Origin: Roseofilum reptotaenium CS-1145
Lineage (GTDB): Bacteria > Cyanobacteriota > Cyanobacteriia > Cyanobacteriales > Desertifilaceae
Direction: 5' to 3'
Length of the DNA: 35,997 nucleotides
Assembly: GCF_028330985.1 (NCBI RefSeq)
Contig: NZ_JAQMUE010000057.1
Span: 1-35,997, forward strand
Part shown: positions 1 to 35,997 of the stretch, in pieces
Position numbering within the stretch: the first letter of the stretch is position 1
How the letters are laid out: every line of letters starts with the position of its first letter
The notes under the pieces: model-generated
Told to the model about the DNA's origin: nothing
Database searches by the model: none
Seen by the model: only the letters and a program-made list of their open reading frames with translations
Made by a program: the position numbers and the translations under genes

Positions 1-1495
1 CCTCTAGGGATTTAATGGTCTCCTGAGCTTGGGAAAGCTCATCTTTTAGCCTTTGGATTTCTGATTTCTCAGAGATGTCAGCCATCAGAAGGTTCACCTG
101 ATTCCTGGTAGTTTGATGTTTGTCGTATTTGTCATTCATGGTTTGGGAATGTCCCAGTGACAAAGCACGTTGTTCGCGAGTTAATCCGGCAAGTTTGCCA
201 TGGTAATTAGCCAGGTGACGTAAAGCGTGGGTTTGGGTGAAGCCTTGACCTCCTACTTGCGAGGCAAATCTTGATAACTTTTGCCTCATTCGATTGTGGT
301 ATATATCTTTCATCGTATCAGGGTGACTATTTGCTTCAGGAATGCATTCAGGCATCTTGACTCCTGAGTCTTTTATTCCTAGTAATTCAATCAGATTTGG
401 ATAATCGGGATGAATCATTGGACGGGCAATACGGTTACCAGTTTTCACTGTAATATAGTGCCGTTTACCACTGGTGTCAGTCACCCAAAAGCCATCGTCA
501 ATAACTACAATATTTTCATCATTAGTTGGGTCATGGAGTGCTAAGAAAACTCTATCCCCTCTTTTTATTGTTTCGTCAAGATTAAGGATAGCTTTAAACT
601 CGGAAGCACGGAAGCCGTAAATTAGGTTAAAACAAATAGCTTTCATCCATGATTTGCGTGACTCAATGTGTCGATATTGAGTTTTGGTTAGCTTATAACC
701 ACTAAGCCCCAGTACTCTACTTCTAAAATCTAAAAAAGTCTCAAGGTCAACAGTCTGTTCCTTGTTTTTCTGAATCACTTTGATTGTTCCGAAATAGGAT
801 TGCACATTCTTAAGACCCTTGTCATGTTTAGTGTCTCTAAAAAGCTTACAGCAAGAAGTGTAAGCGTTCTTGAATCCTCTAGAACAAATAGTCTGAGTTC
901 CAGAAACAGTAAAAAGTTGACCCCAGATTCTCTTGATTTCAGCAATAAAATTGTCTCCATTAAGCTTGAGATTGGGATTGAGCTTAGAATGATATTGACC
1001 ATAGGCATCATAGTATCCAGCTAGAGTATTGGTCTTGAGTTTCTCGCTACTCCTATCCCTGCCACATTTATCGTAACCCGAAAGGTAATTCTTCCTTACT
1101 ATTTCAACAGCTTGACCGATAGTTAGGCAGTCATCAATAAGAATCTGAATGCCCTTGATTTCTGATTCGTACCATTCCCAGTATTCTGACTCTGAGTCAG
1201 TTTCTTTGAGCTTGTCAAAAACCGCCAAAGCTTTTGCCAGAGCATTGATGCAGCCATCACGGGTAAATGACTCATTACAAGAGTTATCAGTAGTAGCGGA
1301 GTTGTTAGGCGTTTTGAATCGGAGATATAACCGATTGCCTTTTCTGCTGATAGAGACACCCTTTGGGGTTGACTTCTGACAAGCTTTGAGGTAAGCCCTC
1401 ACCAGCTCATGGTCTACTAACTTAGACGGGTCAATTTGGTTGGAGTAAAAATACTCATTAACTAAATTCCACGTCTGCTTAAAGTATTCAGACAT
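1..1495 (-). CDS. Tyrosine-type site-specific recombinase (integrase), 3' end outside window
   Basis: An uninterrupted frame reads leftward from an ATG at 1495 to the window edge, 498 codons with no stop, so the C-terminus is missing. Residues about 47-61 look like an Arm-type DNA-binding strand pair. The catalytic set is visible: Arg296 (YGFRASE), Lys351 (TVKTGN), His423 and Arg426 (HALRH), His449 (LGHS) and Tyr457 (DKYDKH). A predicted coiled coil begins near residue 472. The enzyme should cut and rejoin DNA through a 3'-phosphotyrosine link and integrate or excise an element. It faces away from a truncated tRNA 3' end at 1590-1614, the usual arrangement at an element boundary. The gene contains no HIP1 octamer, unlike most of the window, which fits foreign origin. 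The R-K-R-H-Y set and long C-terminal extension would also fit the protelomerase-like branch of the superfamily, but I cannot decide between them. Confidence 0.9.
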   Translation of the reverse strand, partial: MSEYFKQTWNLVNEYFYSNQIDPSKLVDHELVRAYLKACQKSTPKGVSISRKGNRLYLRFKTPNNSATTDNSCNESFTRDGCINALAKALAVFDKLKETDSESEYWEWYESEIKGIQILIDDCLTIGQAVEIVRKNYLSGYDKCGRDRSSEKLKTNTLAGYYDAYGQYHSKLNPNLKLNGDNFIAEIKRIWGQLFTVSGTQTICSRGFKNAYTSCCKLFRDTKHDKGLKNVQSYFGTIKVIQKNKEQTVDLETFLDFRSRVLGLSGYKLTKTQYRHIESRKSWMKAICFNLIYGFRASEFKAILNLDETIKRGDRVFLALHDPTNDENIVVIDDGFWVTDTSGKRHYITVKTGNRIARPMIHPDYPNLIELLGIKDSGVKMPECIPEANSHPDTMKDIYHNRMRQKLSRFASQVGGQGFTQTHALRHLANYHGKLAGLTREQRALSLGHSQTMNDKYDKHQTTRNQVNLLMADISEKSEIQRLKDELSQAQETIKSLE

Positions 1496-1548
1496 CTACC
1501 TATTTTCTACCTATTTTCTTTTAAAGGTCTACAAGGTAGGCTAGGTAT
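1496..1548. repeat. Tandem and inverted iterons upstream of the integrase
   Basis: Two perfect tandem copies of CTACCTATTTT lie at 1496-1506 and 1507-1517, directly against the integrase start codon. Two inverted partial copies follow, AGGTAG at 1534-1539 and AGGTAT at 1543-1548. Repeats of this kind between int and the att core can be arm-type integrase sites or an autoregulatory operator. The role is inference; the repeats are seen directly. Confidence 0.6.
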
Positions 1549-1589
1549 AGACTTCACTTGCTTTCTAGGGAGCGGACAAGAAATAACTT

Positions 1590-1614
1590 GCGAGTTCGAG
1601 TCTCGCCATCCGCA
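1590..1614 (+). other. tRNA 3' fragment (probably tRNA-Leu), att-site remnant
   Basis: The segment forms a perfect T arm (GCGAG, 7-nt loop TTCGAGT, CTCGC), then the acceptor 3' strand CATCCGC and discriminator A. The matching 5' acceptor strand GCGGATG and the D and anticodon arms are absent upstream. Discriminator A and the T-arm sequence fit cyanobacterial tRNA-Leu better than tRNA-Gly. This is what remains at the distal end after an element integrates into a tRNA 3' end. The intact tRNA would then lie at the other end of the element, to the left of the window. The isoacceptor assignment is tentative. Confidence 0.7.
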
Positions 1615-1632
1615 TGAAATAAAGATTAATCT

Positions 1633-1656
1633 AGGGGTGAACGGGTGTTCACCCCT
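1633..1656. terminator. Strong hairpin, likely terminator of the tRNA or of prmC
   Basis: A perfect 10-bp stem (AGGGGTGAAC and its complement) closes a 4-nt loop. It sits just after the tRNA fragment and 18 bp past the prmC stop. It could end the former tRNA transcript or the leftward tic22-prmC transcript. The T tract on either side is weak. Confidence 0.5.
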
Positions 1657-1673
1657 ATGTTATTAGGGTATCA

Positions 1674-2549
1674 CTATCGCCGAGAAGCTAAGGCGAAGCG
1701 TTCAATCCCAGCTAAGTCTTTATGGATCTCAATTTGACGATAATTACCATTCTCAACCAGTAATTGCTCTACTGGTTCGGCTTGTCCTGCCATCATTTCG
1801 ACGATCCATAACCCTCCAGAGCATAAATAGTCGGGAGCCGCACTAATCAGGGTGCGGATACAGTCTAAGCCGTCCGATCCGCCATCAAGGGCAAGATGGG
1901 GTTCATGATCGGCAACTTCGGGTTGTAATTGGTTAATTAAGCCTGTTGGAATATAGGGGGGGTTGGAAACCATGCCCACCAATTGGCCTTTAAGAGGATG
2001 AAGGGGAGTAAACCAGCAGCCTTGATAAAACTGGATTTGAGCGTTAAAGGGATATTGGGCAGCGTTGACGCGGGCGATCGCCAACGCTTCTGGGCTTCGA
2101 TCAACTGCATGAACGGTAATTTGAGGTAAAGCTTGGGCTAAACCGATCGCGATCGCTCCGCTTCCCGTGCCTAAATCTGCCCAATCTCCATCCATTTGCC
2201 CCACATGAGAAGCCAGGACTAAATCAATGAACAGCTCGGTTTCTGGACGGGGAATTAACACCCCAGGAGCCACGTGCAGCTCCAAATCTCGCCAAGTTAA
2301 TTCGCCAATCAAATACTGGAGGGGAACTCTAGTGTCAATTCGCTCTTTCCAGAGTTGCTGAATGTCTAACCAGGGACGAGAGAAGGGAATATCGGCATGA
2401 GACTTAAAGGACTCTAGACGTAAACTGAGGGTATCGAGACTAGAGAGCGATCGCAGCAGTCCATCCACCTCAGACGGGGGGATATTCGCTGCGATCGCCG
2501 CTTCTTGTGCCTGCTTTCGCCAGGCTGCCAACTCTAATCCCGAAACCAT
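1674..2549 (-). CDS. prmC: Peptide chain release factor N5-glutamine methyltransferase
   Basis: PrmC (HemK) methylates the glutamine of the GGQ motif in release factors RF1 and RF2, using S-adenosylmethionine, to sustain efficient translation termination. The 291-residue protein has the usual family length. It has an N-terminal helical RF-binding region, the IPRPETE motif (about 99-105), SAM motif I (DLGTGSG, about 125-131) and the diagnostic NPPY motif at 196-199. The ATG at 2549 is well placed. The stop of tic22 lies 18 bp upstream, so both genes are probably cotranscribed. Several HIP1 octamers fall inside the gene, as expected for native chromosome. Family assignment is firm. Confidence 0.95.
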   Translation of the reverse strand: MVSGLELAAWRKQAQEAAIAANIPPSEVDGLLRSLSSLDTLSLRLESFKSHADIPFSRPWLDIQQLWKERIDTRVPLQYLIGELTWRDLELHVAPGVLIPRPETELFIDLVLASHVGQMDGDWADLGTGSGAIAIGLAQALPQITVHAVDRSPEALAIARVNAAQYPFNAQIQFYQGCWFTPLHPLKGQLVGMVSNPPYIPTGLINQLQPEVADHEPHLALDGGSDGLDCIRTLISAAPDYLCSGGLWIVEMMAGQAEPVEQLLVENGNYRQIEIHKDLAGIERFALASRR

Positions 2550-2567
2550 AAATCAGGGTGTACCTTA

Positions 2568-3359
2568 TTAATTTCCCGACTGCCGGCGTTCTATCTCTTC
2601 CTGGAGAAAACTACGAGATTCTGGTGTCGGAATCAACTCCACTTTTTGCAAAAACGGATCGTCTTCAGTAATCAACAAATCCATCAACCGCTCTAAAGTG
2701 GTCACTTGAACCACAATTTGGGAATTTGCATCACTATTCTGCTTTTTATACTCTTCCAGAGCTTGCTCTAAGTCTCCATGGTCAAAAAAGGCCAAAACCG
2801 CTTGGCGATCGCCATTTTGAATCGTCAAATACCCCTGATCTTCCCCTGCTTTAGCCATAAAGAGAGGAACACCCTGAAACGCATTTGCTAACTCCGGGTC
2901 TCCTTGTTGCTGCAACACAGTGCGAGCTTGATTGACCTGTTCATCTTTAGGCTGAAACTGAAACACTAACGGTTCTTCCGAATCCTTATATTCTTGATGT
3001 AACTTATATACCTCGCTCAACGGAATTGCCCGCGCACTCATGCCTTGAGGAATATCAGGATTACTTTCGCGTACCTGAGCTAAAAAACTTTGAGCATCCG
3101 TTTGACTAATAAAAACACGAGTTAAAGAAATCCGACCCTCATCCGGTTTTTCTTGATCGCGAGGAACAGAAACCGTCAGTAAGACCCCTTCTTCATCACT
3201 AATTGCATAAACTGGAATACCCTGTAATTTTCGTTCTATTTGTGCTTCCGGAATCGCAATAGCGGCTGAGGGAATCAAGCTCAGACCAACGACAGGACTC
3301 AATAGTAGAGTCCCCATTAAACTCACGCGACTTCCCCATTGAACTAACGACTTAATCAA
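2568..3359 (-). CDS. tic22: Tic22-family periplasmic protein
   Basis: Cyanobacterial Tic22 homologues are soluble proteins of the periplasm (and possibly thylakoid lumen) involved in outer-membrane biogenesis; the plastid relative belongs to the Tic import system. The protein has a signal sequence ending in an AIA-type cleavage site near residue 36, then the Tic22 fold with a KLQGIPVYAI segment, ISQTDAQ, and repeated halves. Translation probably starts at TTG 3359: the following residues (KSLVQWG) resemble the N-terminus of other cyanobacterial Tic22 proteins, and a purine-rich AGGTAAAGAAG precedes it. The first ATG (3317) would cut the n-region of the signal peptide. It leads a likely operon with prmC. 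Confidence 0.85.
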   Translation of the reverse strand: MIKSLVQWGSRVSLMGTLLLSPVVGLSLIPSAAIAIPEAQIERKLQGIPVYAISDEEGVLLTVSVPRDQEKPDEGRISLTRVFISQTDAQSFLAQVRESNPDIPQGMSARAIPLSEVYKLHQEYKDSEEPLVFQFQPKDEQVNQARTVLQQQGDPELANAFQGVPLFMAKAGEDQGYLTIQNGDRQAVLAFFDHGDLEQALEEYKKQNSDANSQIVVQVTTLERLMDLLITEDDPFLQKVELIPTPESRSFLQEEIERRQSGN

Positions 3360-3401
3360 TCTTCTTTACCTCAACATTTATCGATTTACATAACAATTCC
3401 T

Positions 3402-3416
3402 ACCTAAATTTTAGGT
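3402..3416. promoter_or_regulatory. Palindrome upstream of tic22
   Basis: ACCTAAA and TTTAGGT form a perfect 7-bp inverted repeat around one central T, about 45 bp upstream of the tic22 start, in the 182-bp gap after hetR. It could be an operator. No regulator is identified. Confidence 0.3.
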
Positions 3417-3541
3417 GGAATCGCAATTCTGTGCCAGTTGTTAGACGCTATTCTCCTGACTTGGGCAATTGCCTTTGAGTTCCAAAACCAATACAGCTCG
3501 GTATCCCCGTGTCCGGAGTGTCTCCTTGTTCCCCTGTCTTC

Positions 3542-4522
<981 letters not shown>

Positions 4523-4586
4523 TCAGGATAAGCTTAAGTACCTTATATCCTAACCTATGATTGTCAGGAATAGGGAATGGGAATTA

Positions 4587-4607
4587 GGCAATAGGCAATA
4601 GGCAATA
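4587..4607. repeat. Heptamer repeat, 3 x GGCAATA
   Basis: Three perfect GGCAATA units, preceded by related GGGAATG-type units from about 4570. They lie between hetR and the next leftward gene. They belong to the dispersed heptamer family seen throughout this window. Confidence 0.85.
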
Positions 4608-4629
4608 GTCATTTCTTCGCGTCCCTGCT

Positions 4630-6468
4630 TTAAGGTCGCCATTCGGGTCCAGTGGGTGTACTGTGTAGTTGCCAGAGGCGATCGCCTCCACTATACTCTA
4701 AACGTCCTTGATTAAGCGGTTGTTGGATCAATGGGGAATCTAGGACTGGCCAGTTATCTAGAGTTTTGACTTTACCATTAATTCTTCCTAATCCTTTACC
4801 ACTTTTGGGGATATAGGCGAGGGATAATTGGGTAGAGTCTGAAGACTTTTCACTGGGTTTGGGTAAACTGTGGTAGCTTAAACGAGTTGGGTTGAACTGG
4901 GGTTGCGTTTGGCTCAGAGCTTGCGTCAGTTGGCTGAAGTTGGAATAATCGCCAGTCGAGACGATTTCCGTAATCCAAGCCGTATTCGGGCCATGGGCCG
5001 CCAGCACTTGATAGTCTGCTTCTCTACCTTTTTCTGAGACTGAAGAGCGCCATTCAATCCGTTCTCCCCACGGACGAGCGCAGAGCCAAGTGTTTTCGAT
5101 TTGCCAAATATACCAGTCTTGATACCGTTGGGGTTGGCCATAGCGGGAGGGTAAAACGAGATGGGACAAGGGAGGCACTCCAGCCGCGAGATCTTTGGAA
5201 GACAGGCGCAATTGGTAGAGAACGGTTCCTTGCTGTTGTAAATATTGATCGCCCGGAGAGCTACCCGTTGCCATGGGAGTATGATAAGTTCCGGCTAAGG
5301 AAATGACCGCATTGTTTTCGCCTTGGGGGTCTCGAACCACTAATTTATAGGTAGCATACTGGGCATTGATTGTACCTTTGACTTGGTATGAACGCCCAGG
5401 ATTAATAAGTGTGCCCAGACTGTAATCTGGGGTGATATAGAAGGTTTCCCAAAATTGATTATCTTGGTGATAGGAATAATAAACTGGATGGCTAGCTTGC
5501 AGTTCAAAGGGAAGAGTAATATTTTTCTGGGCAATGTCCTTTAAATGTTCAGGAGGACGATAGGTACTCAAGGCAGCCGGAAGTCCTACTCTCGAAGCAC
5601 TAGAGCGCATTCTTTGAGAAGTTTCTGGCCCATCTCCCCACCAAAGCCAGGCAACGGTGGCCAGTCCACTCTCATCCCAGGTTCCTCGGTCAAATCCGCG
5701 ACTTTCTGCGCCGCCTGCGGTTCCCCAACTTAACCGTAGAGCCATATTGGTGGCCAACCAGTCTAGGGCAGCTTTCGCTAAGGCTTTGCGTTCTGGGGTT
5801 TGGGCAAAATCGTAGAGATTGAGTAATCCGGCGATCGAATAGCCATAATAGATAGACGAGTGAAATTCCCCTTGGCCAATGGTGAGAAACTTATTAATTT
5901 CCGATCGCAACCACGCTTCATTGGTTGCCTCAGTTGCTGGATAAGCCACGGGCCAACCGCTACCATCCATCAAGGCTAAACCGGACACTCGCTGCATAAA
6001 CATATGGTTCTCGGTTCCCGACTCATTCCATTGTTCTACCCGCTTGGCTTCCAGTTGGCTGCGATAGTCTGCTTCTAAAGCTGGCGGTAAATTTGCGCCA
6101 AACTCAAACCAGATACGAATGTCAAAAATACTGCGGAAGTGATAGAGGTCAGTTTTTGTTTCATTAAGCCGTTGGAGGGCTTGCCCAGTCGTTTCAGCAT
6201 TATACTCTGTAGGAAGCGACAGACGGGCAAGGATGACCGGCAGAAGGTATTTATGGGGATCGCCTATATCCCGCTTTTGCCACCAAATTTCTAGGTCTTC
6301 TAAATCTTGGGACGCAATCTGCTGTCGCAGGGCTAAACTTCTGTCTTCAAACGTGGAAGTTTGAGAGAAAGCAACGGATGATTGGCGCTCAACAGAGGGA
6401 GTAGGATGAGTTCCTGTTAATAAGCTAAGGAAGACGAGGATGAGGGTGGAGAGCTTTAGAGATTTCAT
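4630..6468 (-). CDS. Secreted protein of unknown function, possibly alpha/alpha-toroid lyase-like
   Basis: I do not recognise this 612-residue protein with certainty. It starts with a clear signal sequence (MKSLKLSTLILVFLSLLTG) without a lipobox cysteine, so it is probably periplasmic or exported. The first half is helical and rich in aromatic residues, with WFEFGANLPP, ENHMFMQRVSGLALMDG and a GTAGGAESRGFDRG segment. The second half is predicted to be beta-rich. An N-terminal helical toroid followed by a beta domain, with an ENH motif, resembles polysaccharide lyases and heparinase-like enzymes; this is inference only. The upstream TTG at 6471 is in frame, but ATG 6468 is the simpler start. 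It diverges from the methyltransferase at 6548 across 79 bp. Confidence 0.85.
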   Translation of the reverse strand: MKSLKLSTLILVFLSLLTGTHPTPSVERQSSVAFSQTSTFEDRSLALRQQIASQDLEDLEIWWQKRDIGDPHKYLLPVILARLSLPTEYNAETTGQALQRLNETKTDLYHFRSIFDIRIWFEFGANLPPALEADYRSQLEAKRVEQWNESGTENHMFMQRVSGLALMDGSGWPVAYPATEATNEAWLRSEINKFLTIGQGEFHSSIYYGYSIAGLLNLYDFAQTPERKALAKAALDWLATNMALRLSWGTAGGAESRGFDRGTWDESGLATVAWLWWGDGPETSQRMRSSASRVGLPAALSTYRPPEHLKDIAQKNITLPFELQASHPVYYSYHQDNQFWETFYITPDYSLGTLINPGRSYQVKGTINAQYATYKLVVRDPQGENNAVISLAGTYHTPMATGSSPGDQYLQQQGTVLYQLRLSSKDLAAGVPPLSHLVLPSRYGQPQRYQDWYIWQIENTWLCARPWGERIEWRSSVSEKGREADYQVLAAHGPNTAWITEIVSTGDYSNFSQLTQALSQTQPQFNPTRLSYHSLPKPSEKSSDSTQLSLAYIPKSGKGLGRINGKVKTLDNWPVLDSPLIQQPLNQGRLEYSGGDRLWQLHSTPTGPEWRP

Positions 6469-6547
6469 CAATCAGAGGTTGAGGGATAGATATTTAAATG
6501 GTTTACTAAATCTGTGAGTCAATCCTTCAAGAATAGCTAAAAATTTT

Positions 6548-7270
6548 ATGACGGTAACTGACCTATATCAAGGCATGTCTGATTTCTATAATGCCTTTGT
6601 TCAGCGGAATCGAGATTATCAAGCAATTGCCACCGATCTCATTGACCTTTTCGGTGATGGGCAAACCATCTTAGATGTGGGAATTGGAACCGGCTTGCTG
6701 GTCGAGCAAATCCTTCATTTGCGACCTAACCTGCGGATAGTTGGAGTAGATACAAGTGCCTCACTACTTGAACAAGCAGAAGAATGTTTAGGGAGTCAAG
6801 TTGAGCTTTATTGTGAAGATATCAGTAATTTATCTGTTGACAAGCTCTTTGATATTGCCTATTCCCGTGGTGGAGCCTGGGCATTGGTCAATGATGGCGA
6901 TCATGTTTTGCTGGCAAGCCACATTTTGGATTTGGCTACCCTTGAGCGAAGTTTTGAACGGGTTGCAGCACACTTATGTGATGGAGGACGTTTAATTATT
7001 ATTTCATCCAATTCCAATCATACCAAGCAGGAACAACTGGATGATAATATTGTATTCGAGAGAAAGATCACCCAAAAAAGGGTTGATGATGAGCAATATC
7101 TGATCTTAGACTATCATTGCTATCATCAAAAGGAGCTTGTTGGACAACAGCAAGTAAAAATGCGATTAGTGGACTTAGAATCTGTGGAAAAGATGCTGGA
7201 AGCGGTAGGACTTATCTCTATATCCAATCATGAAAGTGAATACCACGTCTATGAAAAAAGGAGTTGTTAA
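6548..7270 (+). CDS. Class I SAM-dependent methyltransferase, first gene of a pair
   Basis: The 240-residue protein has SAM motif I LDVGIGTG (about 42-49), an acidic post-I residue in IVGVDTSASLL, and a later GGRLIIIS strand. It lacks the extra motifs of UbiE or of nucleic-acid methyltransferases. An N-terminal aromatic segment (SDFYNAF) is typical of small-molecule enzymes. The substrate cannot be read from sequence. Its TAA overlaps the ATG of the next gene by one base, so the two proteins are probably translationally coupled. That partner has a prenyl-synthase fold, suggesting an isoprenoid or prenyl diphosphate substrate, as in terpene C-methylation. No HIP1 octamer occurs in either gene. 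Confidence 0.85.
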   Translation: MTVTDLYQGMSDFYNAFVQRNRDYQAIATDLIDLFGDGQTILDVGIGTGLLVEQILHLRPNLRIVGVDTSASLLEQAEECLGSQVELYCEDISNLSVDKLFDIAYSRGGAWALVNDGDHVLLASHILDLATLERSFERVAAHLCDGGRLIIISSNSNHTKQEQLDDNIVFERKITQKRVDDEQYLILDYHCYHQKELVGQQQVKMRLVDLESVEKMLEAVGLISISNHESEYHVYEKRSC

Positions 7271-8316
7271 TGAGTAAGTATTTTGAAATGATGACTGAGA
7301 TCTCTCAGGAGACTGATGCGATCATTAAGCATTATACAGACCATTTGAATGAGGAAGTGAAACAACTTCCAATGAAGCGGTATGGTCATCCACGGTTACG
7401 GGATCTACAAATCCGAACGGGTTATGAGATTAATGGTGGGAAAAACTGGAAAGAACTTACTCCTGTTTGTGCTAGTTTTGAGATTCTCAACTGTTCAACT
7501 TATGTTATCAATTGGTTTCTTGATGAGAAGCATGGTTATGAAACGAGTGAGAGTAAACGAAACTTGGTGATTGCTGGCTTTCAACTCAGAGAGATTGCCC
7601 AACAGATTCTAGAGGATTACGGTATGACAGCGCTCATACCACTGTTGAGCAAAATCAACCACCAAATTTATTTGGGTCAGAGGATGGATATTCAGGAACT
7701 AAAAGTATCTAGAATAGGAGAATATCCAGAGTATAATGAATTTCTAGATGCCTATCAGAAACGATGTAGATTGCTCTCTGGTGTATTCTATGGCAGTTGT
7801 TTTTTAGCCGGATCGATCGTTGCAGGAGAACCCGATAATTTACTCTATGAAATGGGAGCTATTTATGGGTCTGCCACTCAGGCAGCCAATGATTTTGGTG
7901 ATTTTGCTCTTCCTGTACAGCGCCTCTCAAAATTGGAAAAACCCTATCAAGATCAATTTTCTGATTTTATTAATGGAAAGTTGACACTAGCGGTCTATTT
8001 GATGACTCAAAGATCCAATGATCAAGAATGTAATCGACTGGAAGAATTAAGATATAAAGGGATTGAGGAAAATGAATACCGCGAAATTTTATGTCTACTG
8101 GTGAATAAGGGAGTGTATGCTGATTGTTTAGCTTACCTGAAACAGGAACATAAGCGATGCAAAAAAATGCTTTACACTAAAGAAAAAACAGTTCATCGAG
8201 ATATGATCGCTTCAATCCTGGTGAGAATTACGTCGAACAAATTCCTCTCACAGCTCAGGAAAAATCTTGAGTTGTTCCAAGTGGATCATGGGGCGACATT
8301 AACCACAAGTGTCTAG
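7270..8316 (+). CDS. Polyprenyl-synthetase-like protein with altered Asp-rich motifs
   Basis: The protein (348 residues) follows the plan of trans-isoprenyl diphosphate synthases. GGK is at 56-58, a first-motif region INWFLDEK is at 80-87 where DDxxD is usual, GQRMDI is at 136-141, a LLSGVFYGSCFLAG helix follows, and a second-motif region QAANDFGD is at 204-211 where DDxxD is usual. Both metal-binding motifs are changed, so it may be a divergent prenyltransferase, a terpene-cyclase-like enzyme or a non-catalytic homologue. I chose ATG 7270 over the upstream TTG at 7264 because AAGGAG lies 6 bases upstream. It is coupled to the methyltransferase gene. The last 18 bp overlap the 3' end of the opposite TonB-like gene. 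Confidence 0.8.
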   Translation: MSKYFEMMTEISQETDAIIKHYTDHLNEEVKQLPMKRYGHPRLRDLQIRTGYEINGGKNWKELTPVCASFEILNCSTYVINWFLDEKHGYETSESKRNLVIAGFQLREIAQQILEDYGMTALIPLLSKINHQIYLGQRMDIQELKVSRIGEYPEYNEFLDAYQKRCRLLSGVFYGSCFLAGSIVAGEPDNLLYEMGAIYGSATQAANDFGDFALPVQRLSKLEKPYQDQFSDFINGKLTLAVYLMTQRSNDQECNRLEELRYKGIEENEYREILCLLVNKGVYADCLAYLKQEHKRCKKMLYTKEKTVHRDMIASILVRITSNKFLSQLRKNLELFQVDHGATLTTSV

Positions 8317-9570
8317 AGGTTCAAACGTGATTTTGAGTAGGTACAGTTGAGGATCATCGGTTAGCTCAAAAACTTTGGCTCGTACGGCTTCTAATGCAGC
8401 TTCATTCAAAATGCCATATCCTGTACTTTGAATGAGCTGGGCTTCTTGTACAATTTCCCCTTCTGGATCAACGACAACACCGATGGTGGCTCGTCCTTGC
8501 AGTTGGTTGCGACAGGCGAGAACGGGTAGGGGGACTTCAATTTCTTGTTGCTGCCACAGGGAACTATTGCTGTTATTTTTATACCGGTTGGGAAGGTTGC
8601 TAATCCAGGATTCTAGGGTAGCAGTGGCTTCTTCTTGACTGGTTCCTTCTGGATCATAGACGATCGCCTCCCGCAAGGCTTGGATTTCTGCTAACAGGGG
8701 ATCGTCAGGTTCTGGAGTTGCCTCTGATTCGGGGATTTCGTCTTCTGGAGGAAGTGCAGCCACTGGAGAAGATTGAGGTTCTGGAATTGCCTCTGGTTCG
8801 GGGATTTCGTCTTCTGGAGGAAGTGTAGCCACTGGAGAAGATTGAGGTTCTGGGGTATCCTCTGATTCAGTTTCTTGTTGGCGATATTTTTCTTGTCGGC
8901 GACGCAAATCGGCGATCGCCGCTTCTGGTATTCTACTGGGTAATACACCCGGTTCTGTTTCTTCAGGCGGTTCTTCTCCTATCGGTTCTAGAGGTTCGGG
9001 GGGAAGCGGCGTTTCAATGTCCTCTTCTGGATTATCAGCTAACCGATTAATCTCTAAATCAAGATCGCTTGGAGGCAGTATAGGCAAGGGATTTGCATCA
9101 TCGTAAACGGGCGGATTAGCAGGGGGCGGTGGGGGTAAGGTGGGTATGACTAAAGGCTCTCGATAAGGAGAATTAGAAGAAATGGGAGGGAGTTGCAAAA
9201 CGGGGGGCGGAGGTAGCTCCAGAGATGCACGGGGGGGAGGTAAGACAAAGGAAGAGGGATTTCCAGCACTGGAGCTATTAACTGAACTATTGCCAGGAGC
9301 ATTGGCAATGGGTTGTTGGGGTTGCCATGCTTCAGGATTAATGGGAGGTAGAGTTAGTTGGGAAGGGCTGTTGAGATTGGGCAGACGTTCTAATTGTTCG
9401 GGAGTCAGTTCGACTAAGTCAACTGTATTCAGAGAAGTGCGCGAGTTGCCACTTCTGGTGGGGATGTTAATCCACAATAGCCCATGAAAGGCAACGGAGG
9501 CGATCGTGGCAATCCAAAAGGGTTGGAGAACCGGTTGCCGTTGTTGGGGAAAGAGGGGAGAGTAAGTCAT
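8299..9570 (-). CDS. TonB-family energy-transduction protein with Pro-rich spacer
   Basis: TonB proteins span the cytoplasmic membrane, cross the periplasm through a Pro-rich spacer and pass energy from ExbB/ExbD to outer-membrane receptors. Here one membrane helix lies at about 18-35. A long spacer rich in Pro, Glu and Ser follows, and the C-terminus (about 345-423) is TonB-like, with QGRATIGVVVDPEGEI and STGYGILNEAALEAV. The spacer has an exact-period 69-bp (23-residue) repeat. No exbB, exbD or receptor gene is nearby. It could equally be a TonB-like protein of another envelope system. The gene starts at ATG 9570, directly below a heptamer repeat array. Confidence 0.85.
   Translation of the reverse strand: MTYSPLFPQQRQPVLQPFWIATIASVAFHGLLWINIPTRSGNSRTSLNTVDLVELTPEQLERLPNLNSPSQLTLPPINPEAWQPQQPIANAPGNSSVNSSSAGNPSSFVLPPPRASLELPPPPVLQLPPISSNSPYREPLVIPTLPPPPPANPPVYDDANPLPILPPSDLDLEINRLADNPEEDIETPLPPEPLEPIGEEPPEETEPGVLPSRIPEAAIADLRRRQEKYRQQETESEDTPEPQSSPVATLPPEDEIPEPEAIPEPQSSPVAALPPEDEIPESEATPEPDDPLLAEIQALREAIVYDPEGTSQEEATATLESWISNLPNRYKNNSNSSLWQQQEIEVPLPVLACRNQLQGRATIGVVVDPEGEIVQEAQLIQSTGYGILNEAALEAVRAKVFELTDDPQLYLLKITFEPLDTCG
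8708..8845 (-). repeat. Two 69-bp coding repeats in the TonB spacer
   Basis: Two copies, 8708-8776 and 8777-8845, encode 23-residue units with cores SSPVATLPPEDEIPEPE and SSPVAALPPEDEIPESE. A partial third copy follows. They lengthen the periplasmic spacer in frame. Confidence 0.85.
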
Positions 9571-9575
9571 GGGAA

Positions 9576-9617
9576 GGGAATGGGGAATAGGGAATGGGGA
9601 ATGGGGAATAGGGAATT
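9576..9617. repeat. Heptamer repeat, six GGGAATR/T units
   Basis: Six consecutive 7-bp units (GGGAATG or GGGAATA, last GGGAATT) begin 6 bp upstream of the TonB-like start codon. They therefore occupy the expected leader of that gene. Confidence 0.9.
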
Positions 9618-9654
9618 CTCATGTTTCCGTTTCGGCGTTTCCCTCTACTGCCGA

Positions 9655-10365
9655 TTAATTACTCCCCATGATAATCAGTAGGGAGAAGTAGGAGAGGGGG
9701 AGTTGGGGGAATTGTTCTAGATTAGTATAGATTTTTTGATTGGGTTGGGTGGCTCGTTCGACAATATAGGCTTGTTTGAGTAGATTACGCTCTTTGAGAA
9801 ATTGCCATACTTGTCCATAAACGGAACTGACTTTCATTAAGACAACGACTTCTGAAGAGTTTAAGGCTTGTTCTAGGCGATCGATATGGTAGAGTGCCGG
9901 TAAAATGGTCAACCGTTGATCCCGAATAGTGAGAGGGAGTCCAAGAACGGCTGCGGCTGCCATGGGTGAGGCGATACCAGGAATCACTTCTATGGAGGCT
10001 TGGGGATGTTGTTTGGTTAGGGTTTGGGCAAGATAGTTGAAGGTACTATAAAAACTAATATCGCCTTCGCAAGCAAAGGCAATATCGTGTCCTTGTTGAA
10101 GGTAAGACCAAACTTGTTGAGCTGCATCTGTCCAAGCTTGGTACAAAAGGGTTTCATCTTGTAGATAGGGAAAGGTGAGGGAGAGTTGGATTTGTTGGGG
10201 CTTGAGCCAGGGTTGGATAATGGTTTCAGCTACACCGGGTTGGTTGTTGAGTCCGGAGGGAAAGGCAACAACAGGAGCATTTTGTAATTGCCGCAATCCT
10301 TTGAGGGTAATTAATTCTGGATCGCCTGTACCGATCCCAATGCCGTAAAGAGTTCCGAGTTGCAC
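9655..10365 (-). CDS. cobI: Precorrin-2 C20-methyltransferase
   Basis: CobI/CbiL adds a methyl group from SAM to C20 of (cobalt-)precorrin-2, an early step of cobalamin ring synthesis. The 236-residue length is typical. The tetrapyrrole methylase signature GIGIGTGDPELITLKG lies at about 9-24, ACEGDISFYST in the middle, and VIPGIASPMAAAA around 125-137. The start appears to be GTG 10365, as the next residues QLGTLYG align with the family N-terminus. It stands alone, without other cob genes in the window. I see no cobalamin riboswitch upstream. Confidence 0.93.
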   Translation of the reverse strand: MQLGTLYGIGIGTGDPELITLKGLRQLQNAPVVAFPSGLNNQPGVAETIIQPWLKPQQIQLSLTFPYLQDETLLYQAWTDAAQQVWSYLQQGHDIAFACEGDISFYSTFNYLAQTLTKQHPQASIEVIPGIASPMAAAAVLGLPLTIRDQRLTILPALYHIDRLEQALNSSEVVVLMKVSSVYGQVWQFLKERNLLKQAYIVERATQPNQKIYTNLEQFPQLPLSYFSLLIIMGSN

Positions 10366-10602
10366 AAATCTAGAGAAATATAAACAAATGTTAAGGTGTC
10401 TATTGGTTATTTGATTGTAACCCAGCGATGGAGTGATGTCCTATTGCTGATTGCTGATGACACGAAGGGACTATACGGATGGCGGAGTAATCACTCAGGG
10501 GCAAAGATCGAGAAAATCATCCACTTAGTTCACCCGATAAGATGAGGTCAGTTGATCTTTTTTCAGCAATACTATACAAGGAAAGTGTTGATTTTATGAC
10601 TT

Positions 10603-10911
10603 ATGTGTATTCATCCGGCAATGCTCCTGGAAGAAAGACAGTTAACCTATCGTAGGCTCAGTGAGATTTTGTATTTGCTTGATGATATTAAGCGAACCAC
10701 AGATCCAGAGCGACATAAGGAGCTGACAGAACAAGCGAGTCAGTTATGTATTGAATTAAGATATCATTATTCTCAGTTAGTCCCCGATCCAAATCTTGAT
10801 GGTGGTATCGCGACTTGCAGTAGCCATGAGCGATCGCCGCGGACTAATGGCGATCGCGTTAATGTCCTTGAGATGTTCCCTCAAAGTCTGTCTGATTTTC
10901 AAGGTATTTAA
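10603..10911 (+). CDS. Possible small protein, doubtful
   Basis: A 102-codon frame begins at ATG 10603, with a second ATG at 10621. Residues 7-60 are helical and charged (EERQLTYRRLSEILYLLDDIK) and look like real protein. The last 135 bp lie antisense to the conserved final WD40 repeat of the kinase gene, so that tail is unlikely to be selected as coding. AAGGAAAG at about 10578-10585 could be part of a promoter or leader. It may be a genuine small gene whose end has drifted into its neighbour, or chance. Without it, 10366-10776 is intergenic and I see nothing else there. Confidence 0.35.
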   Translation: MCIHPAMLLEERQLTYRRLSEILYLLDDIKRTTDPERHKELTEQASQLCIELRYHYSQLVPDPNLDGGIATCSSHERSPRTNGDRVNVLEMFPQSLSDFQGI

Positions 10912-12609
10912 ATCCCAGATCATTAAGCTACCATCAGCACTTCCGGCAATGAGTTGTTGATTGTCTGAGCTAAAGGTAACTGCTCTTACCCAGTCAGGAG
11001 AGGGTAAAAAGGTATGCTGGGATGAAAGGTTTTGACTCGGTTGAGATAAACGCCAAAGTTTTACGGTTAGATCGCTACTACCACTAGCTAAGTATTGGGA
11101 ATCTCGACTAAAGGCGATCGCATTAATATCTCCTTGATGTCCATTAAGTTGGGTGATAAGTTCTCCAGTGTCTACACGCCACAAATAGATTTGATTACCA
11201 CTACTTCCAGACGCAATGTATTCACCCTCTGGACTAAAGGCAACAGTATTGATCCCACGGGGATGAAGGATGGACTGATGGCGATCGCTTTCAATAAACC
11301 AAGTTTGCAATCGGCGATCATCTCCGCCACTGGCGATCGCCTTTCCCTGGGGATGATACGCTAAAGAGAGAGTTACCGCACTCTGATAATGCTCTAGGGG
11401 AGTACAATACACCGTTCCCGTACCAAAGTCCCAAATCTTAATCGCATCATTAATACTGCCACTAGCCAATTGATGTTCTACAGGACTAAACGCCAAGGTT
11501 AAAACCGGTTGAGTATGAAAGTTTAAAGTTTCTTCTAAGCCCCCTGTTTCTAGATTCCAAATTTTGATCGAACAGTCAAAACTACCACTGGCTAACAATT
11601 GCCCATCGGGACTGATCGCCAAGGCAGAAACTGAACCTCGATGCCCCTCTAAGGTTTGCACACAGTGCCAGGTTTTTGCCTCTGAAGGCAGGAAAATTTG
11701 TGGGCGTGGGGGGGGAGGTGGTGGCAGTTTTTTTTCCGGTTTGAGGGCATGATAAGCGTCCCTAGCACAGCGATATCGGTGTTTCGTTCCAAGCTGAATG
11801 AACCGATCTAAAATGGCTCCCAGTTTATCACTGATTTGAGTATCTCCTAAGTATTCGCGCCACACCCAAACCGCTTCTGAGTTATCAAAAAGAAGGAAGG
11901 GAGACACCTGAGTTAAAAGGTATAAACAAGTGACTCCTAAACTGTAGAGATCGCTGGCATAAATAGCTTTACCTCGAATTTGTTCGGGAGCCACATATTC
12001 GGGAGAACCGATGGTGGTTCCAGTGTTGAAAAGGGCGGTTTCCGTCACATATTTAGCGGAACCAAAATCGACTAAACTATATTCGCCATTTAAACCTTGA
12101 ATAATATTGGCGGGTTTAATATCCCGGTGAATGACTTGCCGGTCATGGATATAATTGAGAACGGGTAAAAGTTTTTTTAGTAAGTCCCGAATTTGAGGCT
12201 CTGTCCATTTTCCCGTTTGCTCTAAAATGACCTCTAGATTTTCTCCGGGTCGATATTCTTGGACTAAATAGTAGCGATCGCCTTCGTAGAAATAATTATA
12301 AAATTTTGGGATTTGGGGATGATTGCCCAGTTGATAGAGCCGTTTGGCTTCTTGTTCAAATAAGTCGGTTGCTTTACTGATCTGATCGGGATTTTGGCTA
12401 GCAAAGATTAATTGTTTGATGGCACAACGGCGCGTAGTTTCTTGACTTCTATCGAGAGCCAGAAACGTGCATCCAAATCCCCCCTGACCAATTTTTTTAA
12501 TCGCTTGATAGTGTTGCTTGAGGATCAGGCTTTGCCCACAGGTTTGACAGTACTTCGCGCCCTGGGGATTTTGGGGGAATCTGCAATGGGGGTTCAAACA
12601 GTAAGACAT
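10777..12609 (-). CDS. Ser/Thr protein kinase with WD40 propeller
   Basis: This is a cyanobacterial Hanks-type kinase fused to a WD40 beta-propeller. A four-cysteine zinc-ribbon-like motif (Cys4, Cys9, Cys21, Cys24) opens the protein. The kinase domain spans about 34-290, with GQGGFG, Lys65, HRDIKPAN (Asp163), DFG (Asp181) and an APEQIRG segment, so it should be active. A short Pro-rich linker precedes seven WD repeats (about 318-610), each ending in forms such as IKIW or VKLW. The propeller probably recruits partners; no membrane segment is seen. I set the start at ATG 12609 (MSYCLNP), not the in-frame TTG at 12630, because the cysteine motif begins there. The substrate is unknown. Confidence 0.93.
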   Translation of the reverse strand: MSYCLNPHCRFPQNPQGAKYCQTCGQSLILKQHYQAIKKIGQGGFGCTFLALDRSQETTRRCAIKQLIFASQNPDQISKATDLFEQEAKRLYQLGNHPQIPKFYNYFYEGDRYYLVQEYRPGENLEVILEQTGKWTEPQIRDLLKKLLPVLNYIHDRQVIHRDIKPANIIQGLNGEYSLVDFGSAKYVTETALFNTGTTIGSPEYVAPEQIRGKAIYASDLYSLGVTCLYLLTQVSPFLLFDNSEAVWVWREYLGDTQISDKLGAILDRFIQLGTKHRYRCARDAYHALKPEKKLPPPPPPRPQIFLPSEAKTWHCVQTLEGHRGSVSALAISPDGQLLASGSFDCSIKIWNLETGGLEETLNFHTQPVLTLAFSPVEHQLASGSINDAIKIWDFGTGTVYCTPLEHYQSAVTLSLAYHPQGKAIASGGDDRRLQTWFIESDRHQSILHPRGINTVAFSPEGEYIASGSSGNQIYLWRVDTGELITQLNGHQGDINAIAFSRDSQYLASGSSDLTVKLWRLSQPSQNLSSQHTFLPSPDWVRAVTFSSDNQQLIAGSADGSLMIWDLNTLKIRQTLREHLKDINAIAISPRRSLMATASRDTTIKIWIGD

Positions 12610-12614
12610 GGGGT

Positions 12615-12642
12615 AATTAATAATTAACAATTAACAATTAAT
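12615..12642. repeat. A/T-rich heptamer repeat, four AATTAAY units
   Basis: Four 7-bp units (AATTAAT, AATTAAC, AATTAAC, AATTAAT) lie 6 bp upstream of the kinase start codon. The period matches the G-rich heptamers elsewhere but the sequence differs. Confidence 0.8.
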
Positions 12643-12696
12643 ACGATGCGATCGCCGATTGTTCCCATTGGAGCATTTCCCCCAGGATGAACGCGA

Positions 12697-14964
12697 TCAA
12701 ATATCCCTCGATTCCAACATTGCCCCTTTACAACTGTACACACAAATCGGAACTCGCTTATAGGCTGGTGTCCCGCTTTGGGGATCGATCTTAGCCTTAA
12801 ACAAAACATTCGCTTCTGGATAAAACATAAATGCCGCACCCTCACGAATTGCGCCGCAGATAATTTCAATATTCTCTAAGTCGCCTGCATCGCCCTTCAC
12901 ACTCACTCTTTGATGTTCTGTAAATCCTGCTTTTTTGACATCTCTAGGATTCATTAAAATACAATAGCGATGGGGCATTCCTCGATATTTATCGGCAGTG
13001 CGGTAGACTACCGTATTATGTTGGGTATAGCTGCGTCCACTGCCTAAAATCAAGACAATTCCTTGGCTCTCTTTGGGGAGGTTAAACGCACTGATCTCTG
13101 GAATTGATAACTGGGGAAGGGGCGTAATCTTCATCTTGGCTTTGCCCGAATCTGTGGCGAATTTGGGTTCGGTAAAGATGCGTCCTTCAATGGTAAATTC
13201 AGCTTCGGTTTGATCGATTTCTCTGATTTTCTGATATCCAGGAATCGTTTGTGCAATTAATGCCCGGATATATTGGGTATCCTGGAGTTTGCGCCAGTTG
13301 ACTGGGGTTTCTCCATGGCGACGGTGGGCAATTTCAGCGATCAACTCAACTTCAGAGACTAAATCCGAGTTTTCAGGGGTTAAATGGCTTTTTCCGGCTT
13401 CATTCAGGCGCACAAAGTTATTCCCGGATTCGGTGGTGGTTTTATGGGGATTTTCAAAGCGATTGAAGACGGGTAAAAGTAAGGTGTGGTGTTGGGCTAG
13501 TCCGTGAAAATGTCCTAAGTTGGGTTTGGTAGCTACATAAAAAATGGTGTCGATTTGGGATAGGGCATTTTGGGCTTGGTTTAAGTCGGGATTGGCTCCA
13601 TACAGGTTGCCGCCTAAACAAAACAGGGTGTCAATTTTTCCAGATTCGGCGGCATCGATTAAGGCACGGGTGTCATAACCGTGGGTGTCGCCTAAGTCTT
13701 TGCCTAAAAGTTGGGAAAGAGCTTGTTTTATTTCTGCTCGCAAACGCACGGTTACGCCCATAGAACCGACTCCTTGCACATTGGAATGACCGCGAATGGG
13801 CATGGTTCCTGCACCGAGTTTACCCGCGTTTCCAGTGAGTAAGGCGGTATGGGCAATACAGCGTACATTATCTACCCCATTTATTTGTTGGGTAATGCCC
13901 ATTGCCCAGGCAAAAATAACGGTATTGGACGTGCCGATCGCGTAGGCGGCTTCTTCTATTTCTTCTTGCGATAATCCACAAGTTGTGGTAATGTCAATCC
14001 AGTTTAAGTTGCCTGAGTAATCGATGATTTCTTGCCAGCCTTCCGTATAAAATTGACAATATTCGCGCTTGACAAGATTTTGCTCAATCAGTGCTTTTTG
14101 AATGCCCAGAAATAGAGCCGTATCGCTGCCGGGAATGGGCTGTAAATATATGGTGGAAATGTCTGAGCCACCCTTGAGTAAGGATTTAATGGGAAAGGCA
14201 GGGGAAGCAAACTTAACTAGACCAACTTCCAATTGAGGATTAATAATAATGACTTTACCACCGCGATCGCGAATTTTAATCAGTTCATTCATTAACCGGG
14301 GATGGTTGGCTGGGGCGTTTGAACCGACTAAAACCACACAGTCTGAGTGTTTCAGGCTCTCCAAACTCACCATGGAAGTTCCCGAACCAAACACCTGTTT
14401 TAAGCCTACTCCAGAGGCAGAATGGCACAAATCCGAACAATCGGCTAGGTTATGGGAGCCACTCGCCCGCATCATCAATTGTAGGAGATAAGCTGCTTCA
14501 TTCGACGATCGCCCAGAACTGTAACTGGCGATGCGCTCCCCAGGTTGATGAAACGCTTGTTCGGCAATCTGATAGACTTCTGACCAAGAAATGCGCCGGT
14601 AGTGAGAGGTTCCTGCTTCTAACAATAGGGGATAACTTAATCGTCCTAGGCGATCGCACTCTTGAGAACTCAGACGCTGTAACTCGTCTATACTATAGCG
14701 TTCCCAGAAATTGAGAGAGATGGGGGGTTGCAATTCAGCGGCGATCGCCTCTACACTCTTAGCGCAGCGTTGCAAATACTCCCCCGCTTCATTCACAAAT
14801 CCACCCTTATGTCCCCCTGTTCCCCACGCACAGGACAAACAAGCACTCTTATGATTCAATGTTTGCCAAAGCTTCACCCCTTGAGGTGAAACGGTTTGTT
14901 CTGCCCAATATTGAATCACGGGTAGACCCCCACCAGCTTGAGGGGTAGAATCAGAAGCAGTCAT
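12697..14964 (-). CDS. FdhF/YdeP-family molybdopterin oxidoreductase
   Basis: The 755-residue protein belongs to the formate-dehydrogenase-alpha-like group of molybdopterin enzymes (YdeP type). Cysteines at 42, 45 and 67 (CLSCAW, QRCAKS) match the family's N-terminal cluster region. A conserved LCHSASG segment follows near residue 178, where related enzymes carry the Mo-ligand Cys or Sec. Further blocks are GHSNVQGVGSMGV and NPRDVKKAGF. Family members need bis-MGD cofactor. The true substrate is not established for most of them, so a formate dehydrogenase label would be too strong. No fdhD, other subunit or electron partner is adjacent. The ATG at 14964 is clear. Confidence 0.88.
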   Translation of the reverse strand: MTASDSTPQAGGGLPVIQYWAEQTVSPQGVKLWQTLNHKSACLSCAWGTGGHKGGFVNEAGEYLQRCAKSVEAIAAELQPPISLNFWERYSIDELQRLSSQECDRLGRLSYPLLLEAGTSHYRRISWSEVYQIAEQAFHQPGERIASYSSGRSSNEAAYLLQLMMRASGSHNLADCSDLCHSASGVGLKQVFGSGTSMVSLESLKHSDCVVLVGSNAPANHPRLMNELIKIRDRGGKVIIINPQLEVGLVKFASPAFPIKSLLKGGSDISTIYLQPIPGSDTALFLGIQKALIEQNLVKREYCQFYTEGWQEIIDYSGNLNWIDITTTCGLSQEEIEEAAYAIGTSNTVIFAWAMGITQQINGVDNVRCIAHTALLTGNAGKLGAGTMPIRGHSNVQGVGSMGVTVRLRAEIKQALSQLLGKDLGDTHGYDTRALIDAAESGKIDTLFCLGGNLYGANPDLNQAQNALSQIDTIFYVATKPNLGHFHGLAQHHTLLLPVFNRFENPHKTTTESGNNFVRLNEAGKSHLTPENSDLVSEVELIAEIAHRRHGETPVNWRKLQDTQYIRALIAQTIPGYQKIREIDQTEAEFTIEGRIFTEPKFATDSGKAKMKITPLPQLSIPEISAFNLPKESQGIVLILGSGRSYTQHNTVVYRTADKYRGMPHRYCILMNPRDVKKAGFTEHQRVSVKGDAGDLENIEIICGAIREGAAFMFYPEANVLFKAKIDPQSGTPAYKRVPICVYSCKGAMLESRDI

Positions 14965-15012
14965 GGGAATAGCCTGAATTTTATCGATTCGATATTATAG
15001 CGCTTTGCGTTA

Positions 15013-15029
15013 GGGAATAATAGGGAATA
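15013..15029. repeat. Short G-rich heptamer pair
   Basis: Two GGGAATA units separated by 3 bp lie in the gap between the divergent molybdoenzyme and methyltransferase genes. This is a degenerate member of the heptamer family. Confidence 0.55.
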
Positions 15030-15147
15030 GCCGTGGTAACGTGAAGATTCCAGCAAGGAACTGATGGTATGCCAACTCAACCAGCTATCTGGATGAAGAG
15101 GCTTTATCCTTGGCCGATTGCCAACCTAAGCTAGACTAGCTGTCACT

Positions 15148-15900
15148 ATGACCCAAACTTGGAATAGCGAACTTTACGAGAGCAAACATTACTATGTTTC
15201 TCAACTGGCAACAGACTTAGTTACCCAACTTGCCCCCAAACCTGGAGAACTTATCCTCGACCTCGGTTGTGGAACGGGTCATTTAACCGCTAAAATTGCC
15301 GAGTCTGGAGCCACGGTTATCGGCTGCGATAATTCTGGGTCTATGATTGCCCAAGCTCAGGCGAATTATCCCCAAATTGAGTTTAAGTTAGAGAATGGGG
15401 AACAGTTATCCGAAACTCACGTTTTTGATGCTATTTTTTCCAATGCCGCACTCCATTGGATGACGAATGCACAAGCCGTAGTTCAAGGCATCCAAAATGC
15501 CCTGAAACCGGGTGGACGGTTTGTGGCAGAATTTGGCGGGAAAGGGAATGTGCAAGCGATTGTTACTGCTGTTGAAGAAACCTTAGCTGCTCAAGGTTAT
15601 TCTGCACCCCAAAAAAATTGGTATTTTCCTACTATTTCTGAATATGCATCCCTGCTCGAAAATAATGGTTTAGAAGTGAGATTTGCCCAACTGTTCAATC
15701 GCCCAACAGTATTAGAGGGCGAGGACGGTTTACGGAATTGGATCGCAATGTTTGCCTCTCACTTACTCTCCCCCGTTCCCCTCAATGAGCGAGAAGAACT
15801 CTTAAACAGCATTGAAACCACTTTGCAAACCCATCTGTATCAACAGAACAGTTGGTTTGCCGATTATCGCCGCCTACGAATCGAAGCAATTAAAAATTAA
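15148..15900 (+). CDS. Class I SAM-dependent methyltransferase, trans-aconitate methyltransferase-like
   Basis: The 250-residue enzyme has motif I LDLGCGTGH (about 35-43), an acidic residue in IGCDNSGSMI, the SNAALHW segment (about 103-109), and KPGGRFVAEFGG. The SNAALHWM pattern and C-terminal WIAMFASHLL resemble Tam, which methylates trans-aconitate, and related small carboxylate methyltransferases. The substrate is inferred only loosely. It reads in the same direction as gatA but is separated from it by 115 bp of pyrimidine-rich repeat, so cotranscription is uncertain. The ATG at 15148 is well defined. Confidence 0.88.
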   Translation: MTQTWNSELYESKHYYVSQLATDLVTQLAPKPGELILDLGCGTGHLTAKIAESGATVIGCDNSGSMIAQAQANYPQIEFKLENGEQLSETHVFDAIFSNAALHWMTNAQAVVQGIQNALKPGGRFVAEFGGKGNVQAIVTAVEETLAAQGYSAPQKNWYFPTISEYASLLENNGLEVRFAQLFNRPTVLEGEDGLRNWIAMFASHLLSPVPLNEREELLNSIETTLQTHLYQQNSWFADYRRLRIEAIKN

Positions 15901-15915
15901 AAATGATTTTAAAAC

Positions 15916-15969
15916 TCCCCATCTCCACATCCCCATTCCCCCATCCCCCTATCCCCTCATCCCCCTATC
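15916..15969. repeat. Pyrimidine-rich degenerate repeat
   Basis: The tract consists of units such as CCCCCAT, CCCCCTAT and CCCCTCAT. On the minus strand it resembles the G-rich heptamer family. It ends about 45 bp upstream of gatA. Confidence 0.6.
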
Positions 15970-16015
15970 TTGGTAGGATTGAAGACACTAAATCGGAAAC
16001 ACAGAAGGTAGAAGC

Positions 16016-17473
16016 ATGGCATCCATCCGCGAGTTGCACCAACAGCTTGTGACGAAAGAGCGATCGGCAGTAGAATTGGCCCAAGAGGCACTCGATCGCA
16101 TTGAAACCCTAGAACCGAAGCTTCATAGTTTTTTGGCGGTGATGGGAGAACAAGCTCTAACCCAAGCCAAGGCTGTTGATGAGAAAATAGCAGCCGGAGA
16201 CGAGATCGGGCCGTTGACGGGTATTCCGATCGCTGTTAAAGATAATATGTGTACCCCTGGAGTGCCCACGACTTGTGCCTCCAAGATTCTCCAGAACTTT
16301 GTCCCCCCCTACGAATCTACGGTGACTCAAAAGCTCAAAGACGCAGGAGCGGTTATCGTCGGTAAAACTAATCTGGATGAGTTTGCCATGGGTAGCTCCA
16401 CGGAAAACTCCGCCTATCAACTCACCGCTAACCCCTGGGATATAACCCGCGTTCCGGGAGGATCATCCGGAGGTTCTGCGGCGGCTGTCGCTGGCTCAGA
16501 ATGCCCTGTATCCCTCGGCTCGGACACTGGGGGGTCGATTCGGCTTCCAGCTTCGTTTTGCGGCATTGTCGGCTTAAAACCGACGTATGGGTTAGTGTCC
16601 CGATATGGTTTGGTTGCTTATGCCTCATCGTTGGATCAAATTGGGCCCTTTGGACGTACAGTTGAAGATGCGGCTATTGTCTTAGAGGCGATCGCCGGTT
16701 ACGATCCCAAAGACTCCACCAGCCTCAATGTCAAAATTCCCTCCTACAGCCATTTACTCAGACCCAATCTCAGATCGAAAGGGCGGCTCAGAATTGGGAT
16801 TATCACCGAAACCTTTGGCACAGGATTAGATCCAGAAGTCGATGAAGCGGTGAAAAAAGCCATTAGTCATCTACAAGATTTAGGGGCAGAAATTCAAACC
16901 ATTTCTTGTCCTAACTTCCGCTATGGTTTACCAGCCTATTATATTATCGCCCCCTCTGAAGCATCGGCGAACCTAGCCCGCTATGATGGAGTAAAATACG
17001 GATTTCGTGCCGAAGAGGGGGATAACCTACTCTCCATGTATGAAAAAACCCGCGCCCAAGGATTCGGTCAAGAAGTGAAACGGCGGATTATGATTGGAAC
17101 CTATGCCCTATCTGCGGGATATTATGATGCCTACTATCTCAAAGCCCAGAAGGTACGCACGTTGATTAAAAAAGACTTTCAAAAAGCGTTTGCGGCTGTT
17201 GATTTATTGGTTTCTCCCACTGCTCCGACTACCGCATTTAAGGCGGGTGAAAAAACGAAAGATCCCATTAGCATGTATCTCTCAGATTTAATGACCATTC
17301 CCGTTAATTTAGCTGGTTTGCCTGGGTTGAGCATTCCCTGCGGATTCGATCGACAAGGACTACCGATTGGACTACAATTAATCTCTGATGTATTGCGCGA
17401 AGATTTATTATTGCAAGTTGCCCACACCTACGAACAAACCACAAGCTGGCACTTAAAGCAACCCTCTCTGTAA
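16016..17473 (+). CDS. gatA: Glu-tRNA(Gln)/Asp-tRNA(Asn) amidotransferase subunit A
   Basis: GatA releases ammonia from glutamine; GatB uses it to convert mischarged Glu-tRNA(Gln) (and Asp-tRNA(Asn)) to the correct form, within the GatCAB complex. The 485-residue length is normal. The Ser-cisSer-Lys triad of the amidase signature family is present as Lys75 (AVKDN), Ser150 ([10 protein letters not shown]) and Ser174 (DTGGSIR). AGAAGG lies about 9 bases before ATG 16016. gatB and gatC are not in the window, consistent with scattered gat genes in cyanobacteria. Function is confident. Confidence 0.97.
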
Positions 17474-17570
17474 TCAAGACAACTCCGGGGTTGGGTTCTT
17501 TTTCTTTAGAATTAAGAGAACGGATAGCCACGGGGTTGCTCTTCGTTTGTTGTTATTCCCCCTAGAAATT

Positions 17571-18458
17571 ATGTTGAGGGTTTTATTTCATCAAGAATTA
17601 TGGATTTTTTTGGCCGGTTTGGCGATCGCCTATGGAGGGCTGTGTTGGTATTTTTGGGCGACCCAAACTCGGTTAATTTTTTTTCCCGTGGAAGAAATTA
17701 CTCGCACCCCAGCCGATATCGGTTTAGACTATGAAGAGGTTTGGGTGGAGTCCGTAGAACCAGGAGTTAAGTTACATGGATGGTGGATTCCCAATGAAAG
17801 AAGCGATCGCCTGCTGCTCTATCTCCACGGTAACTCTGATAACATCGGTACAAACGTCTATCACTCTGGCCGATTTTACCATCTCGGCTTTTCCGTATTC
17901 CTCTTTGATTATCGCGGATATGGTCAATCCAAGGGCGAATTTCCCACGGAGAAACAGGTTTATGAAGATACGGATACCATCTGGAAATACTTGGTGAACG
18001 AGCGGGGGATAGCACCAGAACAGATTGTAGTGTATGGTCATTCTCTAGGAGGCGCGATCGCGATCGAATTAGCTACCAAACACCCGGAAATTTCCCATCT
18101 GATCATTGAAGGATCGTTTACTTCCCTGCGACGAATGGGGGATTATCGCTATCCTTTACTAAACATCTTACCCATCGATCTTTTATTGCAAAATCAATTT
18201 AATTCCCGGGCAAAAGTTCCTCAATTAAAAATGCCCACCCTCTTCATTCATGGACAACAAGATAGCGCTGTTCCTTTCTTTATGAGCGAAGAACTTTTTG
18301 CTGCGGCTCCTGAACCCAAAGAACTCTGGCTTTTTCCCCCTGGCGATCATACCACCGTTGCCCCTTTAGCTGGAGAAGAATACTTCAAAACCGTCCGTGA
18401 ATTTGTAAACCTGCCCGTTTTTCCCATTCCCAGCCATTATCTCAATCCGCCAAAATAA
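17571..18458 (+). CDS. Membrane-anchored alpha/beta hydrolase
   Basis: The protein has one N-terminal membrane helix (about 8-27) followed by an alpha/beta-hydrolase domain. The nucleophile elbow GHSLGG places Ser158, an oxyanion region LYLHGNSDN lies upstream, and the likely Asp and His are in IHGQQDSAV and PGDHTTV. It resembles the Bem46/serine-aminopeptidase-like hydrolases, whose substrates are mostly unknown. I chose ATG 17571; the frame extends to a TTG at 17547, and neither site has a strong ribosome-binding sequence. It follows gatA by about 100 bp on the same strand. The hydrolase assignment is firm; no substrate is claimed. Confidence 0.88.
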   Translation: MLRVLFHQELWIFLAGLAIAYGGLCWYFWATQTRLIFFPVEEITRTPADIGLDYEEVWVESVEPGVKLHGWWIPNERSDRLLLYLHGNSDNIGTNVYHSGRFYHLGFSVFLFDYRGYGQSKGEFPTEKQVYEDTDTIWKYLVNERGIAPEQIVVYGHSLGGAIAIELATKHPEISHLIIEGSFTSLRRMGDYRYPLLNILPIDLLLQNQFNSRAKVPQLKMPTLFIHGQQDSAVPFFMSEELFAAAPEPKELWLFPPGDHTTVAPLAGEEYFKTVREFVNLPVFPIPSHYLNPPK

Positions 18459-18481
18459 TACAACGCAAAGCCCTCTCTAGG

Positions 18482-19726
18482 CTATGGACTTTTCCTAGAT
18501 TGGATAGAACGAGCTGCTTTAGTACTATCCCATTCTAATAAATGGGTGCGATCGAGTTGAATCGTTTTGCGCGGACGAACGGGAGAATAGCCTAAAACTT
18601 TGCAAATTTCTGCTGCGACTGCTTTAGCTAAAAAAGGGGGGACTGAATTCCCCACTTGTCGAAATCCGTGCCATTTGGTGCGATGAAATCGAAACCAGTC
18701 AGGGTAAGAATGGAGTCTGGCAGCTTCGCGAACCGTAATACATCGAGGCTCAAAGGGATGGATGGGGCGGGGAGACGTATAGCCGCCGCGATCGCTAGGT
18801 GTACCGGCTCTTAATGTATTACAAAGTCCCTTGGGATCTAATCTCAAAAAACGACTAATCGGTTCAATTTTTCCCGGTTTTGTTGCCTTAAATCGCTGGA
18901 TGGATTTGGGAGTATGATGAGTTTTTAAGCTAGAGGTTAGCAGGGTTTTATCGTACTTTCGCGTATAAGAATAATCATCGACTAACCTTAACATCCCATG
19001 TAAGAGTTTACCATACTGACTATAGTTTCTAAAAGCAGCTTTCACCCAATCCCTGGTTTCTAACTCCGGATATCGGTAGAGTTTAGGCAGTCCTCCAATG
19101 GCATCTTTAACGGTCGGATGAGAATCAAAATAAGGAGCGTTATTGCTCGTCTGAGTTAAGGTGAATTGGGTTAAGGGTAGGGGAAACTGGGGAGGGGATA
19201 AATCTTGACGACATCCGAGTAAAAAGAGTCGTTCTCGGTTTTGAGGCACGCCATAATCACGAGCATTTAAGACTCTATTCTGGACTTGATAATCATGGTA
19301 GGCAAACTTTTCGATAATTTCTTCAATAAATAAACGATGGGGTCCGATCGCCATGCCTTTAACATTTTCCATGACAAAAAATTTAGGTTGCAGATCGGCA
19401 ACTAGACGGATAAAATGGTAAACCAATCCGTTGCGAGGATCGTCTAGAGCACGTTTGCCAATCACGGAAAATCCTTGACAAGGAGGCCCGCCAAAAACAA
19501 CATCAATGGGTTTCTTGCCAATAGCTGATTGTTCCCGAATTTCTGCTGCTGTAATCTGGGAGATGTTAGCACAAAGAATTGTCCAATGGGGAAAATTATA
19601 TTCATGAACTCCGCAGTGAATGGGGTCTATTTCTACGGATGCCAAAATATCAAACCCCGCTTGCTCAAAACCTAGGGTCATTCCTCCTGCACCGGCAAAT
19701 AAATCTACAGCGATCGGTCTAGACAC
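18482..19726 (-). CDS. DNA (cytosine-5) methyltransferase, possibly HIP1-core specific
   Basis: The enzyme transfers methyl from SAM to C5 of cytosine in a specific site. All main m5C motifs are present: I (DLFAGAGG, 9-16), IV with the catalytic Cys83 (GGPPCQGFS), VI (ENV, 120-122), VIII (QNRER, 162-166), a variable target-recognition region of about 150 residues, and QVGNSVPP near the end. The start appears to be GTG 19726. No restriction endonuclease gene adjoins it, so it looks solitary. It resembles, as I recall it, the Synechocystis enzyme that methylates CGATCG, the centre of HIP1. The target is therefore a reasoned guess. Confidence 0.93.
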   Translation of the reverse strand: MSRPIAVDLFAGAGGMTLGFEQAGFDILASVEIDPIHCGVHEYNFPHWTILCANISQITAAEIREQSAIGKKPIDVVFGGPPCQGFSVIGKRALDDPRNGLVYHFIRLVADLQPKFFVMENVKGMAIGPHRLFIEEIIEKFAYHDYQVQNRVLNARDYGVPQNRERLFLLGCRQDLSPPQFPLPLTQFTLTQTSNNAPYFDSHPTVKDAIGGLPKLYRYPELETRDWVKAAFRNYSQYGKLLHGMLRLVDDYSYTRKYDKTLLTSSLKTHHTPKSIQRFKATKPGKIEPISRFLRLDPKGLCNTLRAGTPSDRGGYTSPRPIHPFEPRCITVREAARLHSYPDWFRFHRTKWHGFRQVGNSVPPFLAKAVAAEICKVLGYSPVRPRKTIQLDRTHLLEWDSTKAARSIQSRKSP

Positions 19727-19795
19727 CGTTTTGAAATACTGATGAGATAACGCTATAGTATAGCATAATTGGATGCAGTCGAAAGAGGTAAAATA

Positions 19796-20146
19796 ATGCA
19801 GCGATCGCTCCCACGAATAGTAATTTTCAGTCTGAGTCTTTTTCTGGCTATCATTTTAGCAGCCATGCCAGGAAGAACCGATGATGGAATTCATCCCGAC
19901 AATTGTAGTTTTAAGGGTATCCAGCTTTATGGAAAGGTGAAAGTGGTGGAACATTTCCCAGATATTCAGGTGCAAGTGGTTGAGTCATTCCCAGATTTAA
20001 AGGTCAAGTGGGTCGAGCATTTTCCTGATGCCTGTGGAAAATGGGAGCCAGTTGAGCATTTTCCAGATTTCAAAATTCAATATGTCAACAGCTTTCCGGA
20101 TATCAAAATCAAGCTTGTCGATTCTTTTCCAGGGATGGATTCTTGA
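19796..20146 (+). CDS. Secreted 7(1) septoil-knot domain protein
   Basis: A 116-residue protein with a signal sequence (hydrophobic core about 8-24), then a mature region made of six short beta-repeats of the form V-[ED/N]-[HS]-F-P-[DG], such as VVEHFPDIQ, VVESFPDLK, WVEHFPDAC and YVNSFPDIK. This pattern matches the 7(1) septoil-knot family, small proteins whose chain forms a seven-crossing knot. Their biological function is not known to me. Two Cys (in PDNCSF and PDACGKW) could form a disulfide after export. I set the start at ATG 19796 because AAAGAGGT lies 6 bases upstream; an upstream in-frame start at 19769 lacks this. The gene ends exactly one base before the stop of the opposite gene. 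Confidence 0.85.
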   Translation: MQRSLPRIVIFSLSLFLAIILAAMPGRTDDGIHPDNCSFKGIQLYGKVKVVEHFPDIQVQVVESFPDLKVKWVEHFPDACGKWEPVEHFPDFKIQYVNSFPDIKIKLVDSFPGMDS

Positions 20147-20836
20147 TTATTTGGATTTTCGAGTGATTTTGAGCATTTGATTACCGCCACGCTGTAATTG
20201 GTATTCAACGGTCTGAATTTGACAATTATAGCCTTGATAGTCTAAGGTGTCTAGAACAAGTGGAAGATAGGGCGATCGCTCTAAATTCAACGTAAGTAAC
20301 GGGAAAATTCGGACTTCTGTGCAAACTCTTAAGAGTTCCTGGATAGATTGGAGATGAAGCTCTTGATTAAAGTGGTCAGAATACAAAAATAAGAAGTGGG
20401 AACATAAACCCAACTCATATTCGAGATCGGCATACCTTAAGTGTGGCAGTTCGCCGATTTCATAGCGACCTTCGGCTTTTCCCTGTTCATAATCTTGACT
20501 AAATAATTGCAAGGCTCTTTCTCGATTTTGCCTTAAGTCTTGGGGCGATTGATGATAACTCCAAATCCAATCCTTGGCACTGCGCTTAACTTGGTCAATA
20601 ACATCATCAACGACTGCATAAAATTGATCTTGAATCTCTTTGGCGCTAAAGCAATAGAGGGGATCGATAGATTGGATCTGATATCCTTTAGCAGTCCCTT
20701 CTGCATTGAAACTAGCTGGCCCATCTGCAACGCTGAGTATCTTTTTTTGTAAGTCAGATTCTGTTAAGTTGAAAAGTTTCGTATATTCATCAAGTGACCG
20801 CCCAAAGGGAACGACTCGATCTAATTGCATGGCCAT
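20147..20836 (-). CDS. SAM-dependent methyltransferase-like protein of unknown substrate
   Basis: The protein resembles an uncharacterised bacterial family with the opening pattern LDRVVPFGRSLDEY and a motif-I-like stretch SVADGPASFNAE. Later blocks ELGLCSHFLFLYSDHF, EVRIFPLL and a terminal QRGGNQMLKI are also typical. The usual glycine-rich SAM loop appears modified but follows the family form. A good ribosome-binding site (GAGGAGAT) lies 7 bases before ATG 20836. It follows pbpC by 37 bp and is probably cotranscribed with it. The stop codon abuts that of the knot gene on the other strand, with no bases between. The substrate is unknown. Confidence 0.8.
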   Translation of the reverse strand: MAMQLDRVVPFGRSLDEYTKLFNLTESDLQKKILSVADGPASFNAEGTAKGYQIQSIDPLYCFSAKEIQDQFYAVVDDVIDQVKRSAKDWIWSYHQSPQDLRQNRERALQLFSQDYEQGKAEGRYEIGELPHLRYADLEYELGLCSHFLFLYSDHFNQELHLQSIQELLRVCTEVRIFPLLTLNLERSPYLPLVLDTLDYQGYNCQIQTVEYQLQRGGNQMLKITRKSK

Positions 20837-20873
20837 AGATATCTCCTCTATGTTATGTTTTTACTACAAAAAG

Positions 20874-23279
20874 TTAATCGGCTATGGAGAAGCCGCGACG
20901 GGTTGATTTGTGCGGTGCTTCTTGGACTTGAAAAATAATGCGATCGCGCTCTTCTCCTCCTACTGTTTTAACTTCGAGTTCCCAACTGCCCAGTTTCATA
21001 TTCCAAAATAAGGAATTCAATTGGCTTGTGGCTATTCTTTCACCATTTAACCACCATTCTACCGGTTCTTCTAGTTTACCCGCTAATTTAAATTCTAGTC
21101 GATTGTCTTGCTTGGCTTGGGGCGCAAGCAAGAAATAATCATCATTTTCTGGAAAGACAATTCTGAGTTGTCCTTGCCATTGATTTTGGGGCTGTTGGGA
21201 GAGCCATTCATTATATTCTGGAGGCAGTTCTGCGGGCTGGTTTTGAGAATTGGATATTTCGATATCTTGCGGATACAGGTATTCTAAAACAATTGCAGAA
21301 GGACAATTAAAATTAGAGTCAGATGTTGTAGACAAAGATTCCGTAGGGGCGGGTTCACCAGCCATTGGGTTGATAGACGACGATGTAAATAAACCCGCCC
21401 CTACATCCGGTTCCAATTGAGATAAATTCTCCTGAACAATTTGTCCGGTAACTGCACAAATGGGGTGCTGAATTAAACTCGATGGAGGTGAAAAATATGC
21501 CGGTTCTCTAGTTTCGTGTAACTGTTGCATAATCCGATGCCAGAGGGGAGCTGCCCCCATGACTCCAGAGACTTGCTGCATAGCAGTTCCATCGAAGTTT
21601 CCTACCCAGGTGGCGACGGTATAATCTGTGCTAAAGCCGACGGTCCAGGTATCGCGATAATCGGAAGATGTTCCGGTTTTGACGGCCGCAGGAAAGGGCA
21701 AGTTTAATACAGAGTCTACCCCAAAAGCCGTGGCACGGGCATGGCGATCGCCCAACATATCCCTCACCAGTTCCCAAGAGGTCGGTTCTGGCGTGCCCTC
21801 TAGCTGTTCTGTTTCTTCGCCAAAATAGGTAACTAAAGGCACGGCTTTACCTTGATGCGCCACTCTCAGATAGGCGGCTGCCAACTCCCATAAACTCACC
21901 TCTCCACTGCCCAAGGTTAACCCTAATCCATAGTATTCTGGATCTTGGCTCAGATGGGTAAATCCCAGTTTCTGTAAATGTTTGAGGAACACTGGAACCC
22001 CCACTTGTTCCAATACGCGCACGGCAGGCACATTCAGGGAGTTAGCCAGGGCTAAACGCACTCGCACCGGCCCTAAAAAGGTTTCGCTATAATCCACAGG
22101 TTTGTATAGTTTAGCGCCAGGAATGGCATAAGTGGTGGGCACGTCAGCAAGGATGGTTTGGGGGCGGATAACCTGTTGCTCTAGAGCCAATTGGTAGAGG
22201 AATGGTTTCAGGGTTGAACCCGGTTGGCGCAAGGCTTGCACGCCATCATTTTGCCCTTGCAGACTATCGTTAAAGTAGTTGGGGGACCCCACATAGGCAA
22301 GGACTTCTCCAGTATGATTATCGATGACGAGGGCGGCTGCATGGTGGACTTGTTTGGGGGCGAGAGCGGCAACCACTTGCTGCACTTGGGTGGCGACGAA
22401 TTGCTGTAGGGCGCTATCTAGGGTGGTGCGGATGGTTCCCCCGTCAGTGGTGGGGAGCTGCTGGGAAACCCAGAAGAGGAAATGGGGGGCGGCGAGAATT
22501 CCCTGTTGTCGCGATCGCAGATAAACTTGTTCAGTATACGCCCGTTCTGCCTCTATAGCCGTAACCATCTTATCCGCCACCATCCGCTCTAAAACATAGC
22601 GCTGCCGAGTTTTCAACGCTTGCCAATGGTAGTAGGGGTCGAGGTCGATAGGGTCATTCGGTAGAGATGCAAGCAGAGTCGCTTGAGCCAAATTCAACTC
22701 CGCAGCCGGAAGACCAAAATAAGTACGAGCCGCAGTTTCCACCCCATACAAGTTACTCCCCATGGGCAGTCGGTTAATATACGCAGCCAGCAGAGTATCC
22801 TTATCCATACCCGCACTTAAGCGCCAGGATGTCCAAATTTCACCCACTTTATTGGGGAGAGTACGGGGAGTCGGATGGAGCATCCGCGCCAGTTGCATCG
22901 TAATAGTCGAGGCTCCGCTCACTATTTCTCTAGCTTGAAGTGTTTCTAAAATAGCACGAGAAACCGCAATAACATCCACCGAACCATGCTGATAATAGCG
23001 CTTATCTTCCGCCGCAATAATCGCTTGAATAAAATACGGGGACATCTCATCCAGAGAAACCACCATCGTATGGTCTTGGTCGCGGGTAAGCAGGGTTCCC
23101 AAAGGCAGTCCATAGCGGTCTTCAAACGTTATTGCACCATCGGTTTGAGCAATATCTTGGGCACGAATAGGGATGAGATAAGGCACAGAACGGAGGGTTA
23201 AGGCAAGTAAAATTACACCTAGAATCAGGCGGAAGGGAAATTTATATTTTCCATGCCATAATTTACGCCAGTGTTGCAT
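20874..23279 (-). CDS. pbpC: Penicillin-binding protein 1C (bifunctional peptidoglycan synthase)
   Basis: The enzyme polymerises glycan strands and is predicted to crosslink peptides at the outer face of the cytoplasmic membrane. A membrane anchor (about 15-33) precedes a GT51 transglycosylase domain with EDKRYYQHG and STITMQLAR. The transpeptidase domain has SxxK at Ser355-Lys358, SLN in the middle, and KTGTS at Lys534. A PbpC-type C-terminal beta domain closes the 801-residue chain. A 62-bp inverted-repeat element is embedded in the coding sequence and supplies residues about 626-646, which look unrelated to the family. The reading frame stays open through it. Downstream is the methyltransferase-like gene. 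Confidence 0.95.
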   Translation of the reverse strand: MQHWRKLWHGKYKFPFRLILGVILLALTLRSVPYLIPIRAQDIAQTDGAITFEDRYGLPLGTLLTRDQDHTMVVSLDEMSPYFIQAIIAAEDKRYYQHGSVDVIAVSRAILETLQAREIVSGASTITMQLARMLHPTPRTLPNKVGEIWTSWRLSAGMDKDTLLAAYINRLPMGSNLYGVETAARTYFGLPAAELNLAQATLLASLPNDPIDLDPYYHWQALKTRQRYVLERMVADKMVTAIEAERAYTEQVYLRSRQQGILAAPHFLFWVSQQLPTTDGGTIRTTLDSALQQFVATQVQQVVAALAPKQVHHAAALVIDNHTGEVLAYVGSPNYFNDSLQGQNDGVQALRQPGSTLKPFLYQLALEQQVIRPQTILADVPTTYAIPGAKLYKPVDYSETFLGPVRVRLALANSLNVPAVRVLEQVGVPVFLKHLQKLGFTHLSQDPEYYGLGLTLGSGEVSLWELAAAYLRVAHQGKAVPLVTYFGEETEQLEGTPEPTSWELVRDMLGDRHARATAFGVDSVLNLPFPAAVKTGTSSDYRDTWTVGFSTDYTVATWVGNFDGTAMQQVSGVMGAAPLWHRIMQQLHETREPAYFSPPSSLIQHPICAVTGQIVQENLSQLEPDVGAGLFTSSSINPMAGEPAPTESLSTTSDSNFNCPSAIVLEYLYPQDIEISNSQNQPAELPPEYNEWLSQQPQNQWQGQLRIVFPENDDYFLLAPQAKQDNRLEFKLAGKLEEPVEWWLNGERIATSQLNSLFWNMKLGSWELEVKTVGGEERDRIIFQVQEAPHKSTRRGFSIAD
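21343..21404. mobile_element. MITE-like inverted-repeat element inside pbpC
   Basis: A 62-bp segment has perfect 13-bp terminal inverted repeats, GTAGGGGCGGGTT at 21343-21355 and its complement at 21392-21404. Similar GTAGGGGCG-ended repeats are common as small non-autonomous elements in filamentous cyanobacteria. Here the element lies within pbpC codons and is read through. No clear target duplication is visible. Confidence 0.7.
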
Positions 23280-23322
23280 AATTGACTCATAAACAGTTGA
23301 ATTTCAGAGGAAGCGCATCATC

Positions 23323-23766
23323 ATGATTAATTATAGACCGGCAGAGCTAACTGATTTAGAGATCATTTTACAACTGGTTCAAGAATTTCATCACAGTGAG
23401 AAACTGGATTTTGATGAAAAACTAGATGCTCAAGCTTTAGAACAGTTAATCAGCGATTCATCTTTAGGAGAACTTTTCCTGATTCAACAAGATGATGAAA
23501 TCATTGGCTATGTTATTGTAGCTTGGGGTTATAGTTTGGAATTCAGAGGAAGAGATGCGTTTATCGATGAATTTTATCTCAGATCCCAGTACCGTCAACA
23601 GGGGATTGGGACTCAAACTCTATCATTTGTAGAAAAGACCTGTCAAGAGTTAGGAATACAAGCCGTTCATCTAGAAGTTGATTTTGAAAATCCTGATGCA
23701 CAACGTCTTTATCACCGAGTTGGATATCAACGTCATCACCGTTTTTTGATGACGAAAATACTCTAG
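23323..23766 (+). CDS. GNAT-family N-acetyltransferase
   Basis: The 147-residue protein has the GNAT fold: an N-terminal strand and helices, a central IGYVIVAW strand, DEFYLRSQYRQQGIGTQTL with the Q-x-x-G-x-G acetyl-CoA loop (about 88-97), and a C-terminal NPDAQRLYHRVGYQ segment. It should transfer an acetyl group from acetyl-CoA to an amine; the substrate cannot be inferred. AGAGGAAG lies about 10 bases upstream of ATG 23323. It diverges from pbpC and precedes a small unknown gene by 35 bp on the same strand. Confidence 0.92.
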   Translation: MINYRPAELTDLEIILQLVQEFHHSEKLDFDEKLDAQALEQLISDSSLGELFLIQQDDEIIGYVIVAWGYSLEFRGRDAFIDEFYLRSQYRQQGIGTQTLSFVEKTCQELGIQAVHLEVDFENPDAQRLYHRVGYQRHHRFLMTKIL

Positions 23767-23801
23767 CATAATCTTGAAAGCAATTTACAGGTTAATCATT
23801 T

Positions 23802-24086
23802 ATGGTACTACAGGTTGAACAAGCAGTAAGTCAAGCGCGACTTTACTTTGAAAAACTCTTACCTCAGTTAGGGGAAGGGATTGAAGACTTGCAACTCGAA
23901 GAAGTCGAGTTTTCTGAAGATAAATGGCTGATTACTTTGGGATATACCCGCCCAACTAAGATAAAGCAGAATCCCCTATTGCCCGTTGCCGATAACTGGC
24001 AATATGAACGAGTCTATAAGATATTTACAATCAACTCAAAAACGAATGAAGTTGAATCAATGAAAATTCGAGAATTATCGACCTAA
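23802..24086 (+). CDS. Small conserved-looking protein of unknown function
   Basis: I do not recognise this 94-residue protein. It begins with an amphipathic helix (EQAVSQARLYFEKLLPQL), followed by beta strands with acidic stretches and an ITLGYTRP segment, and ends in alternating strands (YKIFTINSKTNEVESMKI). No membrane segment or signal is seen. It starts 35 bp after the GNAT gene and may share its transcript. It ends 18 bp from the stop of the opposite GIY-YIG gene. Coding is supported by normal codon use and lack of an overlapping longer frame. Confidence 0.75.
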   Translation: MVLQVEQAVSQARLYFEKLLPQLGEGIEDLQLEEVEFSEDKWLITLGYTRPTKIKQNPLLPVADNWQYERVYKIFTINSKTNEVESMKIRELST

Positions 24087-24104
24087 TCCTGTAGATACAC
24101 TGTC

Positions 24105-25646
24105 TTAAGTTACCTTTTCTCGCTGAAAGGTTAACTTCATTTCGGGTAAGTCCGAGGCTTGCAAACGACGCTTAATTTCTTCTTTGGCTGCTTCAAAGGT
24201 GGGAAATTCATCACTGGGGCCAAAGGGGATACCAAAACCAGAACCGACTTCTAGGATTTTGATATTCACTTTCGCAGGCACTAACCATTTACGGGGAGAG
24301 ATATGAAATTTAGTGATATACCCGACTCCATTATCCAAGCGATTGACAGAGGCAAAATCCTGTAGATATTCTTCGACTAATAGCCATGATTGACGGTCAA
24401 CGCTGGCTAGAAGATACAGCGTTTCAAACTTGCATGAATTAGCCTCTATTTTTTGATAATCGATATATCCAGATGCACTATTGTAGAGGTCACGTTCATG
24501 CCATACATCTTCGGGGTCGTTATACCATTGATATTTCTCATGCTTGTAAGGTCTTTTTAAATCAGTGGAAAAGCTTTTGACAAACAAGCCAATTTTATCA
24601 GTGCCACGAAGAAAGCGAAATGCACCCTCGTTACTATATTTTTGTGGGTCGATATGTCGTTTGTGCAACAGATCTTTTACCGTTGTAGTACCTGACTTTT
24701 TGGAGCGGCTGCCATAGCCTCGCTTACCTGTTTTATAATCTTCACGTATGGTGGTTATTTTGTTTTTGATTTTATCTTCATCAATGGGGTCATTAAACAA
24801 AATTCCGATCAAATCCGCATCATAAGGTCTCATTCTCTGAAATAAGCGACTATGAAAGTATTGTCTATCAGTTTCTGACTGCATTTGACTTAAGGATTCA
24901 GGGGTTACCGCTTTTATGGATATTCCCGCTAACTTAGCATCATGATATTTGCGAATTTCTTGTGTTTTTTCTTGATAGTAGAAATAATCATACACATGCA
25001 GTTCTATTGCGTAGCCATTGACATATAAACGATAGACATCGATATAACGGACTGATTCCCAATTGGAACTATAGGTTTTACGAGAATTCAATGATGCCTT
25101 GATCAAGGGGTTTTCTTTTCCATCCCCAAGACTGAAATTATATTTTTCTTTGAAGGCAGTTATATCTATAGAAATGTGAATGATATCCAGGGATAATAAC
25201 TTCTTGTGAAACCACCAATAATCATAATCTGAATCGACAATATCTTTGCGGGGAGGTTCAATACCAAGGATGAAGGCAAAATCGGAAATAGCGACTAGGG
25301 TTTCTCGTAAGAGGGTTTCGGTGGGTAATACTTTTTTGGATTTGACTGGACTCTCGTTTAAGTGAGGATGATATTTTGCAATGCGCTGCTTTTCTACTTC
25401 ATCAAGTTTATCTTTACTCACCAACTCATAGTAAATGGTAAATTGTGTTTTCTTCTGCGCTTCAAGTTGATCGATGCGATGATGGGTTTTACCTTTCCAG
25501 CGTTTACAGATGTTTTTGGCTTGGCCAATGTACCATACCTTCTGGGTTTCATCCAAAACGTAATAGATCCCGGAGGACTCTGGAAGTAACTCTTTGGTTT
25601 GTAGGGGGATGTGGGGGAGTTGGAGAAGATTGCGATCGCCTTTCAT
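24105..25646 (-). CDS. Large GIY-YIG nuclease-family protein
   Basis: The first 100 residues form a GIY-YIG domain: GIY at 26-28, YIG at 39-41, a conserved Arg49, a glutamate at 85 and Asn97. These are the expected catalytic positions, so DNA or RNA cleavage is possible. The remaining roughly 410 residues are unlike UvrC or homing endonucleases I know, rich in charged and aromatic residues, and contain an AKYHPHLNESP join and a FPTFEAAKEEIKRRL tail. The function is unknown. No intron, recombinase or restriction partner is adjacent. The ATG at 25646 overlaps no neighbour. Confidence 0.82.
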   Translation of the reverse strand: MKGDRNLLQLPHIPLQTKELLPESSGIYYVLDETQKVWYIGQAKNICKRWKGKTHHRIDQLEAQKKTQFTIYYELVSKDKLDEVEKQRIAKYHPHLNESPVKSKKVLPTETLLRETLVAISDFAFILGIEPPRKDIVDSDYDYWWFHKKLLSLDIIHISIDITAFKEKYNFSLGDGKENPLIKASLNSRKTYSSNWESVRYIDVYRLYVNGYAIELHVYDYFYYQEKTQEIRKYHDAKLAGISIKAVTPESLSQMQSETDRQYFHSRLFQRMRPYDADLIGILFNDPIDEDKIKNKITTIREDYKTGKRGYGSRSKKSGTTTVKDLLHKRHIDPQKYSNEGAFRFLRGTDKIGLFVKSFSTDLKRPYKHEKYQWYNDPEDVWHERDLYNSASGYIDYQKIEANSCKFETLYLLASVDRQSWLLVEEYLQDFASVNRLDNGVGYITKFHISPRKWLVPAKVNIKILEVGSGFGIPFGPSDEFPTFEAAKEEIKRRLQASDLPEMKLTFQREKVT

Positions 25647-25864
25647 ACCCTTAAGTACAACTAAGTTTATACCTTATTATACCTAAATCTGCGGAACGGT
25701 AGAAATGGGCGATCGCCCCCTACAAACAAGTCAAACTCCTGATTAATTCTACTCAATCAATTTTGGGCGATTCTAACCCTGTGAAGAGTTCCGCAAGAAA
25801 CGGGTGGCGATCACAGTTAACCCTCGGTAGAGTAACAGATAGGCATTCAAAAGAGTCAGTCTCT

Positions 25865-26719
25865 ATGCAGAATGAAGATTATACTCGTATTGCTGAGGCG
25901 ATCGCCTTTATGCGTCAACATCACTTAAATCAACCCGATTTAGCCCGTGTCGCTCAACATATTGGACTCAGTAAATATCACTTTCAACGACTATTTACTC
26001 AATGGGCAGGCATTAGCCCAAAACGGTTTTTGCAGTATCTAACCGTTGAATATGCAAAATCACAAATTCAGCAGTCTAAAAACTTACTCGATTTAACCTC
26101 AGATATCGGTTTATCCAGCCCCGGACGATTGCACGACTTATTTGTAACCTTAGAAGCTATGTCTCCTGGAGAATTCAAAGCCGGTGGAGCCGGTTTGCAC
26201 ATTGCATACGATTTTTATCCCACTCAGTTTAGTTTATCTCTAATTGCCACCACTCCTCGTGGCGTTTGTAATCTATATTTTTTAGCGGAAACCGAACGAA
26301 AACAAGCAGAACAGATATTACGAAAATCTTGGCCAAATTCTGAAATTATCCGAGATAAAGATGCGACTGAACCCCTATTTCAACAAATTTTTCACTCAGA
26401 ACCTTTGAACCATGCCCAACAACCCTTAGCTCTCTTAGTTAAAGGCACTAACTTTCAAATTCAAGTGTGGCGAGCGCTATTGAATATTCCCTTTGCCCAG
26501 ATAACCAGTTATCAAACCATTGCCAATACAATCGGTCGTCCAACAGCAGTTAGAGCGGTAGCCAATGCGATCGGTAAAAATCCCATTTCTTATTTAATTC
26601 CCTGTCATCGCGTCATTCGACAATCAGGAGAATTGGGGGGTTATCGCTGGGGATTAGAGCGCAAGAGCGCCATGATGGGTTGGGAAGCCAGCTATAGCGC
26701 TTCGCGCGGTAATAGGTAA
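25865..26719 (+). CDS. AraC-type regulator fused to O6-methylguanine-DNA methyltransferase
   Basis: Residues about 5-100 form an AraC helix-turn-helix pair (VAQHIGLSKYHFQRLF). Residues about 190-275 form the alkyltransferase domain, with the acceptor Cys247 in the PCHRVIR motif. This is the Ada arrangement without the N-terminal Ada domain, whose Cys senses methylphosphotriesters, so it is not a full Ada activator. It should repair O6-alkylguanine by suicide transfer. Its DNA-binding targets are unknown. I use ATG 25865 (MQNEDYTRI) since the frame's earlier start at 25763 adds 34 residues unlike the family. Its TAA falls inside a GGTAATA heptamer array. Confidence 0.88.
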   Translation: MQNEDYTRIAEAIAFMRQHHLNQPDLARVAQHIGLSKYHFQRLFTQWAGISPKRFLQYLTVEYAKSQIQQSKNLLDLTSDIGLSSPGRLHDLFVTLEAMSPGEFKAGGAGLHIAYDFYPTQFSLSLIATTPRGVCNLYFLAETERKQAEQILRKSWPNSEIIRDKDATEPLFQQIFHSEPLNHAQQPLALLVKGTNFQIQVWRALLNIPFAQITSYQTIANTIGRPTAVRAVANAIGKNPISYLIPCHRVIRQSGELGGYRWGLERKSAMMGWEASYSASRGNR

Positions 26720-26728
26720 TAGGTAATA
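26708..26728. repeat. Heptamer repeat, 3 x GGTAATA
   Basis: Three exact GGTAATA units overlap the 3' end of the AraC-MGMT gene and provide its stop codon, so the last residues (GNR) come from repeat sequence. Confidence 0.85.
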
Positions 26729-26869
26729 GGAAAACAGTTTTTCAGGCTATAGTGCCCATTTTTAAGCCTTTTCAGGGGAATGCACTTTAGCATGAAAAGT
26801 TCGATTGTACCTAATAACATCGAAAAGCACTGTAAATCAAGAACTTCCAGAACAGATCAGGAGAGTACA

Positions 26870-27751
26870 ATGAGAGTTTTAGATGTAATTCAATTGTTCC
26901 TTTTAGCTGCATTATGGGGAGGATCTTTTCTGTTTATGCGAATCGGAGCGCCTGTTTTTGGCCCCGTTTGGTTAATTGAATTGCGTGTTTTATTAGCCGG
27001 TTTAGCCTTACTACCCCTGTTAATTCGCCTTAATCTTTGGTCTGAGGTGCGCCGTAAAATCATTCCTTTATCAGTCGTCGGTTGTCTGAATTCCGCTTTG
27101 CCTTATTTATGTCTGGCTTTTGCCTCTGTCTTTCTGCCTGCCGGATTTACATCAATCTTGAATGCAACTTCGCCATTATTTGGCATCTTTATTGCTGTTG
27201 TCTGGTTTCAGGAAAAACTCAGTCTAAATCGCATCATAGGGTTCTTTTTTGGATGGATTGGAGTCAGTATTTTGGTCGGATGGAAAGCCTTTGATGCTAC
27301 GCCTTCGTTTGTTTTAGCTGTAGGTATCGGTTTGTTAGCTCCGGTGATGTATGCGATCGCAGCTCCTTATACGAAACAACAATTATCTGATGTTCCTCCC
27401 TTAGTCATTGCCATCATGAGCCAACTGAGCGCCGCTCTGTTCCTGCTACCCGCCTTACCTTTTACTGTCCCCAAACAGGTTCCAGCATTGGAGATTTGGC
27501 TCTCTGTACTGGCATTAGCCCTCTTTTCAACCGCGATCGCTTCTATTCTCTATTTTCGACTGATTCAGAATGTCGGGGCAACCAAGGCTTTGACGGTAAC
27601 CTATTTAATTCCAGTGTTTGCCATGATTTGGGGGACTCTAATCCTCAAAGAAGCTATTACGCCATCCATGGTGTTAGGTTGTGCATTAATCCTCATCGGA
27701 ACAGCGATCGCCAACGAACTCTTCAATCCTTTACCCGGAAAAAAATCGTAA
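26870..27751 (+). CDS. EamA/DMT-superfamily transporter
   Basis: The 293-residue protein has about ten membrane helices in two EamA halves, typical of drug/metabolite exporters. An AALWGGSFLFMR opening and a GCALILIGTAIA final helix fit the family. The substrate is unknown. The start at ATG 26870 (MRVLDVIQ) has AGGAGA about 6 bases upstream. The frame's upstream extension to 26780 is unsupported. The last 125 bp of this gene and 15 bp beyond are repeated as a decayed copy at 28338-28477. Confidence 0.9.
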   Translation: MRVLDVIQLFLLAALWGGSFLFMRIGAPVFGPVWLIELRVLLAGLALLPLLIRLNLWSEVRRKIIPLSVVGCLNSALPYLCLAFASVFLPAGFTSILNATSPLFGIFIAVVWFQEKLSLNRIIGFFFGWIGVSILVGWKAFDATPSFVLAVGIGLLAPVMYAIAAPYTKQQLSDVPPLVIAIMSQLSAALFLLPALPFTVPKQVPALEIWLSVLALALFSTAIASILYFRLIQNVGATKALTVTYLIPVFAMIWGTLILKEAITPSMVLGCALILIGTAIANELFNPLPGKKS

Positions 27752-27766
27752 AAATATCATTATCGC
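27627..27766 (+). repeat. 140-bp direct repeat, copy 1 (3' end of EamA gene)
   Basis: This segment aligns without gaps to 28338-28477, with about 16 differences in 140 bp by eye (near 89% identity). Copy 1 is the intact end of the transporter gene. The pair brackets the Imm10-like gene. Confidence 0.9.
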
Positions 27767-27869
27767 GGAGCGAAACGGAGTTTTATCGCATGATCCTTAC
27801 TGCCTTACTGACCTGATCCATTGCTTTGTTTCACTAATATCCCTGTTAGAGTAAATAACTGTTATCTAC

Positions 27870-28271
27870 TTATAGTCCAGTGAAATTCAACTTATCTTCA
27901 TGACCTTCCATGATTTTTTGTAAGATTTCACATAATTCCTTGAATTTGTAATCATTACATTCAAAATTAATTTTAATTGCCTTGTAATTTATATCAATAT
28001 TAGGCTCTTCTCTTGATTGATCGAGATAAATTGTGAATTGATTTCGATTCAAATTAATTGACTTAAATCCTCCATATTCTGCCCAAGATTGATCGTCCAA
28101 CTCAATATAGACATGCTTCAAGTCTGGAAAGATTTCCTCTGTCATTTCAAGACATCTTTCTATTGAAAAATAGTGGCTTTCTTCAGGATTAATAATTCTC
28201 TCATCGACAAATAGAGCATATGGAACATTTAGATTAAAATCACAAACACTAGCATCAAATTTAAATAACAT
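27870..28271 (-). CDS. Imm10-like immunity protein, orphan
   Basis: The 133-residue protein has an N-terminal strand region, a YIELDDQSWAEYGG segment at 55-68 (Asp60, Gln61) and a C-terminal KELCEILQKIMEG helix. This resembles the Imm10 immunity family (YIEYNDQ-GYGG type), whose members protect against polymorphic toxins. The family match is moderate. No toxin gene lies next to it, so it may protect against toxins from other cells or be left from a lost module. It is A/T rich and has no HIP1 site. It sits between two copies of the EamA-derived repeat, which suggests insertion or duplication at this place. ATG 28271 is clear. Confidence 0.7.
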   Translation of the reverse strand: MLFKFDASVCDFNLNVPYALFVDERIINPEESHYFSIERCLEMTEEIFPDLKHVYIELDDQSWAEYGGFKSINLNRNQFTIYLDQSREEPNIDINYKAIKINFECNDYKFKELCEILQKIMEGHEDKLNFTGL

Positions 28272-28337
28272 TGATTTTCTCTTATCTTTTACAAATTGAT
28301 TGCTTGCCTCACTAAATATAGACTAAAACTATTTAAA

Positions 28338-28477
28338 TTTGGAGGATTCTGATCCTCAAATAAACCATTACGCCATCCATACTGTTAAGTTGTGCATTGA
28401 TCCTAATCGGAACAGCGATCGCTAACGAACTCTTCAATCCTTTACCCGGAAAAAATTTGTAACAATATCCTTATCGC
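28338..28477 (+). pseudogene. EamA transporter 3' fragment, repeat copy 2
   Basis: This decayed copy of the EamA end reads ILILK, then a stop (TAA) at what was an E codon, then TITPSI and the rest of the last helix (ALILIGTAIANELFNPLPGK) to a normal stop. It has no start or upstream domain. The final 7 bp overlap the 3' end of the opposite Uma2 gene, and homology stops there. Confidence 0.88.
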
Positions 28478-29106
28478 CAATAATTTCTCCACATCTTAGC
28501 TGCGGCTAAAGGCTGGGGATTATTCACACATTCTGCTAAAAAGATGAGATTAATGTCTGGTAGTAACTCACTATTTTCAATTCGCTCATAACCATAATTA
28601 TATTCCAATTCTTCCGGGAGATTGGAGCGCAAACGATAGACTGAAAAATTGCTATTTTGCCAAAACCAGACTTCAGGTACTTGCAACCGTCGATAGATTT
28701 CTAATTTAGGAATTCCACCACTGGTAACCACCACTTCAATGGCTAAATCGGGAACATCCTTATCTGTGCCAAAACAGTACCCTTCATCTGCTTCTAATCC
28801 CGCTCGTTGCTCCTCTTGTTTCAGGGTGGTGGAGCCAAAGGGAAAATATTCGATATCGGCTTCTAGAAAGTAGAGCAATAGTAGATCGCCAATACGAGTT
28901 TTGTCTGTTTCATGGCGGCGAGAAGTCGACATAATTTCTAAAACTCCATCTAAATACGTGACGCGATAACCGCCATTATCTCCAATGATATTGAGTAAGG
29001 TTTCATAGTATTCCCAAGTAGCGCGATTGGTCAAATAGCGGTCTTCTGAATCCGGGTGAGATAAGGGAGGTTGAGGAAATAGGGTATTAAATTTCAATGC
29101 CAGCAT
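28471..29106 (-). CDS. Uma2-family (DUF820) endonuclease-like protein
   Basis: Uma2 proteins have a restriction-endonuclease-like fold and are numerous in cyanobacteria; their biological function is mostly unclear. This 211-residue protein keeps the typical core: Glu57 in LDGVLEIMS, PDLAIEVV with Asp120 and Glu124, Lys134, and RRLQVPEVWFWQ. The catalytic set looks complete. It starts at ATG 29106. The stop lies inside the EamA repeat copy, so the last few bases of the gene may have been replaced at the breakpoint. Possible neighbours of the same accessory block are the Imm10-like gene and the four-helix-bundle pseudogene. Confidence 0.88.
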   Translation of the reverse strand: MLALKFNTLFPQPPLSHPDSEDRYLTNRATWEYYETLLNIIGDNGGYRVTYLDGVLEIMSTSRRHETDKTRIGDLLLLYFLEADIEYFPFGSTTLKQEEQRAGLEADEGYCFGTDKDVPDLAIEVVVTSGGIPKLEIYRRLQVPEVWFWQNSNFSVYRLRSNLPEELEYNYGYERIENSELLPDINLIFLAECVNNPQPLAAAKMWRNYWR

Positions 29107-29167
29107 AATTTAATAGTTTGCTTTATAATTTATGGTCAGAATTTCATCGAGTAAAAAGCTAATTAAG

Positions 29168-29548
29168 TCACCCATCATCGGGATGGTTCATCAGGTTCAT
29201 TAATCTACTCAAGATTGGATTATACATTTTATAGAGTTCTTGTCCTTGTTCTACATTCAGATATTGACATTGAACCGAAAACTTTAACCAGACTTGAATT
29301 TCAGCCGCTTCTGCTTCACAGTCATTGAGTTGAGCGACAAAAGCGGCTTGATATCTTCTTTTTCTCCAAGCTTCTACCAAGTTAGCACAGACTGAACGAG
29401 AAGAGGGACGAATTGGGTCAGTTAATGAATATCATTCTTCAACAGGAAATGTTTTAGAATAGACAAAAATTTGCATTGCTGCATCAAATTCTAACTGATA
29501 AACCCCTAAATCTTCATGAGTCTTAATCAATGTTTTCTCTCGTTCCAT
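29168..29548 (-). pseudogene. Four-helix-bundle protein (23S rRNA IVP family) with one internal stop
   Basis: A frame of 127 codons begins at ATG 29548 and reads to the stop at 29168, broken only by TGA at 29434-29432 (codon 39). Residues before it (EDLGVYQLEFDAAMQIF) and after it (YSLTDPIRPSSRSVCANL, then VEAWRKRRYQAAFV) match the intervening-sequence family, whose normal text here is E-R-Y-S-L-T; CGA to TGA explains the change. The family is a small helical protein of unknown role first found in 23S rRNA insertions. The second part alone (29380 onward) can look like a 70-residue gene. A sequencing error is possible. Confidence 0.85.
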
Positions 29549-29655
29549 AACTCCCCATCAACTCTCTCTATTCTATCTTCCCCATCCTCCCCCTCTTCCC
29601 TCCCTTCCCAACCCACTCTACAATCTAAGATATTGGGAGATGGAGAAACCAGGAT

Positions 29656-31059
29656 ATGATGCAAGAAGCTGCCAAGACCCGGATTGAAACCGATAGTATG
29701 GGGGAAATTGAGGTACAGAACGATCGCTACTGGGGAGCGCAGACTCAGCGATCGCTCAAATATTTCTCGATTGGTCATAATTTTATCCCTCAAGAGGTGA
29801 TTGTGGCATTTGCCATCTTGAAAAAAGCCGCCGCCATCACCAATCAGGAACTCAATAAACTCCCGGAAGAGAAAGCAAAATTAATTACCCAAGCAGCCGA
29901 TGAAATTATTGTCGGTAAGCTTAACGATCATTTTCCCCTGCGCGTGTGGATGACCGGAAGTGGCACGCAGTGCAACATGAACGTCAATGAGGTGATTGCT
30001 AATCGGGCGATCGCCTTTGCAGGCGGAAAATTGGGCAGCAAAACCCCTATCCATCCCAACGATCATGTCAATATGTCCCAGTCCTCTAATGATACTTTTC
30101 CCACTGCCATGCATATTGCCGCAGTTTTGGCGCTCCATCAGCATCTGATTCCCAAAGTGACCAAAATGCGGGATGCTCTGCAACAGAAATCAGAAGCGTT
30201 TGCCGATATTGTCAAAATTGGCCGCACCCATCTCCAAGATGCCGTTCCCCTCACCCTCGGTCAAGAGTTCTCGGGTTATGGTGTCCAATTGACCGCAGAC
30301 TTGAAGCGCATCGAACAAACCCTACCAGATTTGTATGAATTAGCACTGGGAGGAACCGCCGTCGGCACGGGGTTAAACGCACCGAAAGGCTTTGCTCAAA
30401 TGGTGGCACGAAAAATTCACCATTTAACCGGATATCCCTTCATTTCTGCACCGAATAAATTCGCCGCAATTGCGGCTCACGATGCCATTGTTATGACCAG
30501 TGGGGCGTTAAAAACCTTAGCTTGTTCATTGATGAAAATTGCCAATGATATTCGCTTTTTAGGCAGCGGTCCGCGCTGTGGTTTAGGAGAGTTAATTCTA
30601 CCCGAAAATGAGCCGGGATCTTCGATTATGCCAGGAAAGGTAAATCCCACGCAGTGCGAGGCGATGACCATGGTCGCAGCTCAGGTCATTGGTTATGATA
30701 CCGCTATTAGTATTGCTGGCTCCCAAGGACATTTTGAACTAAATGTTTTCAAGCCGATGATGATCTTTAATCTATTGGAATCGATGACCTTATTGGGTGA
30801 TACCTGCAATAATTTTACCGATTTCCTATTGGATGGACTGCAAGCGAACCAGAAACAAATCAATACGTATTTGAACGAGTCTTTAATGTTGGTAACCGCA
30901 CTGAGTCCGGCGATCGGTTATGATAAGGCAGCTAAGGTTGCCCATTATGCCCTAGAAAAAGACTTAACCTTAAAGCAAGCCTGTTTAGAATTAGGCTATA
31001 TTTCTGCTGAAGAATTCGATCGCATTGTCGTTGCCGAAAAAATGGTTTATCCCCAGTAG
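29656..31059 (+). CDS. fumC: Fumarate hydratase class II
   Basis: FumC interconverts fumarate and L-malate in the TCA cycle; it is a homotetramer without an iron-sulfur cluster. The 467-residue length is normal. The superfamily signature [11 protein letters not shown] begins at residue 321, and [22 protein letters not shown] and [16 protein letters not shown] are all present. The ATG at 29656 follows CAGGAT closely. A second ATG directly follows and either may serve. It is preceded by a pyrimidine-rich stretch (about 29578-29612) and stands alone, with no TCA genes beside it. Confidence 0.97.
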
Positions 31060-31097
31060 GTTCTAAGTTATGCCCACTCTAGAAATGGCGATCGCTG

Positions 31098-31267
31098 TAT
31101 TTAGCTATTCCTTCTGTAGCTCATGAGTCATTTTTCTGGCGAGATTTACCCAAATTAGTGGTTCAAAGGTATGAGTTAAAGTTAATTGTCTGATTCACTT
31201 AGAAATTCGCTCTGGAACAATCTGGATTCAGCGCAATCAAACGGACTGTTCTTTAACCGATGGATTA
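31098..31267 (+). pseudogene. Fused remnants of xisH and xisI
   Basis: From 31098 a frame reads YLAIPSVAHESFFWRDLPKL and then VVQRYELKLIV to a TGA at 31191, matching the end of XisH (LYLAIP, FF, LP, KL-V). From 31181, in another frame, follows CLIHLEIRSGTIWIQRNQTD to a TGA at 31268, matching the middle of XisI. The start of xisH and both ends of xisI are gone and the two pieces overlap slightly, so a deletion joined them. XisH/XisI pairs are common in cyanobacteria, originally named for fdxN-element excision. The remaining interval 31060-31478 shows no intact gene. Confidence 0.75.
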
Positions 31268-31337
31268 TGAGGCATAGTAGAAATCGACCAAGCAGAGAGA
31301 GATCGCAACTTAGAGCATCAAATCCAAACGTTTGGTA

Positions 31338-31364
31338 GCGAGATCGCCCCAACGGCGATCTCGC
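31338..31364. repeat. 11-bp inverted repeat containing an altered HIP1-like core
   Basis: GCGAGATCGCC and its complement form a perfect 11-bp stem with 5 bases between them. It lies in the gene-free interval after the xis remnant. It could be a small repeat element or a terminator; no T tract follows. Confidence 0.5.
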
Positions 31365-31478
31365 CGCAAAGACCGTTAATATATCATTGCTAGAGGTGAA
31401 AAAGGGTAATGGGGAGACAGGGAGAAACAGAGAGTAGCCATTACTCCTTAATCCTCACTCATTCCTTACCCCTGAGAC

Positions 31479-32168
31479 TCAACCAAAGATATTTTCCGAA
31501 CGATAATCAGCTTCCGGTTCCGCGGAAAAGGGAGCATCAGTTTTCCCCTTGGCTCTGGCTTTTGCCTTCGATGCACTGCGCTTCAGAGCTTGCAAACGGG
31601 CTTCATAGCGGCTGCGTTGGCGTTTTTTCGGGTTTTGTTCAATTAAGATCTTCAAGGCACTGCCCAGACTCTTGTAGGCATTGGGTAGCGTATAGCCAAA
31701 GCGAGTTGCCAAGGCGATCGCCTTTTCATCCGCTTGAATCGATTCCTGTAGGGTCTTCTCTGGGTTATTTTTCTGATAGAGACGATAACCGGAAACGCCA
31801 CATAACGCCAGTGCCAAGAGGAGCAACAAGCCATCTTGTACCCAAAGCTCTCCCACAGCTCCCCCTAAACCAATGGCTAGAGCGGCCATTTCCCAACCAT
31901 CTTTAGGAATCGTATCATTCTGAATCCGCCCCACTTCATGCCAAAAGAGCAAATTTCGTTGGTCGATCGCCAGTTGATCCCATTTAGCTAAATCAATTTG
32001 AATTTCAACTTCATCATTGCCAATTTCTTCGGATCGCACTAGGGGAGGGTTCATTTCTGTTGCCACCTCTACGATCACCCAACTTTGCAGTTCTGGCGGT
32101 AATAAGCCTTTTAAGCGGCGCAGTTCATTCATTTCTGCTCTCGCAGAGGAGGTTGCATAGGATTTCAT
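31479..32168 (-). CDS. DUF3318-like membrane protein
   Basis: The protein begins with a helical LRRLKGLLPPELQSWV segment, then a region of strands ending in WDQLAIDQRNLLFWHEVGRI, typical of the cyanobacterial DUF3318-type family. Two close hydrophobic segments (about 101-113 and 119-136) suggest a membrane hairpin, followed by a charged C-terminus rich in Lys, Arg and Ala. The role is unknown. The start is probably ATG 32168; the frame extends to a TTG at 32192. Both termini are probably cytosolic if the hairpin is real. The family name is less certain than the gene. Confidence 0.8.
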   Translation of the reverse strand: MKSYATSSARAEMNELRRLKGLLPPELQSWVIVEVATEMNPPLVRSEEIGNDEVEIQIDLAKWDQLAIDQRNLLFWHEVGRIQNDTIPKDGWEMAALAIGLGGAVGELWVQDGLLLLLALALCGVSGYRLYQKNNPEKTLQESIQADEKAIALATRFGYTLPNAYKSLGSALKILIEQNPKKRQRSRYEARLQALKRSASKAKARAKGKTDAPFSAEPEADYRSENIFG

Positions 32169-32241
32169 ATCGCTTGCCCTAGAATCTGACAAAACAAGTA
32201 GATCGTCTTATGTTGAGTATATCTTGGACGATGACTGAATG

Positions 32242-32290
32242 GGGAATGGGGAACGGGGAATGGGGAACAGGAAATAGGCAATAGGCAATA
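32242..32290. repeat. Heptamer repeat, seven mixed units
   Basis: Seven consecutive 7-bp units of GGGAATG, GGGAACG, GGGAACA, GGAAATA and GGCAATA type. This array contains both major unit types seen elsewhere and links them as one family. It lies between the DUF3318-like and cydB genes. Confidence 0.9.
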
Positions 32291-32332
32291 GGGAGCAAGC
32301 TATTTCCGTGTCTCCCCATCTTCCCCATCTTC

Positions 32333-33346
32333 CTACTCCCCGTAGGATTCTGTGGTAATTTTCCCTCGAAAGACCACGTAGTTATAAAGCGTGTAGGCTA
32401 AGAGAATTGGAATCAGGAAGCCCACAAAGATGATCATAAACACCAATGAGCTAGTGTCCGAGGCAGCTTGGTAAATGGTAATGCTCGGAGGAATAATGTA
32501 AGGGAAAATCAAGAATCCTAAGCCCAGAAAAGAGGAAAAGAATAGCAAGACTGTCCATAACAATGGAGTGAACTCCCTTTCTTGTTGGAGACTACGGTAA
32601 AGCAAGAAGACCAACAAAATACAAGCTACCGGGATGAGGGAAAAGAGGTAAACTTGAGGCGGTTCAAAGAGCCGAGAGCGTACAGAATCATAGAAGATAG
32701 GGGTGCTAATCGTAATGAACACCGCACCTAAGAATGTGGTCAACGTGGCAATTTTAGCGGTTTTGAAATGGGTTTGTTGTAGCTCTCCTGTGGTTTTCAT
32801 GATCAGATAGGTGGAGCCAATCAAAACATAGCCTTGAATTAGGGTTAAGGCAACTAAGACCGATCGCCAAGTTAACCAGTCAAAAGGGCCGCCAATAAAA
32901 TGTCCGGCTGCATCCACGTTAATGCCTTCAAACACCGTTCCTAGGGCAAATCCTTGGCCGAGGGCAGCCAGGAAACTACCGATACCAAAGGCATAATTCC
33001 AGAAAAACTTGCGTTCTGAATTTTCCCGAAATTCAAAGGAAACGGCCCGGAATAGCAAGCCAACCACCATGATCACAGCCGGGAGATAGAGGGCATTTAA
33101 GACCGTTCCATAGGCGAGGGGAAAGGCTCCAAATAGGGAACCTCCCATGAGAACTAACCAGGTTTCGTTCGCATCCCACACATTACCTAAACTGGTCATC
33201 AGGAGCGATCGCCTTTCTTCAGAAGATGAGGTAATCGAAAGAATCCCGACCCCCAGATCGAAGCCATCTAACAGAACATAGAGGAACAGAAAAAGTCCCA
33301 GAATGAAAAACCACAGTTGAGGAAGAAAATATTCTAGAGATTCCAT
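32333..33346 (-). CDS. cydB: Cytochrome bd-type quinol oxidase subunit II
   Basis: CydB pairs with CydA in the alternative quinol oxidase that reduces oxygen to water without pumping protons. The 337-residue protein has about nine membrane helices, FLYVLLDGFDLGVG near the start, and GNVWDANETWLVLMGG, both typical of the subunit. The start at ATG 33346 (MESLEYF) is preferred over the upstream in-frame TTG at 33352. It lies 34 bp after cydA and part of this gap is a heptamer repeat, so the two genes are presumably cotranscribed. Confidence 0.95.
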   Translation of the reverse strand: MESLEYFLPQLWFFILGLFLFLYVLLDGFDLGVGILSITSSSEERRSLLMTSLGNVWDANETWLVLMGGSLFGAFPLAYGTVLNALYLPAVIMVVGLLFRAVSFEFRENSERKFFWNYAFGIGSFLAALGQGFALGTVFEGINVDAAGHFIGGPFDWLTWRSVLVALTLIQGYVLIGSTYLIMKTTGELQQTHFKTAKIATLTTFLGAVFITISTPIFYDSVRSRLFEPPQVYLFSLIPVACILLVFLLYRSLQQEREFTPLLWTVLLFFSSFLGLGFLIFPYIIPPSITIYQAASDTSSLVFMIIFVGFLIPILLAYTLYNYVVFRGKITTESYGE

Positions 33347-33354
33347 AATCAATA

Positions 33355-33368
33355 GGGAATGGGGAATA
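33355..33368. repeat. Two heptamer units between cydA and cydB
   Basis: GGGAATG and GGGAATA lie within the 34-bp junction of cydA and cydB, which would place them in the leader of cydB inside the operon transcript. Confidence 0.75.
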
Positions 33369-33380
33369 GGAAAAAGAGTG

Positions 33381-34787
33381 CTAACTGGTGACCGTTAACT
33401 GGTCGTCCTTAATTGAAGTATTGCTGGGTAAAGGAATCTCTAAATTGGGGCCTTTGCGAATAATACGAGAGCCAAAATACAGAGCAGATCCCAGGAAAAA
33501 GATGTAAATACTGGTAATTCCCACCAGAGAGGTGAGGATTTCTCCGGGAGGCAGATGAGAAGCCGCATCTACCGTACGAATTTCGCCGTAAACGGTCCAG
33601 GGTTGTCGTCCTACACAGCGCACGATCCAGCCCGTTTCTACAGCAAGATAGCCCAAGGGAGCAGCAAAAATCCAGCCTCGCAACAGCCATTTTTGGGCGG
33701 TAATTTTCGCTTCTGCAAGTTGACCTCTAAGCCATTGCAGGACAGTTATTGCGGCTAAAGCGGCTAAGAATAACCCGATCGCAATCATAATGCGGAAAGA
33801 ATAATACACTAATCCCACCATATGGGGACGGTCTTCATCGGGCCATTCTTTGAGTCCGTAAACTGGTTCTGTGAGTTGGGGTTTTAGCTCCAATAGATAG
33901 CTCAGAGCATAGGGAAACTTAACTTCCCAATCATTCGCTTGTGTTTCTGCATTAGGAAGCGCTACCATACTCCATCCGGCAGTTTCTCCTGCGGGAATGG
34001 TTTCCCATTGAGCTTCCATGGCAGCGAGTTTGGTGGGCTGATGGTGATAGACTTGTTCGGCACTCAGGTGACCGATAAAGATTTGTAAGGGAGCAACGGC
34101 GATCACCACTGCTAAAATGATTTTCAGGGATTTGCTAAAAAAGGCAACATTGCGACCATTAATCAAATACCACGCACTAATGCCACCAATCACAAATAGC
34201 GACGTTTCCAACGTAGCGAAAAACATATGTAGGAAACTGTTAACCATAAACGGGTTAGCAATAGCGGCAAAAAAGTCGTGAACCACAAACTTGCCATCGA
34301 TAAATTCCCCACCTGCGGGAGTTTGTAACCAAGAATTAGCCGATAAAATCCAGAACGTAGATAAGTTGGCTCCAAAGGCTACTAAAATCGTAGAGATATA
34401 GTGAATAACCGAGGGAACTCTGTTCCAACCAAACAGCATGATACCGAGGAAACTGGCTTCGAGCATAAAGGCCATCGTTCCTTCAAAACCGAGTACTGTG
34501 CCAAAAAAGTCGCCCACCGCTTCGGAAAACGGGGCCCAGTTCATGCCAAACTGAAAGGCCATGGGCAGTCCAGAAGCAACTCCAATCCCAAAGTTGAGGA
34601 CGTAAATCTTAGCCCAAAATCGGCAATGACGATAATAGTCTGGATTGCCAGTTTTCAGCCATAGACCTTCCAGGATAACCAGGAAAATACCCATGCCTGT
34701 CGTCAGAACGGGCCAGAGCATATGAAAAATTGCAGTTAAGGCAAATTGAATGCGTGAAAGCGTTACCGTATCTGAGAGCCAATCCAT
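33381..34787 (-). CDS. cydA: Cytochrome bd-type quinol oxidase subunit I
   Basis: CydA holds the quinol site and the haems of the bd-type oxidase in the membrane. The 468-residue protein has about nine helices. His22 and His187 (LHMFFATLE) match the haem ligands, Glu102 and Glu110 match the proton-path glutamates, and GRQPW lies near the C-terminal part. The short loop between helices is like that of the cyanobacterial and CIO-type enzymes. The start at ATG 34787 has AGGTAG upstream. It is the first gene of a cydAB operon. Confidence 0.96.
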   Translation of the reverse strand: MDWLSDTVTLSRIQFALTAIFHMLWPVLTTGMGIFLVILEGLWLKTGNPDYYRHCRFWAKIYVLNFGIGVASGLPMAFQFGMNWAPFSEAVGDFFGTVLGFEGTMAFMLEASFLGIMLFGWNRVPSVIHYISTILVAFGANLSTFWILSANSWLQTPAGGEFIDGKFVVHDFFAAIANPFMVNSFLHMFFATLETSLFVIGGISAWYLINGRNVAFFSKSLKIILAVVIAVAPLQIFIGHLSAEQVYHHQPTKLAAMEAQWETIPAGETAGWSMVALPNAETQANDWEVKFPYALSYLLELKPQLTEPVYGLKEWPDEDRPHMVGLVYYSFRIMIAIGLFLAALAAITVLQWLRGQLAEAKITAQKWLLRGWIFAAPLGYLAVETGWIVRCVGRQPWTVYGEIRTVDAASHLPPGEILTSLVGITSIYIFFLGSALYFGSRIIRKGPNLEIPLPSNTSIKDDQLTVTS

Positions 34788-34938
34788 GAACTACCTGCAT
34801 GTTCAGTAAATTTTGTCTCTTTTGGTATAACGGATAGTTCGGAATTTGGGCAAGGGATTAGAGTAACACTTTAATAAAATTTACAGAATCTCCTATAGCA
34901 GAGAAAGAGTTGGTTAGGACAGTTAGATTATGGTTTTA

Positions 34939-34952
34939 GGCAATAGGCAATA
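34939..34952. repeat. Two GGCAATA units
   Basis: Two exact GGCAATA units in the 250-bp gap upstream of cydA. They are part of the dispersed heptamer family; otherwise I see nothing distinct in 34788-35037. Confidence 0.65.
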
Positions 34953-35037
34953 GGCACAAATCGCAATAGAAAGTGTCCTTGCTTACGACCTAGGGGCATG
35001 GGGCGATCGCCTGAACCCAAGATCCAAGAGATCCGAT

Positions 35038-35997
35038 TTATCCTTGAGATCCGCGCATTTTCAGGGTTTCAACTTGATGTTTTAAGGCAGATGGATCGTT
35101 GGAGTTAATAGAAATGGCTCGATCAAAGGATTCGATCGCTTCTTCAATTTGACCCAGTTCCCGTAAGGCCAATCCACGATTATCCCAGGCTTCATGATAA
35201 TCGGATTTGAGCTTCAGGGCTTCATCAAAAGCCGCGATCGCTTCTCCATATTTGCCTAAGTTCAGCAGTGCAACCCCCTTATTCCCCCAGGCTTCATACA
35301 GTCCCGGTTGTAGCTCTAAGGCTTTTTCATAGGATTCTATCGCAGCTTGGGGTTGCCGTAACATCACTAAAGCGTTACCCCGATTTAACCAGGCTTTGTA
35401 AAGTCCGGGTTCCTGACTTAGAGCGCGATCCCAAGTGGCGATCGCATTGGCATATTGTCCCCCTTTTGCTTGTTGCATCCCTTGGTTAAACAAAATAGTC
35501 GCTTCATCAACTGTGCCATTGGCTTGATGTTGTTGATAAATTTGATAAAGTTGCTGATAAATCGCTTCTACAATTTCTTCAGGATTTTGACTATTGATAC
35601 CCACTTGCTGGGAAAATTGCCCCATCAAATTGGGCATTTCAGTTAGTTTTTCCAGCAATTCATTCAGGCTCACGGTTTCTGTCCATTGTTTTCCATGGGC
35701 AGTGTAGGCGAGGTTAATCACCGGTTGTTGTCGAATATAGTCTTCTATGGAAGTAGCTACTTCTGATGGAGTTTCACTCACCGGTTCTGGTACAGGCGTT
35801 TCTGGTGGAGTTTCACTTACTGATTCTGGTACAGGCGTTTCTGGTGGAGTTTCACTTACTGATTCTGGTACAGGGGCTTCTGGTGGAGCTTCACTTACTG
35901 ATTCTGGTACAGGGGCTTCTGGTGGAGCTTCACTCACCGGTTCTGGTACAGGCGTTTCTGGTGGAGTTTCACTTACTGGTTCTGGTACAGGCGTTTC
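35038..35997 (-). CDS. TPR protein with Pro/Glu-rich tandem repeats, 5' end outside window
   Basis: The frame is open to the right edge of the window, so the N-terminus is missing; 319 codons are visible. The beginning is a low-complexity region of 13-residue units of the form VSETPPETPVPEP. An unknown helical domain follows, then at least four tetratricopeptide repeats (for example AWLNRGNALVML, AWGNKGVALLNL, AWDNRGLALREL), which usually bind other proteins. An apparent start at 35937 is a GTG inside the repeat and is not convincing. The missing part may hold a further domain. Function is unknown. Confidence 0.88.
   Translation of the reverse strand, partial: ETPVPEPVSETPPETPVPEPVSEAPPEAPVPESVSEAPPEAPVPESVSETPPETPVPESVSETPPETPVPEPVSETPSEVATSIEDYIRQQPVINLAYTAHGKQWTETVSLNELLEKLTEMPNLMGQFSQQVGINSQNPEEIVEAIYQQLYQIYQQHQANGTVDEATILFNQGMQQAKGGQYANAIATWDRALSQEPGLYKAWLNRGNALVMLRQPQAAIESYEKALELQPGLYEAWGNKGVALLNLGKYGEAIAAFDEALKLKSDYHEAWDNRGLALRELGQIEEAIESFDRAISINSNDPSALKHQVETLKMRGSQG
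35771..35997 (-). repeat. 39-bp coding tandem repeat
   Basis: About 5.8 copies of a 39-bp unit are seen, cut by the window edge. Units alternate between two near-identical forms, with A for T changes (SEAPPEAP and SETPPETP). The repeat keeps the frame and is a likely site of copy-number change. Confidence 0.92.

What the first reader, a model, noticed from the sequence alone, without database searches (positions are those of the whole stretch)
6548..8316. Coupled methyltransferase and prenyl-synthase-like gene pair
Two genes overlap as TAATG, with a strong AAGGAG for the second. The second keeps GGK and GQxxDI features of isoprenyl synthases, but both DDxxD motifs are altered (FLDEK and NDFGD). 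Methyltransferase plus prenyl or terpene enzyme is the logic of methylated terpenes such as 2-methylisoborneol, but these proteins do not look like those enzymes. The pair may make a methylated isoprenoid not yet described, or modify a peptide or tRNA-like acceptor. No HIP1 site occurs in the 1.8 kb, weakly suggesting transfer.
Basis: partly seen in the sequence, partly recalled or inferred. Interest (0 to 1): 0.7.

Follow-up and report, generated by a model that had tools for sequence, protein, structure and literature searches.

The report
Paired methyltransferase and altered prenyl-synthase cassette
A rare two-gene cassette in a mat-forming marine cyanobacterium pairs a methyl-adding enzyme with a relative of prenyl synthases whose active site is changed, so it may decorate some other small molecule or peptide rather than make an ordinary isoprenoid.

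Summary

The canonical GGK falls on GHP in most alignments. A Lys and a His that I recall as IPP-binding are replaced. The methyltransferase fold groups with amine, peptide and indole-diketopiperazine methyltransferases more than with prenyl-diphosphate ones. I favour, modestly, modification of an acceptor other than IPP.

A lead: 7 of 8 cyanobacterial carriers also have cyclodipeptide-synthase-like genes, against 9 of 218 other relatives; these are unlinked to the pair and there are counter-examples. Activity and product are untested.

The parts
6548..7270 (+). class I SAM-dependent methyltransferase, 240 aa, first gene of the pair
7258..7263 (+). AAGGAG ribosome-binding site of the second gene, inside the end of the first
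7268..7272 (+). TAATG stop-start overlap
7270..8316 (+). isoprenyl-synthase-fold protein, 348 aa, with altered Asp motifs
7384..7404 (+). GHPRLRD (residues 39-45), the position of the canonical GGKRLRP in most alignments; Lys replaced by Pro41, Arg44 kept
   Evidence: one profile alignment disagrees
7510..7560 (+). region of the first Asp-rich motif, residues 81-97: either N81-W-F-L-D85, or D85-E86 with an acidic residue 91 and K96-R97
   Evidence: unresolved
7888..7902 (+). N207-D-F-G-D211, position of the second Asp-rich motif; invariant in 8 of 8 aligned rows
6469..8301 (.). extent of the two-gene stretch absent at the empty site of sister genome G005 (flanks there 42 bp apart)

Best explanation
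A two-gene tailoring cassette. Shown: the genes overlap, were adjacent in every copy found, are present or absent as a unit, and are conserved; the second protein is predicted to have the trans-isoprenyl-diphosphate-synthase fold and the first an amine/indole-type methyltransferase fold. Inferred: the synthase-like protein no longer condenses IPP. It binds a prenyl diphosphate through its remaining acidic/Asn metal positions (the 81-91 region, N207, D208, D211) and lysines K224 and K237, and transfers the prenyl group to another acceptor. The methyltransferase methylates the same acceptor or the prenylated product. The acceptor is made elsewhere in the genome, since the pair stands alone. A cyclodipeptide is the best present candidate.
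For: Pair order kept in 9 of 9 genomes. In 386 sampled cyanobacteria each family, at the thresholds used, occurs only in the same 2 Roseofilum genomes. Empty site in G005 and another location in G003. dN/dS 0.04-0.24 in 13 of 14 comparisons. A Roseofilum clade in both trees. Fold. GGK Lys to Pro or Leu, EllH His to Asn, KT to LS, with the second motif and two lysines kept. Methyltransferase fold group TylM1, CalS10, SgMT, PsmD, CypM, SeMT, CgnL, with SeMT (9icz) third of 49 by sequence profile (7.5e-8). Paralogues of the methyltransferase in Okeania (L027) and Symploca (L029) sit beside a class III aminotransferase gene. Isoprenoid-fold enzymes that prenylate tryptophan are described in PMC13290415 and PMC10853753 (passages).
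Against: If the first motif is D85-E86 with acidic residue 91 and K96-R97, as several alignments have it, the allylic site and part of the IPP site are only conservatively changed and chain elongation is not excluded. No precursor-peptide gene fits beside the pair in the window, and no flanking gene is shared with L009, L010 or L012. Two further methyltransferase paralogue loci (L030, L031) show no aminotransferase gene among the ORFs listed (judged by eye, not scanned). Asn in place of Asp could mean weak or no activity. The AF2 alignment had 8 closely related rows, pLDDT is 57 on average over residues 81-90, and no coordinates were available to inspect the pocket.
Confidence: 0.38

Rival explanations
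1. One reading: the methyltransferase methylates IPP or a prenyl diphosphate and the synthase-like protein elongates or cyclises the methylated unit, giving a methylated isoprenoid.
For: Precedents in PMC10881772 (passages): 2-MIB, the IPP methyltransferase of S. monomycini, lon23, BezA. The fold is that of a synthase. In several alignments D85-E86, acidic 91 and K96-R97 replace DD, D and RR conservatively.
Against: GGK Lys and EllH His replaced. Methyltransferase nearest to amine and indole methyltransferases; an FPP methyltransferase only at 9e-4 and no chain named GPP methyltransferase among the 49 listed. No terpene-synthase family match.
Confidence: 0.24
2. The synthase-like protein is not a catalyst but a partner: a regulatory or scaffold subunit of the methyltransferase, or of a canonical synthase as in heteromeric prenyl synthases.
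For: Both Asp motifs changed. Overlapping genes. Heterodimeric synthase chains appear among the fold neighbours (3aqb, 9kp1).
Against: Second-motif residues, K224, K237 and neighbouring stretches are invariant in 8 of 8 rows, as expected of an active site.
Confidence: 0.18
3. A class I terpene cyclase that evolved from a synthase, with the Asn-Asp second motif working like an NSE motif, acting with the methyltransferase.
For: Changed IPP site with a kept N-D-x-x-D. The likeness to NSE motifs is recalled.
Against: No terpene-synthase Pfam match; nearest folds are prenyl diphosphate synthases.
Confidence: 0.08
4. Chance neighbours without a joint function.
For: Flanks differ between genera.
Against: Adjacent in 9 of 9 genomes, at more than one site, with an empty site.
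Confidence: 0.03

Closest known systems
trans-isoprenyl diphosphate synthases (PF00348; decaprenyl/octaprenyl/GGPP synthases)
   Different: GGK Lys (most alignments), EllH His and KT replaced; first motif not DDxxD under any alignment; RRG absent or replaced by K96-R97
trans-IDS-like tryptophan prenyltransferases ComQ, PalQ, ChrPC, Ord1
   Different: ComQ keeps FARM and lacks SARM (PMC10853753, passages); here SARM is mostly kept and FARM is altered; no precursor gene beside the pair; a methyltransferase partner
Nocardioazine noz2 locus (NozPT plus NozMT, CDPS at another locus)
   Same: A prenyltransferase and a methyltransferase together at one locus, cyclodipeptide synthase elsewhere (PMC10156859, passages); most carriers here have CDPS-like genes elsewhere
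   Different: NozPT is phytoene-synthase-like, this one polyprenyl-synthetase-like; no isomerase gene; the link to CDPS here is only statistical
Indole C3-methyltransferases of diketopiperazines (SgMT, SeMT) and PsmD
2-MIB pair and IPP/GPP methyltransferases with prenyl or terpene enzymes
   Same: Logic of a SAM methyltransferase next to an isoprenoid enzyme
   Different: No match to those families in the searches run

Membership tests
canonical trans-isoprenyl diphosphate synthase | isoprenoid synthase fold | tested here: met
canonical trans-isoprenyl diphosphate synthase | first Asp-rich motif DDxxD or DDxxxxD | tested here: not met
   N-W-F-L-D, or D-E-x4-D/E, by alignment; neither holds DD
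canonical trans-isoprenyl diphosphate synthase | second Asp-rich motif DDxxD | tested here: inconclusive
   N-D-x-x-D, invariant in 8 of 8 rows
canonical trans-isoprenyl diphosphate synthase | GGK-R, EllH, RRG (recalled as IPP and allylic diphosphate binding) | tested here: inconclusive
   His to Asn; Lys to Pro or Leu in most alignments; Arg44 kept; RRG absent or K96-R97
canonical trans-isoprenyl diphosphate synthase | condensation of IPP with an allylic diphosphate | not testable with these tools
   needs enzyme assay
trans-IDS-like tryptophan prenyltransferases (ComQ, PalQ) | FARM kept, SARM changed | tested here: inconclusive
   SARM is N-D-x-x-D; place of FARM unresolved
trans-IDS-like tryptophan prenyltransferases (ComQ, PalQ) | precursor peptide gene beside the enzyme | tested here: not met
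   76 bases to the divergent left gene, overlap with the convergent right gene in the window
trans-IDS-like tryptophan prenyltransferases (ComQ, PalQ) | prenylation of tryptophan | not testable with these tools
   needs enzyme assay
2-MIB type GPP methyltransferase and synthase | membership in the GPP methyltransferase and terpene synthase families | tested here: not met
   second protein: no terpene-synthase Pfam match at 0.1; first: no GPP methyltransferase among the 25 NCBIfam rows shown of 29 or the 49 PDB rows
amine/indole class I methyltransferases (TylM1, SgMT group) | Rossmann core with C-terminal antiparallel sheet | tested here: met
amine/indole class I methyltransferases (TylM1, SgMT group) | methylation of an amine or indole carbon | not testable with these tools
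   needs enzyme assay
tailoring of a CDPS-made cyclodipeptide | a cyclodipeptide synthase in the same genome | tested here: inconclusive
   CDPS-like in 7 of 8 cyanobacterial carriers, not in G002; none found in G445 with PF16715; G005 has one without the pair

The most novel reading that the evidence does not exclude
The pair is a tailoring module for a tRNA-derived cyclodipeptide: a polyprenyl-synthetase-type enzyme with a rebuilt active site prenylates, and its partner methylates, a diketopiperazine made by an unlinked, divergent cyanobacterial cyclodipeptide synthase. This would be a third isoprenoid-fold route, beside phytoene-synthase-like and ComQ-like enzymes, to prenylated and methylated peptides, in mat-forming cyanobacteria that include Roseofilum, the genus of black band disease.
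Probability: 0.15. Interest if true: 0.75.

Novelty: new variant of a known kind. Interest (0 to 1): 0.5.

Why it matters
If active, this is a branch of the isoprenoid-synthase superfamily for which I found no description, with a compact portable two-gene module that may add a prenyl and a methyl group. It gives a directly testable pathway in genomes whose cyclodipeptide-synthase-like genes have no product that I could find. If the synthase-like protein proves inactive, the pair becomes a case of a synthase fold recruited as partner of a methyltransferase.

Tried and rejected
Fusion in L012: a 609-aa ORF (5203-7032) looked like a methyltransferase-synthase fusion, but its N-terminal part is the wrong frame; the methyltransferase reads in another frame up to 5965, so there is no fusion.

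Shared neighbours: no gene is shared between the flanks of the window and those of L009, L010 and L012 (the L008 part of that output was cut). A TauD gene follows the pair in both Okeania (Pfam run on the L009 copy only; the L008 copy is judged by its like sequence) and an EctB gene in one.

Phage or plasmid carriage: no match in plasmids; 138 pattern matches but no relative in viral contigs. Defence system: the methyltransferase matches part of mad2 (3.3e-12), which I take as the generic methyltransferase domain, and two weak Cmr5 matches of the other protein are above 0.01. HIP1 as evidence of transfer: probability 0.12 of none, so not used.

Cyclodipeptide synthase link: with Pfam's model alone the contrast was 6 of 8 carriers against 1 of 371 other cyanobacteria. 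A more sensitive profile built from the genes themselves lowered it to 7 of 8 against 9 of 218, found one in G005, which has no pair, and the genes are of several divergent types; by lineage p is 1.8e-4 without correction for genome size or habitat. G881, G926 and G967 were counted as non-carriers without a direct search for the pair. The 8 carriers include G002, whose copy is broken. PMC9967302 reports a CDPS cluster in all nine of its Roseofilum genomes, whereas G002 gave none here. Distant relatives of the synthase-like protein: none at 1e-10 among 377 genomes of the phylum of L012 beyond itself.

Literature: no paper describing this pair appeared in the ten searches run, of which some aimed at it; only open-licence papers are held.

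Full report
What is there. The window lies on contig C57 of genome G000. Its nearest named relatives are Roseofilum: the locus of R. acuticapitatum BLCC-M154 (L007) matches that of G004, and that of R. halophilum BLCC-M91 (L011) matches that of G002. The genus is therefore inferred, not printed. Two plus-strand genes, 6548-7270 and 7270-8316, overlap as TAATG between a divergent left gene (4630-6471) and a convergent right gene (8299-9570, TonB_C). AAGGAG at 7258 precedes the second start. A short stop-start overlap is also seen in L008 and L010, and a gap of 35 bases in L012.

The active site. I aligned the family with canonical synthases of the same genomes by MAFFT (one of its canonical rows, L048, is in a wrong reading frame), by profile and pairwise (6 rows, 3 gap settings, one of which gave no usable alignment). 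Agreed in the alignments that cover them: NDFGD (207-211) sits on the second DDxxD, the lysine-rich GKxT stretch is kept, and the His of EllH is Asn74. GGKRLRP falls on GHPRLRD, in the ispA-type profile and in 12 of 12 usable pairwise alignments, but on INGGK in one profile alignment with a low threshold. KT is LS. The first motif is unresolved. The gap-free reading gives N81-W-F-L-D85. The gapped reading gives D85-E86, an acidic residue at 91 (E or D in 8 of 8 rows) and K96-R97 at the spacing of DDxxxxD and RR in ispA-type synthases. The model has a helix to residue 84 but is poorly defined at 81-90 (mean pLDDT 57). That the canonical residues bind IPP and the allylic diphosphate is recalled knowledge of farnesyl diphosphate synthases, apart from the roles of FARM and SARM stated in PMC13290415 (passages). 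The change of Lys and His is the main ground for thinking that IPP is not the acceptor; it is moderate evidence, and activity is not shown.

A unit that moves. The synthase-like gene was found in 5 of 99 relatives, 2 of 386 genomes of the phylum, 2 of 61 of the Okeania family, 1 of 57 and 1 of 377 around L012, and at 7 loci in genome contigs, of 12 stretches that matched a pattern. These overlap and make 9 genomes: 5 Roseofilum, 2 Okeania, 1 Symploca and one high-GC bin. The methyltransferase lies directly upstream in all 9, though R. halophilum has a deletion running from the middle of one gene into the other, and the Okeania SIO2B3 copy has a stop at codon 3 of the second gene. In 386 cyanobacteria the methyltransferase family at 1e-40 is found in the same 2 genomes only; more distant paralogues occur in Okeania and Symploca, and no synthase-like gene is listed beside those I looked at (L027, L029, L030, L031). 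G005 has the flanking genes 42 bp apart and no pair, and in G003 the pair lies where the window's flanks do not match. Canonical synthases are 95 and 93 % identical between G000 and G004 and 73 and 71 % between G000 and Okeania, whereas the synthase-like protein is 85 and 80 %. This compressed range would fit exchange between families, but the Roseofilum copies form one clade in both trees (88/97 and 91/99), so repeated transfer is not shown. dN/dS is 0.04-0.24 in 13 of 14 comparisons; one was saturated.

What might be the acceptor. No peptide gene fits beside the pair in the window, and no flanking gene is shared with L009, L010 or L012. A passage of PMC9967302 says that each of nine Roseofilum metagenome-assembled genomes has a cyclodipeptide-synthase cluster. 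Testing this, PF16715 was over its cut-off in 6 of 10 genomes examined (G000, G003, G004, G442, G443, G444), below it in G001, and not found in G002, G005 and G445; it was present in 3 of 373 cyanobacteria, two of them G000 and G004. The genes are divergent: six scanned again score 23 to 40 bits, and identities of the other seven aligned rows to the first are 19-73 %. A profile from them found 14 of 224 relatives. Counting carriers, 7 of 8 cyanobacterial carriers have one against 9 of 218 others; Fisher p 1.6e-8 uncorrected, 1.8e-4 by lineage. G935 was taken as the Symploca genome because contig numbers and positions agree. The genes are not beside the pair, their types differ between carriers, and G005, G002 and G445 break the pattern. 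The nocardioazine pathway shows that a prenyltransferase and a methyltransferase can sit apart from their cyclodipeptide synthase (PMC10156859, passages). I treat this as a lead with probability 0.15.

Verdict. The pair is a rare, conserved unit that has changed place. Acceptor modification is favoured (0.38) over methylated isoprenoid (0.24) and a non-catalytic partner (0.18). No paper on this pair appeared in the searches listed under Tried and rejected.

Noticed in passing
L091:2989-4274, L093:7578-9364, L094:2633-4419, L096:5705-7228, L098:4809-6321: Divergent cyclodipeptide-synthase-like genes sit beside a conserved gene of about 160 aa in five genomes; Pfam names the L091 copy TerB-like.
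   Followed up: partly
L027 and L029 (Okeania SIO2B3, Symploca SIO2C1): Paralogues of the methyltransferase, three in tandem in Okeania, lie with an AlaDH/PNT-like gene (Okeania) and a class III aminotransferase gene; the Symploca aminotransferase is judged by its like sequence. A possible amino-acid-derived pathway.
   Followed up: partly
L053:1138-3180 (G445): A 681-aa open frame holds a divergent polyprenyl synthetase domain (matched to residue 258) followed by about 400 aa without a Pfam match; it recalls prenyltransferase-cyclase fusions.
   Followed up: partly
L049:1321-3611 (own genome, G000:C83): Another divergent polyprenyl synthetase gene, with MDDCADRDD and LDDIES motifs, lies beside a gene with an eCIS core domain.
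   Followed up: partly
L047:1309-3204 (Okeania SIO1I7): A polyprenyl synthetase frame has about 300 aa before the domain, rich in Asn and Gly.
   Followed up: no
window 9575-9616: A GGGAAT-type repeat of about 42 bases recurs many times in Roseofilum genomes.
   Followed up: no
L011:5727-6789 (R. halophilum BLCC-M91): A natural deletion runs from the middle of the methyltransferase into the synthase-like gene, out of frame; G002, the matching genome, is also the one Roseofilum of six without a CDPS-like hit.
   Followed up: partly
window 3542-4501: A HetR gene (Peptidase_S48 6e-74) lies two genes to the left of the pair.
   Followed up: no
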